Part shown: piece after piece, positions 1 through 64,000 of the stretch
Position numbering within the stretch: the stretch's first letter is position 1
Layout of the letters: each line of letters begins with the position of its first letter
Assembly: GCA_905182555.1 (NCBI GenBank)
Contig: CAJJBX010000005.1
Span: 1-64,000, forward strand
Direction: 5' to 3'
DNA length: 64,000 bases
Origin: an uncultured Ilumatobacter sp.
Lineage (GTDB): Bacteria > Actinomycetota > Acidimicrobiia > Acidimicrobiales > Ilumatobacteraceae
The notes under the pieces: model-generated
Database searches by the model: none
Told to the model about the DNA's origin: nothing
Seen by the model: the letters and a program-made list of their open reading frames with translations, nothing else
Program-made: the position numbers and the translations under genes

Positions 1-768
1 AAACCTCTGATCAAAGCGCTCGACGAAGGCAAGCCCGATGGCTCGATGTACGACATGTCATCGATCAAGATGATGAACTCATCTGGTGTCATGTGGACCA
101 CCGAGGTCAAGCAGGATCTCATTGATCGCATCGAGCAGGTCATCCTGATCGACGCGATGGGTTCGACCGAAGGCTCAATGGGCACCCAGATCACGGCCAA
201 GGGAATGCCCACCGAGACGGCCAAGTTCACGAAGAGCCCACTCGCCAAGGTCTTCAATGAGGATGACGAAGAGGTTGTGCCGGGTTCCGGCGAAGTCGGC
301 ATGGTCGCTGCCGGCGGCAACATCCCGCTCGGCTATTTCAAGGACCCCGACAAGTCTGCTCGAACCTTCCGCGTGATCGACGGCGAGCACTATTCGTTCC
401 CGGGCGACTTCGCCACGGTCGAGGCCGACGGCACGCTCGTCCTGCTCGGACGGGGCAGCCAGGTGATTAACACCGGCGGCGAGAAGGTCTTCCCCGAAGA
501 GGTCGAAGAAGCAGTGAAACGAGTCGAGGGAGTTCTCGACTGCCTCGTCGTCGGCATCCCCGATGAGAAGTTCGGCAACGCCGTGACCGCTGTTGTGTCG
601 CCCAGCCCGGGTGTATCCATCGAAGCCGCCACGATCATTGCATCGGTCAAGAGCAACCTCGCTAGCTTCAAAGCGCCAAAGACAATCGTGTTTGTCGACC
701 AGATCCCTCGCGCCCCCAACGGCAAGGCCAATTACAAGGCCGCCAAGCAGATCGCCGAAGCCGCATAG
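1..768 (+). CDS. Acyl-CoA synthetase, C-terminal part (left-truncated by window edge)
   Basis: C-terminal about 255 residues of a class I adenylate-forming acyl-CoA ligase, which activates a carboxylic acid with ATP and CoA. The frame is open from base 1, so the start lies outside the window. Visible family motifs are GSTEG (ATP contact), YSFPGDFATVEADGTL (the aspartate that binds the ribose), LLGRGSQVINTGGEKVFPEEVE (hinge and C-terminal domain entry) and the adenylation lysine in APNGKANYK. The substrate cannot be told from this part. The stop codon TAG shares its last base with palindromic repeat copy A, and the next gene converges from the other strand. Confidence 0.9.
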   Translation, partial: KPLIKALDEGKPDGSMYDMSSIKMMNSSGVMWTTEVKQDLIDRIEQVILIDAMGSTEGSMGTQITAKGMPTETAKFTKSPLAKVFNEDDEEVVPGSGEVGMVAAGGNIPLGYFKDPDKSARTFRVIDGEHYSFPGDFATVEADGTLVLLGRGSQVINTGGEKVFPEEVEEAVKRVEGVLDCLVVGIPDEKFGNAVTAVVSPSPGVSIEAATIIASVKSNLASFKAPKTIVFVDQIPRAPNGKANYKAAKQIAEAA

Positions 769-801
769 TTGCGGATGGGGTCAGGCCCCTTTCGCAACTC
801 T
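768..801. repeat. Palindromic repeat family 1, copy A
   Basis: A 34-bp element with outer arms GTTGCG and CGCAAC and an inner GGGG/CCCC pair around TCAGG, so it can fold into a hairpin. It is followed by TCT. Near-identical copies lie at 10253-10286 and, inverted, at 11119-11152. Here it sits between two convergent genes and its first base is the last base of the upstream TAG stop. No T-run follows, so it is not a classical intrinsic terminator, but a bidirectional end-of-transcript role is plausible. Confidence 0.85.
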
Positions 802-804
802 GTC

Positions 805-1593
805 TCAGAGCAGCTTTTCGGCAAAGAAGTCGAGGACTCGTTGGACACTCGCCTCGTCGCGTTGTTCGGTGAGCGTGGAGTGGTCACTCTTGGCCGTATT
901 CTGCAGTTCGATCGCGATGAACGCATCGCCAAGCTTCTTCCGGAGCATCGCGAACCGGTCCCCGACCAGCTTGTCGCCGGCGAAGCGGAGACCGAGTACC
1001 TGGCAGCCGTCTTGCGCTCGCTGAATGATCGCAGCCTCGTCGTCAGGCGACAGGTTGAGGTTCGCGCCCCGCTCCTTCTTGCCCACAGCAAACGGCATCG
1101 AGGGTTGTGCGATCACCGGCGCGATCATGATGTCGTCGACCATCATTCCGAGTGCGAAGCCGCCCGAGAAGCACATGCCAACGGCGCCAACCCCCGGCCC
1201 ACCGACCTCGTTGTGGATGTTGCGAGCGAGTGCACGGAGCCAGGCAATGACCGGTGATGTCTTGTTCATCGCCATCGTTGTGAACTCTTTGGCGATGCAG
1301 ATTTTCATCATCGACTGCGCCATGTAGATCTGCGACGGCGCTTTCCCTGGCGTACCGACAAGCGACGGCATCACCACGGTGAATCCGCGCTCGACGACGT
1401 CGTTCGCGAACTGTGCAACCGCCGGGGTGATTCCGGGTATCTCATGGACAACCAGCACCGCTGGGCCGCTCCCTCGCCGGTACGTGGAGAAGCTCATCTC
1501 GGCGGCGCTGAACTTGCCAGGCGTCCAGCCGGCAAGCACGCCCGAACGAATCGGCTTGGCATCGGCAGAGAGGGTGGGAGCTGCTTCGGTCAT
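805..1593 (-). CDS. Dienelactone hydrolase family alpha/beta-hydrolase
   Basis: A 262-residue alpha/beta-hydrolase of the dienelactone hydrolase family, which hydrolyses ester or lactone bonds, usually in the breakdown of aromatic compounds; the actual substrate is unknown. The nucleophile elbow reads GMCFSGG, with Cys in place of Ser as is typical for this family, and the catalytic His is in KSDHSTL near the C-terminus. VVHEIPGI near residue 50 is the oxyanion region. I chose the ATG at 1593 because the family alignment starts there; an upstream in-frame ATG at 1686 would overlap the preceding phosphotransferase gene. It lies 7 bp downstream of that gene, so the two are probably co-transcribed. 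Confidence 0.88.
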   Translation of the reverse strand: MTEAAPTLSADAKPIRSGVLAGWTPGKFSAAEMSFSTYRRGSGPAVLVVHEIPGITPAVAQFANDVVERGFTVVMPSLVGTPGKAPSQIYMAQSMMKICIAKEFTTMAMNKTSPVIAWLRALARNIHNEVGGPGVGAVGMCFSGGFALGMMVDDIMIAPVIAQPSMPFAVGKKERGANLNLSPDDEAAIIQRAQDGCQVLGLRFAGDKLVGDRFAMLRKKLGDAFIAIELQNTAKSDHSTLTEQRDEASVQRVLDFFAEKLL

Positions 1594-1600
1594 TGTGTGA

Positions 1601-2635
1601 TCAGTTCTTGTCGAGAAGTTCGAGTGCCGCAGCCGACAGGAGTTCTGGGCCCTCGCGGAAGTTGTCGAGTGTTTCCTGATCGACATCTTGGTCGCCCATC
1701 GCCCCCTGTGAATACCGGGCGAAGACGCCTTCGGAAATTACTGCGAGGCGCCATGAGGAGAACGCTCGGTAGTAGTTGATGTTGCTCAGGTCGCGGCCAG
1801 TGCGGTTGGCATAACGCTCGAGCATGGCTGCGTAGGTGGGGAACCCGTCGAGACCGGACGGGTCGTTGTGTCGGCCTTCGTTGGTGCCCGGGTCGGTCCA
1901 GTACACGCCGAGATAGCCGACGTCGGCGAGCGGATCGCCGAGTGTGCAGAGTTCCCAATCGAGCACGCCAGTCACTCGATCGCCGTCGATGAGCACGTTG
2001 CCGAACCGATAGTCGCCGTGAGCGATCGAGACGCCGACCTGAGTTGGCAAGTTCGCGGCGAGGCGACGTGCGACTTCGTCGACTGCTGGTAGGTCACGCG
2101 TCTTGGACTTCTCCCACTGCGTGGTCCACCGCTTGACCTGGCGTTCGACATAGCCCTCGCGGCGCGCAAGGTCGCCGAGCCCGATGGCATCGATGTCGAC
2201 CGAGTGGAGGTCGGCGAGCACATCAATCAGATGCTCACTCGCAACGCGCCGCTGCTCGAGTGTGGTGTGCTCCTCAGCCCGTTCTTGGGAGTCGAGCACG
2301 ACGCCAACGACGTGGCTCATCACATAGAACGGCGCACCGGTCACTTCGACGTCGCGACAGACACCCAACGTTTCGGGCACCGGCACATTGGTCTGGCCGA
2401 TTGCCGAGATGATGCGGTGCTCTCGCTCCATGTCATGCGCCGTGGCGAGCACGGAGCCGGTCGGCGGGCGGCGCAGTACGTACTTGCGATCGTTGGCATC
2501 GGTAACGGTGAAAGTCAGGTTCGACCGGCCGCCAACGATGATGTCGAACCGAAAGGGGGCCTCCGATCCCGCGATATTGGCCACGAGCCAATCGGTCACT
2601 CGGGGCACATTGATTCCAGCGATCTCGGTCACCAC
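1601..2635 (-). CDS. Phosphotransferase of the aminoglycoside-phosphotransferase (APH) fold
   Basis: A 344-residue small-molecule kinase of the APH/choline-kinase fold. VGGRSNLTF and YVLRRPP supply the N-lobe nucleotide loop and lysine region, IAHGDYRFGN (about residue 205) is the Brenner-type catalytic loop with Asp and Asn, and VLDWELCTLGDP is the metal-binding DFG equivalent. This subgroup is often found beside acyl-CoA dehydrogenases and ligases in actinobacteria and resembles the kinase domain of ACAD10, which suggests phosphorylation of a hydroxylated acyl substrate rather than antibiotic resistance; that is inference. It is co-directional with the dienelactone hydrolase 7 bp downstream. 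Confidence 0.85.
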   Translation of the reverse strand: MVTEIAGINVPRVTDWLVANIAGSEAPFRFDIIVGGRSNLTFTVTDANDRKYVLRRPPTGSVLATAHDMEREHRIISAIGQTNVPVPETLGVCRDVEVTGAPFYVMSHVVGVVLDSQERAEEHTTLEQRRVASEHLIDVLADLHSVDIDAIGLGDLARREGYVERQVKRWTTQWEKSKTRDLPAVDEVARRLAANLPTQVGVSIAHGDYRFGNVLIDGDRVTGVLDWELCTLGDPLADVGYLGVYWTDPGTNEGRHNDPSGLDGFPTYAAMLERYANRTGRDLSNINYYRAFSSWRLAVISEGVFARYSQGAMGDQDVDQETLDNFREGPELLSAAALELLDKN

Positions 2636-2861
2636 CTGAACGTACCGGCCGACTCCCCACGCGCTGCAACCGGTGGCCAGGTCTCTGCGTCAGCAAAACA
2701 GCAACCAACGAAGCTTGAGTTCGCACAAACAACGAAAAGCGTGATGCCGATACGAGATGAGGACGCCACTCAGATTGTTCGGGGCAAAGAATGCACGAAC
2801 GAGTCGGCCTTCGCCGACGAGAGTTGCGGGGCGATGCAGGGTTTGAGCGACGTGGCGTCGT

Positions 2862-4061
2862 TCAGCCGGGACGGCCCACGCCGACGACCTTGTTCCAGTT
2901 GACCGAACCGATGTTCACGATGCCGCCCGTGTTCGGAGCATGCACCTGCTGACCATTGCCGAGGTACACGCTGACGTGGCTGATCGGGCTGTAGAAGAAA
3001 ATCAGGTCGCCCGGCTGCGCAGCACCCTTGCTGACATGCGGGATAGACGCGTACTGCGCACGTGACTGGTGTGGCAGGTAAACGCCAGCCTGGGCCCAGG
3101 CGTACTTAGTGAGCCCGGAGCAATCGAACGACACCCCGGGGTTCGAGGTGGCGTAGCGGTACGGGACACCCTGCTGGCTGAGCGCCGCATTCACGGCCGC
3201 GCCCGCACGTGATGAAACCGCAGGAGTAGCCGTGGCAGTCGGCGCTGGCGTCGAGCCACCGCCAGAGTTGCTGTTGCCACCGCCGTTGGCCGGTACCGGG
3301 CCGGAGCCGCCCCCATTCGAAGCAGTCGTCGAAGACCCGCCAGAGTTATTACTGTTCGCTGCTGCAGCAGCGGCTGCGTTCGCTGCAGCAACTTGCGCTT
3401 CATATTCGGCGCGAACACGGGCAGCAGCTTGAGCAGCGCGGCGCGCTTCTTCCTCTTGGATGACCTGGCCGAGCTTGGCTTCGGCGTCGGCGCGAGCCTG
3501 GGTGTATTCGGCAGTGAGCTCGTCGGTGCGAACTTGAGAGTCTGCGAGATCCTTGGTGAGTTGCTCGGCCTGCGTGCGCTTGCGGCCAAGATCGGCGCGC
3601 TCCTCTTCAAGGTCTGCAACGATTGCGTTCAGTTCATCGGTTGTGACCGTGCCGGCGCTGAGAGCGACACGGGCAAGTTCGTCGCGCTGCATGATCGCAT
3701 TGAGATCGGAGGTGTCTTCGAACAGCGGTCCAAGTGGAGTGGACCCGGCACCGACGAACGAGCGGATTGCCATCTCACCCAGGTCGCCGCGCAGCTCACC
3801 GATTTCGGATTCTTTGGCAGCGACGCGAGCTTCAGATTCCACAATCTCGCTGTCGAGCACAGCTTTTGTGTCGACGGCGATCACGTATTCCTCGCCGATC
3901 CGGCGGGCATTTTCTTCGAGCCGTTCGAGCTCGTCAACGATGTCTTCGACGCGTCCGCGCTGCGCATCGACCGGGCTGGCGTATGAAACAGTCGGCGTGA
4001 ACGCCGGCACCAGCAAAGCCGCAGCCACGGCAATGGGAAGAACACGGAGTAGTTGCTTCAT
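2862..4061 (-). CDS. Secreted NlpC/P60 peptidoglycan endopeptidase with N-terminal coiled coil
   Basis: About 399 residues in RipA/RipC-like order. A signal peptide (residues 1-30, hydrophobic core LPIAVAAALLVPAF) leads into a long charged coiled coil (about 35-220), an Ala-rich and Gly/Ser/Asn-rich linker (about 220-290), and a C-terminal NlpC/P60 domain. The catalytic Cys is in FDCSGL, the His in ISHVSVYLG and the third polar residue in VHAP. It should cleave the D-Glu to diamino-acid bond of the cell-wall stem peptide, probably at septation, with the coiled coil giving autoinhibition or recruitment, as known for relatives. The start at 4061 gives a clean signal peptide; a longer in-frame start at 4097 is less likely. 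Confidence 0.9.
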   Translation of the reverse strand: MKQLLRVLPIAVAAALLVPAFTPTVSYASPVDAQRGRVEDIVDELERLEENARRIGEEYVIAVDTKAVLDSEIVESEARVAAKESEIGELRGDLGEMAIRSFVGAGSTPLGPLFEDTSDLNAIMQRDELARVALSAGTVTTDELNAIVADLEEERADLGRKRTQAEQLTKDLADSQVRTDELTAEYTQARADAEAKLGQVIQEEEARRAAQAAARVRAEYEAQVAAANAAAAAAANSNNSGGSSTTASNGGGSGPVPANGGGNSNSGGGSTPAPTATATPAVSSRAGAAVNAALSQQGVPYRYATSNPGVSFDCSGLTKYAWAQAGVYLPHQSRAQYASIPHVSKGAAQPGDLIFFYSPISHVSVYLGNGQQVHAPNTGGIVNIGSVNWNKVVGVGRPG

Positions 4062-4240
4062 AGGAACGAGACGAACCCTAGCGAATATGACGATCATGTT
4101 GCGAAATCGGAACGAAAGTTCACATAGTGCGATCAGTCACCCTTCGAGCGCCTGAATTTTTGTGCGAGCGATTGCAGGGTCCATCTGTGTAATCCCTCAC
4201 ATAACCGCTGTTGACCACGAGCGGGAACGTGCGCACCGGT

Positions 4241-4282
4241 CGAACGTCAGCGAGTTCGAACGTCAGCGAGTTCGAACGTCAG
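4241..4282. repeat. 16-bp tandem repeat, about 2.6 copies
   Basis: CGAACGTCAGCGAGTT repeats at 4241, 4257 and (partly) 4273 in the 294-bp gap between the NlpC/P60 gene and guaA. Each junction contains GTTCGAAC, a short palindrome. The gap holds no credible gene. The repeat lies just downstream of the guaA stop codon and upstream of the peptidase start; a function is not evident. Confidence 0.8.
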
Positions 4283-4355
4283 TCCCAAGAAAGAGGGATC
4301 GGCGACGCAGTCAACGCACGAGCGACGCAGGAACTCGAAGCGGCGGAGCCCCTTC

Positions 4356-5918
4356 TCACTCCCATTCAATAGTGCCGGGCGGCTTGCTCGTGATGTCATA
4401 AACGACGCGATTGACCCCGTCGACTTCGTTGATGATGCGCTGACTCATCACTTCGAGCGTCTCGTACGGAATACGCGCCCAGTCAGCGGTCATTGCATCT
4501 TCGCTCGTCACTGCCCGGATGACGATCGGGTTGCCGTAGGTGCGTTCGTCGCCCATCACCCCAACCGAGCGGACGTCGGCGAGGAGCGCTGCGTAGCTCT
4601 GCCAGATCTCGCGCTCGAGGCCCGCCGCTTTCAGTTCTTCGCGAACAATTGCGTCGGCTTCCTGAAGCAGCGACACGCGCTCCGGCGTAACCTCACCGAT
4701 GATCCGGACGCCGAGGCCCGGGCCGGGGAACGGCTGGCGCCAGACCATCTCGTCGGGCAGGCCGAGCTCGGTGCCAAGCGCACGGACTTCGTCTTTGAAA
4801 AGGTCGCGGAGCGGCTCGATCAGTTCGAGCTCCATGTCGTCGGGGAGGCCACCGACGTTGTGGTGGCTCTTAATAACCGCAGCTGTTCCGTCGGCACCAC
4901 CGGACTCGATGAGGTCCGGATACAGCGTCCCCTGGACGAGGAACTTCGCTTCGGTGATGCCCCCGGTGTGCTTTTCGAAAACCCGGATAAACCGCTCGCC
5001 GATGGCTTTGCGCTTTGACTCGGGCTCGGTCAACCCAGCCAACGCCTCGAAGAACGACGGGCCTTCATCAGCATGAATCAGCTCGATGCCGAGGTGGCGA
5101 CGGAAGGTCTCCACAACCTGAGCGCTTTCGTTCTTGCGCATCAGACCAGTGTCGACGTACACGCAGGTCAGCTGCGAACCAATCGCCTTATGCACGAGCG
5201 CTGCCGCCACCGAAGAGTCGACTCCACCGGACAAACCACAGATCACACGAGCGTCGCCGACGCGTTCGCGGATCAGCGCCACTTGCTCCTCTACCACCGA
5301 TGACATCTTCCACTCGGGCGCGATACCGGCGCGTTCATGGAGGAAACGCTGCATCGCTGCGAGGCCATACGGCGAGTGCTTCACCTCGGGATGGAACTGG
5401 ACGCCGTAGATCTTGCGCTCCTCGTTTTCCAACACTGCCACCGGTGCACCGGGCGACGACGCCGTCACGGCAAAGCCGTCCGGAGCTTCAGTGATGCCGT
5501 CGAAATGGCTCATCCAGCATTCGTGGCGGGCTGGCGCCTCGTCGGGAAGGATGAGCGAATCGCCGAGACGCTGCAACTCTGCTCGGCCGTACTCGCCGCG
5601 CATGCCGCGACCGACGGTGCCTCCGAGTTGCTGTGCGATTAATTGCGCGCCGTAGCAGATACCAAAGATCGGGACGCCGAGGTCGTATACGGCCGGATCG
5701 AGCGAGGGGGCACCCTCGACGTGCACGCTCTTCGGCCCGCCAGACAGGATGATGGCGGCCGGATTCTTCGCCGCCATCTCGGCTGCACTGAGGCGGTGGC
5801 CGACGATCTCGGAGAACACGTGGAGCTCACGAACCCGTCGTGCGATCAGCTGGGCGTATTGAGCGCCGAAGTCGACGACCAGGACGGTGGCACGGGGGGT
5901 CTGCTGCGATTGACTCAA
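4356..5918 (-). CDS. guaA: GMP synthase (glutamine-hydrolysing)
   Basis: Converts XMP to GMP using ATP and glutamine, the last step of GMP synthesis. It has an N-terminal class I amidotransferase (nucleophile in GICYGAQ, His-Glu pair in [10 protein letters not shown]), an ATP-pyrophosphatase domain with the P-loop [10 protein letters not shown], and the C-terminal dimerisation domain ending in the family tail KPPGTIEWE. With a TTG start at 5918 the protein is 520 residues, the family norm. The frame stays open to 6185, but the extra 89 residues overlap the divergent plus-strand gene and look non-coding. No strong ribosome-binding site is visible before the TTG, so the exact start is uncertain. 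Confidence 0.95.
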
Positions 5919-5985
5919 GACTGTGAATCGTAGAGCAGTGGCACCATCCAGCCGCCCAGTCCTGAACGAGAAGTTCAGTCGAACG

Positions 5986-6324
5986 ATGTGCGCGCTCATC
6001 GCGATACTCATCATGTTCGCGTCGGCACCGGCAACGGCGCACGCAATCGAAGCACCTGCCAACGTGGCAACACCGTCTGAGGCGCTGCCGGTATCGACCG
6101 ACGTTTCCGTCGACGTCGATACGCCGCGGCCGCCGACCACGGCGAACGATTTCTTCCCTGAGGATCGCGACCTGACGTCGTGCATCGGTGTGCTCGAGCG
6201 GCCGGGTTGCGGCAGCGAAGAACGCGGCGGTTGGCGTCAGGGGCTTATCCTGCTCGCCGTCGTCGGTGGCCTCACGGTCGTGTTCGGCAACGTCATCCGC
6301 AGCAACCGCAAACGGAACGGCTGA
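5986..6324 (+). CDS. Small secreted or membrane-anchored protein, unknown function
   Basis: A 112-residue protein with an N-terminal signal peptide ([19 protein letters not shown]), a short acidic and Pro/Thr-rich middle, a motif [20 protein letters not shown] (two Cys) followed by GGWRQ, and one C-terminal transmembrane helix (about residues 86-103) ending in a basic RSNRKRNG tail. This means an exported loop tethered by its C-terminus. I recall short proteins with the same DLxxCIGxxERPGCG pattern in other actinobacteria, but no function. It is divergent from guaA, and 67 bp separate the two starts. The ATG at 5986 is chosen because the signal peptide begins there. Confidence 0.7.
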
Positions 6325-6326
6325 TG

Positions 6327-7487
6327 TCACCGGCGTAACGGCTGAAGTGACCGATAGGTGGCGCAACGCCACGCCCACTCAAACGGCCCGAAGCGGAACC
6401 GGGCAAGCCACCACGGTGACCACGCCAGCTGCAGCCCCCAGACCGCCACGACAAACCCCAGCACGAACGTCCGGGAGACGTCGACTCCCTCGAGAGCGGT
6501 TGTGAGAACGGCAAGACCGATGAGCGTTTGAGTGAGGTAGTTCGTCAGCGCCATCCGGCCAACTGCCTGGAACCGCGCATGGAGCCCTCCCGAATTCCGG
6601 CCAGCCCACAAGACAATGAGCGATAGGCAACCGAGTGCCATCGGAACCGTCCCGAACGTTGAGATCGCATGGCCAGACAAGGCCGACGACCCAGCCCAAT
6701 CGGTGGATGTGTTCATTAACAATCCAGCTGCCGACAGTGGCACGCCGACCCCGAAGCCCCACACGGCAGCGCGGCGATAGACCGCCTGACTCGCATTTCC
6801 CTGCACGAAACCGAGCCGGAACAGGCCGACCCCGATCAGCATTAACCCGAGGGCCCGGCCGAAGGCGTCAAGAAGGAACAGTCCGGCGACGCCATCCGAC
6901 AGTTCGCCTCCGATGAACCACACCTCGCCGAGATCGGCGTCCTCGATCGACGAATTGACCAGGAGCGACAGAACAGCTGACGCATTTGCCACAGCGAGGC
7001 CGATGCCAAACAGCCACGCCGCAGGCAACTTGTGAAGCAGAAGAACCACCGGGGCACACAAGGCGTACACCGTCAGGATGTCGCCGTCCCACAAGATCGT
7101 GTGGGCGAGACCGACAATGAACAAGAGCAGGTTCCGCCACAGACTCAACCAGATCGATCGACGGCCCTTCGCTGCGGCTCGGTCAGCAAAGATCACGATG
7201 CCCACACCGAACAGCAGTGAAAAGAGCGCCATCATTTTTTGGTCGACCAAGATTCGGCCGGCAACGCCGATCGCCGTATCGAGCAGAGTCTCGTTTCCGG
7301 CCTGCTCGAGGTTCTTGTAAGCGGCAATGGGGAGCGCAAACGTCACGGCGTTCATCAGCAGGATCCCGAGCGTCGCGACGCCGCGGATCACATCGAGGCT
7401 GTCGATGCGCTGGGCTGTTTGAGGCGCTGTTGGGGTGGCTGTTGGCGAGGAGTCGGTGACGACAGGGGTGTCGGGCATGGACTGCAT
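6327..7487 (-). CDS. DUF418-family integral membrane protein (YeiB-like)
   Basis: 386 residues with about ten hydrophobic helices. The N-terminal RIDSLDVIRGVATLGILLMN motif and the C-terminal FRFGPFEWAWRCATY motif are diagnostic of the DUF418/YeiB family, which is related to membrane acyltransferases of the heparan-glucosaminide acetyltransferase type. A transported or acylated substrate is not known. The start at 7487 (MQSMPDTP) could also be the second Met at 7478. It converges on the small plus-strand gene with a 2-bp gap and is divergent from the decarboxylase. Confidence 0.85.
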   Translation of the reverse strand: MQSMPDTPVVTDSSPTATPTAPQTAQRIDSLDVIRGVATLGILLMNAVTFALPIAAYKNLEQAGNETLLDTAIGVAGRILVDQKMMALFSLLFGVGIVIFADRAAAKGRRSIWLSLWRNLLLFIVGLAHTILWDGDILTVYALCAPVVLLLHKLPAAWLFGIGLAVANASAVLSLLVNSSIEDADLGEVWFIGGELSDGVAGLFLLDAFGRALGLMLIGVGLFRLGFVQGNASQAVYRRAAVWGFGVGVPLSAAGLLMNTSTDWAGSSALSGHAISTFGTVPMALGCLSLIVLWAGRNSGGLHARFQAVGRMALTNYLTQTLIGLAVLTTALEGVDVSRTFVLGFVVAVWGLQLAWSPWWLARFRFGPFEWAWRCATYRSLQPLRR

Positions 7488-7626
7488 CTTGTCTGGGCGC
7501 CACCGGGCAAGCGTCCGCCCCAGGTCCCCCGCTCCTCATCCGCGAGACGGACCCGGGAACGACGTGTGCCATCCGTCAGGTCGCCCCAAGGCAGCCGGAA
7601 TCGAGACAGAGTTCTACTCTGCAACG

Positions 7627-9045
7627 ATGACGCCGGAAGAGTTCCGCAAGCACGGCCACGACATGGTCGATTGGATTGCCGAGTTCCTCGAACACGGTGT
7701 GGCTGAGCAGCGCGTCTTTCCCGAGACCAAACCCGGTGATATTCGGGCGCAGTTGCCCGAGCATCCGCCCACCGAGCCCGAATCGTTCGACGCTGTGATG
7801 GCCGACCTCGAGCAAATCATCGTGCCGGGGCTGACCCAGTGGCAGCATCCCGACTTCTTCGCATGGTTCCCGTCGAACATCACCTATCCGTCGATACTCG
7901 GCGAACTGATGTCGGCCGGACTCGGCATTAACGTGATGGCCTGGGCCACGTCACCGGCAGCAACCGAACTCGAGACGCTGATGCTCGACTGGATGCACGA
8001 GCTACTCGGGCTCCCTGACCAGTTCCGATCCACCAGCGAATGTGGCGGCGGAGCGATTCAGGGCACAGCCAGCGAGTCGACACTGATTGCCATGCTGGCC
8101 GCCCGCTGGAGGGCCACCGGTGGCGAAGTGAACGCCACCGGCGACACCACACATCTCGTCGGATACTGCACAGCCCAAGCGCATTCCAGTATCGAGAAGG
8201 GATTCCGCATCGCCGGTATCGGCACCGACCGCGTGCGCTTCGTGCCGACCGATGACGAGTTCGCCATGCGGCCCGATGCGTTTGCCGACTTGGTGGCTGC
8301 CGACCTCGCTGCTGGGCTCACACCGTTTTTCGTCGTCGCCTCGCACGGCACAACCTCCTCAATGGCGTTCGACCCGACACCGGCGATCGCTGAAATCGCG
8401 CAGCGGCACAACATCTGGCTACACGTCGACGCTGCGATGTCTGGAATTGCAGCGCTCGCTCCCGAGCATCGCTGGGTCAATAGTGGCCTTGATTTGGCTG
8501 ACTCATACACCACTAACCCGCACAAGTGGATGGGGATCAACTTCGACTGCAACTTGTTCTGGACCGCCGACCGGTCGGCCTTGATCAGCGCGCTCAGCAT
8601 CCTGCCGCCATATCTCGCATCCGAAGCCGCTCAGTCTGGCAGCGCCATTGACTACCGCGACTGGGGCGTGCCACTCGGACGACGGTTCCGCTCTCTCAAG
8701 CTATGGTTTGCGTTACGGACCGAAGGTGTGGCCCCGATCCAGGCCATGCTTCGAGAGCATGTTGCGCTCACGCAGGAGCTTGCTGGTTGGGTGGCATCTC
8801 ATGAGCGGCTGAACATCGTCGCACCACACCCGCTCAACCTGCTGTGCGTTGCGCACGCCGACGGCGACCAAGCAACCGATGCCCTGATCAACGTAGCGAA
8901 CGCCGCGGGCATCGGGCTCTTCACACGGACGGTGCTCGACGGGCGATCGGCCCTCCGCATCTCCATCGGGGCGCGTGCAACCACGCGCGACAACGTAGCT
9001 GTCATGTGGGATCAGCTCGCCACCCTCGCCGAATCGCAGAGCTGA
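7627..9045 (+). CDS. PLP-dependent group II decarboxylase (aromatic-L-amino-acid decarboxylase-like)
   Basis: 472 residues. The start ATG at 7627 (MTPEEFRKHGHDMVDWIAEF) matches the usual start of this family. The PLP lysine is in TTNPHKWMG, the cofactor-stacking His in VVASHGTTSSM, and the Asp that binds the pyridine nitrogen in WLHVDAAM. HPDFFAWFPSNITYPSILGE matches the aromatic decarboxylase substrate region. Likely substrates are Trp, Tyr, Phe or DOPA, giving the amine and CO2; the choice cannot be made by eye. The MFS transporter gene begins 5 bp after its stop, suggesting an operon in which the amine or a precursor is transported. Confidence 0.9.
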   Translation: MTPEEFRKHGHDMVDWIAEFLEHGVAEQRVFPETKPGDIRAQLPEHPPTEPESFDAVMADLEQIIVPGLTQWQHPDFFAWFPSNITYPSILGELMSAGLGINVMAWATSPAATELETLMLDWMHELLGLPDQFRSTSECGGGAIQGTASESTLIAMLAARWRATGGEVNATGDTTHLVGYCTAQAHSSIEKGFRIAGIGTDRVRFVPTDDEFAMRPDAFADLVAADLAAGLTPFFVVASHGTTSSMAFDPTPAIAEIAQRHNIWLHVDAAMSGIAALAPEHRWVNSGLDLADSYTTNPHKWMGINFDCNLFWTADRSALISALSILPPYLASEAAQSGSAIDYRDWGVPLGRRFRSLKLWFALRTEGVAPIQAMLREHVALTQELAGWVASHERLNIVAPHPLNLLCVAHADGDQATDALINVANAAGIGLFTRTVLDGRSALRISIGARATTRDNVAVMWDQLATLAESQS

Positions 9046-9049
9046 ACCG

Positions 9050-10228
9050 ATGCGCACCGCCAGCGGCTGGGCCGCAGTGGTTTTGGTCGGCCTTGGGGCC
9101 GTAGTCGCTCAGGCCTTCGGGCGATTCACCTACAGCGTCCTGCTGCCGGCAATCCGCAACGACCTCGGCCACTCCAACACGGTCGCTGGCTTGCTCGGCA
9201 CGACCAACGTGCTCGCCTATCTCGTCGGCACCTTCATGGTCGCGTCGCTCACCACCCGATTCCCACTCCTTACCGTGTTGCGGAGCGGGTTCGCATTCTC
9301 TCTCGGCGGCATTGCGCTAGCTGCCGTTGCACCGAACGTCTTCATTTTGGGCATCGCGCTCTTCTCGATGGGCTTCGGTGGCGCTTTGATTTGGGTGCCG
9401 TCGCCCGCAATCGCTGCAGCGGCCGTTAGCCCACATCGGCGCGGCCTCGCCGTCGGCACGATCGGTGGTGGCGTGGGCATCGGGATCGTGGTCAGCGGCC
9501 AACTGGCACGCGTTGTGCGCGACCGTTCGGGCGACTCCGCGTGGCGCGACGTCTACCGGATCGACCTCGCCGTCGGCGTCGTGATCGTCATTGCAATTGT
9601 CCTCCTCCTGCGCCACAGCCAGAACGCACCAAGCGGCCAACGCGTCGGTGGCGCTGGCTTCGGCGTCCTGCGCCAGATGCCTGGCTGGATTCCCATCACC
9701 GGCGCCTACGTCGCCTACGGGTTTAGCTACCTGATCGCCATCTCCTTCCTAACATCGCGGTTGGAAGACGATGCCGGGTTCAGCGAGGGCCTCGCCTCGA
9801 CGATGTTCACCTTGGTCGGAATCGGAGCAATTCTCGGCGGCATCATGATGGGCGTGATCGCCAGCCGATTCGGCGAACGACGAACGCTCGTTACCGGATA
9901 TGTGATGTTTGCGATCGCATTCGCCGGGGTCCTCACCGGCGTTGTCGGTGTGGTCGCAGCGAGTTCGGTCGTGATTGGCCTGATGTTCGGCGGGCTGCCA
10001 TCGGTCATCATTGGTTATGTCGTCCGAAACACGAGTCCCGAAGCGTTCGGCCCCAGTTTTGCCGCAGCAACTTTCGCATTCGGGGGTGCGCAGGTCACGT
10101 CACCGCAACTCGGCGGTTTAATCGCCGACATCACCGGCGGGTTCACCCTCGTGTTCGTCGTTGCAATCGGCTTTGCTCTGGCAGGCGCGGCAACGTCCAG
10201 CCGGTGGTGCAGCCTAGGGGTAGCCTAG
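9050..10228 (+). CDS. MFS transporter, YbfB/YjiJ family
   Basis: 392 residues with about twelve hydrophobic segments. The opening AQAFGRFTYSVLLPAIRNDL and the FMVASLTTRFP loop are typical of the YbfB/YjiJ branch of the major facilitator superfamily. It begins 5 bp after the decarboxylase stop codon, so co-expression is expected. The substrate is not known. The last residues (TSSRWCSLGVA) look less conserved and end in a small direct repeat of GGTAGCC/TAGC-like bases just before repeat copy B. Confidence 0.85.
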   Translation: MRTASGWAAVVLVGLGAVVAQAFGRFTYSVLLPAIRNDLGHSNTVAGLLGTTNVLAYLVGTFMVASLTTRFPLLTVLRSGFAFSLGGIALAAVAPNVFILGIALFSMGFGGALIWVPSPAIAAAAVSPHRRGLAVGTIGGGVGIGIVVSGQLARVVRDRSGDSAWRDVYRIDLAVGVVIVIAIVLLLRHSQNAPSGQRVGGAGFGVLRQMPGWIPITGAYVAYGFSYLIAISFLTSRLEDDAGFSEGLASTMFTLVGIGAILGGIMMGVIASRFGERRTLVTGYVMFAIAFAGVLTGVVGVVAASSVVIGLMFGGLPSVIIGYVVRNTSPEAFGPSFAAATFAFGGAQVTSPQLGGLIADITGGFTLVFVVAIGFALAGAATSSRWCSLGVA

Positions 10229-10252
10229 CGGTGGCGCAGGGCTGGGGCTATA

Positions 10253-10286
10253 GTTGCGGCTGGGGTCAGGCCCCTTTCGCAACTCT
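10253..10286. repeat. Palindromic repeat family 1, copy B
   Basis: Same 34-bp element as at 768-801 and in the same orientation, differing at two inner bases (GGCT for GGAT). It again begins within a TAG triplet. It lies between the MFS gene and the short-chain dehydrogenase, both on the plus strand, and may have displaced the natural start of the latter. Confidence 0.85.
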
Positions 10287-10341
10287 GTGCCGGCGACCGA
10301 GTGGGCCCGGCCAAGATGAGGAAGCAATTGCACTGCTCACC

Positions 10342-11088
10342 ATGGCCACCGGCTACGTCGGTCCGGCGCTCGCGCGCACAATGGCCGACCGCGGCTTCGA
10401 TCTCGTCCTGCAAGGCGCCGACGAGAACGGTCGGATGGGCACCGCTGAGACGCCGTTTTCGGAGCTCGTCCCTGACCTCGAGGCCCGCGGTGCGGCTGTC
10501 GAGACCGTCAGCGACGTTGACCTGACCACTGCGGCCGGCAACCAGGCCGCAGTAAGCGCCGCTCTCGATCGGTTCGGCCAGCTCGACTCCGCATGCCTGG
10601 TGACCGGTGAAATCATCACCGGAAAGTTTCTCGACATGACGACCGAGCAGTGGGAAACAATCAAACTGACCAACCTCGACATGGTGTTCCACGGGCTCCA
10701 AGCCGTCCTTGGTCCGATGGTTGCGACCGGCCGAGGCCAAGTTGTCGTGTTCACATCGTCGACGGGCGCTCGTCCCGACCCAATCACTTCGATCTACGGC
10801 GGCACCCGGGCCGGAGCGAATGGCATCGTCCGAGCAGTCGGCCTTGAGATGGCCCGCGCCGGGATCCAGGTCAACGCTGTGGGCACGAACTTCATGGACT
10901 TTCCCGGGTTCATCAAGGCGACCGGCGCCGACGATCCTGAGCGACGCGCAAAGATTGAAGCGCAAACGCCGCTGCGACGCCTCGGCACAACCGAGGAATT
11001 GGCGCATGTCACCGCTCCCCTCCTCGACGGAAAGAACCGCTTCCAGACCGGGCAGTTCTTTGACTTCTCTGGCGGCTGGGGCGCCTGA
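10342..11088 (+). CDS. Short-chain dehydrogenase/reductase
   Basis: NAD(P)-dependent oxidoreductase with a Rossmann fold. The glycine motif appears as TMATGYVGPALA, an unusual variant of TGxxxGIG. The catalytic set is seen as a Ser in FTSSTGA and Tyr-x-x-x-Arg in SIYGGTRAGANG, where Lys is expected, so the active-site lysine appears replaced by Arg. The listed ATG removes the first beta strand (AIALL); the frame is open further upstream, through repeat copy B, without an obvious start. Either a non-ATG start near 10315 is used or a base is missing. The C-terminus (FFDFSGGWGA) is complete. Confidence 0.75.
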   Translation: MATGYVGPALARTMADRGFDLVLQGADENGRMGTAETPFSELVPDLEARGAAVETVSDVDLTTAAGNQAAVSAALDRFGQLDSACLVTGEIITGKFLDMTTEQWETIKLTNLDMVFHGLQAVLGPMVATGRGQVVVFTSSTGARPDPITSIYGGTRAGANGIVRAVGLEMARAGIQVNAVGTNFMDFPGFIKATGADDPERRAKIEAQTPLRRLGTTEELAHVTAPLLDGKNRFQTGQFFDFSGGWGA

Positions 11089-11118
11089 CGCCCTCATCCT
11101 CCCGCCCCCTCCCCCCAG

Positions 11119-11152
11119 AGAGTTGCGAAAGGGGCCTGACCCCATACGCAAC
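11119..11152. repeat. Palindromic repeat family 1, copy C (inverted)
   Basis: Reverse complement of the element at 768-801, with TA instead of GA in the inner spacer. It lies between the convergent SDR and NUDIX genes, and as in copy A the TAG stop of the flanking gene (11152-11154) overlaps its first base. This recurring overlap with stop codons is unusual. Confidence 0.85.
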
Positions 11153-11814
11153 TATCTGGGCAGGGTGATCAGGTCGAACAGCATTCGACCGGTGGCGCCC
11201 CAGATTGTTTCGTCATCGAGTTCAAAGAAGTGCAAGGGCCGATCGAGCGGCAAGTTGCCCCAACGCTCCAGGCGATAGGTCGACGGCTTGGTGAGTTCGC
11301 TAATCGGCGTCCACATGACTCGATCGGCTTCCATGGTCTGGGGTTCGAGGTGCGGCCGTTCGATGGAATCGAGTCTGGCGACGACTGGAACGATGTAGCT
11401 CTTCGAGACGATGGTGCTCAGGTGTTCGAGTTCACCGACGATCGTCGACAGGGCGGGGTCAAGTCCGACTTCTTCATGCGCCTCCCGGACCGCAGCCTCG
11501 ATCGCCGTTTCACCTGGGTCAACACGGCCACCCGGGAAACTGATCTCGCCCTTGTGATTGCGCATCTCCATCGAGCGTCGCGTCAGCAGCACCTCGGCGC
11601 CATTCGGCCCGTCGGCCAACAGGCACAAGACAGCGGAGAGCTTGGCATCAGGAAAGGTAGGCAACATCGGCCCCGACCGTTCTGGGACCGGAGCAACCAA
11701 TTCATCAACCGACCATGATGAGCCGAGCTCCCACGGTGTCGCGAAGTGTTCAGTAAATGCAGGAGGACGGGGAACGCGATTGCGTTGCGCTCCGCCTGCG
11801 CGCATGTTGGTCAT
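11152..11814 (-). CDS. NUDIX hydrolase (CoA pyrophosphatase-like)
   Basis: 220 residues. The Nudix box reads GGRVDPGETAIEAAVREAHEEVGL, matching GX5EX7REUXEEXGU, and it is preceded by LLTRRSMEMRNHKGEISFPGG, the pattern of the CoA pyrophosphatase subgroup (NudL/YeaB-like), which cleaves CoA to 4'-phosphopantetheine and 3',5'-ADP. Substrate assignment is from this subgroup pattern only. The ATG at 11814 follows the stop of a 55-codon gene by 8 bp. Its TAG stop overlaps repeat copy C. Confidence 0.88.
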   Translation of the reverse strand: MTNMRAGGAQRNRVPRPPAFTEHFATPWELGSSWSVDELVAPVPERSGPMLPTFPDAKLSAVLCLLADGPNGAEVLLTRRSMEMRNHKGEISFPGGRVDPGETAIEAAVREAHEEVGLDPALSTIVGELEHLSTIVSKSYIVPVVARLDSIERPHLEPQTMEADRVMWTPISELTKPSTYRLERWGNLPLDRPLHFFELDDETIWGATGRMLFDLITLPR

Positions 11815-11822
11815 AAGGCCAT

Positions 11823-11990
11823 TCAGTCGGACGGCTTCCAGCCCTGCTCGACCAGCTCGGCAAGCACCCGCGAAAGGCCCGCTGACTTCATGTTCGCGAG
11901 CACCCAGCCAGGCTGCTGTCCACCCGTTTCGAACTCTTCCCACGCTGCAAAGATCTTTGCAAGATCAGGCGCAGGTGGTACAAAACTCAT
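11823..11990 (-). CDS. Small protein of 55 residues, unknown
   Basis: A short frame beginning MSFVPPAPDLAKIFAAWEEF and ending EQGWKPSD, with regular amphipathic helices and no low-complexity bias. It lies 8 bp upstream of the NUDIX gene on the same strand. The composition and tight spacing support a genuine gene, probably translationally linked to the hydrolase. I do not recognise a family; the pattern of Trp and acidic residues suggests a small helical partner protein. Confidence 0.55.
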   Translation of the reverse strand: MSFVPPAPDLAKIFAAWEEFETGGQQPGWVLANMKSAGLSRVLAELVEQGWKPSD

Positions 11991-12038
11991 AGCGGCAGGA
12001 TACGAGCCGACGTCGGGGCTGACACTCAGCTGCCCGTG

Positions 12039-12664
12039 TCAATCATTCTTCGATTCCTTGCGCTTCTTATTCATCCGCTTCGCCGCGTTCACCCCGCCCC
12101 CACGGCCCGACCAGCCTTCTTGCCAAGCTCTTCGCTCTGCGGACGCGCCGGCCCCTCCTGCCGAGCTTCCTTGCGCTTCTTATTCATCCGCTTCGCCGCG
12201 TTCACCCCGCCGCCCACGGCCCGACCAGCCTTCTTGCCAAGCTCTTCGCTCTGCGGGCGCGCCAACCGCTCCTGGCGAGCTTGCTTGATCCGTTTCTTGT
12301 TTTTCTTGCTGATCGCCTTCTCGGCAAAGTCGGAGTTCAACCAAATGAAGAACATCACAAACGCAATACCACACAGCAACAAACGCCCCGTGCTGTCCAC
12401 GTCGAGCACCTGCTGAAACGCGGCGCCCACCAGTAGCAACATCACGACGACGTCAAGCCAGCGGTGCACCGTTCGGCTCACCAACGGAAACGCTGAAGCC
12501 GGGCCCCTGGCAATCGCCGCGTTCATCACCACAACCGCGCCCATCACAACAGGGACCACCGGCTCCGGCACCTGAAACGCCGCGCCAATCAAAACGATGC
12601 CGATGAGGTACTCAACCACCTGGTGCATCCAGAACGGACGCTGTGCACCCTCAATCGCCGGCAT
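12039..12664 (-). CDS. Membrane protein with basic C-terminal 38-residue tandem repeats (one-base frame break)
   Basis: Starts MPAIEGAQRPFWMHQVVEYL and has four hydrophobic helices arranged as two similar halves, then a basic tail rich in Lys/Arg. The tail has two copies of a 38-residue unit containing ARPQSEELGKKAGRAVG and NAAKRMNKKRKE. In the second (distal) copy a base is missing in a run of C (ACCCCGCCCCCAC versus ACCCCGCCGCCCAC), so the literal frame stops at 12089. Restoring it extends the protein to a TGA at 12039 and ends in KRKESKND. The function is unknown. The paired-helix core followed by a basic tail could bind nucleic acid or ribosome at the membrane, which is speculation. Confidence 0.6.
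12068..12294. repeat. 113/114-bp direct tandem duplication
   Basis: Two adjacent units, 12068-12180 and 12181-12294, nearly identical over most of their length. Both encode the 38-residue basic repeat at the end of the membrane protein. The one-base length difference between the units is what breaks the reading frame. Confidence 0.85.
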
Positions 12665-12833
12665 AACGAGAGAGTACCGAGAGAAGAGAGCGAGTACAGC
12701 AGAAGCGAAGGCAGCAGCCAGTGAAAAAGCGCGTAGGCCGCGACGACGTGGCCCCCGGGCGTTGAACAACCCAGATGGAGGGCCAAGACGCACGCCGAGC
12801 CAGCGAGGTCACGAGCGGGGCGAAAACGAGCGC

Positions 12834-12866
12834 AGCCCCGGAATCGCTCAATGCGATTCCGGGGCT
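12834..12866 (-). terminator. Intrinsic terminator downstream of groEL
   Basis: A perfect 13-bp stem, AGCCCCGGAATCG and its complement, around a 7-base loop (CTCAATG). On the minus strand it is followed seven bases later by TTTT. It lies about 90 bp past the groEL stop codon, the right place to end the groES-groEL transcript. A weaker inverted repeat (CGGCACGAC/GTCGTGCCG, 12917-12947) lies closer to groEL. The remaining gap to the membrane-protein start contains nothing else I can support. Confidence 0.75.
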
Positions 12867-12955
12867 GGACTGATAATCGGAGCGACGAAGTCGATCCACC
12901 CTGACGGAGTCAGGGGCCGGCACGACCGATTTGGGTCAGAGTCGTGCCGAGAGGA

Positions 12956-14604
<1,649 letters not shown>

Positions 14605-14638
14605 TCAGATCTTGTGGTGGTTGCAGCGGTGGGGTTGC

Positions 14639-14929
14639 TCAGCCGACGATGGCGAGCACGTCACGGCTGTTGAGGACGAGCAGGTCTTCGCCACCCGAGG
14701 CGACCTCGGTGCCGCCGTACTTGCTGTACAGAACGGTGTCTCCGACGCTGATGCCGACGGCGATGAGTTCACCGGTGCTGTCGGAGCGCTTGCCCGGACC
14801 GACGGCGAGGACTTCGCCCTGCTGCGGCTTCTCTTTGGCTGTGTCGGGAATGACGAGACCGGAAGCGGTCTGAGTCTCGGGCTCTGCGGGTCGGACGACG
14901 ATGCGGTCGTCCAGCGGCTTCAGGTTCAT
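14639..14929 (-). CDS. groES: Co-chaperonin GroES
   Basis: 96 residues ([20 protein letters not shown] to the tail RDVLAIVG), the heptameric lid of GroEL. It has the mobile-loop region [11 protein letters not shown] and the KYGGTEV beta strands of the family. The ATG at 14929 is preceded by a strong ribosome-binding site, GGAGG, eight bases upstream; an in-frame ATG at 14950 is therefore rejected. It is 49 bp upstream of groEL and under CIRCE control. Confidence 0.96.
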
Positions 14930-14995
14930 GTGTGTTGCCTCCATTGGCACGTCACTGTTGTGTTGGTGATGAATCGGTTTGAGTCAAGTACCGAA

Positions 14996-15022
14996 TTGGC
15001 ACTCTCACCTACCGAGTGCCAA
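14996..15022 (-). promoter_or_regulatory. CIRCE operator (HrcA binding site)
   Basis: TTGGCACTC, nine spacer bases, GAGTGCCAA: a perfect inverted repeat with the layout and nearly the consensus of CIRCE (TTAGCACTC-N9-GAGTGCTAA). It lies 67 bp before the groES ATG and immediately downstream of a promoter -10 box, so HrcA bound here would block initiation and would be released on heat shock. hrcA itself is not in the window. Confidence 0.95.
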
Positions 15023-15050
15023 TCATAAATGTCGCGCGAGACAATGGCAA
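15022..15050 (-). promoter_or_regulatory. Housekeeping-type promoter of groES-groEL
   Basis: On the minus strand TTGCCA (15045-15050), exactly 17 spacer bases, then TATGAT (15022-15027). This is close to the sigma-70/SigA consensus. The -10 box abuts the CIRCE operator, sharing its last base with the operator arm, which explains repression by HrcA. Confidence 0.88.
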
Positions 15051-15082
15051 CCGGTAAGGCCGACTGCTCACGAGAAGTTCTT

Positions 15083-15670
15083 CTACTGTTCAGGCCGATG
15101 TGGCGTCGCGGAGCAGCCTGAGGCCTCCCATTGGGCCACTTCTTCGCGTTGTCCCTCTTGATCTTCTCGACGAAGGCCCGCACCTTTGCGTCGTGCGCCA
15201 GCGTGGCCGCCTTCCGCGCCGGTCCCCAGGTACCAGTCGATCGCGGCGTCTTCGAGATCACCGAACGTGACCTCGGTGGCGACGACGATCGTGCTTGAGC
15301 GACGGGCTCCGGTGATGGGCACCGACACCGTGACGCCTGTGTGGACGAGATGGGTTCGCCCAGACAGCATGCGCAACATCCGGTACGCATCGTCAGCGTC
15401 GAGCGGCTTCTCAAGGATCTCGCCTTTGACGTCGACGGTCGTGTCGGCAGCGAGCACGATCTCAGCTGGGCTGGCGAGCGGTGAGCCCATGGACGCAGCC
15501 GCTTTCTCGATTGAAAGCCGACGCACGTAGTTCCCCGGAGCTTCACCTGCCAGCGGGGTCTCATCGATGTCGGCGGGCCGGACCGAAAATCGCAAACCGG
15601 CTCCTGACAGGAGCTCACGCCTCCGAGGAGAACCGGACGCCAGAACAAGTGGCGCCGCGAGATCAAACAC
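15083..15670 (-). CDS. maf: Maf-family nucleotide pyrophosphatase with foreign C-terminus
   Basis: The first 150 residues are a good Maf protein, a house-cleaning nucleoside triphosphate pyrophosphatase. They show LVLASGSPRRRELL at the N-terminus, VLAADTTVDVKGEILEKP and MLSGRTHLVHTGVTV. After DWYLGTG (about 15225) the usual Maf tail (GKAGxYAIQG) is missing. In this frame the rest is Arg/Gly-rich and looks out of frame, while another frame reads a lysine-rich stretch (AKVRAFVEKIKRDNAKKW) that looks like the end of a different protein. The last third has therefore been replaced or disrupted. It starts 2 bp after dusB. Confidence 0.75.
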   Translation of the reverse strand: MFDLAAPLVLASGSPRRRELLSGAGLRFSVRPADIDETPLAGEAPGNYVRRLSIEKAAASMGSPLASPAEIVLAADTTVDVKGEILEKPLDADDAYRMLRMLSGRTHLVHTGVTVSVPITGARRSSTIVVATEVTFGDLEDAAIDWYLGTGAEGGHAGARRKGAGLRREDQEGQREEVAQWEASGCSATPHRPEQ

Positions 15671-15672
15671 GG

Positions 15673-16818
15673 TCAGCCGCCCGAGAGTGCCATGACATGG
15701 CTGTCGTCAGGGACCGAAACGTCGCTGTCAAGCCCGGCGCGCGTCTCGCCATCGAGCCACCCTGTCGGCAATGCCACCTTGATCGGGCCATTGGTATGGC
15801 CGCGCTTGATGCGCTCACCACCCTCGACGACCTCTGCGGCAGGGTCGAGCAGCGCCATGATGTCATCGAGCTCGGCAAGCGACGCACACAGTGCGAACCG
15901 GCGACGCACTTCGGAACCAACGGGGTAGCCACTCATGTACCAGCCGGAGTGCTTACGGAAGTCACGCATTGCGTGGTCTTCACCCATGTGCTCTGCGAGC
16001 AGGCGGCCGTGGAGCGCCATCACTTCGGCCACTTCGCCGAGCGTGCGACTCGGGCGAACCGCACGGCCCGACAGCGCCTCGACGAGGTCGCCGAACAACC
16101 ACGGGCGCCCGAGGCAGCCGCGCCCGATCACAACACCGTCGCAGCCGGTTGCTTCCATCATCTTCACTGCATCGGATGCTTCCCAGATGTCGCCATTGCC
16201 AAGCACCGGAATCGAGCCGACAGCATCCTTGAGCTCGCCGATTGCGTCCCACCGAGCCTCACCCGAGTAGTGCTGCTGGACCGTGCGAGCATGCAGCGCA
16301 ATCGCGGCGACGCCCTCTTCGGCGCAGATCTGGCCGGTTCGCTTGTGCATCAGCCAGTCGTCGAAGAGGCCCATCCGGAACTTCGTGGTGACCGGGATGC
16401 CATATGGCTCGGCGCTCTTCACCGCAGCGCGAACGATTGCACGAAGCAGCTCGGGCTTGGCCGGAACAGCTGCGCCGCCACCCTGCCGCGTAACTTTGGC
16501 AGCCGGGCAACCGAAGTTGATGTCAATGTGATCGACGCGGTCAGCGTCGCACAGGATGTGGACGGCCTCGCCCATGATTTCAGGGTCAGATCCATAGAGC
16601 TGCTGGCTGCGGGGCTGCTCGTTCGGCCCGAAGCTAATCATCCGGTCGGTTTTGGCGTTCTTGTGCACCACCGGTGTCGCCATCGCCATTTCGTTGACGT
16701 AGACCAGGCCGGGGGCATACCGACGGCAGAGTTCGCGGAACGGAGCATTCGTGACACCGGCCATCGGGGCAAGCACCACGGGAGCCGACAGCTCGTGAGC
16801 ACCGATCTTAAACGTCAT
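15673..16818 (-). CDS. dusB: tRNA-dihydrouridine synthase, DusB type
   Basis: 381-residue flavoenzyme that reduces uridine to dihydrouridine in tRNA D-loops. LAPMAGVTNAPFRELCRRY is the N-terminal FMN region, DINFGCPAAKV contains the catalytic Cys, and LHARTVQQHYSGEARW and LGNGDIWEA...GVVIGRG are the phosphate-binding strands. The C-terminal helical domain (FRKHSGWYMSGYPVGSEVRRRF) is present. ATG at 16818 is preferred over a GTG at 16848 by family length. It is followed at once by maf. Confidence 0.93.
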   Translation of the reverse strand: MTFKIGAHELSAPVVLAPMAGVTNAPFRELCRRYAPGLVYVNEMAMATPVVHKNAKTDRMISFGPNEQPRSQQLYGSDPEIMGEAVHILCDADRVDHIDINFGCPAAKVTRQGGGAAVPAKPELLRAIVRAAVKSAEPYGIPVTTKFRMGLFDDWLMHKRTGQICAEEGVAAIALHARTVQQHYSGEARWDAIGELKDAVGSIPVLGNGDIWEASDAVKMMEATGCDGVVIGRGCLGRPWLFGDLVEALSGRAVRPSRTLGEVAEVMALHGRLLAEHMGEDHAMRDFRKHSGWYMSGYPVGSEVRRRFALCASLAELDDIMALLDPAAEVVEGGERIKRGHTNGPIKVALPTGWLDGETRAGLDSDVSVPDDSHVMALSGG

Positions 16819-16911
16819 AGGCACAACGGTATCGCCTGCGTTTGTCACGCCGAGATCTGCTTGGTTTCAGGTCACGGTGTGACACGTTTCAGAAGGGCGG
16901 GTATGGCAGCT

Positions 16912-17367
16912 TCACGGCAGGTTTGCAATGGCTTGTTCGAGAAGATCCGTTTCGACGTCGATCGCAAGCCAGAGCGGCTGGTTCTGTTCGTTGATCTCGT
17001 CGGGCGACGTTGTGGCGATCACGAGATTTCCGGCGGAAGCCGCTTCGACCAGCACCTGGCCCTGCGCCGGCAGCACGAACGACACGCCGAAGGTGCACTC
17101 GACTGGCTTGGTGATCATCACTGCCAGCAGAAAGATGTGGGTTGCCTCATCCGACACAAGTTCAGCGGCGAGCGGCATTGCAACCGCCTCGGTATGGATG
17201 TCGCCGATGCCTTCGACTGCATGGACCCGGGCGAGGTCGGTGATTGCTGGGTGGCCTTGCGCATCGATAACAGCTGTGGGCCACTGCTTGCCGTCGACAT
17301 CGAGCATTGCACCGATATCGATCACCTGAAACACCGGAGCGTCAGGCTGTTCGGACGACTCAGACAT
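16912..17367 (-). CDS. Conserved hypothetical protein, 151 residues
   Basis: Not recognised. An acidic beta-rich protein (APVFQVIDIGAMLDVDGKQW, HIFLLAVMITKPVECTFGVSF) without signal peptide or membrane segment. Its start overlaps the tsaD stop by 8 bases, so it is translated with the tsaE-tsaB-rimI-tsaD set. A role linked to that cluster is possible but unsupported. Confidence 0.7.
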   Translation of the reverse strand: MSESSEQPDAPVFQVIDIGAMLDVDGKQWPTAVIDAQGHPAITDLARVHAVEGIGDIHTEAVAMPLAAELVSDEATHIFLLAVMITKPVECTFGVSFVLPAQGQVLVEAASAGNLVIATTSPDEINEQNQPLWLAIDVETDLLEQAIANLP

Positions 17368-18400
17368 TCAGAAAGGGCAAGCGGAGGTTTGGGGTGGCGC
17401 CGACGTCGAGCGGTGTCGGCCCGTCGGAACGGAGTCGATGCCAGCCGGCGGCCGCGATCATGGCGGCGTTATCCGTGCACATCGCCCGGCTCGGCAGGAA
17501 ACCCTGGATGCCGTCTTTCACGCATCCGTCGAGTATTTCCTCACGCAACAACGAATTCGCGGCGACGCCGCCGCCGAGCACGATGCTGGTCGCGCCGACT
17601 TCCTTCGCTGCGGCCCGGGCCTTCGTCACGAGGACGTCGACGACCGCAGCCTGGAACGACGCCGCGACGTCGGCCGAACTGACATCGGGGTGTTTACGGA
17701 CGTAGTTCATCACTGAGGTCTTCAACCCGGAGAACGAGAAGTTGTAGCTGCCATCGAGCAATGCCCGCGGGAATCTCACTGCCTCTGGGTCGCCGAGCAA
17801 GGCCGCCTCGTCGATCGCCGGGCCGCCCGGGTAGCCGAGGTCAAGAAACCGCGCGACCTTGTCGAAGGCTTCGCCGGCCGCGTCGTCGATCGTTTGACCG
17901 AGGAGCCGATAGCGGCCGTGGTCTTGCATCTCGACGAGCATCGTGTGACCACCCGAGACAAGCAGCACGACAAGCGGGAACTCGAGCGTCGGGTCTTCGA
18001 GCGACGCCGCGTACAGGTGCGCCTCCATGTGGTTCACACCAATGAACGGCACGTCGTACACGAGTGCAAGCGACTTCGCAGCCGACACACCGACAAGCAG
18101 CGCACCGACAAGACCAGGGCCCACGGTGCACGCAATGGCATCAATCCGCGAATCTTCGACCCCGGCTTCAACGATTGAACGGGCGATCACCGGATTGAGG
18201 ACCTCGAGGTGGGCGCGGGAGGCGACTTCGGGAACAACGCCGCCGAACTCCGCATGGATTTCGACCTGCGTTGAGACGACACTCGAAACGACGTCGTACC
18301 CTCCCATGACCAGCGCAGCAGCAGTCTCGTCGCAGCTGGTCTCGATGCCGAGAACAAGGGTCGATTCGCCGAACTCAGGGTGGGCGATTGACTCAGACAT
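17360..18400 (-). CDS. tsaD: tRNA N6-adenosine threonylcarbamoyltransferase
   Basis: 346 residues. Catalyses the last step of t6A37 formation in tRNAs that read ANN codons, together with TsaB and TsaE. LVLGIETSCDETAAALV is the N-terminal ASKHA phosphate loop, GVNHMEAHLYA holds the two metal-binding His residues, and LLVSGGHTMLV and LGGGVAANSLLREE are further family motifs. ATG at 18400 overlaps the rimI stop by 8 bases; the open frame to 18598 is a shadow. Confidence 0.96.
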   Translation of the reverse strand: MSESIAHPEFGESTLVLGIETSCDETAAALVMGGYDVVSSVVSTQVEIHAEFGGVVPEVASRAHLEVLNPVIARSIVEAGVEDSRIDAIACTVGPGLVGALLVGVSAAKSLALVYDVPFIGVNHMEAHLYAASLEDPTLEFPLVVLLVSGGHTMLVEMQDHGRYRLLGQTIDDAAGEAFDKVARFLDLGYPGGPAIDEAALLGDPEAVRFPRALLDGSYNFSFSGLKTSVMNYVRKHPDVSSADVAASFQAAVVDVLVTKARAAAKEVGATSIVLGGGVAANSLLREEILDGCVKDGIQGFLPSRAMCTDNAAMIAAAGWHRLRSDGPTPLDVGATPNLRLPFLNV

Positions 18401-18944
18401 GGGCGACCTCGCGGATCTGATCAAGCCGAGCGCTGTAGCGGGCGCTCTGTATTTCGTGGCACCACATAACAATGGCGTCTTCAACGTTGTCGTAGTACTT
18501 CTGGCGGACGCCTGCAGCGTCGAACCCGAACTCGCGGTACAACTCCTGCGCCCCAGCGCTGGTCGCTCTGACCTCGAGAGTCCAACCAACGCAACCATGT
18601 GCGATTGCGGTCTCGGCGAGGTGCAACATCAGTGCCCGAGCCACGCCTTGGCGCCGAGCCATCGGTGCGACCGCAACGTTGGTGATGTGCGCCTCGTCGA
18701 CAGCAAACCACAGGCCTGCGTAGCCGACGATGACTCCGTCACGACGAGCCACGACGTAGTGCCGGTCGCCCTTGCCGACCTGTCCGATTTCGGTGGCGAA
18801 GACGCTCTGGGACCAACCGACCTGGTAGGCGGCCGCTTCGATCTCCATAATTCCCTGGCGAAGGTCGCGTTTCCGCATCGGTGTGATCGACAAACCTTTG
18901 CCATCAGCCGGCTCACGCTGGAGCAGCCGCTCGATCACACTCAT
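18393..18944 (-). CDS. rimI: Ribosomal-protein-alanine N-acetyltransferase-like GNAT
   Basis: 183-residue GNAT acetyltransferase. The acetyl-CoA loop is MARRQGVARALMLHLAE and the C-terminal substrate strand is LEVRATSAGAQELYREFGF. The position between tsaB and tsaD is the classical RimI position, where it acetylates the N-terminus of ribosomal protein S18 or other proteins. The start codon overlaps the tsaB TGA (ATGA overlap), supporting translational coupling. Confidence 0.88.
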   Translation of the reverse strand: MSVIERLLQREPADGKGLSITPMRKRDLRQGIMEIEAAAYQVGWSQSVFATEIGQVGKGDRHYVVARRDGVIVGYAGLWFAVDEAHITNVAVAPMARRQGVARALMLHLAETAIAHGCVGWTLEVRATSAGAQELYREFGFDAAGVRQKYYDNVEDAIVMWCHEIQSARYSARLDQIREVAHV

Positions 18945-19636
18945 GTGCGCGCCGCCCGAGTCGCCCAATTAATCTTCGCATCAGGTGCACGCAGGTAGAC
19001 GGGCTCAATCTCGCGTGGTTGCACCCACTCTTCGCGTAGCGCGCGGGCATGCGCCAACTGCACGAGTTGCCCGGCAGACGGGTGGGCATCGCCACCCATC
19101 TCGCAGTGGAAACCCTCGAGGATCTCCTCGCGGTATCGAACGGCGCCGTCGCCGACGACCAAGACATCTTGGCTGCGCGCCATCAGATCTGCGACGAGGT
19201 CTTCGACGGGGCCGACAGCCGGTTCCGCTACCTGTTGGATTCCGCCCGGCACCTGCCGGTACATGGCGTAGAAGACTTCGCCCTTGCGCGCATCAATGAC
19301 CGGGACAACCACCCGGTCGGTGTGGCGGCAAGGAAACGCGAGTAGGTCGAGCGACGAAATGCCAATCATCGGCACGGACAATGCTTGAGCAATCGCCTTT
19401 GCAGCGGACAACCCGACGCGCATACCAGTGAATAACCCTGGCCCGACGTCGACAGCGACCACGCTGATCTCTGAAAGTTCAATGCCGGCCCGCTTGCAGA
19501 CAAAATCAATCGCTGGCACCAACGTCTCAGCATGACGGCGTCCTTTGGTGACTTCGAATAGACCAATCACACCCTCGTGGCCGCCTACGGAGACGCTGAC
19601 TCTTTCGGTGGCGGTTTCAATACCGAGAATCAACAT
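18941..19636 (-). CDS. tsaB: tRNA threonylcarbamoyladenosine biosynthesis protein TsaB
   Basis: 231 residues, an inactive ASKHA-fold partner of TsaD. MLILGIETATERVSVSVGG is the N-terminal strand-loop, VVAVDVGPGLFTGMRVGLSAAKAIA is the family core, and FPCRHTDRVVVPVIDARKGEVF follows. The ATG at 19636 overlaps the end of tsaE by 7 bases. Confidence 0.94.
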   Translation of the reverse strand: MLILGIETATERVSVSVGGHEGVIGLFEVTKGRRHAETLVPAIDFVCKRAGIELSEISVVAVDVGPGLFTGMRVGLSAAKAIAQALSVPMIGISSLDLLAFPCRHTDRVVVPVIDARKGEVFYAMYRQVPGGIQQVAEPAVGPVEDLVADLMARSQDVLVVGDGAVRYREEILEGFHCEMGGDAHPSAGQLVQLAHARALREEWVQPREIEPVYLRAPDAKINWATRAART

Positions 19637-20148
19637 GCAAAGCGCTCCAGGCTCGTCTTCAATCGGTCCCAGCGGCCAGCCCATGACGCCCCAGTGCCGG
19701 CAACCTCGATGAACCGGGCCCGATCAAGTGCCAACTCGTCAGCCTCGTCATCGGGATCCTGGTCGAGCATCACCGTGAGGTGATCGCCGAACGTCCCTTC
19801 GACGACGTCACCCCACTCGACAAGAACAACACCGCCAAATTCGGCGAGTTCGCCCAGAGCGAGGTCGGCCAGTTCAGCGGTCCGTTCGAGCCGGTAGACG
19901 TCAGCGTGGTGCATCGTGCGAATGCCCCGCGCTGGGCGTGGCAAGTCGTAGCTGTGAACAAGTGTGAAGGTCGGCGATGTGATTGGTTCGTCGATGTCGA
20001 ACGCCGTACCAAAGCCCTGTGCGAATGCAGTCTTACCCGCCCCCATTTCGCCGGCAAGCACGACGATGTCGCCGGCGCGAACCAGCTGAGCGATCGCTCC
20101 AGCAATGGCGTGGGTGTCGTTGATCGAGGCCGCTCGGAGGTGCAACAT
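19630..20148 (-). CDS. tsaE: tRNA threonylcarbamoyladenosine biosynthesis ATPase TsaE
   Basis: 172 residues. A P-loop ATPase (LAGEMGAGKTAFAQG) that drives the TsaB-TsaD cycle. PITSPTFTLVHSY and HHADVYRLERTAEL are the characteristic TsaE motifs, and VVLVEWGDVVEG is the Walker B region. It starts in an ATGA overlap with the alr stop codon. Confidence 0.94.
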   Translation of the reverse strand: MLHLRAASINDTHAIAGAIAQLVRAGDIVVLAGEMGAGKTAFAQGFGTAFDIDEPITSPTFTLVHSYDLPRPARGIRTMHHADVYRLERTAELADLALGELAEFGGVVLVEWGDVVEGTFGDHLTVMLDQDPDDEADELALDRARFIEVAGTGASWAGRWDRLKTSLERFAC

Positions 20149-21323
20149 CAGCCTTCGATGCTACGGCGCGAGAAGCGTGGCACGCGCTCCGAGATACCGC
20201 ACACGATCTCGTAGCCGATGGTGTCGAGCTGGTCCGCCCAGTCTTCGGCACGAATTGTTTGGACGCCGTCGGGCCCGTCTTGGGAGCCAAGCAGGACGAC
20301 ATCGTCACCGATCCGGACCTCGTCGTCACCACAGTCAACCATGATCTGGTCCATCGTGACTCGTCCAACGATCGCGCGGCGGCGTCCACCGATGAGGACT
20401 TCGCCGCCGTTGGTTGACAATCGACGGGGCACACCGTCGGCGTAGCCAATCGGCACCGTCGCCACGTTGCTGTCGCGCTCGAACTTGTAGATCCGGCCAT
20501 AGGAGATCCGGCTGCCAGCCCGCGCCATCTTCACGTACGAAACGCGGGCGCGCAGCGCGAGAGCTGGGCGGAGTTCGGTCGACAAGTCGTCGACTCCGTG
20601 GCCGGGTGAAATCCCGTACATTGCAATGCCGACGCGAACCATCGAACGACGCGTGCCAGGGTGCGCGAGCGCTCCGGCCGAATTGGCGAGGTGTACCAGG
20701 GGGACCGCTCCAACGAGTTCGATGATGCTTGCAAGCGCTCCGTCGAAACGCTTGACCTGACGCTCCGTGAACTCATCTTCGGGATCGTCGGCGACCGCAA
20801 GGTGGCTGTACACCCCAGCAAGTCGAATTGCCGGCGCCCGTTCGGCAATAGATGCAGCGAGCGCGCTCGCGGCATGCGGGTGGGCTCCGACCCGCTGCAT
20901 GCCAGTGTCAATCTTCATATGAACCGGCAAGCTCGTCGGGCCTGCAGCAACGAGTGCGTCAAGGAACGGCCGCGTGTAGACGGTGGGAGTGAGGCGGTGC
21001 TCGACAATTTCGCTCGCACTCTCGGGAGGCTGCTCGCTAAGAATGAGAATCGGACCATCGATGCCGGCCCGACGAAGCGCTATACCCTCACTGACTAGGG
21101 CAACGCACAGGCCCTCAGCGCCCGCTGCAATCGCAGCTCGGGCGACGTCGATAGCGCCATGGCCGTACCCGTCTGCCTTGACCACGGCCCACACGGCGGC
21201 CGGTGCAACAACCGTACGGAGCTGCGCGATGTTGTGCTGGATCGCATCAAGATCAATCTCGGCCCAGGCCCACCGCGTTTCGTTCTGCGTTTTACTCCGC
21301 ATTTCATTCCGCATTTCACTCAT
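20148..21323 (-). CDS. alr: Alanine racemase
   Basis: 391-residue PLP enzyme that converts L-Ala to D-Ala for peptidoglycan. The PLP lysine is in VWAVVKADGYGHGA, the catalytic Tyr region is SRISYGRIYKF, and VPIGYADGVPRRLS is the C-terminal signature. ATG at 21323 lies 8 bp after nnr and gives a start MSEMRNEMRSK; longer starts enter nnr. This is the first gene of a tightly overlapping run through tsaD. Confidence 0.95.
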   Translation of the reverse strand: MSEMRNEMRSKTQNETRWAWAEIDLDAIQHNIAQLRTVVAPAAVWAVVKADGYGHGAIDVARAAIAAGAEGLCVALVSEGIALRRAGIDGPILILSEQPPESASEIVEHRLTPTVYTRPFLDALVAAGPTSLPVHMKIDTGMQRVGAHPHAASALAASIAERAPAIRLAGVYSHLAVADDPEDEFTERQVKRFDGALASIIELVGAVPLVHLANSAGALAHPGTRRSMVRVGIAMYGISPGHGVDDLSTELRPALALRARVSYVKMARAGSRISYGRIYKFERDSNVATVPIGYADGVPRRLSTNGGEVLIGGRRRAIVGRVTMDQIMVDCGDDEVRIGDDVVLLGSQDGPDGVQTIRAEDWADQLDTIGYEIVCGISERVPRFSRRSIEG

Positions 21324-21331
21324 GGGACTTC

Positions 21332-22687
21332 TTACCGTAGGCCAGTCAGCACCGCGTGAAGCACGTCGACGAGATCTCCGGCCAACAGCCCCGCCGACGG
21401 GCACCGGCACGCAGCGTCGGCGTGAACCCATGCCGCAGCGGCTGCAGCGTGCAGCCCGGACAAGCCTGCAGCGAGCCCGACGGCAACGAGCCCCGTCAGT
21501 ACATCACCGGTCCCCGCCGTAGCAAGGCGTTCATCGCCGCAGTCAACCAAGAGCACCTCACCGTCAGAAGCGGCCACAACCGTTGTCGGCCCCTTCAGGA
21601 GGACCGTGCATCCTGTGTCGGCAGCAAGCGATCGGGCCGCCGACACTCGATTATTTCCGGGCAGCGCACCGGTCAGCGTCCGAAACTCACCGTCGTGCGG
21701 AGTCAACACGGTGGGCGCTCTTCGGCGACTCAGGAGAGCGCTCGGCGATCGATCATCGCTCGCCAAAGCAAAGAGCCCATCCCCATCGATCACTATGGGA
21801 ACCGGAGCCGCACTGATCGTCTCGAGTACTGCTGCCATTGTCTGATTGCCACGCCCAAGCCCCGGGCCGATCGCAAGGGCGTTGAATCGATTGATATCGG
21901 CGAGCACCTCAGCGGCCCATCCAGCATTCGGCACTTCGTGCTGAACGATCTCAGGTCGAGTCTCAATCGACTGCCCGGGGACCGACAGCTTGACCAAGCC
22001 CGCTCCTCCACGAGCAGCAGCCTCGGCACACAACCGGGCTGCACCGATCATTCCTTTGCTGCCGCCGATCACACGAACAGCGCTGCGCCACTTGTGGGCA
22101 TCGGTGGCACGCCGAGGCCACCAGGCCATGACGTCGGCGGCACCCAGGAGGTGTTGGTCGACCATCGGGAGTCCCAGCCCGATATCGGCAACCTCGATGC
22201 GCCCCGCCAGCAAGGCGCCGTCACCGAACAGCAGACCCGTCTTCATTGCCTGGAACGTGACGGTGCAATCAGCGCGAAGCACATGGCCCGAAGCCACGCC
22301 CGTGAGGGCGTCGACACCGCTCGGCACGTCGACGGCGAGTACCGGTGTCGTTCCGACATCAGGCGCCAACCACTCGCCGCGAAAGCCCGTTCCGTAGGCC
22401 GCGTCGATGACGAGGCAAGCCGAGGGCAGAGTGGCTGGCAGCGCGGCAGCGTCAAATATTTTCACCTGGACTCCACGGCGTCGAAGTACTGCCGCTGCCA
22501 CGCGCCCGTCGGCACCATTGTTACCTTTACCGGCAATCACCACGACCACGCGGCCGTAGCTCCCGCCCAACATATCCAGGGCGACTCGGGCAACAGCGCG
22601 GCCTGCTCGATCGATCAGCTCGTCGATAGGTTCCGGTGCCGCGGCGTCGACTGCTGCCATCTGGCTGGGCGTCAGCACCGGGAGCAT
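21332..22687 (-). CDS. nnr: Bifunctional NAD(P)H-hydrate epimerase / dehydratase
   Basis: 451 residues. The N-terminal YjeF_N epimerase (VVVIAGKGNNGADGRVAA, AVDVPSGVDALTG) is fused to a C-terminal ADP-dependent dehydratase (RVIGGSKGMIGAARL, VLTPHDGEF, and ATAGTGDVLTGLVAVGLA with the catalytic Asp). Together they repair hydrated NADH and NADPH. It lies 9 bp after the acyl-CoA ligase and 8 bp before alr. Confidence 0.94.
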   Translation of the reverse strand: MLPVLTPSQMAAVDAAAPEPIDELIDRAGRAVARVALDMLGGSYGRVVVVIAGKGNNGADGRVAAAVLRRRGVQVKIFDAAALPATLPSACLVIDAAYGTGFRGEWLAPDVGTTPVLAVDVPSGVDALTGVASGHVLRADCTVTFQAMKTGLLFGDGALLAGRIEVADIGLGLPMVDQHLLGAADVMAWWPRRATDAHKWRSAVRVIGGSKGMIGAARLCAEAAARGGAGLVKLSVPGQSIETRPEIVQHEVPNAGWAAEVLADINRFNALAIGPGLGRGNQTMAAVLETISAAPVPIVIDGDGLFALASDDRSPSALLSRRRAPTVLTPHDGEFRTLTGALPGNNRVSAARSLAADTGCTVLLKGPTTVVAASDGEVLLVDCGDERLATAGTGDVLTGLVAVGLAAGLSGLHAAAAAAWVHADAACRCPSAGLLAGDLVDVLHAVLTGLR

Positions 22688-22696
22688 TACTGCAAC

Positions 22697-24421
22697 CTAT
22701 GCGGTCAGAGATTCGCGCAGCTCGCGCTTCAAGAACTTGCCATTGGCGTTGCGCGGTAGCGGCTCACCAAGAAACCACATGCGCTCGGGGATCTTGAACT
22801 TGGCGAGCGTCGGCGCAAGGAACTCGCGGAGGCCGGCATCGTCGAGTGACGCACCAGGCGCAAGAACGATGGCGACACCGACAATCTCGCCGAGGCGATC
22901 GTCGGGTACACCGAACACGGCGGCTTCGGCAACCGCCTCATGCTGATAGATCGCTGTTTCCACTTCGGAGCAGTAGATGTTCTCTCCGCCGCGGAGCACC
23001 ATGTCTTTGGCACGATCGACGATGAACACATAGCCGTCCTCGTCAATCGTGGCGATGTCACCCGTACGGAACCAGCCATCTTGAATCGCTTCGGCTGTGG
23101 ATTCTTCGCGATTCAAGTACCCCTTGATGACCACAGCGCCGCGCACGCAGAGTTCACCGACACCGCTATTTGGAACGGCGTTCCCAGCCTCGTCGATCAA
23201 CTTTCCGTCAAGTGTCGGAACGATACGACCGCACGACGCCGGCTTAGCAACGTAGAGCGCTCCAGAGTTTGCAGTGACGATGCCATGCGTCTCAGTGAGG
23301 CCGTAGCCCGTGCTCGCGCGGCGCAGCGCTAGTCGTGCGCGCGATGCAGGCGCGCCTCGGCGCGCCACCGCCACCGAGCCCGGCAAGCGTTGACGTATCG
23401 CGGGTTTGCCAGTCGGGGTGCATCAACATCTCGCGGGTCATCGTCGGCACGCCCGAAAAGTTGGTGACCCCCTCACGCTCGATCAGTTCGAGCGCGCGAG
23501 CCGCATCCCACTTGTAGGTGAGGACGATCTTCGAGCCCGAGATTGTGGCCGGGTGGAGCAGGCAGTTGTTCGCCGTGACGTGAAACAGCGGCGTCGGTGC
23601 CATGAAGACGTTCTGCTTCTCGGGGTCAGCAGGCGCAGGGGGTTCGCTGCCGGCGGCAGCTGCAGCCTTCGCTCCGGCAAGCCCGGCAACACCGGTCATG
23701 AAGGCGAGGTTCAGTAGGTTGTGAATCGACCCGCGATGGGTGAGCTGCGCGCCCTTGGGAGCTTGCCTGTGGTACCGGAGGTGTAGAAGATGCACGCGTC
23801 ATCATCTGTATCAATGGCGATGTCTGGGAGTGGTGCTGGGTTGGCAGACGGGTCGACAACGTCTTCCCAACGCACTGCGCCATCGGGGAGTTCGACGTTG
23901 CCGTCCATCGGCGTCCGAACAGCGATCACGCGCAGCGGATTCGTTTCCCGAAGCTCATCGAGCACCGGTCCAACGCGCTCGATCCGTTCACTGTCGGCAA
24001 TCAACACCTTGGGATTCGAATCGGCCAGGCCGTACTTCATCTCGTCAGAAGTCCACCAGGCATTCATGCCAACGCACGCGGCACCGAGGGAAATGATTGC
24101 CCAGTAGCTGAAGACCCACTCGGGATAGTTGCGCATCGCTACGGCGACGCGATCGCCGCTGCCGACACCGTGTTCTTCGCGTAGGTGGTGCGCCAGCGAC
24201 TTGATGATCGCGTCAGCCTCTGCGTACGTGAACCGCTCATCTTCAAATACGACGTAGTCACGGTCGGCGTAGCCGCCCGCGAGTTCCCACACGAACCGCA
24301 TCGACGGTGGCGCCGACTCGAAGATCCGCATCGGGATCCCCCGCACCTCAATTTCTTTCATCGCAAACTGCGCACCCGGCGCTGTCAGTTCTTCCCACGC
24401 CTCTTGAAATTCCATGAGCAT
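22697..24421 (-). CDS. Acyl-CoA synthetase, two frame breaks
   Basis: Class I adenylate-forming ligase of about 570 residues split over three frames. The first segment ends in CIFYTSGTTGK, the P-loop. The second resumes at PKGAQLTHRG after a break near 23757 (CTCCC, where one C or two extra bases are at fault). The third resumes before STGYGLTETHGIV after a break around 23310-23380. The rest is in frame: GWFRTGDIATIDEDGY, the hinge RAKDMVLRGGENIYCSEVE, and the adenylation lysine in NANGKFLKREL. The protein is complete apart from the breaks, so an assembly error or a young pseudogene is equally possible. It sits between acpS and nnr, not a usual place for it. Confidence 0.8.
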
Positions 24422-24590
24422 GCGCTGATCATCGCAGTCACCCGGACCCAGTCACGAATCCAACGGGTTGGTGGGCAGCTCCGTCCCCCGAGCGTGAGTG
24501 AGTCAGGCCACAGGTCTGAGACTTGTGCGCACCGACGCAGGAGGTAGGCCGCGCAGCCGCAAAGAAGCGACGAAGGAGCTCCTCACACAA

Positions 24591-24956
24591 CTACTCGCAC
24601 ACAACGTATGCAGCGGCCACAAGATCACTGTGGGTCAGGCTCAGGTGCCAGGTGGTGACGCCTGCTTTGGCGGACAGCTCGGCAGCTCGGCCGGCGAACG
24701 CCAGGCTCGGCACCCCCGATTCGGCGCGCTCTACCCACACCTCGTGGAATCCGAAGGCACCGAGGCCCAGACCCAAGGACTTCATGACAGCTTCACGTGC
24801 AGCGAACCGTGCGGCCAAGGAAGGGACTGGGTCGACCTTCGGTTCGACATAGGCCAATTCGCTCGGCGTGAAGAGCCGCGTCTGCATCGAAGGTGTTCGC
24901 TGCAGAGAAACACGAAACCGTTCGATGTCGACGACGTCGATTCCAATGCCGATCAT
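24591..24956 (-). CDS. acpS: Holo-[acyl-carrier-protein] synthase
   Basis: 121 residues. Transfers 4'-phosphopantetheine from CoA to the serine of acyl carrier protein. MIGIGIDVVDIERF holds the metal-binding Asp, LAARFAAREAVMKSLG the second acidic residue and the lysine, and HLSLTHSDLVAAAYVV is the C-terminal strand. ATG at 24956 is 4 bp after the GlmS-like stop; upstream in-frame ATGs lie inside that gene. Confidence 0.95.
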   Translation of the reverse strand: MIGIGIDVVDIERFRVSLQRTPSMQTRLFTPSELAYVEPKVDPVPSLAARFAAREAVMKSLGLGLGAFGFHEVWVERAESGVPSLAFAGRAAELSAKAGVTTWHLSLTHSDLVAAAYVVCE

Positions 24957-24960
24957 GGCG

Positions 24961-27900
24961 TCACGAGCGCCAGTGGTTGGCGGCGTCGGAAATCGGACCG
25001 ACAAGGAGTTCTTGCACCGACAACTTGGCGAGCAGCGAGTCATCGAAGCCGCCCTCAGTTTCGGTGACCCAGTCAACGAGGCGGTCATAGCGGCGGTCGT
25101 ACCCCTGAAGCACGCCGCGCATTGCATCGACAGGGAGCAAACCATGGAACGCCACATGTAGCAGTGTGATTCCGACAGCCTCGCCGGACTTCACTTCGGG
25201 AACGAAGATGACCGTGCGACCGTCGCTCCGCCCCTGGGCGACCAGTACTTCGCGTTCAGAAGCAATCCGGTGCTTCGTGCCGCGCAACTTGGCGTTTCCG
25301 ACCACACGACTCTCCAACTCGACTGCGATCCCACCTCGATCGATCACCGAGATCGAATCACCGTCGACGGCATATCGCGTGAACCCGCGAACTTCTGCGA
25401 TGGCCGGGTCGAGATCAGCGAGGATTTTGAGCGTCCGGTAGCTGAGAACGTCGCGACCTGCTCCGGCGTTGAGGACAGCTTGTACAAGCGGACGCCCGAT
25501 GATGCCTTCGTCGCTGCGCGAGATGCCAACGGTGACAGTCTTGGCCTGGTGTTTGATCGTGTCGACGGGTCGCGTCAATTCGTCGATGGCCCGACTGAGT
25601 GCGGCAACAAGATCATCCATGAGTGCAACCGGCGTGCCGACCTTGCCGGTCTGTTGCTGGTACTGCTCGACCGGACGATCAGCCAGAACATCATCGAAGA
25701 TCCGGGACAGCTTCACTGCTGTCGATGCTTCAAGATGACCGTCGTACAGACCAGAACGCAGCCCATCGTGGAACGCTGCGGCCGGCTGCGGCATGGCAGC
25801 GGCGACGAGCGCAAGCAATTCGTCGCCTGAATGGGCCCGAGCGGCAAGCTGCTCAACGACCTCGCGGGCCTCGCGTAGCGGCCGGGCCGAGGCATCGATG
25901 GCGAGCGCCGCCTCATACCCGAACAGGTGCCCGACCATTGCCGACAGGATAAATCCGAGCGCCGGGTCGACCGGTGGCACGTTGATCGTGGCATCGGCGT
26001 TGTAGCGCGTTTCGCCGTCGTTGGCCACAACGATCGGCGTCGCCTTGTGCGCCTTAAAAATCGCGACTTCTTTGGCAACGTCGTCGGCAGTCGAGCCGAC
26101 CAGGCCGGCTGCGCACACGAGTATCAACGGCTCCGAGGAGAGGTCGATGTGCTTCTTGTCTTCAGTCGAGTCGCACGCCATCGATTTGTAGCAGAGCTCG
26201 CTGAGCTTAATTCGGACCTCTTCGGCTGCGACTTTGTTCGGGCCGTTCCCAACGACTGCCCAGTAGCGCTTCGGCGGAGCGAGGCGGGCAGCTTCAGCAA
26301 TCGCGGGACGGCGTTCGAGCACCTCGCGCATTGCATCAGGGAGTTCGCGGAGCGCCGTGAGTAACTGGTGCCGGCGCTTCGGCTCGCCCAGCGAGGCCGC
26401 TTCGGCGATCGCGCATGACAGGACGGCGCCGGCCGCGACCTGCGCGTAGAAAGCCTTGGTCGACGCCACCGACATCTCGACATCGCGGCCATCAGAGGTA
26501 TAGAGCACACCGTCGGCCTTGTCGGTCAGGTCAGACCCACGCCGGTTGACAATGCCGATCACCATCGCGCCGCGGCCGCGCAAGAGATCGACGGTGCGAT
26601 TCGTATCGGTGGTGGTGCCTGACTGGCTGACTGCGATCGCCAGCGTGTCACTCATATCAAGCCGCATATGGAAGCCGGACAACTCGGTTGCGGTGATCGC
26701 ATCGACGTCGAGGGCTGAACCCGTGAGCTCGTCGAGGATTGCTGCGGTGCTCTGGCCAGCGACCGCTGCGGTGCCCTGACCGATCACTCGGATACGCGTG
26801 ATCGTGCCGTCCGCGAGACGTTCGCGGATCGCAGCAGGAAGCGCTCGCTCGCCAACGACGCCGCGTAGCCCGTCGCTTTGACCGGCGATCTTGCCACGCA
26901 GCGTCTTGGCAAAGCTGTTGGGCGACTCGGTGATTTCCTTGAGCAGGAAGTGGGGAGCATCGCCGCGGTCGATGTCGCGCGTGGTCACTTCTGCGTGAGC
27001 GACGTCATCGTCGCCGAGCGGTAAGTCGCCACCGTCGTACGAAAGCCGCGTGATTCCGTCGAGGTCGCCGGCCGCAACGCCATCGAGCATCACGATTTCG
27101 CCACCATGCTCTGCGTCCATCCGGACATACCGCTGGGTTTCCTCGACGACCCCGTACGGTTCGCTCGCCACGATGAAGCAGTCGTCACCGAGACCGATGT
27201 ACAGACCTTGGCCGCTGCCGCGCAACGCAAGGAAGAGCGTCGACGGCGTACCGGCCGTAGCGACGGCTATGGCGATGGAACCTTCGAACGCGGCGACGGT
27301 CCGACGGAACGATTCAACCGGTGCAACGCCGTCGGCGAGATGCCGCGACATCAGCATCGGGATCACCTTTGCATCCGTGGTGATCGGCGTCGCAACGCGG
27401 AGGCTGTGCTCAGCGCGCAAGTCGGCGTGATTGTCGACGTCGCCATTGAGCGCAGCGACGACGTAGGGAGCGGGAGCGGGAGCGGCAGCGCCGCCGGGCA
27501 ACTCCTGTTCGGCCGAATTGACCGGGTGCGCGTTCGGCTCGGAGATGATGCCGACGCTTGCCCAGCGAGTGTGGCCGAGCAAAGCAACGCGAGCATCAGG
27601 GGACTGGAGGGCACGGCGAAGCAGGACATCGCCTGCGAGATCAGCCCGAAGCGCAGCGGTGTTGTCACCAAGCTCGCCAATCTCGGCAGCCGCCTTGTAG
27701 ACGAACGACAGCGAGTTACCCGATACCTCGACGGAGTTCGACTGAAACAATGGATCGGCGCCGCGATCATCGAGCAGCATGGCCAACGCTTCGACCTCAA
27801 TGTCGTGGCCCCACACGTACAAATGCACGCCAGCAGAGTCGCGGCCGCGCACTTCGAGTCGATCGATCGACGAGAAAGCCTGCTGGACAACCAAGTAGCC

Positions 27901-28323
27901 AGCAAGCGACGAGGTCGACGCTGCCGGGCCGGCCAGCGCCGTCACTTCGCGCACAGTCCGCAGACGATCGTTGGCGATCGTCCACACCGAATCCTTGAGC
28001 GTGATCAGGTCGGCGCTCGCCCGTTCCTGTGCATCGGCATCGAGGCCCGCATCGTTGCTATCGAGACCCGCCTCGATCTCCGCGGCGAAGGCCATGAGCT
28101 GATCGGTTCGGCTCGTGATTGACGCCACGAGGTCGACCTGCCCGGCGAGCGCGAGAACCCCTGGGAGTCCCTTAAGCATCGAGTTCACTGCACCAGCCTG
28201 AGCTGCGACTGCCAGTGCGTAAGGACGTGCAGCAAGTGCTGCGTCGAGGCCACTGAGGATTTGCTCTGCCGTCGGCGTCTCGCGAGTTGGTGGACGACTG
28301 ACGATTCCGATGATGCCGCACAT
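24961..28323 (-). CDS. Oversized GlmS-like glutamine amidotransferase / sugar isomerase
   Basis: 1120 residues, against about 610 for normal GlmS, which makes glucosamine-6-phosphate from fructose-6-phosphate and glutamine. The N-terminal Cys2 nucleophile (MCGIIGIVSR) is followed by an Ala-rich helical insert of about 140 residues. The Ntn-hydrolase domain then continues: LEVRGRDSAGVHLY (~156), LLGHTRWASVG (~248), NGDVDNHADLR (~293), FLLKEITESP (~459). SIS1 (SQSGTTTDTN ~566, SVASTKAFYAQV ~618) and SIS2 (~690-830) follow. The last ~290 residues match nothing I recognise. The position beside glmM and acpS supports a cell-wall amino-sugar role. It may be the only GlmS of this organism. Confidence 0.88.
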   Translation of the reverse strand: MCGIIGIVSRPPTRETPTAEQILSGLDAALAARPYALAVAAQAGAVNSMLKGLPGVLALAGQVDLVASITSRTDQLMAFAAEIEAGLDSNDAGLDADAQERASADLITLKDSVWTIANDRLRTVREVTALAGPAASTSSLAGYLVVQQAFSSIDRLEVRGRDSAGVHLYVWGHDIEVEALAMLLDDRGADPLFQSNSVEVSGNSLSFVYKAAAEIGELGDNTAALRADLAGDVLLRRALQSPDARVALLGHTRWASVGIISEPNAHPVNSAEQELPGGAAAPAPAPYVVAALNGDVDNHADLRAEHSLRVATPITTDAKVIPMLMSRHLADGVAPVESFRRTVAAFEGSIAIAVATAGTPSTLFLALRGSGQGLYIGLGDDCFIVASEPYGVVEETQRYVRMDAEHGGEIVMLDGVAAGDLDGITRLSYDGGDLPLGDDDVAHAEVTTRDIDRGDAPHFLLKEITESPNSFAKTLRGKIAGQSDGLRGVVGERALPAAIRERLADGTITRIRVIGQGTAAVAGQSTAAILDELTGSALDVDAITATELSGFHMRLDMSDTLAIAVSQSGTTTDTNRTVDLLRGRGAMVIGIVNRRGSDLTDKADGVLYTSDGRDVEMSVASTKAFYAQVAAGAVLSCAIAEAASLGEPKRRHQLLTALRELPDAMREVLERRPAIAEAARLAPPKRYWAVVGNGPNKVAAEEVRIKLSELCYKSMACDSTEDKKHIDLSSEPLILVCAAGLVGSTADDVAKEVAIFKAHKATPIVVANDGETRYNADATINVPPVDPALGFILSAMVGHLFGYEAALAIDASARPLREAREVVEQLAARAHSGDELLALVAAAMPQPAAAFHDGLRSGLYDGHLEASTAVKLSRIFDDVLADRPVEQYQQQTGKVGTPVALMDDLVAALSRAIDELTRPVDTIKHQAKTVTVGISRSDEGIIGRPLVQAVLNAGAGRDVLSYRTLKILADLDPAIAEVRGFTRYAVDGDSISVIDRGGIAVELESRVVGNAKLRGTKHRIASEREVLVAQGRSDGRTVIFVPEVKSGEAVGITLLHVAFHGLLPVDAMRGVLQGYDRRYDRLVDWVTETEGGFDDSLLAKLSVQELLVGPISDAANHWRS

Positions 28324-28360
28324 AACGCCGACAGGCTACCGAAGGCCAGCACCGAGAGCC

Positions 28361-28389
28361 GGTCACACCGTGCCTGACACAGAGTGACC
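28361..28389. repeat. Palindromic repeat family 2, copy 1
   Basis: GGTCACACCGTG, loop CCTGA, then CACAGAGTGACC: a 12-bp stem with two mismatches, 38 bp upstream of the GlmS-like start. A perfect copy lies at 28827-28855 in the same orientation. The two flank the lipoprotein gene. Confidence 0.8.
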
Positions 28390-28482
28390 GTTTATTTGGC
28401 GTCGCTCTGGACTGACTAGATCTTAGGTCGCTCTTTGCACGGAGTGACACGAGATAGCCAAAATCTGCTATACGTTCCCGCT

Positions 28483-28760
28483 ATGAAAAACTACTTTCTG
28501 CCCTGACCGTTGTTGCTGCCCTCGCCTCTTGCAGCGCAAGTGCAACCGATTTCAAAAGTGCGGCCGAGGAGCTCGCTGTCGAGAAGGCAGAAGAGCTCAA
28601 CCCAGGGTTCACCGCCACGGCACAGTGCGATGATCCGGCATCCAATGAGGTTGGCACGACGTTCTCGTGCACCGTGACGTTCAACGACGGCGAGACGACG
28701 CAGCTGACTGCCGAGATTTTTAGTGACGACACTGTCACCATCGCCATTCTCGCGAGCTGA
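28483..28760 (+). CDS. DUF4333-like lipoprotein, one-base frame break near the start
   Basis: A short secreted lipoprotein. The literal frame from the ATG stops after seven codons, but adding one A to the AAAAA run gives MKKLLSALTVVAALASC, a perfect lipoprotein signal with the lipid-acceptor Cys. The remaining 75 residues contain the two further Cys residues (TAQCDDPAS, TTFSCTVTF) spaced as in DUF4333 domains, and then end. The domain is common in actinobacterial surface proteins and has no known activity. Homopolymer phase variation is conceivable, but a consensus error is more likely given the other breaks here. Confidence 0.7.
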
Positions 28761-28826
28761 TCGATCGCGTCGCTGACGCACAGGATCTCGGATGCGACGC
28801 TGGTTCTGCATGACCGCCGAGGTAGC

Positions 28827-28855
28827 GGTCACACTGTGCCTGACACAGTGTGACC
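28827..28855. repeat. Palindromic repeat family 2, copy 2
   Basis: GGTCACACTGTG, loop CCTGA, CACAGTGTGACC: a perfect 12-bp stem with a 5-base loop. It lies 25 bp beyond the glmM stop codon and could form the 3' end of the glmM transcript, although no T-run follows on either strand. Confidence 0.85.
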
Positions 28856-28880
28856 GGTCAGCCGGGAATCTTGAAGACGC

Positions 28881-30197
28881 TCACGAGGGTGCAGCCGTTG
28901 TCGGTGCGGAAGTCGTCGTGGGTCGTGCCGGCTTCAACGGCTCCGTACCGCTCGCCCGCACCAGCACTCGACCGGTTGCGCCGAGTTCTGCCTCGACCGC
29001 AGCAATCTCGTCACCGAGACGAATCGCCACATCGGGAACCCGTTCGCCCACGCGGACGTTGACGAGCACCTGCGGGAGAGAGGTCATGGCCTGCGAAGCG
29101 ATTGCTTCGAGCGTCGTTCCTGACCGCTTGACAATGTCGATCAATGCCACCGCCGTGAGGAGCCCGTCGCCAGTCGTGGCGTGGTCAGCGAAAATGACGT
29201 GGCCGCTTTGCTCGCCACCGAGCGAATGGCCGCCGAGTGCGAGTGCTTCGAGGACATAGCGGTCGCCGACGCCGGTCTCCACCACCTGGATGCCTGCTGC
29301 TCCCATCGCAAGACGGAAACCTAAATTGGTCATCACCGTGACAACCACGGTGTCGTTGGCGAGTTGACCACGCGCTCGCAGATCGGCAGCGCAGATGGCG
29401 ATGATGTGGTCGCCATCAACAACGGTGCCCGTGTGATCTACCGCGATAAGTCGGTCAGCATCACCGTCAAGCGCGACGCCCATGTCAGCACCATGTTCAA
29501 GGACCGCCGCGGCGACAAATTCTGGATGCGTCGCACCGCAACCAGCATTGATGTTACGGCCGTCAGGCTCATTGGCGATGACAATCACATCGGCGCCTGA
29601 TGCGCGTAGTACGTCAGGCGCAACGACCGTTCCGGCACCGTTGGCCGTGTCAAGCACGACCTTGATGCCGCTGAGGTCACGCCCGCCGAGCATGCCGAGC
29701 ACGTGTTCGACATAGTGCGTCGAGTCATGATGAACACCGATTCGACCGATCAAGGCGCCCGGATTGCCGAGCACATCCAGCGCCGCTTCGATCTGTCCTT
29801 CGACGTCGTCGGGAAGCTTCGTTCCGCCGGGCGCGAACAGCTTGATGCCGTTGTCCTCGAACGGGTTGTGCGAGGCAGAGATGACAGCCCCCATCACGCC
29901 AAGCCGTTGCGCTTCGAACGCAACGAGTGGCGTGGTAGCGGTGACCATGTCGATGACGTCGACGCCCTCGGACGCGAATCCGGCCCCAAGCGCTGCGCGG
30001 AACATCGGTGTTGACTCGCGAGTATCGCCGCCGAGCACCACGATGTTGCGAGGCGCCCGTTCGATCGAACCCGGGTCGTCGAGGTCTGGGGCCAAACGCA
30101 AAAGAACCTGGGCCGCAGCGCGGCCCAGGTTCAATGCGAAATCCACGGTGAGCTCGGTATTGGCGGCGCCACGGACGCCATCTGTACCGAACTTCAT
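28881..30197 (-). CDS. glmM: Phosphoglucosamine mutase with abnormal C-terminus
   Basis: Interconverts glucosamine-6-phosphate and glucosamine-1-phosphate for UDP-GlcNAc synthesis. MKFGTDGVRGAAN is the N-terminal motif, AVISASHNPFEDNG holds the catalytic phosphoserine, ALDGDADRLIAVD is the metal loop, LGGEQSGHVIF the sugar-binding loop, and VLVRASGTEPL the phosphate loop. After that loop the family continues VRVMVEA for about 25 residues; here it turns into a Pro/Thr-rich tail that looks out of frame. Another frame through the same bases ends FRTDNGCTLVSVFKIPG, which also does not look like GlmM. The ATG at 30197 is 14 bp after rpsI. Confidence 0.88.
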   Translation of the reverse strand: MKFGTDGVRGAANTELTVDFALNLGRAAAQVLLRLAPDLDDPGSIERAPRNIVVLGGDTRESTPMFRAALGAGFASEGVDVIDMVTATTPLVAFEAQRLGVMGAVISASHNPFEDNGIKLFAPGGTKLPDDVEGQIEAALDVLGNPGALIGRIGVHHDSTHYVEHVLGMLGGRDLSGIKVVLDTANGAGTVVAPDVLRASGADVIVIANEPDGRNINAGCGATHPEFVAAAVLEHGADMGVALDGDADRLIAVDHTGTVVDGDHIIAICAADLRARGQLANDTVVVTVMTNLGFRLAMGAAGIQVVETGVGDRYVLEALALGGHSLGGEQSGHVIFADHATTGDGLLTAVALIDIVKRSGTTLEAIASQAMTSLPQVLVNVRVGERVPDVAIRLGDEIAAVEAELGATGRVLVRASGTEPLKPARPTTTSAPTTAAPS

Positions 30198-30210
30198 CGC
30201 CAGGCTGCGA

Positions 30211-30606
30211 TCAGCGCTTGGTGAACTGAGGTGCCTTACGAGCCTTCTTGAGGCCGTACTTCTTCGACTCCTTCTTACGGGAGTCACGAGTGAGCAGGCC
30301 AGCCGACTTCAGCGTGCCGCGGCTCTCGGGGTCAAGTTCGAGCAACGAACGAGCGATGGCCATGCGCAGTGCGCCGGCCTGGCCGCTGATGCCGCCGCCA
30401 TGGATGCTCGCCGAAATGTCATAGGACTCGGTGGTCTCGGTGACCGTGAGGGCCTCTGTGACGACCATCCGCGAGGCTGCGGTCGGGAAGTACACGTCAA
30501 GTGCCTTACCGTTGATCAGGAACTGGCCGGTGCCGGGCCGAAGCTGGGCACGAGCGACGGCGCGTTTGCGGCGGCCGGTGGTTTGGGTCAGGGGTACTGT
30601 TGCCAT
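30211..30606 (-). CDS. rpsI: 30S ribosomal protein S9
   Basis: 131 residues with the conserved GRRKRAVARAQLRPGTGQ start and the C-terminal KYGLKKARKAPQFTKR tail, whose final Lys-Arg reaches the P-site tRNA. It follows rplM by 17 bp, the usual pairing, and precedes glmM by 13 bp. Confidence 0.97.
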   Translation of the reverse strand: MATVPLTQTTGRRKRAVARAQLRPGTGQFLINGKALDVYFPTAASRMVVTEALTVTETTESYDISASIHGGGISGQAGALRMAIARSLLELDPESRGTLKSAGLLTRDSRKKESKKYGLKKARKAPQFTKR

Positions 30607-30623
30607 TGTTCTGTGTCCTGTTC

Positions 30624-31071
30624 TCAGCGACGCTTCGCGCCAGCGATTTCGAATGTCTTGGGCGACTGCGACCCATGCGGATGGTTCGGGCCTGCGTACA
30701 CCTTGAGCTTCGTGAGCTGCTGGCGGCCGAGCGGGCCCTTAGGGAGCATGCCGCGAATCGACCGACGAACTGCGTCGGCGGGCTTACGTGCGTGGAAGTG
30801 AGCGAACGACTCGCTCTTGATGCCGCCCGGGTAACCCGAGTGGGTGTAGATCATCTGGCGGTTGGCCTTGTCCGAGGTCATGATGACCTTGTCGGCGTTG
30901 ATGATGATGACGTGGTCGCCGGTGTCGATGTGCTGAGCGAAGATCTGGCTTGTGCTTACCGCGCAGGAGCCGGGCGACTTCGGTGGCCATGCGTCCAAGG
31001 ACCATGTTTTCCGCGTCGACGACATGCCAGTCGCGGGTGATTTCGCTTGCTTTCGGTGTGTATGTGGCCAT
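30624..31071 (-). CDS. rplM: 50S ribosomal protein L13, one-base frame break
   Basis: An early assembly protein of the large subunit. The N-terminal part ([35 protein letters not shown]) and the C-terminal part ([39 protein letters not shown]) are in different frames. They meet near 30940-30945, where one extra base follows KHKP. With that base removed the protein is 148 residues, the normal length. The essential role makes a sequence error the likely explanation. Confidence 0.92.
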
Positions 31072-31204
31072 GGCCGTTTGCTCGTCTCGATTCGAAATGG
31101 ATCCGACTGCAGGTGCAGCATCCAAGGGCAGGCCGCGCAAGCGACCCGGTCCACGGAACTGTGCAATGATACGGCGCGCGTTCTGGGGAGCCAACGTGTA
31201 CGCG

Positions 31205-32290
31205 TCACACACGGACACGGGCGGCGAGGACATCACCAACCCATTCCAGCATCCGATCAGCCATCGCGGCCGATGAGTACTCGTCGTCGACCCGCTGCCG
31301 ACATGCAGCACGGTCGATTTCGCCGACTCGGGCGACCGCCTCGACGAGCGCATCGATGTCGCCGGGAGAAACCAAGAAACCGGTGACACCGTCGTCGACG
31401 ATCTCGGCCGGACCGCCCCGGTCGTACGCGATTACCGGAACGCCAACAGCCATTGCCTCGATCGCCACGTTGCCGAATGCCTCGACCCATTTGGGTGTCA
31501 TCAGCAGGGCAGCGCAGGAGCCCAGCTGCGCTTGCAGGTCGTCGGTTGGCAGAAACCCTTGATAATCGAGGGTCGCCCCTGGGTGGTCGGCCTGGACCCG
31601 ATGCCAATACTCCTTGTCTTGGAGTTTCCCCCAGACGAGCACACGCTTGCCTGTTCGAGAGGACAGCTCAGCAACATCTTCCAGGCCCTTCTCCGGCGAA
31701 ATCCGACCGACGAAGCCGAGTGGAGCGTCGTCAGCGACAGTCAACTGAACGTCGTAGCGCTCAACCACAATTCCATTGCCGACGACCCGGAAGATACTGG
31801 GTTCTGGAAATGTCACAGCCTGAGCAGCGCTGTGGACTGCCAGACGACCGGGGCGCAGCCGCTCGACCTCCGTGATCACGTGGTCCATCGCATCGCTCAG
31901 CGAGCCCATCGACACAACGTGGAGCACTGGGACGTCAAAGAACTGCGTCAGGTGAAAAGGCAACCAGTCGTAGGCAAGGTTGATGATCACGTCAGCCTCG
32001 TCTTGCAGACTCCCGATGTGTGACCACATTGCTGCAAGTACCGAGCCTGCCGGGAGCTCTGTCAAGGCCCCACGGCCAAGTCCCTGGGCACTGATCTGTA
32101 ACGCACCATCGATCTGATGAACTCGCTCGCCGAGGTGGAGCGAGTTCGCTGGCGCCACCACTTCGACATGGTGTCCTCGCAAGCCGAGCCCGTACACGAG
32201 ATTGTGCAATGTCAGCTCGACGCCCCCACCGATACCCGAGCCGAGCGGACCGACCGGTGTCGAGGCGATGAGGACACGCAAACCATCCAT
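31205..32290 (-). CDS. Glycosyltransferase family 4 protein
   Basis: 361 residues with the GT-B fold. [22 protein letters not shown] is the N-terminal acceptor loop, and the C-terminal nucleotide-sugar domain shows [35 protein letters not shown] and [16 protein letters not shown], with the ExxxxxxxE donor motif. It retains the anomeric configuration, as known for GT4. Donor and acceptor are unknown. ATG at 32290 fits the family start; the upstream frame is not GT-like. It is divergent from the PAS-GGDEF-EAL gene with 133 bp between them, which should hold both promoters. Confidence 0.88.
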
Positions 32291-32423
32291 GTTGTTGCCA
32301 ACGGCCAGGAGCCCTGACTTATTCCGCCACGTTCTTGCGAAACTGGGTCGAGGAATTCTGGCGGTCCCGATGAAATCCACGTCAATGCATGCATCAAGGA
32401 CTATGTTTTGACGTGAGATTGCC

Positions 32424-34556
32424 ATGACCTTCGACCTTTCAAAAGAATCCTCACCCGCGCAACACCCGCCAGGCCCGTCTCGGCGCCTGGCGAACGCCGC
32501 TGACGCTTCACCCGTTCCGTTGATCCCGTCCATTACCAAGCTCGGCGATCCAGTTTTCGCAATCAACACATCAGGGGTGTTGCGCTACGCAAACGATCGA
32601 GCGACTGAAGTTCTCGGTTGGGATTCGGTCGCTGTGATTGGGGAATCGGTACTCCCCCTCGTCCATCCCGATGACCTCAATCTGGTCGCTGCATCGATGG
32701 AAACTGCGACCGGCAAGAGCTATGGACAGCTGCTCCGCATTCGGGCACGCCACGGTCGCGGCACATGGGTCAGCCTCGAGCTGCGCTCTGCCATGCAGAA
32801 ATCCGAGGACAGCGAAGACGGCGAAGACCTCATCGTCATCGTCGCTCGCGACACGACTGATCGTCACCACCTCGACTTCGACCAAGGTGATGTCGACATG
32901 CTCCGGTCCGTCATGAACAACATGCATGGGATCGTCACACTGCTCTCGCGAGACGGGCATGTCCGTTCGGTCAACGGTGCGGTCACGCGCCTGCTTGGCC
33001 ATGACCCGGAACTGATGCGGAGCGAGCCTTTCATCTCGTACCTCCACCCGGATGATCGGGACCGTTTCCTCGACCAGGTGCACGCCATCCCAGCGAACGC
33101 CTCGGCTGACTTCGAGGTGCGGCTGCGTTCCAGCAACGGCGGCCATCATGTCTGCGAGCTCAGCGTGAACAATTTGCTCGACGATCCAGTCGTCAAGGGC
33201 TACATCGTGAGCGGACGAATCGCGTCGGCGCTCGTCGACGCTCGCGAACGCGTCGACTTCCTTGCATTGCACGACAACCGCACTGGCCTCCTCAACCGAG
33301 ATGGCTTCATGCAGTCGGCCCGCGCCATGATGGCTGACGGCGGTGGCCTGGGCGTGTTGGTTATCGATATCGTCAATTTCCGGTCAATCAATGAGCTGTA
33401 CGGCGAACCGGTCGGCGACGCAGTGATTTTCGCTGTGGCCCAAAGGATTGAAAACGTTCGCTGGACCGACCTGATCACGGCCCGCTTCGGCGGCGACGAA
33501 TTCGTCGTGGCCGTTCGCTCCTCGAACGCCGCAACCATCGAGATGTTGCACGAACGCGTCAGGCGCGAAGTTGGCCAATCGATTATCCTCGAAGATCACG
33601 AGGTCAACTTCGCGATCCGGACCGCAACCGCATTCGATGCGACACCGAAAGCACTCGATTCCCTGCTTGTGAGCGCTTCGAACAAGTTGATGTCGATCAA
33701 GCGAAACACCCATTCCGAATCCGGCGGCATTTCATTCGATGCGATCAACGAGCGCCGGTTACAGCTCGATCAACTCCGTGCATCTCTTAACAACGGCGAG
33801 ATTCAACCGTTCTTCCAGCCCATCGTCGACGTGCAGGGAACGGTCACCGCGGTCGAGGCGCTCGTCCGATGGGTCCACCCCGTCCGCGGCGTGCTCGGCG
33901 TCGGCGAGATTCTGCCACTCGCACGGATGGCCGGGCTCGCCGAGGCAGTCGACGACCGTGTGCTCGAATTGGCGCTGCAGTTCGCCCATCGCCTTGACCA
34001 GGCAGGCCATGGGCACATCGACGTTCACGTCAATGTCGATCCCAAGGTGATCGCCTCGCCGTCATTCGGCCACTCCTTCTTGAACCGCTGCGCCCACCAC
34101 AAAGCGCGCACCGAACAGATGGTCGTCGAGATCACCGAGACCGACCTGCTCGCTCCCAGTGCCATTTCGCTGTCCAACATGAACAAGCTCCGACGCGCCG
34201 GCACACACGTGTCGATTGACGATTTCGGCACCGGCTATTCGAGCCTGGTACACCTACTCGAACTGCCAGTCGACGGCGTCAAGATCGACCGCCGATTCGT
34301 TGCCGGCATCGACATCGACGCCGCAGCTACGAACCTGACCACAGCAATCGTCGGCCTCAGCGAGAGCCTGCGAATCACCTGCGTTGCCGAAGGTGTCGAG
34401 CAGCCGTACCAGCGTGACCGCCTCTTCGAACTCGGCTGTCAGGCGTTCCAAGGTTGGCTGTTCTCCCACGCCGTGCCTCCCGACGAACTGCTGACGATGC
34501 TTCCCAACATCACGCCCACGCTCTCCGACGACGAGCCTCGCCCCGTGCCCCTCTGA
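32424..34556 (+). CDS. PAS-PAS-GGDEF-EAL cyclic-di-GMP signalling protein
   Basis: 710 residues, no membrane segment. Two PAS sensor domains lie at about 38-145 and 155-285 (YANDRATEVLGWD, VNGAVTRLLGHD). A GGDEF domain (~295-450) has an intact RFGGDEFVV active site. An EAL domain (~455-700) keeps AVEALVRW, ITETDL, IDDFGTGYSS, VKIDRRF and AEGVEQ, the metal and base residues of an active phosphodiesterase. Both synthesis and breakdown of c-di-GMP are therefore possible. It is isolated among housekeeping genes and divergent from a glycosyltransferase, which would fit surface polysaccharide control; this link is inference. Confidence 0.94.
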   Translation: MTFDLSKESSPAQHPPGPSRRLANAADASPVPLIPSITKLGDPVFAINTSGVLRYANDRATEVLGWDSVAVIGESVLPLVHPDDLNLVAASMETATGKSYGQLLRIRARHGRGTWVSLELRSAMQKSEDSEDGEDLIVIVARDTTDRHHLDFDQGDVDMLRSVMNNMHGIVTLLSRDGHVRSVNGAVTRLLGHDPELMRSEPFISYLHPDDRDRFLDQVHAIPANASADFEVRLRSSNGGHHVCELSVNNLLDDPVVKGYIVSGRIASALVDARERVDFLALHDNRTGLLNRDGFMQSARAMMADGGGLGVLVIDIVNFRSINELYGEPVGDAVIFAVAQRIENVRWTDLITARFGGDEFVVAVRSSNAATIEMLHERVRREVGQSIILEDHEVNFAIRTATAFDATPKALDSLLVSASNKLMSIKRNTHSESGGISFDAINERRLQLDQLRASLNNGEIQPFFQPIVDVQGTVTAVEALVRWVHPVRGVLGVGEILPLARMAGLAEAVDDRVLELALQFAHRLDQAGHGHIDVHVNVDPKVIASPSFGHSFLNRCAHHKARTEQMVVEITETDLLAPSAISLSNMNKLRRAGTHVSIDDFGTGYSSLVHLLELPVDGVKIDRRFVAGIDIDAAATNLTTAIVGLSESLRITCVAEGVEQPYQRDRLFELGCQAFQGWLFSHAVPPDELLTMLPNITPTLSDDEPRPVPL

Positions 34557-34601
34557 TCCTGAGCTGACGCGGTTGCGGTCCCCGCTTGGGATGACGGCGG
34601 G

Positions 34602-35432
34602 TCAAGCGTCCCAGCGGATGCCATGGAAGCTGACAGCATGAAAGGTGAGACCATGGGGCGGAGCGACTTGGCCAGCAGCGTTCCGGTTGCGGGCGGCAAT
34701 AATCGCTGGCACCGAGTCGGCGGCGAGGCGGCCAAAACCTACATCGACAAGCGTACCAACGATGCTGCGCACCATCTGGTGGCAGAACGACGTGGCCGAA
34801 ACTTCGAACCGCAGGAGCGGTGACGGGTCGAGGTCGTGCCACGGTTCCGAAGTCCAGTGCGCGGCCTGCAGCCTCCGCTGCATCGATGGCTCGTCGTACC
34901 CGGGTCCGGGCCTGGGCTTGCGGCAAAACGACGAGAAGTCGTGATCGCCGAGGAGATCGAGCGCCGCGTTGTTCATCGCATCGACGTCGAGCGACGGCCC
35001 GAGATGCCAAGCGTGACGGGCCAATAACGGGTTCGGGGATCGGTCGTTCCAGATGTCGTATCGATATGTACGCGATGTCGCCGAGAATCGGGCCGAAAAA
35101 TCGGGTTCGACCCACGCTGGCTCGCGTACGGAAATTTCTGGCCGGAGCAACGCATTGATGCTGGCTGTCAATCGGTACAGATCGGTGTCGGCGGGAATCA
35201 GGCCATTAACAACTTGGCCCCAGCCATGCACGCCGGCATCAGTGCGGCCAGAGCCGACGAGTTCGAGGGATTCGACTGACACCCGTGTGATCCGGGCCAC
35301 CGCCTCGGTGAGTGCACCCATGATTGTCCGCACACCATCACTTTCGGCGAAGCCACGGAAATGAGTGCCGTCGTACGCGACAAGGAGCCGGACGTTGCGA
35401 AGCTCTCGCCCCGATACGTCCGGCTCCATCAT
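34602..35432 (-). CDS. truA: tRNA pseudouridine(38-40) synthase
   Basis: 276 residues. Isomerises uridines 38-40 in the tRNA anticodon stem. LLVAYDGTHFRGFAES is the N-terminal motif, VGSGRTDAGVHGWGQ contains the catalytic Asp, and CHQMVRSIVGTLVDVG is the C-terminal signature. It follows rplQ by 36 bp, as in many actinobacteria, and probably ends the alpha operon. Confidence 0.95.
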   Translation of the reverse strand: MMEPDVSGRELRNVRLLVAYDGTHFRGFAESDGVRTIMGALTEAVARITRVSVESLELVGSGRTDAGVHGWGQVVNGLIPADTDLYRLTASINALLRPEISVREPAWVEPDFSARFSATSRTYRYDIWNDRSPNPLLARHAWHLGPSLDVDAMNNAALDLLGDHDFSSFCRKPRPGPGYDEPSMQRRLQAAHWTSEPWHDLDPSPLLRFEVSATSFCHQMVRSIVGTLVDVGFGRLAADSVPAIIAARNRNAAGQVAPPHGLTFHAVSFHGIRWDA

Positions 35433-35468
35433 GCCCGTAGGCCTTTATTCATTCGATTGTGTGTGAAC

Positions 35469-35837
35469 TCAGACGAGTTCGATGCGGGCCATCTCGGCGT
35501 TGTCGCCGTGACGCGTGCCCATCTTCAGGATGCGGGTATAGCCACCCGGGCGCTCCATGTAGCGAGGCGCCACTTCGTGAACCAGCTTGTAGGTCATCTC
35601 GCGGTCGCCGAGGAAGGCCTGGATCTGACGGATCCGGTGGACCTGCATTGGGCCCTCTTCCTGAGCCTTCTTGGCCTTAGTGATCAGCTTCTCTGCGATT
35701 GGGCGGAGAAACTTCGCCTTTGCCTCGGAAGTGGTGATGGCCTCGGCCGCAAACAGTGACGCTGCGAGGTTGGCCATCATGAGACGCTGGTGGGCTGCAG
35801 AGCTACCAAAGCGACGTGAGCGGCGGGGTGTGGGCAT
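35469..35837 (-). CDS. rplQ: 50S ribosomal protein L17
   Basis: 122 residues (MPTPRRSRRFGSSAAHQRLM, TSEAKAKFLRPIAEKLI), the compact form without a C-terminal extension. It lies 38 bp after rpoA and before truA. Confidence 0.97.
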   Translation of the reverse strand: MPTPRRSRRFGSSAAHQRLMMANLAASLFAAEAITTSEAKAKFLRPIAEKLITKAKKAQEEGPMQVHRIRQIQAFLGDREMTYKLVHEVAPRYMERPGGYTRILKMGTRHGDNAEMARIELV

Positions 35838-35875
35838 GATTCAAATTCCGTTTCTTGCGTTCCGGCTGGTGACTA

Positions 35876-36808
35876 TCAGCCGCGAAGCTGGAGGCCACGC
35901 TCGTCGAGCTTGGCCTTTACTTCGTCGAGGCTTTTCTGGCCGAAGTTGGTGATGTTGAGCAGGTCGTCTTCGGTCTTCGTGAGCAACTCGCCCACGGTGT
36001 TGACCTGTGCCCGCTTGAGACAGTTGTTTGGACGCTCGGACAGGTCGAGGTCTTCGATTGGCAAGTCGAGGTCGGGCGACGACACCGTGGTGTCGACAAT
36101 TTCACCGAGCTCGAGGCCCTGCGGCTCATCGCTCATGGTGGCAACGAGTTCGCTCAGAGCCTGCAGCGTGGCCCCCGCCGAAGCAAGTGCTTCTGCCGGG
36201 GTGATCGAACCGTCGGTATCGATTTCAATAACGAGGCGATCGTAGTTGGTGGCCTGCTCGACACGAGTCGGCTCGACTGTGAAGGACACACGACGGACCG
36301 GGCTGAAGATTGCATCGATCGGGATAACACCGATCGTGCGGTTCTCTTCTTCGCGGTTCGACGAGATGTAGCCACGGCCCTGCTCGACTGTGAGGTCGAT
36401 TGCCAAGCGGCCCTTCGTGTTGAGCGTGGCGATATGGAGTTCCTTATTGAGGACCTCGACGTCGGCCGGGCATTCGATGTCGCCGGCAGTAACCGCAGCA
36501 GCGCCACGAGCGTCGAGACGCAAAGTGACAGCTTCTTCGGACAGACAAGTGACGACGACATCCTTCAAGTTCAAGATGATGTCAGTGATGTCTTCAGCGA
36601 CGCCACCGATCGTGTCGAACTCGTGCAGTGCTTCGTCGAAGCGGACCGACACGATGGCGGCGCCGGGAATCGACGAGAGGAGAGTTCGACGGAGTGAGTT
36701 GCCGAGCGTGTGGCCGAAGCCAGGCTCGAGCGGGCCGACAGCAAAGCGCTGACGGTTGTTCGACTCTTCGCCGAGGGCTTCGATGGAGGGACGCTGCATG
36801 ACGAGCAT
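35876..36808 (-). CDS. rpoA: RNA polymerase subunit alpha
   Basis: 310 residues. The N-terminal dimerisation domain (FAVGPLEPGFGHTLGNSLRR, LRRTLLSSIPGAA) is followed by a linker and the C-terminal domain (LDLSERPNNCLKRAQVNTVG, NFGQKSLDEVKAKL) that binds UP elements and activators. The start MLVMQRPSIE fits the actinobacterial MLIxQRP form. It lies between rpsD and rplQ as usual. Confidence 0.97.
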   Translation of the reverse strand: MLVMQRPSIEALGEESNNRQRFAVGPLEPGFGHTLGNSLRRTLLSSIPGAAIVSVRFDEALHEFDTIGGVAEDITDIILNLKDVVVTCLSEEAVTLRLDARGAAAVTAGDIECPADVEVLNKELHIATLNTKGRLAIDLTVEQGRGYISSNREEENRTIGVIPIDAIFSPVRRVSFTVEPTRVEQATNYDRLVIEIDTDGSITPAEALASAGATLQALSELVATMSDEPQGLELGEIVDTTVSSPDLDLPIEDLDLSERPNNCLKRAQVNTVGELLTKTEDDLLNITNFGQKSLDEVKAKLDERGLQLRG

Positions 36809-36894
36809 GGGTGGCGGGGCCTTTCAACTGCAGTATTCGAGAAATAACAAAAATGTCTGGAGACAACCGACCAGAACAACCGGCCGCAAGCGTA

Positions 36895-37512
36895 CTACTT
36901 GGAGTAGAGCTCGACGATGAGGGACTCGCGGACCGGCACGTCGATGTGTTCGCGCTCGGGGAGCGTGCGCACGGTGACCTGCTTGCCACCTTCACCAGCT
37001 TCAAGCCAACCAACGAGATTGCGATCGAGCGTGTCGCGGTTGTGCTGCACGACGATCATCTTCTCGGCCTTGGCCGACAGCGAAATGACCTGGCCGCGCT
37101 TGACGCGGAAGCTGGCGATGTCGACTCGCTTGCCGTCGACGAGAATCAGACCGTGGTTGACGAACTGACGTGCCTGCGGGCGGGTTGAACCCCAGCCGGC
37201 GCGGTACACGATGTTGTCGAGACGACGCTCAAGGAGCTGCAACAGGATTTCACCTGTCGGGCCCTGAAGCTTGTTGGCCTCTTCGTAGGTCTTCTTGAAC
37301 TGACGCTCGAGCACACCGTAGATGTACTTGGCTTTCTGCTTCTCCTGCATCTGTGCGAGATACTCAGAAGAGTTGCCTCGACGACGCGTGCGGCCATGCT
37401 GGCCGGGCGGGAACGGACGACGCTCGAGAACGGTCCGACCCTTTTCATTTTCGAAGATGTTGACGCCCAGCCGGCGCGAAATACGCAGCTTGGGTCCGGT
37501 GTAACGAGCCAT
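36895..37512 (-). CDS. rpsD: 30S ribosomal protein S4
   Basis: 205 residues (MARYTGPKLRISRRLGVNIF to VPVRESLIVELYSK). A primary 16S rRNA binder and in other bacteria the autoregulator of the alpha operon. The four N-terminal Cys seen in zinc-binding forms of S4 are absent here, so it is the C-minus type. The S4 RNA-binding domain (RRLDNIVYRAGWGSTRPQARQ) is intact. Confidence 0.97.
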   Translation of the reverse strand: MARYTGPKLRISRRLGVNIFENEKGRTVLERRPFPPGQHGRTRRRGNSSEYLAQMQEKQKAKYIYGVLERQFKKTYEEANKLQGPTGEILLQLLERRLDNIVYRAGWGSTRPQARQFVNHGLILVDGKRVDIASFRVKRGQVISLSAKAEKMIVVQHNRDTLDRNLVGWLEAGEGGKQVTVRTLPEREHIDVPVRESLIVELYSK

Positions 37513-37532
37513 GATTCAGTCGCTTCTTTTCT

Positions 37533-37928
37533 CTAGCCGCGCCGACGCTTGGTCATGCGGCAGCCATTGTGCGGAACAGGGGTGACGTCCTTGATCGAGA
37601 TGACCTCGATGCCAGTGTTCTGGATGGAACGGACGGCGGTGTCGCGGCCCGAACCCGGGCCTTTCACCTGGATTTCAGCGCGGCGCAAGCCGTGCTCTTG
37701 GGCCGCCCGGGCGGCCTTCTCGGCGGCCAACTGCGCTGCGAAGGGCGTGCTCTTTCGGCTGCCCTTGAAGCCCACGGCACCAGACGACGCCCAGGCAATG
37801 ACATTGCCTTGCGGGTCGGTGATCGAGACGATCGTGTTGTTGAACGTCGACTTGATGTGGATGACACCGGTCGTGACGTTCTTGCGGTCGCGCTTACGAG
37901 GGCGACGAGCTGCGGTCTGCTTAGCCAT
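37533..37928 (-). CDS. rpsK: 30S ribosomal protein S11
   Basis: 131 residues ([38 protein letters not shown]). Part of the platform of the small subunit. The ATG overlaps the rpsM stop codon (TAATG), so the two are probably translationally coupled. Confidence 0.97.
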
Positions 37929-38308
37929 TACTTGCGCACTGCCTTCTTCTTGTTTGCAACCGTGCGCTTCGGACCCTTACGGGTGCGAGCGTTGGTGTGC
38001 GTGCGCTGCCCACGGACGGGCAGGCCTTTACGGTGACGGATGCCTTGGAGGCAGCCGATCTCGATTTTGCGCTTGATGTCACCTTGGACATCACGACGCA
38101 GGTCACCCTCGATCTTGAGATTCTGATCGATATACGAACGGATCTTGTTGACCTCGTCCTCGGTCAGATTCGACACCTTCGTGTTGGGATCGAGTTCGAG
38201 TGCTGCGCACATGGTCTGCGATGTGGGCAGACCAATGCCAAAGATGTAGGTGAGCGAGATTTCCAGCCGCTTTTCGCGGGGGATGTCGACGCCAGCAATA
38301 CGTGCCAT
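37928..38308 (-). CDS. rpsM: 30S ribosomal protein S13
   Basis: 126 residues ([40 protein letters not shown]) ending in a basic KKAVRK tail that contacts P-site tRNA. It is 24 bp after rpmJ. Confidence 0.97.
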
Positions 38309-38332
38309 TGTTCTTCTAACCGTGCTTCCTGT

Positions 38333-38446
38333 TCAGCCTTGACGCTGTTTGTGACGGGGGTTGGTGCAGATGACCATGATGCGGCGATGGCGACGAATCA
38401 CCTTGCAGTTGTCGCACATTGCTTTGACGCTGGGTCGTACTTTCAT
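38333..38446 (-). CDS. rpmJ: 50S ribosomal protein L36
   Basis: A 37-residue protein, [20 protein letters not shown] and so on, ending RHKQRQG. The Cys-x2-Cys pair plus a later Cys and His form the zinc ribbon of the C-plus type. It lies 9 bp after the infA-like frame and 24 bp before rpsM, its standard place. Confidence 0.95.
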
Positions 38447-38455
38447 GGTGTCTCT

Positions 38456-38599
38456 CTACTTGTACCTGTACGTAATACGGCCTCGGGTGAGGTCGTAAGG
38501 GGTAAGTTCCACCTGCACTTTGTCACCAGGGAGAATACGGATGTAGTGCATCCGCATCTTCCCGGAGATGTGAGCCAACACTTCGTGATCGTTTGCAAG
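38456..38599 (-). pseudogene. infA: infA C-terminal part (translation initiation factor IF-1), N-terminus missing
   Basis: From [20 protein letters not shown] to [12 protein letters not shown] this is a perfect C-terminal two-thirds of IF-1, the OB-fold factor that blocks the ribosomal A site during initiation. Its first 25 or so residues are absent: upstream bases instead encode the start of topA in another frame, and a TGA closes the infA frame at the junction. The stop precedes rpmJ by 9 bp, exactly where infA belongs. IF-1 is essential, so either an intact copy exists elsewhere or this is a joined assembly. Confidence 0.75.
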
Positions 38600-38700
38600 T
38601 CACGCACATGCCCATATGATGCAAGTACAGTGTAATCTGATCCCAAGTATTTATTAATCGTTTTGGCTTTGGCAGGGGATTCAACGACTACGACGGGCAT
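38595..38700 (-). pseudogene. topA: topA N-terminal stub (DNA topoisomerase I)
   Basis: The first 34 residues, [20 protein letters not shown] through ASYGHVRDL, are the unmistakable TOPRIM start of bacterial topoisomerase I, including the catalytic Glu in VVESPAKA. A good ribosome-binding site (AAAGGAATTC) precedes the ATG. The reading then runs into infA bases in a different frame and ends at 38443. The two gene pieces share CTTGC at the junction, suggesting a microhomology joint. Confidence 0.75.
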
Positions 38701-38905
38701 AAAGAATTCCTTTCGACTAGGCGGGGAGCGCCTTGGCGCATGACCATGTGGGTCAGTTGGCGTTTTTGTCAATGCACCGAATATTGCAAAGGGGATGTGG
38801 CAGCAAATTTTGTTTGAAGGGTTGTAGAGCCCTTTGCTACACTGCGCAAGGGTTCGGTTCTGCGTGATGATTCTGGCCGATAATCCCGCCACAACCACCC
38901 GAGTC

Positions 38906-38948
38906 GCAATCCAAGCAATCCAAGCAATCCAAGCAATCCAAGCAATCG
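38906..38948. repeat. 9-bp tandem repeat, about 4.7 copies
   Basis: GCAATCCAA repeated four times from 38906 and then a partial GCAATCG. It lies between the TetR gene and the topA' stub, in the region that should contain the promoter of the downstream ribosomal genes. No gene is visible in 38701-38992. A possible minus-strand promoter, TTGCGC - 17 bases - TACAAC, is seen around 38825-38855. Confidence 0.8.
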
Positions 38949-38992
38949 TCATCCGAGTGACGGACCGACGCGCGTTTGTCGTCCGCTGCGGT

Positions 38993-39640
38993 TTAGTCGA
39001 GCGGAGTGAAGATGGTGCCGCGCAGCAGGCCGGTCACGCCATCGATGGCTCGGCGATGCTGTTCGGGCGACATGCCGACGGTTTCGGTCAACCCGATCAG
39101 CACAGTGCGCACGAATTCGACCATGGCCGGTTTGGCGAGCGGCATGATCTCACCAGTGGCAATACCAACGTCGACGATGTCGACAAAGAACTGTTCGCGG
39201 GCGTCGGCGTAACGAGCCAACTGCGCGGCAACCGCCGGATGGCGGCGGGTGTCGGTCCGAACGGCACCAACGAAGCCCGCCAACGATGGGTCTTCGACAC
39301 CCATTTCATGCGATGCCTCTAGTACAGCGGTCAGCTTGCCAAGGAAGTTATTAGAACTCCCGACGGCATCTTGAAATCGCGTATAGATCGTGTGCTGCAT
39401 GTCGCGATCGACCTCGAGGTAAAGGTCGAGCTTCGATTCGACGTAGTGATACAGGGCACCGGTCGTGATTCCGGCGGCTGTCGCGACGTCTTTGTTGGTG
39501 ACCGCGCCATATCCGCGCTCGGCGAATAACCGACGAGCAGAATCGAGAATGGCACGCTTCGTATCAGCCGAGTCGGTCGCCGGCGGGCGACCACGGCGAC
39601 GAGCAGACGACGGCTGCACATCGCCGTCGGTCTTACGCAT
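38993..39640 (-). CDS. TetR-family transcriptional regulator
   Basis: 215 residues. The N-terminal helix-turn-helix reads [40 protein letters not shown], clearly TetR; the ligand-binding domain is not specific. The ATG at 39640 removes an upstream extension with no TetR similarity. It follows the acyltransferase gene by 62 bp on the same strand. The target is unknown. Confidence 0.9.
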
Positions 39641-39702
39641 CTCCGTCACAGCACCAGTATGAACGACGGCACACTGATTCCTCGGCTTGGAACCGCTCCC
39701 AC

Positions 39703-41826
39703 TCAAACAGCCTGGTCAACCAAAATTGGCGCCAGCCACCGGTCGACGACCTCGCGGGCGCTGCGTGCTGTCAGGTGCGTGCCATCGGGGCGCCAGTCGA
39801 CATCTTCGGTGACTCCTGCGGCGTCAGCCCATCCGGCCAGGTCGACAACAGCCACCTTGGGCCCGAATTCGAGAGCAACCAGATCCAACGCTGCATGGAG
39901 AGCTTCCCATCGGTCGGCCGTAAACGTGACCCCGTCGCCGACGACACCAACGGAGCGCGGAGGCGCGATAATCGCAATGTTGGCGACACCGAGATCGAGG
40001 AGCTCAAGCACTGTTCGGCGATAGCTCGACGCGAGACGCGCTGCGTATCGGGGGTCGGTCGGCTCCAGCGGGCCCTCTGACACAGCCCATTGTCGATCAG
40101 CGACGTCGACCACGCTGACCATCAGCGCAACCACGTCAGGCTGCACCCGCGCGACCATTGACGGGAGGTCGACGTCGAACATTTCGATGCTTCGAACAGC
40201 AAACGATGAATCGTTCCAGCTCGTCACCTCCCCGCCCCGCAGTAAGCCGCAACCCTGGCACCACAGTAAATCGGACGTGGCGTAGGCACGGTGCTCGATG
40301 GACCATTCGGCCAACGCCTGGCCCACGTAGAACGCTGTGGAATCGCCAACCGTCAGTAACCGAACTGGCCGCGACAACGGCGGACCGAGCGGGATGTCGA
40401 GGACAATTGATTCGTTCGGGACCACCTGCACAACGTCACTACCAGGGGACCCACTCTCGGCTGTATCGGCGGAAACGGTTCCTTCGATCGAGCCCTGAAC
40501 CTCGGAATCCGCGACCTCGACCGTCGCAGTCGTCGACGTCACCAACGTCGACGTCACCAACTTCGACGTCACCAACGTCGACGTCACCAACTTCGGCAGC
40601 ACCGGCTCCAAGGGAGCCAGCGAACCAACGGGCTCAGCCGATGCCGACTCAAGAACTGCCGAGTCGGCTTCGAGAAACCCTCGTGAGAACGGGAGAACCG
40701 CAACGGTGAGGCCCGCAACGAGCATGGCGCCAGCGGCTCCACGAATCGTGCTCCGCACCGGCCAGGACGCTGACCGAACCGGCCGTTCGATCAACACAAA
40801 CGACACCGTCGCGATAACCAACGTCGCGCATATTGCAAGCATGAACTGCAATGGCTCTGTCAACGACCATCCATGCTGACGGAGCCACACAAAGACGGGC
40901 CAGTGGAAAAGATAGACGCCGTAGCTGATCTGGCCGAGTTGGACCAGGGGCCGACTCGACAACACTCGCCGGACCGGGCCCGCGACCTGAAGGCTCCACA
41001 ACATGACGGCTGAAACAGCGGCGAGCGGCGCGAGTACACCGGAATAAGCTGGCCCGGATCCCGTCGGCAGGCCGACGGCCAGCGCCACGAGGACGCACGC
41101 AACCGGAACTGCAACTATCCCCGCCCACGCTGGTACTGCCCAACGCTGAAGTACTCCGGCCACTGCGACACCGGCCAGCAGTTCGCCGGCGCGCATCGGC
41201 GTGGCCCAGTACGTCGCGTCATCGCTCAGCACCATCGCAGCAATCGGAGTCGCGATGGCAGCGCCAAGGAACAACAGCGGGAGGACGCTCGACCATTGCG
41301 TCACCCGGCGAGCAAGGAGGGCGACCGCGAGCGGCCACACCAGGTAAAACTGCTCTTCGATGGCGAGGGACCAATAGTGCTCGAGCGGCGAAACGAAAAC
41401 TGCCGCACCGGCAAAGCCATCGGTGTAGCTGGTGTCCCCGCCTACCTTCACCCAGTTAAAAACATGTGTCGTGGCACCGAGTAACTCGCTCCGCAACCCG
41501 GCCACCTGGTCGAACTGCCCCGCAAGGCGCGCAACGCTGACCAATGCCAGACACGCCAGGCTGGCCGGCAACAGCCGCTTCGCGCGTCGGGCAATGAATG
41601 ATCCGAGCGCGATGCTCCCCGTCTGCCTGCGCTCGTCGATCAGGAGTGTCGTGATCAGAAACCCTGAGAGCGTGAAAAAAATTGAAACACCGAAGTAGCC
41701 CCCGCCCATCCAACCAAAGCCGGCGTGGAAACACAGGACCATCGCGACGGCGACGGCGCGAAGTCCGTCGAGGGCTGGCTGATAACCGAGTTCCCCCGCA
41801 CGCGAGGGCTGAAGCGATTCACCCAT
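39703..41826 (-). CDS. Membrane acyltransferase family 3 with C-terminal SGNH domain (OafA-like)
   Basis: 707 residues. The N-terminal acyltransferase-3 domain has about ten helices (ALDGLRAVAVAMVLCFHAGF, YFGVSIFFTLSGFLITTLL with the conserved His and Arg region, HYWSLAIEEQFYLVWPL). A linker of LVTS repeats follows, and then an extracytoplasmic SGNH domain: VGDSTAFYVGQ with the nucleophile Ser and WRPDGTHLTAR with the Asp-His pair. Proteins of this kind O-acetylate surface polysaccharide or peptidoglycan. ATG at 41826 starts directly before the acyltransferase domain; the longer frame covers the DCC gene. Confidence 0.92.
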   Translation of the reverse strand: MGESLQPSRAGELGYQPALDGLRAVAVAMVLCFHAGFGWMGGGYFGVSIFFTLSGFLITTLLIDERRQTGSIALGSFIARRAKRLLPASLACLALVSVARLAGQFDQVAGLRSELLGATTHVFNWVKVGGDTSYTDGFAGAAVFVSPLEHYWSLAIEEQFYLVWPLAVALLARRVTQWSSVLPLLFLGAAIATPIAAMVLSDDATYWATPMRAGELLAGVAVAGVLQRWAVPAWAGIVAVPVACVLVALAVGLPTGSGPAYSGVLAPLAAVSAVMLWSLQVAGPVRRVLSSRPLVQLGQISYGVYLFHWPVFVWLRQHGWSLTEPLQFMLAICATLVIATVSFVLIERPVRSASWPVRSTIRGAAGAMLVAGLTVAVLPFSRGFLEADSAVLESASAEPVGSLAPLEPVLPKLVTSTLVTSKLVTSTLVTSTTATVEVADSEVQGSIEGTVSADTAESGSPGSDVVQVVPNESIVLDIPLGPPLSRPVRLLTVGDSTAFYVGQALAEWSIEHRAYATSDLLWCQGCGLLRGGEVTSWNDSSFAVRSIEMFDVDLPSMVARVQPDVVALMVSVVDVADRQWAVSEGPLEPTDPRYAARLASSYRRTVLELLDLGVANIAIIAPPRSVGVVGDGVTFTADRWEALHAALDLVALEFGPKVAVVDLAGWADAAGVTEDVDWRPDGTHLTARSAREVVDRWLAPILVDQAV
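40532..40591. repeat. 15-bp tandem repeat, 4 copies, in the acyltransferase gene
   Basis: Unit GTCGACGTCACCAAC (with TTCGAC in one copy) repeated four times; on the coding strand it encodes (L/K/T)VTST repeats in the linker between the membrane and SGNH domains. Copy number could vary between strains and set the linker length. Confidence 0.85.
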
Positions 41827-41867
41827 TCTCAGAAGTGTGTCACTTTGATCCCGATACAAGGATGATC

Positions 41868-42302
41868 TCAGCCCGAGATTGGCGTGCAGCCTCCGGCGTG
41901 CTCGAGGCACCATGGCCTCTCTCCGGGAAGCCGATGTCGATTCGCTGCGACCAGCGCATAGGCATGGTCGAGGAGCCAAGGCGCCCCAGGGACCTTCCAT
42001 GGCCAGACGGGCCACCGAGCCTGACGGCCAACGGCCAGAGCGAGACCGATTGCTCGGGCCCCACCGACCTTGACCCCGCCCTCGGCGACTGTCCAGGCTG
42101 CGACCTCGGCTTGCTCTTCGCTCACCCAAGTCGACTGGTGTTGCCCCGTTGCCTGAGAGGCAACGATGTGGAGCCGGTCGTGCTTGTCGAGGCGCCGCAT
42201 CCAGCGAGCGCTACGTGTGCAAAAACCTCAATACCCGTCGAAGATGAGCGTGGCGCGCTCGGGTCGCCGATCAGGAAGCTGACCAAATTCGATGGCGCGC
42301 AC
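41868..42302 (-). CDS. DCC-family (DUF393) thiol-disulfide oxidoreductase with in-frame TGA at the first active-site Cys: candidate selenoprotein
   Basis: Reading through one TGA at 42228-42230 gives a complete DCC-family protein of about 144 residues. The active site reads TLIFDGY-[TGA]-GFCTRSARW, where the family has DGxCGFCT. The rest matches well: RLDKHDRLHIVASQA, AAWTVAEGGVKVGGARAI and the end VAANRHRLPGERPWC. The TGA therefore replaces exactly the first Cys of CxxC, giving UxxC if read as selenocysteine. A hairpin with a bulged T follows 16 bases after the TGA. The start is uncertain; GTG at 42302 is my choice, 22 bp after adk. The alternative is a point error or a dead gene. DCC proteins are thought to be thioredoxin-like redox enzymes. 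Confidence 0.6.
42192..42211 (-). promoter_or_regulatory. Candidate bacterial SECIS hairpin
   Basis: On the minus strand, downstream of the TGA: GCGC, a single unpaired T (42207), CGC, loop TGGAT, then GCG and GCGC, giving seven pairs. Known bacterial SECIS elements lie just 3' of the UGA with a short stem, a bulged U and a G at the start of the apical loop. Here the second loop base is G and the bulge-to-loop-G distance (6) equals that of E. coli fdhF. The loop begins 24 bases after the TGA, a few bases further than in fdhF. High GC makes chance hairpins common. Confidence 0.45.
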
Positions 42303-42324
42303 AGCGTCAGTGCCCAGGTACTGA

Positions 42325-42990
42325 CTAAACCCGATTGGATTCAACGGCCTTCACCATGCGGGCGAAGACTGCGTCGGGATGGCCGACACCGTTGATGACA
42401 ACGAGCCGGTTCTGATCGCTGAAATGCTTCACAAGCGGGAAGGTCTGCTCTTCGTACAAGTCGAGTCGACGGTTCACCGAGTCTTCAGTGTCATCGTCAC
42501 GCTGCAACACATCGCCTCCGCACACATCACAGATCCACGGGCTCGGATCGTTGCCAGTTGCCGTGTAGTTGGTGCCACAGTCTCGGCAGACTCGACGCGA
42601 CGAAATGCGCTCAAGGACAATCTCACGAGGCACGTTGAGGTCGAGGACCACGTCGATCGGGCGACGCTGTTCGGCAGCGATCTCATCGAGCTGCAGTGCC
42701 TGCTCCAAGGTGCGGGGGAACCCATCGAGGATGTAACCACGAGAGCTCGTGTCGGCGGCTCCGAGACGCTCGCGCACGATACCGATCATGATGTCGTCGC
42801 CAACAAGCCCACCAGCGTCCATGACCTCCTTGGCCATGAGGCCAAGTTCGGTCTCTTCGCGAACTGCTGCACGCAGCATGTCCCCGGTCGAGATGTGCGG
42901 AACGACGAAGTGGCGCGACAAGCGAACACACTGTGTTCCCTTACCGGCTCCCTGTCGGCCGAGAATGATGAGGCGAGCGCCCGGAATCAT
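42325..42990 (-). CDS. adk: Adenylate kinase (zinc-binding LID)
   Basis: 221 residues. Balances ATP, ADP and AMP. The P-loop is LGRQGAGKGTQ, the AMP site includes STGDMLRAAV and GFPRTLEQA, and the LID carries two Cys pairs, CRDC and CDVC, which form a zinc site as in Gram-positive enzymes. It starts 10 bp after secY, the normal spc-cluster order. The map gene that usually follows is absent here. Confidence 0.97.
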   Translation of the reverse strand: MIPGARLIILGRQGAGKGTQCVRLSRHFVVPHISTGDMLRAAVREETELGLMAKEVMDAGGLVGDDIMIGIVRERLGAADTSSRGYILDGFPRTLEQALQLDEIAAEQRRPIDVVLDLNVPREIVLERISSRRVCRDCGTNYTATGNDPSPWICDVCGGDVLQRDDDTEDSVNRRLDLYEEQTFPLVKHFSDQNRLVVINGVGHPDAVFARMVKAVESNRV

Positions 42991-43000
42991 CTGGCGTCTC

Positions 43001-44329
43001 CTACTTCAAGAAACCCTCGTAGTTGCGCAGGGTGAGTTGGCTGTCGATTTGGCGCATCAATTCAAGCGCCACGCCGACGGCGATCAGGACGCTGGTACCA
43101 GCGAATCCGAAGGAGTTCACGTCGGCAGCAATCAGCAGAATGTATGGCAGGATCGCAATGATCGCCACGAAGACAGCGCCCGGCAGCGTGATGCGGTTGA
43201 CAGCCTTGCCCAGATACTTCTCGGTCTGCATACCCGGTCGGATGCCAGGAATGAAGCCACCCTGCTTACGCAACTGATCTGCCTGACGAATCGGGTCGAA
43301 AGCAATGGAGTTGTAGAAGTAGGCGAAGGCAATGATCATCAGCGCAAGAATCGTGATGTACACCACGTTTTGCGGGTTAACGATGTACTCGTCAACGAAT
43401 CGTTGCACCGTGCCGCGCCATCCTTGGCCACCGCTTCCCCCGAGAACGTTCGAGCCAATGACGGGCAAGAGCAGGATGGAGCTGGCGAAGATGATCGGGA
43501 TCACGCCGGACTGGTTGACCTTCAACGGGATGTAGGTGTTCTGGCCGCCCATCATGCGGCGGCCTACGACACGTTTCGCGAATTGCACGGGGATGCGCCG
43601 CTGACCCAACTCGACAAACACCACCGCCACAATGATGCCAAGCGTCAGGACCACCATCGCTACGAACCAGAAGACCTTATTGAGCTGAAGAATGCCCCAG
43701 AAGCCTCCGGGCAAAGAGGCCACAACTGAGGCAAAGATGAGCATCGAGATGCCGTTACCGATGCCTCGCTGGGAAATCATTTCGCCCATCCACATCAGCA
43801 CCGCCGTGCCGGCGACGAGGGTGGGGATGATCAAGTAGCCCCGAGGCCAGACGCCGTCGGGCAGCAGAGGCACAGTCGGCGCCGCGCTGGCAGCAGAGAA
43901 AAAGGCTGTGCCCCGACCCGTGCCGAAGATGAACACGAGGCCAGTCGACTGCAGCGTCGCCAAAGCAATTGTGACATAGCGCGTGTACTGCGTGATCTTG
44001 CGTTGGCCAACGGCGCCGTCCTGCTGAAGTTCTTCCAGCTTAGGAATCACGACGCCGAGCACCTGCATGATGATCGAGGCGGTGATGTAAGGCAGGATCC
44101 CGAGCGCGAAGATCGAGAAGGACTCAAAAGCGCCACCGGAGAACAAGTTGAGGAAGCCGAGGGCGCCCTGCTCGCTCGTCTGAGCACGCAGCTGCTCGAT
44201 GGCGATGCCATCGACGCCGGGTACGCGAACGGCGACACCAAGTCGGTACACGATCACCATCAAGATGACGAACATCAGCTTATTGCGGAGGTCCGAAATC
44301 TTAAAGATGTTCAGGAGATTCGAAATCAA
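43001..44329 (-). CDS. secY: Protein translocase subunit SecY
   Basis: 442 residues with ten transmembrane helices. Forms the protein-conducting channel with SecE and SecG. LGILPYITASIIMQVL is the plug and lateral-gate region, GMQTEKYLGKAVNRITL the cytoplasmic C-terminal loop. It is 129 bp after rplO and 10 bp before adk. Confidence 0.97.
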   Translation of the reverse strand: MISNLLNIFKISDLRNKLMFVILMVIVYRLGVAVRVPGVDGIAIEQLRAQTSEQGALGFLNLFSGGAFESFSIFALGILPYITASIIMQVLGVVIPKLEELQQDGAVGQRKITQYTRYVTIALATLQSTGLVFIFGTGRGTAFFSAASAAPTVPLLPDGVWPRGYLIIPTLVAGTAVLMWMGEMISQRGIGNGISMLIFASVVASLPGGFWGILQLNKVFWFVAMVVLTLGIIVAVVFVELGQRRIPVQFAKRVVGRRMMGGQNTYIPLKVNQSGVIPIIFASSILLLPVIGSNVLGGSGGQGWRGTVQRFVDEYIVNPQNVVYITILALMIIAFAYFYNSIAFDPIRQADQLRKQGGFIPGIRPGMQTEKYLGKAVNRITLPGAVFVAIIAILPYILLIAADVNSFGFAGTSVLIAVGVALELMRQIDSQLTLRNYEGFLK

Positions 44330-44458
44330 AGGAAACAGCTCCCGGTTGGGGTGACGGTCGAGTGAGGCGCCTGAACGCCAGACGATTCAAACGCCCGCTG
44401 ACCGTACCAGAGGAAGCAGAAGCTCCACGCGGCAGGCCAGCGACGATGAACAGGTCGA

Positions 44459-44968
44459 TTAACGGTTGGCGAACTGGTTGCCCTGCACTGGAGGACGACC
44501 GGCCTTGCCTTCTTCCTTGAAGGGAAGAGTGACAAGCGTGACCGAACCGCCAGCAGCCTCGATGGCCGCAATGGCCGAGGCCGACGCTCCGTGGGCGTGC
44601 ACGTTCACCTTGGTGGTGATTTCACCGCGTGCAAGGATCTTGGCGAAGTCGCCCTTCGTGAGCAAACCACTTTCGACGAGCATGTCGAGGTCGATATCGC
44701 TACCGACCTTCTCAGCCAAGTCGCTCAGGGCGTGCAGGTTGATCGCCTGGTATTCGACGCGGAACGGGTTGTTGAACCCGCTCAACTTCGGAACACGCTG
44801 CTTTAGGGGGGTCTGGCCACCCTCGAAGCCGCGGGCAACAGTATTACGGGCGCGCTGACCCTTGGAACCGCGGCCGGCAGTCTTGCCGCCCTTGCCACCG
44901 GTACCGCGAGCCTTACGCTTGCGACTCCTATTCGACCCGGGTGCGGGTGCGAGTTCATGAACCTTCAT
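44459..44968 (-). CDS. rplO: 50S ribosomal protein L15
   Basis: 169 residues; the basic N-terminal loop (SNRSRKRKARGTGGKGGKTA, GRGSKGQRARN) and the C-terminal globular domain are present. It follows rpmD by 2 bp. Slightly longer than the usual 145-150 residues owing to a short C-terminal tail. Confidence 0.97.
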   Translation of the reverse strand: MKVHELAPAPGSNRSRKRKARGTGGKGGKTAGRGSKGQRARNTVARGFEGGQTPLKQRVPKLSGFNNPFRVEYQAINLHALSDLAEKVGSDIDLDMLVESGLLTKGDFAKILARGEITTKVNVHAHGASASAIAAIEAAGGSVTLVTLPFKEEGKAGRPPVQGNQFANR

Positions 44969-44970
44969 GT

Positions 44971-45165
44971 TCAGCTCTCTTCCGTGACGTTTTCAGTCAC
45001 AACGATGAGGTGCGGAACTCGGGCAATCATGCCGCGAATCTCCGGACGGTCAGGAAGTGTGTTGGTGTTGCCGATCCTGCCAAGGCCGAGCGCGCGCAGC
45101 GTACCGCGGTGCTTGGGCTTGGTGCCGATAGCGGACTTGATCTGCTTCACATGAATTTGACTCAT
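44971..45165 (-). CDS. rpmD: 50S ribosomal protein L30
   Basis: 64 residues ([39 protein letters not shown]). Its start overlaps the rpsE stop by four bases. Confidence 0.96.
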
Positions 45166-45797
45166 GATGCAGCTCCTGCTTCAGCGGTCGCAGCTGCCTT
45201 CTCGGTAGAAGAGTCAGCGACAGGCTTTTTGTTGCGCTCGTTGTATGCGTTGAGCAGACCCTTGGGGATGCACTCTTCCGGCGTAAGACCACGGCGAGCC
45301 GCAATTACGTCGGGACGCTGCAGGGACTTGAGGCCCTGAATCGTGGCACGAGCAACGTTGATGTGGTTGGCGGAGCCAAGCGACTTCGACAACACGTCGT
45401 GCACGCCAGCTTCTTCGAGAATAACGCGAGCAGCACCGCCGGCGATCACACCGGTACCGGTTGCTGCCGGCTTCATCATCACTCGTGCGCCGCCGGTCTG
45501 GCCGAGCACGGGATGGATGATCGTAGAGCCGGCCATTGGGACCTCGAAGAGGTTCTTGCGAGCTTCTTCGGTGCCCTTCTGGATCGCCAGAGGCACTTCC
45601 TTGGCCTTGCCGTAGCCGAGGCCGACCTTGCCGTTTCCGTCACCGATCACCACGAGTGCGGTGAAGGAAAAGCGACGCCCGCCCTTGACGACCTTGGCGA
45701 CGCGGTTGATGGTGATGACGCGTGATTCACGCAGACCATCGGGATCCTCGCGGCGGTTATCGCCACGACCATCACGGTTGTTGTTTCCAAAAGCCAT
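45162..45797 (-). CDS. rpsE: 30S ribosomal protein S5
   Basis: 211 residues. The double-stranded RNA-binding half ([19 protein letters not shown]) and the C-terminal half ([18 protein letters not shown]) are both present, with a short Ala-rich tail. Acts in decoding accuracy and helicase activity at the mRNA entry. It overlaps rplR at its start by one base. Confidence 0.97.
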
Positions 45798-46165
45798 CAG
45801 AACTCCAGTCCTGCTTCACGTGCGGCGGATGCGACGGCTGCAATGCGGCCGTGGTAGGCGAAGCCACCCCGGTCGAAGACGACCTTTTCAATGCCAGCAG
45901 CCTTGGCGCGCTCGCCGATGAGCTCGCCGATCTTGGTAGCGGCCTCGACGCTCGAGCCCGTGCCTGCGGAACGCAGTTCAGATTCGTTGGTTGATGCGGC
46001 GGCAAGTGTCGTGCCGGCATCGTCATCGATGACCTGCACCGAGAGGTGCTTGTTCGAACGGAACACTGCGAGACGAGGACGTGCCGCTGTGCCGTGGATC
46101 TTTTTGCGAACACGACGGTGGCGACGGATGCGACCGTTGCGGCGTGCTTGTGCGACTTTCGTCAT
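45797..46165 (-). CDS. rplR: 50S ribosomal protein L18
   Basis: 122 residues ([40 protein letters not shown]). A 5S rRNA-binding protein. It begins 2 bp after rplF and ends at the first base of rpsE. Confidence 0.97.
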
Positions 46166-46167
46166 AA

Positions 46168-46707
46168 CTACTTCTTTCCTGCCTTGCCGGCCTTGCGGAC
46201 AACGCGTTCGCCGAGGTACCGGACACCCTTGCCTTTGTACGGCTCAGGCTTGCGGAGGCTGCGAATGTTTGCGGCCACCTGACCGACGACTTCTTTGTCG
46301 ATGCCTGACACGATGACCTGTGTCTGCGCCGGGAGCTCGAACGAGATCCCCTCGGGCGCTTTGACGTCGATGGTATGGCTGAAGCCGAGGCTCAGACGAA
46401 TGTCTTTGCCCTGCGCTTCGGCTCGGTAACCAACGCCAACGATCTGGAGCTCTTTTTTGAACCCCTCGGTGACGCCGAGAACCATGTTGTTGACGAGGCT
46501 GCGAACCAGGCCGTGCAACGCCCTGCTTTTGTGCTCGTCGTTCGGGCGAACGCACGTAAGCGTGTCGCCGTCAACGTCGATGGTGATGCCACCGGGGATC
46601 TCACGATCAAGTGAGCCCTTCGGCCCCTTCACCGTGATGTGGGTGCCAACAATGTTGACATCTACTCCTGCGGGCACCGTGATCGGTGCTTGTCCAATTC
46701 GTGACAT
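46168..46707 (-). CDS. rplF: 50S ribosomal protein L6
   Basis: 179 residues; two homologous L6 folds, with the C-terminal signature [19 protein letters not shown]. It is 10 bp after rpsH. Confidence 0.97.
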
Positions 46708-46717
46708 GAGTGGTTCC

Positions 46718-47119
46718 TTACCAGACGTAACAGAGGACTTCGCCGCCGACCTTGCGCTTGCGCGCTTCCCGGTCGGTCATGAGCCCCTTGCTGGTGGACA
46801 GGACAGCGACACCCAGGCCACCGAGCACGCGAGGTACATCGGTGGAGCTGCGGTAAACCCGCAGCCCGGGGGTCGAAATGCGGCGGAGACCCATGATCGT
46901 ACGATCACGTTCTTCGCTGTATTTCATAGTAATGGTGAGCGTTTCACCGACGCCGCGAGGCGACGGAGTTGTCTCGAAGCTCGTGATATAGCCCTCCTTC
47001 TGGAGGACCACAGCAAGTGCGACCTTTTGCTTTGACGACGGCATGGGAACCTCGTCGTGCTTGGCCGTGTTCGCGTTGCGAACTCGTGTCAGCATGTCTG
47101 CGATGGGATCTGTCAACAT
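46718..47119 (-). CDS. rpsH: 30S ribosomal protein S8
   Basis: 133 residues ([20 protein letters not shown], the C-terminal [20 protein letters not shown]). In E. coli it is the spc-operon repressor; whether that holds here is not visible. It is 11 bp after rpsN. Confidence 0.97.
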
Positions 47120-47130
47120 TTTCTAACTCC

Positions 47131-47316
47131 TCACCAGCTCGACTTCGTCAGGCCCGGGATCTCACCGGCGTGTGCGAGCTCACGCAGACACACACGGCAG
47201 AGACCGAACTTGCGATAGACGGAACGGGCACGACCGCAGCGTTTGCAACGGGTATAGGCGCGAACCTTGAACTTCGGCTTCGCGTTTGCCTTATTGATCA
47301 GTGCTTTTTTAGCCAT
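47131..47316 (-). CDS. rpsN: 30S ribosomal protein S14, type Z (zinc-binding)
   Basis: 61 residues. Two Cys pairs, CKRC and CRVC, form the zinc site of the short type Z protein, the housekeeping form in actinobacteria. It is 8 bp after rplE. Confidence 0.97.
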
Positions 47317-47324
47317 GGTTCAGC

Positions 47325-47966
47325 TCACTTGCTCTTCTGGCCGCCGAAAGCGGGGCCCTTGCGACGCTTCTTGCGTGGCTCATTGTCGGCGTCAGCGCCC
47401 TTCTTGAAGGGGAAACCGTAAGCGTCGAGCAGGGCCTTGCCTGCTTCGTTGCTCTTGGCAGTGGTGACGATGGTGATGTCCATGCCGCGGGGGTGATCAG
47501 CCTTGTCGGGATCAATCTCTGCGAACATCGTCTGCTCGGACAGGCCGAACGTGTAGTTGCCGTTGCCGTCCCAGCTGTGTGCGGGAAGGCCGCGAAAGTC
47601 ACGAATACGGGGGATGGCGACCGAGATCAGACGATCCAGGAATTCCCACATCCGGTCACCGCGCAGGGTGACCTTCGTGCCGATGGCCTGGCCTTCACGC
47701 AACTTGAAGTTGGCGATCGACTTGCTGGCCTTTGTGATGATCGGCTTCTGACCAGCGATGACGGTGAGGTCAGCAACAGCAGCTTCGATCAACGACGGTT
47801 GTCCAGCTGCACGCCCGACACCCATGTTGATCACGATCTTTTCGAGCTTCGGCACTTCCATGACGTTCTCGATGCCCAGCTCGCTCTTGAGCGCAGCAGC
47901 GATCTCGTCGTTGTAGCGCGCCTTGAGGCGGGGCAATGTTGCCGCGTCAGTCATTACGTCAGCCAT
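47325..47966 (-). CDS. rplE: 50S ribosomal protein L5
   Basis: 213 residues, with an N-terminal extension of about 15 residues over the shortest forms and a Lys/Arg-rich tail ([18 protein letters not shown]) beyond the normal end. [14 protein letters not shown] and the P-site loop region are intact. Its start overlaps the rplX stop. Confidence 0.96.
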
Positions 47967-48271
47967 CAGACTTCATCTCCACTTGGACGGGCGATGCGCA
48001 CCTTGGTGCCATCGTCCTTCACCTTGTAACCGAGACGGACGGTCTTGCCGCCGTGGACGAGCATCACGTTGGATACGTCGAACGGCATGTCCTTCTCGAT
48101 GATTCCGCCCTGCTCGTTGGCACGGGACGGCTTGCTGTGCTTCGACGCCGTGTTCACGCCGTGCACGATGATCTTGTTGGACTTCGGGAAGACCTTGTCG
48201 ATCTCGCCCTGTTTGCCCTTGTCTTTGCCCGTGATGACTTGAACGGTGTCACCCTTACGAAGCTTCATCAC
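47966..48271 (-). CDS. rplX: 50S ribosomal protein L24
   Basis: 101 residues with the KOW motif ([20 protein letters not shown]). Assembly initiator of the large subunit. Its start overlaps the rplN stop by four bases. Confidence 0.96.
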
Positions 48272-48636
48272 AACACCTCCGGTGCGAGTGAGACGATGCG
48301 CATGAACTTGCGGTCACGCAACTCACGGCCAACTGGACCGAAGATACGGGTGCCGCGAGGCGTCATGTCATCTTTGATGAGAACGGCGGCGTTCTCGTCG
48401 AAGCGGATATAGCTGCCGTCGGGACGACGCTTTTCCTTTTTGGTGCGGACCACGACGCATTTGACGACCTCGCCCTTTTTGACGCCAGCTCCAGGCATCG
48501 CGTCCTTGACCGTCGCAACAAAAATGTCGCCGATCGAGGCATAGCGACGACGAGTGCCACCGAGCACCTTAATGCAGAGCACTTCTTTGGCTCCGCTGTT
48601 GTCTGCAACACGCAGACGACTTTCTTGCTGAATCAC
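48268..48636 (-). CDS. rplN: 50S ribosomal protein L14
   Basis: 122 residues ([20 protein letters not shown] to [10 protein letters not shown]), near the family norm and forms an intersubunit bridge. Its start overlaps the end of the L29-S17 frame by four bases. Confidence 0.97.
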
Positions 48637-49142
48637 TTGGCACGCTCCAACACATCGATGACACGCCAGCGCTTCTTCTTGCTGAGCGCTCGGGTCTCCA
48701 TCACGCGGACCTTGTCGCCAATGTTGACGTCGTTGGTCTCGTCGTGGGCGTACAACTTGGTGGTCTGAAGGATCATCTTGTTGTACTTGGCATGCGGAAC
48801 ACGAGAGACAACGGCCACAACGGCGGTCTTGTCCATCTTGTTCGACACAACGGTGCCTTCACGCACCTTGCGAGCGGTGCGCTCGAGGGTCTGTTCTGTG
48901 GTTTCTTCCACTGCTTCACTCATGGTCCACACGCGCCCTGCCTCGGCCGCTTCGATTTCTTTCGAGCGGATCAGCGTGTTGATGCGAGCGGTCTGCTTGC
49001 GAACCTTGCCGATTTCGGCAGTGTTCTCGAGCTGGCCGGTTGCGTTGCGGAAGCGCAGGTTCAGCGCTTCCTGCTTGGTGGCTTGCAACTCTTCGATGAG
49101 TTCACCCATCGAAAGTTCAGCGAGTTCATTCTTCTTCGCCAC
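48633..49142 (-). CDS. rpmC-rpsQ: Fused 50S ribosomal protein L29 and 30S ribosomal protein S17
   Basis: One 169-residue frame. Residues 1-67 are L29 ([40 protein letters not shown]) and residues 74-169 are S17 starting at an internal MSEAVEET and continuing [35 protein letters not shown]. The two are joined by RVWT with no stop codon. L29 sits at the exit tunnel and S17 in the small subunit, so a true fusion could not stay as one chain in the ribosome unless cleaved, or S17 is translated from its own ATG at 48923. A stop codon overlapping that ATG exists one base out of frame, so a one-base insertion in the assembly would give the same picture. Confidence 0.9.
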
Positions 49143-49552
49143 TAGATCGGCTCCTCACGGGTGATGATGCGGCACTTGATCGGCAGCTTCTGGATGGCCT
49201 TATTGAGGGCCAGCTTCGCGGTCGCTTCGTCGGGGTACGACAGTTCGAACATCGTCCGACCAGGCTTCACGACGGCAACCCAGAATTCGGGGTTGCCCTT
49301 GCCGGAACCCATACGGGTCTCGGCTGGCTTCTTCGTGACAGGCTTGTCCGGGAAAATGTTGATCCAGACCTTGCCACCGCGCTTGATTGCACGAGTCATG
49401 GCAATACGGGCTGCTTCGATCTGACGGGCCGAGATCCAGCCCGGCTCGAGAGCTTGAATGCCGTACTCACCGAAGTGGAGGCCGGAGCCACCCTTCGTTT
49501 GTCCCTTGGTGCGGCCGCGATGGTGTTTGCGGTGCGCGACTTTACGGGGCAT
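49142..49552 (-). CDS. rplP: 50S ribosomal protein L16
   Basis: 136 residues ([20 protein letters not shown], the [20 protein letters not shown] loop near the peptidyl transferase centre). A Met two codons upstream at 49558 is an alternative start. It overlaps the L29 start by one base. Confidence 0.97.
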
Positions 49553-49573
49553 CAACATTGGTCAAGCTCCCTT

Positions 49574-50473
49574 TCAGTCCGTGCCGCGGAGCCGCGGCGA
49601 TTCGTTCGTTTCGCCCTGCGCGGTGCGCTTGGCGATTGCTTCTTCTTCGTCGAGCAACTTCTCGAGTTCCGGGTCAGCTTCTTTCACCAACGGCTGCGCC
49701 TCGGGGGCGGAAGCTGCGGTTTCGGGGGTTGCGCCTCTGGGGCCACCGGAGGACACGACCTTGCGGGGTGCCGGTGCCGGACCTGAGGTCTCGCCAACAG
49801 CCATCGCAGCTTCGCGCTGGATCTTGTCGTCGTTGACCTTCTTGTACGGGAGAATGTCGCCCTTGTAGATCCACACCTTGACGCCAACACGGCCTGAAGT
49901 GGTCTTGGCTTCACGGAGCCCGTAATCGATGTCGGCACGGAGGGTGTGCAATGGCACACGGCCTTCGCGGTACCACTCGGTACGACTCATCTCGGCGCCG
50001 CCGAGACGACCCGAGCACTGGACCCGGATACCGAGGGCGCCAGCACGCTGTGCGTTCTGCACGGCACGCTTCATGGCCCGACGGAATGCGATGCGGTTGA
50101 CCAGCTGGTCAGCAACACCTTGCGCGATCAACGCAGCATCGAGTTCGGGATTCTTGATCTCGACGATGTTGAGCTGGATCTTGCCATTGCCGGTGATCTT
50201 GGTGATCATCTGGCGGAGCTCATCAGCCTGGGCGCCACGGCGACCAATGACAATGCCCGGGCGTGCAGTGTGGACGTCGACACGGAGCTTGTCACGGGTG
50301 CGCTCAATTTCGATGCGGCTAATTGCAGCCGACTCGAGAAGCGTCATGATTTCCTGGCGGATCGTCCAGTCTTCGGTGAGGTACTGCTTGTAGTCACGCT
50401 CACTGAACCAACGCGACTTCCAGTCGGTGGTGATTCCCAGACGGAATCCGTACGGATTGATCTTCTGACCCAT
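49574..50473 (-). CDS. rpsC: 30S ribosomal protein S3 with extended tail
   Basis: 299 residues, about 60-80 longer than usual. The KH domain ([20 protein letters not shown]) and C-terminal S3 domain ([20 protein letters not shown]) are complete; the extra C-terminal part is low-complexity and acidic ([20 protein letters not shown]). It lines the mRNA entry tunnel. Its start overlaps the rplV stop codon. Confidence 0.96.
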
Positions 50474-51135
50474 CAGTTCTCCTCCGGCTTGTCAGCGGCC
50501 GTGTCGCTTGCAGTGTCTGTTGCTTCTTCTGTTGCGTTGTCCTGGTTTGCACCCGGCATCGAGGAATCGGCTACGAGAGGCGACTCTTCGGTTTCGACTG
50601 CAATGGCGTCGCTGGCGGCGTCGGCCTCAGCGCCGGCGTCGGCGGCCTGCTCCTTCGAGCGAGCAACACGGTCACGACGGCTGGTGGCGACGGGGCGGCC
50701 GCTGCCGGCACCCTGACGCTCGGCACGTGCCTGAACAATGGCGATTCGTGCGTCACTCATGCGAGCAACGATGATCGTCACGTGGCAAGTGCGCTTCAGA
50801 ATGCGACTTGCACGGCCACGGGCACGGGGCTTGAAACGCTTGAGCGTCGGACCCTCGTCAGCGAAGCAGGCAATGACGTAGAGCTCGTCAGCATCTTGGT
50901 TGTCGTTGTTGACCGCGTTGGCAACTGCCGAGGCGAGCAGCTTGCGGACCGGGATCGCCGTGTGGCGCTCAGTCAGCTGCAAGATCTGGTCGGCCGACTT
51001 GACGTCGAGGCCGCGAACCAGGTCGAGCACTACACGAACCTTGGATGCCGAGGTGCGGACGTACTTGGCGGTGGCCTTCGTACCGGAACGTTCGCCGGCG
51101 ACGTAAGACTTCTCGTTGAGCTTGGGGCCGGTCAT
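50473..51135 (-). CDS. rplV: 50S ribosomal protein L22 with extended acidic tail
   Basis: 220 residues against the usual 110-130. The L22 core ([40 protein letters not shown]) is followed by about 90 residues rich in Ala, Asp, Glu and Thr ending [10 protein letters not shown]. Tails on several ribosomal proteins of this cluster suggest a lineage habit. It overlaps the rpsS stop by one base. Confidence 0.96.
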
Positions 51136-51413
51136 TAGCGACGTGCTCCTCGTTCTTGACCCGCATGGAACTTAAAGGTGCGGGTGGGGCTGAACTCACC
51201 GAGCTTGTGGCCAACCATCGACTCGGTCACGTAGACCGGGACGTGCTTACGACCGTCGTGGACGGCAAGCGTATGGCCGACCATGTCGGGGATGATTGTC
51301 GAGCGACGGCTCCAGGTCTTGATGACCTTGCGCTCGCCGGCTTCGTTCTGGGCATCGATCTTCTTAAGCAAATGCTCGTCGACGAAGGGGCCCTTTTTGA
51401 GACTGCGTGTCAT
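51135..51413 (-). CDS. rpsS: 30S ribosomal protein S19
   Basis: 92 residues ([40 protein letters not shown]). Contacts S13 in the head of the small subunit. The ATG at 51413 starts the family sequence; the upstream frame is an rplB shadow. Confidence 0.97.
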
Positions 51414-51442
51414 TTTTCTGTATCTCTTTCTCAGCCAGCGCG

Positions 51443-52261
51443 TTAGCGACGGCCACGTCCCGAACGACGGCGGCGGATAAGGAGGTCCTGACTCGGCTTC
51501 CCCTTGTTGGCGCGGCCCGGGTAGCGGCTCGGGTGCTGGCGCCGGTGCGGCCTTCGCCACCGCCCAGGGGGTGATCGACCGGGTTCATTACGAACACCAC
51601 GGGTCTGGGGCTTGACGCCCTTCCAGCGGTTGCGACCGGCCTTACCGATCTTGATCAGCTCGTGCTCGGAGTTGCCGACTTCACCAACGGTTGCACGGCA
51701 GTCGATGAGCACACGGCGCATCTCTGTGGATGGCATACGCAGGGTTGCGTGATCGCCATCCTTAGCAACGAGCTGCACTGAAATACCGGCCGAGCGGCCA
51801 ATCTTGCCACCCTGGCCGGGGCGCAGTTCAACGTTGTGAATAGTGGTACCAACCGGGATAAACCGGAGTGGCATGGCGTTGCCGGGCTTAATGTCCGAGC
51901 CCTGGCCGGAGACGACATGGTCGCCGACTCCGAGGCCACGGGGAGCCAAGATGTATGCCTTCTGGCCGTCTGAGTAATGCAGCAGTGCAATACGGCAGGT
52001 GCGGTTCGGGTCATACTCGATGGCAGCGACCTTGGCGGTAACGCCATCCTTGACTCGCTTGAAGTCAATGATGCGGTATTGCTGCTTGTGGCCACCACCG
52101 CGGTGACGGCTGGTTTTGCGGCCGTAGCTATTGCGACCACCGGTGCGGCTCTTCGGTGCGAGCAACGTCTTCTCGGGCGTCGTCTTGGTGACGTCGCTGA
52201 AGTCGGAGCTCGTCTGGAAGCGACGGCCGGGTGATGTGGGCTTGCGTGAACGAATTGCCAT
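51443..52261 (-). CDS. rplB: 50S ribosomal protein L2, with two compensating frame breaks
   Basis: 272 residues, a core protein of the peptidyl transferase centre. The protein reads normally ([20 protein letters not shown] to [12 protein letters not shown]). It then shifts frame near 51590, where one extra base (GGTGTTCG for GGTGTCG) hides the essential [17 protein letters not shown] in another frame, and returns near 51540 to [19 protein letters not shown]. The catalytically important His in that loop is therefore present in the DNA but not in the literal translation. Two errors in one gene point to sequence quality. Confidence 0.93.
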
Positions 52262-52268
52262 GATGCGC

Positions 52269-52556
52269 TCAGTTCTCGAACAGCGGGATTTCGCCCGCTG
52301 CCAGGGTAACGATGGCCCGCTTTTGGCTGGGCTTCTGGCCGACACGGTTCGTACCGCGGGTGCGCTTGCGCTTGCCCTGTCGGTTGAGTGTGTTCACACT
52401 GCGAACCTCAACGCCCCAAATGCTCTCGACCGCATCGCGGATCTCGGGCTTGGAGGCCGTCTTGGCCACTTCGAAGGTGTACACGCCGGTCTCGATGAGG
52501 GCGTAGCTCTTCTCGGAAACGATCGGAGCGATGATGATGTCGCGGGGATCCTTCAT
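52269..52556 (-). CDS. rplW: 50S ribosomal protein L23
   Basis: 95 residues ([40 protein letters not shown]). Docking site for trigger factor and SRP at the tunnel exit. It starts 1 bp after rplD and ends 7 bp before rplB. Confidence 0.97.
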
Positions 52557-52557
52557 G

Positions 52558-53463
52558 TCAGGACTCCTCTTCCTTCTTCAGCTGCGAAGCCGGGCGGGTG
52601 AAGCCAGCAGACTCTGCGGCTTCTTCAGTGGCAAACCACACTTCGGCGGTCGTCCGGTTGTAGAAGGACGTCTCGGGAAGGTGGTAGAGCTTCGAGGTGG
52701 CGTTGCCCTTGATGGGGAAGCCATCAGGCATTTCGTCGCCCTCGATCGGGGCGTGTGAGCCTTCGCCATGTGGCGATGCAGCAGCTTCGGCGGCGGGCTT
52801 GTCAGCCTTCGGCTTGGCGGCAGGCTTGTCAGCCTTCGGTGCTGCGACCTGGGCCTCACGGGCAGGAACAACATCCTTGCTGAAGACGAGCCAGTCGTTG
52901 CACAGCACGTCGTACGTGTTGAGCTCTCCGGGGCTAATCACGTGCACGTGCGGCAGGTTGCGGAAGCTCAAGGCCGCATTGGCGTCGTCACGGCCCACAA
53001 CTACGAGCACAGTGCCCGAAATGTCGAGAGCGGCGAGGAGCGCCTTGGCGTCCTTCGTCTTCGGTGCGTCGATGCCGTAGCTATCGACGACGATGACCTT
53101 GCCTTCAGCAGCCCGGTCAGACAATGCCGAGCGGAGGGCCGCTTTGATCATCTTCTTGGGCGTCTTTTGGCTGTAGCTGCGGGGCTTGGGAGCCAACGCA
53201 ACGCCACCACCGGCGAACTGCGGTGCACGGATTGAACCCTGACGGGCGTTACCTGTGCCCTTCTGGGCGTACGGCTTGCGACCGCCACCACGTACCTCGG
53301 CACGAGTTTTGGCACTCTGCGTTCCAGCACGACGTGCGGCCAGCTGAGCGGTAACGACCTGGTGCATGAGCGGCACGTTCGGCTCGATGCCAAAGATGGC
53401 GTCGTCGAGTTCGACCGAGCCGGCGTCTTTGCCGGAAGCGTTCTTGAGAGTCAGTGATGCCAT
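52558..53463 (-). CDS. rplD: 50S ribosomal protein L4 with C-terminal extra module
   Basis: 301 residues, about 90 longer than usual. The L4 domain is complete ([40 protein letters not shown]). After VPAREAQ comes a Lys/Ala-Pro linker and a compact module [48 protein letters not shown]. This GN..S..YHxP...F..T.AEVWF.TEEAA..AGF pattern recurs at the ends of unrelated actinobacterial proteins (a sunset-type module from memory); its role is unknown. ATG at 53463 overlaps neither neighbour. Confidence 0.95.
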
Positions 53464-53464
53464 G

Positions 53465-54112
53465 TCAGGAAACCTTTCCAGCGAACTTGACTGCGTTGCG
53501 AACAATGACCACGCCGCCGGCGGGGCCGGGGACGGAGCCTTTGACGAGCAGAATGTTTCGCTCAACGTCGCTCTTAACGACTTCGAGATTCTGCGTCGTG
53601 ACCTGCTCATGACCCATGTGGCCTGCCATGCGCATGCCCTTGAAGACACGGGCTGGGAAGGCACACTGGCCGATGGCGCCAGGCTTACGGTGGTTCTTGT
53701 GAGCACCGTGCGAGGCAGGTGCTCCCTTGAAGTTGTGACGCTTCATGACACCGGCGAAGCCTTTACCGCGGCTGGTTGCGGTCACGTCGACCTTCGTACC
53801 AGCGGCGATTTGCTCGACCGTGATTTCTTGGCCGACTTCAAAGCCATCTACGGAATCGAGACGCAGCTCAACGAGCCGCTTACCCGGCTCGACGCCGGCT
53901 TTCTCGAAGTGCCCGGCCTGTGGCTTGTTCAGCTTGTTGGCCTTCTTCTGTCCGTAGGTCACCTGCAAAGCGGTGTATCCATCACGTTCATTGGTCTTGA
54001 TCTGCACGATGCGCATAGGTGCAACACGAAGCATTGTGACGGGAACGACTTTGTCGTCCACCCACGTTTGCGTCATGCCGACCTTTTCGCCGACGATCGC
54101 TTGTTGTGCCAT
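53465..54112 (-). CDS. rplC: 50S ribosomal protein L3
   Basis: 215 residues ([40 protein letters not shown]). An early rRNA binder near the peptidyl transferase centre. Normally it follows rpsJ directly; here it begins a new transcription unit. ATG at 54112 starts the family sequence. Confidence 0.97.
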
Positions 54113-54516
54113 TTCCGGCAGCCTTTCCGTTGTCCAAGCCATCCGGCGATATACCGGGGGCTCTCCACGCAAATGCTCCGGGCCTGGACGCACCAATGTT
54201 GGTGCACTCAGACGCTCGGAGCACGATTCATAGGGTGCCGTGCGGTTCCGTTCCCAACGTCGGGGAGGGCCTACACGAACATCATTTGTCGTTCTTGTCG
54301 ATCACGGAACGTATCCCGATCACGGCCATGCAATGGTAGGGGGAAGGCCACGCGAACCCAACTCGCGTGTTCATGGGGTTTCTCCCGGATGCACGTGACT
54401 CGCGACACCTCCAAGCCAGTTGGATGCCCTATCTGTATCTCCAGGTCATCAATCGTGTGAAGTCAGGACAGAGAACAACCGAATCCGCCGTCAATCTTGC
54501 CGAGATCAGCCCAAGA
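54113..54516 (-). promoter_or_regulatory. Leader region of the rplC ribosomal operon with nested hairpin
   Basis: This 404-bp gap has no gene. At 54174-54223 a large fold is possible: outer arms TGCTCCG/CGGAGCA and an inner GCACCA - 4 bases - TGGTGC stem. A possible minus-strand promoter, TTGGGA - 19 bases - TATGAA, lies at about 54227-54257, so the hairpin would be in the transcript leader about 60-110 bases before rplC. In E. coli the S10 leader is bound by L4; a similar autoregulation is conceivable here. The rest of the gap shows nothing more. Confidence 0.4.
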
Positions 54517-56049
54517 CTAGGAACCGGCGTTGATGAGCTGGTCGACGGGGGCAAAATCGTCGGTGAGGATCGTTGCGCCGTCGATGAACCCGCCAATGTC
54601 GGCAACCAGCTCGCCAGGATCGTCGGCCGCGACTCGCAACGCCTCAAAGGCGGCCGCGTCGATTGGCGTGTCGCTGGCGACAATCACGGCGTTACCACGG
54701 CGGCCCGCCGCAATTGCTTCACCGCGAATCACCACGACGTGGTCGAACACGCGAGCGAGCGTGGCTGCTTCGGCGGCGAGGAACCGCTGCTGGCCGCCAT
54801 CGATAATGTTTGCGGCGTACGTGCCCCCTGGGCGGAGCACACGCGCGACGTCGCCAATGAATTCTTCGGTTGCAAGGTGGAATGGCACCGACCGGCTACC
54901 GAAAGCGTCGCCAATCACGATGTCAGCGCTGTCGTCGGCGACTCGATCAAGGGCGAGCCGGGCATCGCCGATAACGATTCGAATCGGCTCGGGTTGATTG
55001 CGGTCGAGCCCCATCTGGGTCTCGACGACATCGATCAGGTCACCGTCGATCTCAAACACTGTCTGGTTCGTCCCGGGCGCGCTGTCGCGGACGTACCGTG
55101 GAATGGTCAACGCTCCCCCACCCAGATACACGATGTCATTGGCTGCTGGCGCCAACTTGATCGCATCGACGAGCCGCCGCACGTACCAGAAAGCAAGAAC
55201 GGACGGATCGTCAGTATCGACAGAACTGTGGCGGAGATCGTCGAGCACTAAAACAGATCGGGTCGGGTCACCTGCATCTTCGAGCACGGAGAGGCAGTAG
55301 TAGCTCGTCTGTATCTCGCAGGGCGAGTCGATGGCCACGGTTCCCAGGATCGACATCGCCGCGAGCCCGCTGATGCCCATCAGTTCCGTGACCTGCTGCT
55401 GGGGCGATGCGGTTGCCGATCCGGCGAAAATCGCCAACGCCACGCCGCTCGCCAGGAGCAGCAGGCCGGTCGTGACGATCAATGTCGATACCGCAGCAGT
55501 GGCCACCAGCACGAAGCCAGTGAAGAATGTGCCAAAGATTGCCCCGGCAGTGCTCCAGGCCGACAATTGGCCAACGGTCGCGCCGGTCTGATTCAGATCT
55601 CGCAATTGCAGTTTGATGACTGCAGGCGGCACCGCACTGAGCACCGTTGCTGACGGCAAGAAACCAAAGGCTGCAAGAATCAGAATCATCGGGCCGCCAC
55701 CACCCGAGCTGCCGCTGCCAATCACACGCACAACGGGAATCGTCGTAATCGCGAGGGCCCCGCCCAGCATCAACAGCACGGGAAGTAATCGCCGCGGGTC
55801 AATGCGGTCGGCAAGATACCCACCAACCCACGCACCCAAGGCGATGCCGGCAAGGATCGTGCCGATGATTCCGGTGTACGTCTCAAGGCTGACACCGACA
55901 TACGGTGCAAGTAGCCGACCGGCGAGAATTTCGAGCACCAGCACGGCGGCCGACGTGCCTGCTACCAAGACAATGCCAAGCCAGCTCGGCAACGGGTGGG
56001 CCGTCGGTATTCGAATGCCGTCAGGCGCTTCTTTTGGCTGATTCGTCAC
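54517..56049 (-). CDS. Fused membrane transporter-like / spermidine synthase-like protein
   Basis: About 510 residues. The N-terminal half has seven or eight hydrophobic helices (LVLEILAGRLLAPYVGVSLE, GAWVGGYLADRIDPRRLLPV) and the C-terminal half is a SpeE-type Rossmann methyltransferase fold with DIVYLGGGALTIPRYV, VFEIDGDLIDVV, VIGDARLALDRV and IVIGDAFGSRSVPFHLATEEF. Such fusions are widespread in bacteria; aminopropyl transfer is not shown for them, so polyamine synthesis is only a guess. GTG at 56049 is chosen as it opens the first conserved residues; the frame runs on upstream into the 23-bp repeats. It lies between rpsJ and rplC. Confidence 0.85.
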   Translation of the reverse strand: MTNQPKEAPDGIRIPTAHPLPSWLGIVLVAGTSAAVLVLEILAGRLLAPYVGVSLETYTGIIGTILAGIALGAWVGGYLADRIDPRRLLPVLLMLGGALAITTIPVVRVIGSGSSGGGGPMILILAAFGFLPSATVLSAVPPAVIKLQLRDLNQTGATVGQLSAWSTAGAIFGTFFTGFVLVATAAVSTLIVTTGLLLLASGVALAIFAGSATASPQQQVTELMGISGLAAMSILGTVAIDSPCEIQTSYYCLSVLEDAGDPTRSVLVLDDLRHSSVDTDDPSVLAFWYVRRLVDAIKLAPAANDIVYLGGGALTIPRYVRDSAPGTNQTVFEIDGDLIDVVETQMGLDRNQPEPIRIVIGDARLALDRVADDSADIVIGDAFGSRSVPFHLATEEFIGDVARVLRPGGTYAANIIDGGQQRFLAAEAATLARVFDHVVVIRGEAIAAGRRGNAVIVASDTPIDAAAFEALRVAADDPGELVADIGGFIDGATILTDDFAPVDQLINAGS

Positions 56050-56084
56050 CGCAGGAAGGGTAGGCCGGCAGGTCAGGGAACAGA

Positions 56085-56176
56085 TTGCGAGCCCGGCCGC
56101 AATGATCTTGCGAGCCCAGCCGCCATGATCTTGCGAGCCCGGCCGCAATGATCTTGCGAGCCCAGCCGCCATGATG
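56085..56176. repeat. 23-bp minisatellite, four copies (2 x 46 bp)
   Basis: TTGCGAGCCCGGCCGCAATG plus ATC alternates with TTGCGAGCCCAGCCGCCATG plus ATC/G, twice. Copies begin at 56085, 56108, 56131 and 56154. It fills the 132-bp region between the divergent SpeE-like and methyltransferase genes, so it may contain or alter both promoters. Confidence 0.9.
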
Positions 56177-56181
56177 TTGCA

Positions 56182-57120
56182 ATGGCGAGCAACTTGCACG
56201 TGGCAATCACGGCTCGAGGTGAGCGAAACGGGCTGATCCAAGCCGAGGCGATGGCTCTTACGGGCGGGTCACCAGACGCCGATGGCGTGAGCACCTGTGA
56301 ACGGATCGACCGAATCGACCGTGCCGCCTACGTCCACCGTGGCGTCCGCATCATCGTGAGCGCAGACACCATTGAGGAGCTTCGCGACGCGATCGCGGTC
56401 CGAGCCAACACCATCCAGTCAGATCGGTTCAGGATCGACGTCCATGACCCGGAGAGCCGATCGCCGCTCGGCCGGATCGAGATCGCCATCATGCTGGCCG
56501 ATGCGCTCCAGGAGTTCCCCGACCTCGGCAACCCGTTGCATCACTTCCTGGTCATCGTTGGGGAGCGCAACCTTATGTTCGGCGAGATCGAAGCCGAGAG
56601 CGCAGCTTCGTATCGATTGCACGACAACAAGCCGTGGACAACGTCCTCGTCGCTCGACGGACGGTTCTCCCGAGCGCTCGTCAACCTGGTGCCAGATGCA
56701 CGGTCGATTCTCGACCCTTGCTGTGGGGCCGGCTCAATCGTCGTCGAAGCGGCATCACTCGGCATCGAGGCCTTCGGCGTCGACTGGAAGCCGGCACTGG
56801 CCGGGATGACGCACGAGAATCTCGCCCACTTCGGCTATTCCGGCACAGTTGTTCAGGCCGACTCTCGCAGCCACGTCCAGTACGCCGACGCCATCGTCAC
56901 CGATCTGCCCTACGGCCATGCGATCAACGCCGACGAAGGTGTCATCCGGGCCATTCTCGAGCAATGTGCCGGCCTCGCTCCGCGTGCCGTGTTCGTCGCT
57001 CCAACCAATATCACCACCTGGCTGACCGACACCGGTTACGCCAACATCCAGGTCCACTCCGTGATGAAGCGACGCGGCTTCACCCGCTGGGTGCACGCAG
57101 CCGAAAGTACCGTGACGTGA
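56182..57120 (+). CDS. tRNA (guanine-N2)-methyltransferase-like protein (Trm11/UPF0020 type)
   Basis: 312 residues. The C-terminal Rossmann methyltransferase has ARSILDPCCGAGSIVVEAAS (SAM loop) and VTDLPYGHAIN (the D/N-P-P-Y-like active site of N2-guanine methylases); a THUMP-like N-terminal region precedes it. It probably modifies a tRNA guanine. It is the only plus-strand gene in the rpsJ-rplC interval and is divergent from the SpeE-like fusion. Confidence 0.82.
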   Translation: MASNLHVAITARGERNGLIQAEAMALTGGSPDADGVSTCERIDRIDRAAYVHRGVRIIVSADTIEELRDAIAVRANTIQSDRFRIDVHDPESRSPLGRIEIAIMLADALQEFPDLGNPLHHFLVIVGERNLMFGEIEAESAASYRLHDNKPWTTSSSLDGRFSRALVNLVPDARSILDPCCGAGSIVVEAASLGIEAFGVDWKPALAGMTHENLAHFGYSGTVVQADSRSHVQYADAIVTDLPYGHAINADEGVIRAILEQCAGLAPRAVFVAPTNITTWLTDTGYANIQVHSVMKRRGFTRWVHAAESTVT

Positions 57121-57142
57121 TCACAGCTCACCGCTGCGAACA

Positions 57143-57357
57143 TCACGGGAAACGAGCGCCGAGCCAGTCCGCCACGCGTGGCATCGCCTCGGGTCGGTCT
57201 TGCTCGAAATAGTGCAGTGTGCGTCGTGGCCGGGTCCTTCAACAAGACGACTCGACACCTCAGCTCGCGCCAAACAGACGGGTCGGCCCACTTGACCGAC
57301 AGCTTGAGCCCCGGGCAGGACCTCAACAGGAGCAGCGATCGCCGCTGCGCGGATGGC
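57143..57357 (-). pseudogene. Remnant of an alpha/beta-hydrolase C-terminus
   Basis: In two frames that join near 57214-57217 the minus strand reads VSSRLVEGPGHDAH and then HYFEQDRPEAMPRVADWLGARFP with a TGA at 57143. This looks like an alpha/beta-hydrolase end with the catalytic His in PGHDAH and the C-terminal helix. One missing base joins the two parts. No N-terminal hydrolase is present, and an in-frame TGA closes the frame at 57358. It lies directly after the htrA stop. Confidence 0.4.
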
Positions 57358-57403
57358 TCAAAATCACTACTGTCTTCCAAGGCGCCGCCCCAGCGCCGAA
57401 GGG

Positions 57404-58558
57404 TTAGTTGCCGGGCCGGCTGGTGAGTTCGACGGTGACATCGACCGATACGCCTTCGCGAATGAGCGTAACCGTGACGCTGTCACCAGCTTCCTTGTCG
57501 CGGATCGCAGCGATCACGCCGGCCGAGCCATCTGTGGCGGCACCGTCGACAGCGACGATCAGGTCCCCAGGAAGTACCCCGGCCCCTGCGGCCGGAGTCC
57601 CCTCTCCAACGCCAGTGACGAACACGCCTTGGCCGCCATCGCGTCGATCCTCGAGGCCCACCCCGAAGTACGCCTCGTTCCGTTCGGCGCCATCGGCCTG
57701 CGCCCGAAGAGCCTCAATGATTGGGAGCGCCTCGGTGACGGAGATCGCAAACCCGACGTTGGTCGCCGACGTTGTGGCAGTGTCACGGGCAACGGCGGTA
57801 TTGATCCCAATGACCTCGCCAGCGGCATTGACGAGCGGACCACCAGAGTTACCAGATGAGATGGCTGCGTCTGTCTGGATGAGGCCGTCGAGGAAAACGT
57901 CGGCCTGTGAGATCGTTCGATCGAGAGCGGACACAATGCCGAGGGTGACCGATGGCGCCCCATCAAGCCCCAGTGCAAAGCCGATGGCAAGTGCTTCGTC
58001 GCCGAGGCGCACACTTCCGGGGTCCGCAAATATCGCCGCTTCAAAACCGTCACCGCTCATCCGCAGCAGTGCGAGGTCGTTGCCGCGATCCGACGCCAAC
58101 AGGCTCACCGATCGCGGTTCGGTCTCACCTGACAAACGGACTCGGATCTCGGTGGCACCTTCGATGACATGCGCGTTGGTCAAAATTTCACCCTGTGAAG
58201 AGATGATCACGCCAGTACCCAGCGAGGTCCCGCCACCAACGTCGGCACTGATCGTGACGACAGTCGGGGCGACGAACATGGCAACTTCGGCGACGTTGAC
58301 GCGGGCTTCGATCGCATTGCGTGGTTCAGCAATCCTCACGGCTTCGTCACTCGCGCGCGTCGGAGGTTGGTCCAGCCAGGTCGAGATCTGACTGCCCAGG
58401 AGCGCTCCGGTCAGCCCGGCGACCCAGGCAACGACGCCGACAACACCAATAAAGATGAAGCGCCTGCGCTGGCGATGCCGGCCGTTCGGCGGCGCGGGAG
58501 GCAATGGCGTCGAGCCCTGCTGGGGCGGCGGAAGGAACATCGGTGGCTGCGTTGCCAT
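57404..58558 (-). CDS. HtrA/DegP-type serine protease with PDZ domain
   Basis: 384 residues. A Pro-rich cytoplasmic N-terminus (residues 1-32), one transmembrane helix (about 33-55), a trypsin-like domain with LTNAHVIEG (His), GNDLALLRM (Asp) and SSGNSGGPLVN (Ser), and a C-terminal PDZ domain (FVTGVGEGTPAAGAGVLPGD). It is a cell-surface quality-control protease. Located 216 bp after rpsJ, it is not normally part of the S10 cluster. Confidence 0.93.
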   Translation of the reverse strand: MATQPPMFLPPPQQGSTPLPPAPPNGRHRQRRRFIFIGVVGVVAWVAGLTGALLGSQISTWLDQPPTRASDEAVRIAEPRNAIEARVNVAEVAMFVAPTVVTISADVGGGTSLGTGVIISSQGEILTNAHVIEGATEIRVRLSGETEPRSVSLLASDRGNDLALLRMSGDGFEAAIFADPGSVRLGDEALAIGFALGLDGAPSVTLGIVSALDRTISQADVFLDGLIQTDAAISSGNSGGPLVNAAGEVIGINTAVARDTATTSATNVGFAISVTEALPIIEALRAQADGAERNEAYFGVGLEDRRDGGQGVFVTGVGEGTPAAGAGVLPGDLIVAVDGAATDGSAGVIAAIRDKEAGDSVTVTLIREGVSVDVTVELTSRPGN

Positions 58559-58774
58559 GGCCTCTGTCTATCGGGAGCAAGCGGTATGGGCCGGGTCGAG
58601 CAACGAGGTTCTCACCTGTTTCACAACTGGGATTGAACAACTCGGCTCACGCCAACTATTCAGCGTCCCCCGACTGCCCAGCAGAAAACGACAACGGCGG
58701 CGCACCCCGCCCCAAAGATAGGACAAAGTGCGCCGCCGGCGTGCGGTCCATCAGACCGTCACTCGAGAGAGTGG

Positions 58775-59089
58775 TCAGCCGTTCTGGATTTTGATTTCGA
58801 TGTCGACGCCGGCCGGCAGCTCGATGCGCTGCAAGCTGTCGATCGTCTTGGCGTTCGGCCCGACGATGTCGATGAGACGCTTATGGACGCGGATCTCGAA
58901 GTGCTCGCGAGAGTCCTTGTCGACGTGCGGCCCTTTAATAACCGTGTAGCGATGCTTCGCTGTCGGCAACGGAATCGGGCCACGAACGGTGGCGTCGGTG
59001 CGGGTGACTGTTTCGACGATCTTCTTTGTCGACTGGTCGATGATCTCGTGGTCAAATGCCTTGAGACGGATACGGATGCTCTGTGCCAT
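58775..59089 (-). CDS. rpsJ: 30S ribosomal protein S10
   Basis: 104 residues ([40 protein letters not shown]). Also a transcription antitermination factor (NusE). It is 6 bp after tuf and separated from rplC by a long insertion. Confidence 0.97.
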
Positions 59090-59095
59090 GGTCAA

Positions 59096-60286
59096 TCAGC
59101 TCACTTCAAGGATCTTGGTGACGCGGCCGGCACCAACAGTGCGGCCACCTTCACGGATGGCGAAGCGAAGACCTTCGTCCATAGCAATCGGCTTACCGAG
59201 CTGGACCGTCATCTCGACATTGTCACCAGGCATCACCATCTCGGTGCCATCAGGCAACTCGATCGTGCCCGTGACATCAGTCGTACGGAAGAAGAACTGC
59301 GGACGGTAATTGTTGAAGAACGGCTTATGACGGCCACCCTCATTCTTGGTCAACACATACACCTGACCCTCGAAATCGGTATGCGGCGTGATCGAACCGG
59401 GCTTACACAGCACCTGACCACGCTCAACATCATCCTTACCAGTACCACGCAACAGCGCACCAATGTTGTCGCCAGCCTGGCCCTCATCGAGGAGCTTGCG
59501 GAACATTTCCACACCCGTACACGTCGTCTTCTGCGTATCACGCAGACCAACAATCTCGATCTCATCGCCAGTGTTGACAATGCCCTGCTCAACCTTGCCA
59601 GTCACAACCGTGCCACGACCAGTGATCGTAAACACGTCTTCAATCGGCATCAGGAACGGCTTATCCAACTCACGGACCGGCTGCGGAATCGACTCATCAC
59701 AAGCAGCCATGAGTTCCATGACCTTTTCCTGCGCAGCAGCATCACCCTCAAGAGCCTTCAGCGCCGACACATGCACGACCGGAGCATCATCGCCCGGGAA
59801 CTCGTACTCAGTCAACAACTCACGAACTTCCATCTCAACGAGCTCCAAAAGCTCCTCGTCATCAACCATGTCAGACTTATTGAGAGCCACCACGATGTAC
59901 GGCACGCCAACCTGGCGAGCCAACAACACGTGCTCACGCGTCTGAGGCATTGGACCATCCGTTGCAGCCACAACCAGGATTGCTCCGTCGATCTGGGCTG
60001 CACCCGTGATCATGTTCTTGATGTAGTCAGCGTGACCCGGCATATCAATATGCGCGTAATGACGATTCTCGGTCGTGTACTCGATATGACTAATCGAGAT
60101 CGTGATACCACGAGCCTTCTCCTCAGGCGCCTTATCAATGCCATCAAAGTCAGTAAACTCAGCCAACCCACGATCCGACAGGGTCTTGGAGATGGCGGCA
60201 GTCAGGGTCGTCTTGCCATGGTCAATATGACCCATGGTGCCGATGTTCACGTGCGGCTTATTCCGCTCAAACTTCACTTTGCTCAT
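59096..60286 (-). CDS. tuf: Elongation factor Tu
   Basis: 396 residues, GTPase that brings aminoacyl-tRNA to the ribosome. [10 protein letters not shown] is the P-loop, [13 protein letters not shown] the switch II region (Met replaces the usual Cys before Pro), ALNKSDMV the guanine-binding NKxD box. The C-terminus [13 protein letters not shown] is intact. It follows fusA by 86 bp. Confidence 0.98.
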
Positions 60287-60372
60287 TGCAATAACTCTTC
60301 TCTTAGTGTCGGTCTTCGTGGGTTTTCAAAGGTCTGGTGTGTTGCGTCGTTCACGAGTGAACGGTGCCGGGG

Positions 60373-62474
60373 CTACTCGCCTCGAACGCGCTTGATGATG
60401 TCGTCTGCAATGACTGCGGGTACCTGCTGGTACTCCTCGAACTGCATGGTGTACGTCGCACGACCCTGGGTACGTGAACGCAGGTCCGTACTGTAACCGA
60501 ACATTTCGGACAGTGGCACGGTGGCGTTGACGACCTGCGTGTTGCCGCGGGCTTCCATCTGGCCGATGCGGCCACGACGGCTGCTGATGTCGCCCATGAC
60601 GTCGCCCATGTAGTCCTCAGGCGTGACGACTTCGACTTTCATAATCGGCTCCATCAGAACCGGCTTGGCCATTTCGGCGGCCTTGCGGAATGCCTGCTGG
60701 CCAGCAATCTTGAATGCCATCTCCGAGGAGTCAACGTCGTGAGCCGAACCGTCAACCAAGGAAACCTTGACGTCAACGGTGGTGTAGCCGGCGAGGACGC
60801 CGTTGTCCATGGCTGCTTCGAGGCCCTGCGCTGTCGGGTTGATGTACTCACGCGGGATCTTGCCACCCGTGATCTTGTCTTCGAATTCGAAACCGTTACC
60901 GGGGTTCGGCGCCATGTTGATCTTGACCACGGCGTACTGACCGGTACCACCGGACTGCTTGATGTGGCGGTACTCGACGTTGGTGACTTCTTTGGTAATC
61001 GTCTCGCGGTAGGCGACCTGCGGCTTGCCGACAGTTGCCTCGACGCTGAACTCGCGCCGCATGCGGTCAACGAGCACTTCGAGGTGGAGTTCACCCATGC
61101 CCGAAATGACGGTCTGGCCGGTCTCGTGATCGGCGCGGATGCGGAAGGTCGGGTCCTCGTCGGAGAGCGACTTCAGGGCCTTGCCCAGCTTCTCCTGATC
61201 GGACTTCGTCTTCGGCTCGATGGCCACGTGAATGACCGGCTCGGGGAATTCCATCCGCTCGAGGATGATCGGGTCGTTCTTGTCGCAGAGCGTGTCGCCG
61301 GTGGTGACGTTCTTGAAGCCGAGGCCCGCAACAATGTCGCCCGCCATGGCCACGTCGATGTCTTCGCGCTGGTTGGCGTGCATCAGCAGGATGCGCCCGA
61401 GGCGCTCGCGGTCTTCCTTGACGGAGTTGTAGACCTCGTCGCCCTTGGCAATCTCTCCGGAATACACACGGAAGTAAGTGAGCTTGCCAAACGGGTCGGC
61501 AACAATCTTGAAGGCGAGCGCCGAGAAGGGCTCTTTGACGTCGGCCTTGCGGTAGATGTCGATTTCCTCGCCACCCTTGGTGATGGTGCCATGTGCTGGC
61601 GGGATGTCGAGAGGGCTCGGCATGAAGTCGACGACGGCGTCGAGCATGGGCTGAACGCCCTTGTTCTTGAAGGCCGATCCGCAGAGAATCGGGACGAAAT
61701 CGAATGCCAAGGTGCCCTGACGGATGGCGTCCTTGATGGTCTCCTCCGGGATGTCTTCACCGGCGAGATACGCGTCCATGAGTGCTTCGTCCTGCGTAGC
61801 GATGGTTTCCATCATCGCTTCGCGGTATTCAGCCGCCTGGTCAACCATGTCCTCGGGGATGTCGGTCTCGACCCAGGTGGCGCCGAGCTCTTCGTTGTCC
61901 CAGATGAGCGCCTTCATCTTGACGATGTCAACGAGGCCCTCGAAGGCCTTGACGGCTTCGGGGCCACCGGCTCCAATGGGCAGCTGGATGACGAGCGGAT
62001 TGGCCTGCAGGCGATCGACGACCATCTCGACGGTGCGGTAGAAGTCGGCGCCGATGCGGTCCATCTTGTTGACGAAGCACATACGCGGCACTTTGTACGT
62101 GTTGGCCTGACGCCACACGGTTTCGGTCTGCGGCTCAACACCGGCGACCGAGTCAAAGACGGCGACGGCACCGTCGAGCACACGAAGCGAACGGTAAACT
62201 TCAATGGTGAAGTCAACGTGGCCCGGGGTGTCAATGATGTTAATGCGGTCATCTCCCAAAAGGTGGTGGTCGCAGCTGAGGTGATCGTGATGCCACGCTC
62301 TTGCTCCTGGGCCATGTGGTCCATGGTCGCAGCGCCGTCGTGGACTTCACCGATCTTGTAGCTCTTACCGGTGTAGTAGAGGATGCGCTCGGTCGTGGTC
62401 GTCTTACCGGCATCAATGTGGGCCACGATCCCGATGTTTCGGGTGCGCTCCAGGGGAAATTCTCGCTTGGCCAT
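60373..62474 (-). CDS. fusA: Elongation factor G, one-base frame break
   Basis: Translocase GTPase, 700 residues after correction. The N-terminal part ([20 protein letters not shown]) ends at TTTFW; the remainder, from [16 protein letters not shown], is in another frame. They join at about 62255-62262, where TTTTGGGAGAT has three G instead of four. With the extra G the family sequence continues without a gap to the C-terminus KRVRGE. Because EF-G is essential I treat it as a consensus error. It is 266 bp after the CBS gene and before tuf. Confidence 0.95.
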
Positions 62475-62558
62475 CTTCTACTTCACTTCCATCTCAAAGG
62501 GCGTTGTCACGCAGGCAACCGGCAGATTCCGGGGCTGCGCATTCGGGGGGTTTGCAAT

Positions 62559-62578
62559 CTTGTGCATGCGTGCACAAG
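62559..62578. repeat. Short perfect palindrome upstream of fusA
   Basis: CTTGTGCA - TGCG - TGCACAAG, an eight-base perfect inverted repeat with a four-base loop, about 85-105 bp before the fusA start in the 266-bp gap after the CBS gene. It could be an operator or leader hairpin. Nothing else is visible in the gap. Confidence 0.6.
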
Positions 62579-62740
62579 GCCTTGCAGTGTATCGGTCGAA
62601 ATCGAACCGCAACCCGCGTCGGGTCGGTTGTTCTGCTCGCCATGCTCGAACCCGAGATGAAGGTCGTTTTTTGGGGCCGACGACGCTCAGCCGTGTCGGT
62701 AGTGGAACAGTCGAATAGCCAGGCGCCGAACCCGCTGTGG

Positions 62741-63178
62741 CTAGACGCGACCTTCGATGTAGTCGTGCAGTTGATTGTTCTCGCTCTCAAGTTCGCCGAG
62801 GCGGTACTTGACGACATCGCCGATGCTGATCACGCCTGCCATCGACCCATCGGCTTCGAGCACCGGAAGGTGACGAATACGGCGATCGGTCATTGCTTTC
62901 ATCAACACGTCGATCGTGTCAGCCGGTTGGCACGTGATGACGTTGCTGGACATGGCCGACCCGACCGTCAGGTGCAACGTGCCGTCGCCATGGGTAGCAA
63001 TCGAGCGGACCACGTCTCGTTCGGACAGGATGCCGGCAATCGTCTTACCGTCGTCGCAGACCACCAGGGCACCAACGCCGTGATCACGAAGCGAGCCGAC
63101 CGCATCGGACAGCGTGGCTGTCGACGCAATCGTGGCGACTGCGTTGCCCTTGACCGACAATATGGATTGCACGTTCAT
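62741..63178 (-). CDS. CBS-domain protein (two tandem CBS motifs)
   Basis: 145 residues, almost entirely a Bateman module: CBS1 (SDAVGSLRDHGVGALVVCDD, GILSERDVVRSI) and CBS2 (IDVLMKAMTDRRIRHLPVLE, GVISIGDVVKYRLGELESEN). Such proteins bind adenine nucleotides, as known for the family, and act as regulators. It has its own position between rpsG and fusA after a terminator, with a 130-bp upstream gap. Its partner is unknown. Confidence 0.93.
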   Translation of the reverse strand: MNVQSILSVKGNAVATIASTATLSDAVGSLRDHGVGALVVCDDGKTIAGILSERDVVRSIATHGDGTLHLTVGSAMSSNVITCQPADTIDVLMKAMTDRRIRHLPVLEADGSMAGVISIGDVVKYRLGELESENNQLHDYIEGRV

Positions 63179-63261
63179 CGAGTTCCCCTTGGCGTCGAAT
63201 ATTCCGTAGCGGAAAACCTAGTGCACTTGTGAACACGATGCCACAGCGCCGGAAAACGACA

Positions 63262-63295
63262 AAAGCCCCGAAGCCTCAAAAGGCTTCGGGGCTTT
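63262..63295 (-). terminator. Intrinsic terminator after rpsL-rpsG
   Basis: AAAGCCCCGAAGCC and its complement form a 14-bp stem with a 6-base loop; on the minus strand it is followed by TTTTGTCGTTTT. It lies 14 bp past the rpsG stop, so rpsL-rpsG end here and the CBS gene and fusA must have separate promoters or rely on read-through. Confidence 0.92.
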
Positions 63296-63308
63296 GACGT
63301 AATTCGAA

Positions 63309-63785
63309 TTACCAGCGGTAGTGAGCGAACGCCTTGTTCGACTCAGCCATCTTCTGGATGTCATCGCGACGCTTCATCGCTGCACCGAGACCGGTGGATG
63401 CATCCATGATCTCGTTGGCGAGGCACTCGGACATCGTCTTTTCACGACGGGCTCGAGCAAAGTCGACGAGCCAACGGATGGCCAGCGTGGTCGAACGGCG
63501 AGGCCGCACTTCGACGGGCACCTGGTACGTAGCACCACCGACACGGCGGCTGCGCACCTCGAGTGGCGGCTTCAGGTTGTCGATTGCTCGCTTGACGCTG
63601 TCGATCGCCAGCTCTTCGCCTTCGAGGCGAGACTGGACAATGATCATTGCGTCGTAGACGATCTTTTCAGCGATCGTGCGTTTGCCGTGCAACATGACCT
63701 TGTTGATCAGCTGCGTGACGACGACGCTCTTATAGATGGGATCCGCGACAAGTTCGCGGCGGGGTGCGGGACCTTTACGAGGCAT
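63309..63785 (-). CDS. rpsG: 30S ribosomal protein S7
   Basis: 158 residues ([40 protein letters not shown]). Head-domain assembly protein. It starts 8 bp after the rpsL stop codon. Confidence 0.98.
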
Positions 63786-63793
63786 CGTTCAGC

Positions 63794-64000
63794 CTACTTT
63801 TCCTTCTTGGCGCCATAACGGCTGCGCGACTGCTTGCGGTTCTTGACGCCAACGGCATCAAGCGCGCCGCGGATGATCTTGTAGCGGACACCGGGAAGGT
63901 CGCGAACACGACCGCCGCGGACGAGCACGATCGAGTGCTCCTGCAGATTGTGGCCCTCACCTGGGATGTAGGCCGTGACCTCGATACCAGAGTTCAGACG
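63794..64000 (-). CDS. rpsL: 30S ribosomal protein S12, C-terminal part (cut by window edge)
   Basis: The last 68 residues of S12 ([40 protein letters not shown]) ending [18 protein letters not shown] and VRDLPGVRY are the decoding-centre loops where streptomycin-resistance changes occur in other bacteria; they look wild-type here. The N-terminal half is outside the window. Confidence 0.98.

Follow-up and report, generated by a model that had tools for sequence, protein, structure and literature searches.

The minus strand of the window, by which we mean the whole stretch of 64,000 nucleotides analysed here from an uncultured Ilumatobacter sp., carries directly downstream of adk a small gene of the DCC thiol-disulfide oxidoreductase family. 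The assembly to which the window belongs is a draft of 2.56 Mb in 26 contigs that is 72.7% complete. The following features were delineated in and around the gene:

42325-42990, minus strand: adk, directly upstream of the DCC gene
41868-42302, minus strand: putative selenoprotein gene of the DCC/PF04134 family, with a GTG start and an internal TGA as candidate Sec25, 144 residues
42228-42230, minus strand: TGA codon, candidate selenocysteine (U of UGFC); TGA in six other genomes and TGC in four at the same column
42219-42221, minus strand: TGC encoding Cys28, second residue of UxxC and presumed resolving Cys; invariant in 9/9 aligned proteins
41886-41909, minus strand: C-terminal stretch with Cys132 (41907-41909) and Cys139 (41886-41888), both invariant in 9/9
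41868-41870, minus strand: natural stop codon of the DCC gene, TGA

On re-reading 41868-42302 we found that the minus strand runs GTG...TTCGACGGGTAT-TGA-GGTTTTTGC..., in agreement with the original prediction, which had read DGY-TGA-GFCTRSARW at this place. As it had also claimed, the TGA at 42228-42230 is the sole internal stop in the frame and falls at the first Cys of the CxxC pair in DGxCGFC; when it is read as U, the product is a protein of 144 residues with the motif FDGYUGFCTRSARW. With C substituted for U, this product matches the PF04134 (DCC1-like) model at 62.3 bits, above the cut-off of 27.8, over model positions 1-112 of 113, that is, nearly the full model. The DGxCxxC motif is present as FDGY-U-GFC, with C for U in four close relatives, and all seven Sec forms described below score above the PF04134 cut-off. 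We take this family to be the one also named DUF393 or YuxK-like. A search of PDB sequences returned four weak matches, three of them glutaredoxins (best E-value 0.53) and one unrelated, and an AlphaFold prediction (window protein and that of locus L051, alignment A2) reached a pLDDT of 35.9, too low for a fold search. A scan of IMG/VR found no relative of the gene.

A recurrent TGA at one column of a DCC clade

Of the 10 genomes searched in the genus, 6 have a match to the DCC protein, as do 119 of 221 in the family. Eight of the family matches form a close subfamily at E-values of 1.2e-37 or better, the next match lying at 4.2e-15. This subfamily divides evenly at the column of interest: the window and three genomes of the same genus (G153, G150 and G152) have TGA, and four others (G134, G149, G266 and G264) have TGC. 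G153 corresponds to contig CALAHA010000290.1 (11870 bases) of an uncultured Ilumatobacter metagenome-assembled genome, whose protein is 73% identical to that of the window and which we count once; in G150 the Sec motif reads URFC.

We also searched 397 sampled genomes of the order and 396 of the phylum with a DNA pattern, [FY]DGxUxFC, in which the codon after the TGA must have G or C as its second base; because of this requirement the pattern can miss Sec-DCC genes. In the order it occurred in four genomes, namely the window's, G546 from another family (FDGYUGFCTRSASW) and two where the match is not a DCC gene; in the phylum it likewise occurred in four, namely the window's, G934 and G891 of a single genus in another class (both FDGAUGFCTRSARW), and one where the match is not DCC. 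The same pattern read backwards, used as a control, gave none among the matches that we listed for the order and the phylum. With TGA shared at one column by seven genomes from three families, and none for the control among the matches listed, the recurrence exceeds what chance would yield. The proposed comparison of TGA with TGC or TGT among homologues resolves into six other genomes with TGA and four with TGC.

The pattern matches L132, L134 and L140 were rejected, as they do not read as DCC genes. We likewise set aside further DCC matches with a TGA (in G124, G102, G093, G351, G195 and G343), where it falls at the C-terminal end or close to it, outside the active site; of the DCC matches flagged for TAG or TAA, those of G077, G025 and G290 were read. 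At L144 (G163:C87:9700-10400), which belongs to an ordinary DCC group, a TGA (TTPUVL...) stands where relatives have a C-terminal Cys, and is probably a stop codon, less probably a codon for Sec.

The genomic setting of the gene is partly conserved, adk lying beside it in 7 of the 11 loci examined; the exceptions are G266, with a contig of 3041 bases, G546, G934 and G891. The gene of G546 is the sole match at an E-value of 1e-12 or better among 39 genomes of its family, and might have been acquired by transfer or sit on a misbinned contig. The loci of G891 and G934 are 86.6% identical over 2971 bases, and upstream of the latter lies what we presume to be an isocitrate-lyase-like gene.

A tree built from 74 DCC proteins, a set that leaves out many of the family matches, unites the seven Sec forms and the four Cys forms in one clade with support of 100/95. 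The branching order inside the clade is largely weak, and the tree implies five changes between Sec and Cys (4-5 in bootstrap replicates), while a single change could still be accommodated by the well-supported branches. An alignment of nine members, five Sec and four Cys forms, has 21 invariant columns, including F21, D22, G23, the Sec/Cys25 column, C28, T29, R30, Cys132 and Cys139; seven of the 21 lie in F21-R30. For the window gene and that of G153, dN/dS falls from 0.39 upstream of the TGA to 0.21 downstream (0.23 with a slightly longer stretch); for the pair G934 and G891, the downstream value is 0.38. Given these values of 0.21-0.38, the part downstream of the TGA is under selection as protein.

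These observations bear on two readings that dispense with selenocysteine. The first regards the TGA as a nonsense mutation in an ordinary Cys-type DCC gene, or the gene as a decaying pseudogene. In its favour, the DCC relatives among the matches listed have Cys at this position, apart from the seven Sec forms, and four of ten genus genomes have no match at an E-value of 1e-5 or better. However, decay would hardly strike one and the same column with a TGA in seven genomes, which belong to three families, and spare the frame thereafter, and it is at odds with the low dN/dS downstream of the TGA; we therefore deem it very improbable. Further stops and relaxed selection in homologues had been named as signs against the original prediction, and what we see is that all 10 other members of the clade are free of internal stops after this column and that dN/dS in the two pairs compared is well below 1.

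The second reading has translation begin after the TGA, at the ATG of 42198-42200, and indeed an open reading frame from that codon exists (41868-42200), encoding a protein of 110 residues that would have no active-site motif. Yet the segment F21-R30, which precedes this ATG, holds a third of the invariant columns, the region before the TGA itself has a dN/dS of only 0.39, and the Met in question is replaced by Ile, Leu or Val in G150, G152, G546, G934 and G891. A start at this point accordingly has very little to recommend it.

Selenocysteine machinery in the genome and its family

All four genes of the selenocysteine pathway that the original prediction had proposed to look for are present in the window's genome, among them selB and selC, whose absence would have spoken against it. 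A single tRNA-Sec (selC) lies at C11:39643-39734 and scores 64.2 bits against an Rfam cut-off of 47; ARAGORN calls the same gene as tRNA-SeC with anticodon tca. On the same contig selB (C11:77795-78859; 278 bits, cut-off 242.25) adjoins selA (C11:78880-80031; 411 bits, cut-off 267.9), and selD is found at C1:68369-69286 (360.9 bits, cut-off 125). The selD gene has one in-frame TGA of its own, at HGAGUGCK, which we take to be the usual Sec position of SelD. Two equal elongation-factor matches to the SelB model (196.6 bits each), at 59390-60250 of the window and at C5:80836-81696 of its own contig, are probably two copies of tuf.

Across the window's family selA is found above cut-off in 153 of 221 genomes, and hence decoding of Sec is common in this lineage. 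We looked for selA, selB, selC and selD in the window's genome and for selA and tRNA-Sec in the seven other carriers of the same family; selA and tRNA-Sec were found together in all eight genomes with the close DCC subfamily. The tRNA-Sec gene is present in 11 of the 12 genomes examined, and the exception, G151, also has no match to the DCC gene.

The presence of this machinery weighs against the notion that a near-cognate or suppressor tRNA decodes the TGA, giving some residue other than Sec, such as Trp. Stop codons can be leaky in general, but the DCC gene itself ends on TGA, and the four close relatives that have no TGA at the column have Cys there; readthrough of this kind consequently strikes us as scarcely credible. 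A single-base error of sequencing or assembly, which the draft state of the assembly and a suspicious join near 38590 in the window might suggest, is the least probable account of all, for the TGA recurs in CALAHA010000290.1 and five further independent assemblies.

A candidate SECIS hairpin downstream of the TGA

42192-42211, minus strand: putative bacterial SECIS hairpin with 7 bp, a bulged U and a UGGAU loop, 24 nt from UGA to loop
42188-42215, minus strand: the same hairpin extended by two outer pairs, -13.5 kcal/mol

The hairpin with seven pairs, a bulged T and a G in its five-base loop, to which the original prediction had drawn attention, is indeed there and folds at -10.9 kcal/mol. It comprises bases 17-36 after the TGA (42211-42192), GCGC-U-CGC-UGGAU-GCG-GCGC, with G at the second and third positions of the loop. 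The SECIS element of Escherichia coli fdhF has a bulged U below an upper stem of 3 bp and a small loop with GG. The window hairpin has the bulged U, the 3-bp upper stem and the GG of the loop in common with it, whereas the other letters of the loop differ, and in relatives of the window gene the bulge sits in the 3' strand of the stem or is a C. A published model of the bacterial element (bSECIS) specifies a loop of 3-9 nt with G at its first or second position, a stem of 4-16 bp, 16-37 nt from UGA to loop and a minimum free energy of -7.5 kcal/mol or lower (PMC13188914). The window hairpin agrees with it on all four counts (UGGAU, 7 bp, 24 nt and -10.9 kcal/mol).

The other Sec forms have hairpins of several kinds. 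G153 keeps six of the seven pairs of the window hairpin, with the bulge shifted by one base and one pair broken, and G150 has all seven, with C24-G30 replaced by U24-A30 and a bulged C. G152 and G546 share a different hairpin, with 6/6 pairs, a U bulge on the 3' side and the loops AGGU and AGUU, in which G18-C30 of the former corresponds to C18-G30 of the latter. For G150 and G152 the hairpins so described differ from the lowest-energy ones of our scan. As positions 18, 24 and 30 are third codon positions, these changes are synonymous, and the two compensatory ones are suggestive of a conserved hairpin, if short of proof. Long hairpins of -24.4 and -21.2 kcal/mol are predicted in G934 and G891. 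The shortest forms in G153, G152 and G546 (-7.4, -6.4 and -6.4 kcal/mol) miss the energy limit of the model, but longer forms with the same loop pass it (-9.2, -9.2 and -10.1 kcal/mol).

We compared each gene with 250 synonymous shuffles that kept the protein sequence and codon usage fixed, judging either the fixed segment 12-45 or the bSECIS score. In the fixed segment, the number of shuffles as stable or more so was 9 for the window gene, 95 for G153, 70 for G150, 75 for G152, 119 for G546, 0 for G934 and 1 for G891; by bSECIS score the corresponding numbers were 40, 145, 116, 70, 85, 0 and 7. The Cys forms G134, G149, G266 and G264 gave 7, 189, 82 and 124 in the fixed segment and 40, 229, 13 and 231 by bSECIS score, and so can look equally unusual (G134 by the former measure, G266 by the latter). 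The hairpins of G934 and G891 exceed their shuffles in stability by far; that of the window is only mildly unusual in this respect and constitutes weak evidence. Hairpin energy was rejected as the main proof, since synonymous shuffles so often match it; what carries the case is the TGA column, together with the machinery and selection.

Conservation of synonymous codons between the window gene and G153 does not differ significantly between the hairpin (4/6) and the rest of the gene (50/84; Fisher p 0.54); for G934 against G891 the figures are 9/10 and 68/84. Rfam found no SECIS match in the window or in eight loci, and since these include the genome's own selD locus, that scan is uninformative. 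The Cys form of G149 (L067) keeps six of the seven pairs and the UGGAU loop of the window hairpin, and its predicted fold uses another register; this resemblance may be a trace of a recent change from Sec to Cys, or could also be explained by the shared protein sequence.

We lean, with some reserve, towards the view that this DCC subfamily, whose members come from at least two classes of the phylum, is as a whole a selenoprotein family or goes back to one. Sec would then have been repeatedly swapped for Cys, and the orthologues would have rebuilt the SECIS hairpin in different forms (5'-bulge, 3'-bulge and long stem) while the protein sequence stayed almost unchanged.

A predicted DCC-family selenoprotein and its context

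We propose, with a probability of about 93%, that the product of the gene is a selenoprotein within the DCC thiol-disulfide oxidoreductase family, with Sec as the leading residue of its active-site UxxC. The original prediction of such a protein is upheld by the Sec machinery, the recurrent TGA column and the constraint after it; decoding of the TGA as Sec is on these grounds very likely. When the ribosome reaches the UGA, the hairpin just downstream would, as a bSECIS, be bound by SelB carrying Sec-tRNA-Sec, so that Sec is put at the first position of UxxC and translation continues as far as the natural stop. Judging by the motif and by what the family is called, and by analogy with other UxxC proteins, we infer that the selenolate of Sec25 would attack a disulfide or another oxidised group, with Cys28 resolving the resulting selenenyl-sulfide. 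The enzyme would be regenerated by an electron donor or by a second pair of Cys, a role that Cys132 and Cys139 could possibly play.

The protein shares with the DCC1-like PF04134 family the FDGxCGFC motif and a C-terminal RHRLPG region. It differs in having Sec for the first Cys of CxxC and in belonging to a distinct clade, in which the nine aligned members have PWC...C near the C-terminus and G934 and G891 have PYC. With the bacterial UxxC selenoproteins (thioredoxin, glutaredoxin, DsbA-like and Prx-like; PMC13188914) it has in common UxxC, the existence of Cys homologues, a downstream hairpin and the Sec machinery. Unlike them, it falls outside the catalogue: Table 1 of that 2026 review is stated to cover 119 selenoprotein families or subfamilies, and none of its entries is PF04134, in keeping with the original prediction, to which a selenoprotein of this family was new. 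Neither the catalogue nor the text of the review has PF04134, DUF393, DCC or YuxK, and DCC is not among the families in the family table and other passages of the Sargasso Sea paper (PMC1088965) or in passages of a 2022 review (PMC9312934). The hypothetical GOS_A carries no domain identifier in the table of PMC9312934 and might still correspond to this family. NCBIfam release 20.0 has no model matching P0001 or P0002 at an E-value of 1 or better, and hence the NF-numbered catalogue families present in that release are not the DCC gene.

The open-access literature yielded no work linking a selenoprotein with DUF393 or COG3011, or selenocysteine with DCC thiol-disulfide oxidoreductases; selenocysteine and Ilumatobacter co-occur there only in a soil metaproteomics work, and the works that have both selenoprotein and Acidimicrobi- are, by their titles, on other topics. 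Where the family does appear, YuxK is listed as a predicted thiol-disulfide oxidoreductase (PMC4602095, a 2015 eLife table) and a DUF393 gene is mentioned on a transcript in a heliorhodopsin study (PMC8612252); neither of these passages contains a functional test. A DCC selenoprotein is thus absent from the catalogues searched, and both Sec and Cys forms occur within the window's phylum.

With the proposed selenoprotein, one more redox family would join the users of the 21st amino acid, and a way would open to the function of the DCC family, which has been little studied. A gene finder for which every TGA is a stop would truncate this gene or miss it altogether. Natural orthologues with Sec and with Cys, found at the same adk-linked site, lend themselves to a direct test of why Sec is retained or lost.

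Two further features of the neighbourhood deserve mention. At 38590-38960 on the minus strand, the 5' end of a frame that we take to be topA-like runs straight into the apparent C-terminal part of what is presumably infA, with a short GATTGCTTG tandem repeat upstream; this may be a join made during assembly or an insertion of foreign DNA. The DCC gene itself is followed by an acyltransferase-like gene (minus-strand frame 39703-42129) with a run of LVTST repeats at about 40550-40650, which may lie in a linker.
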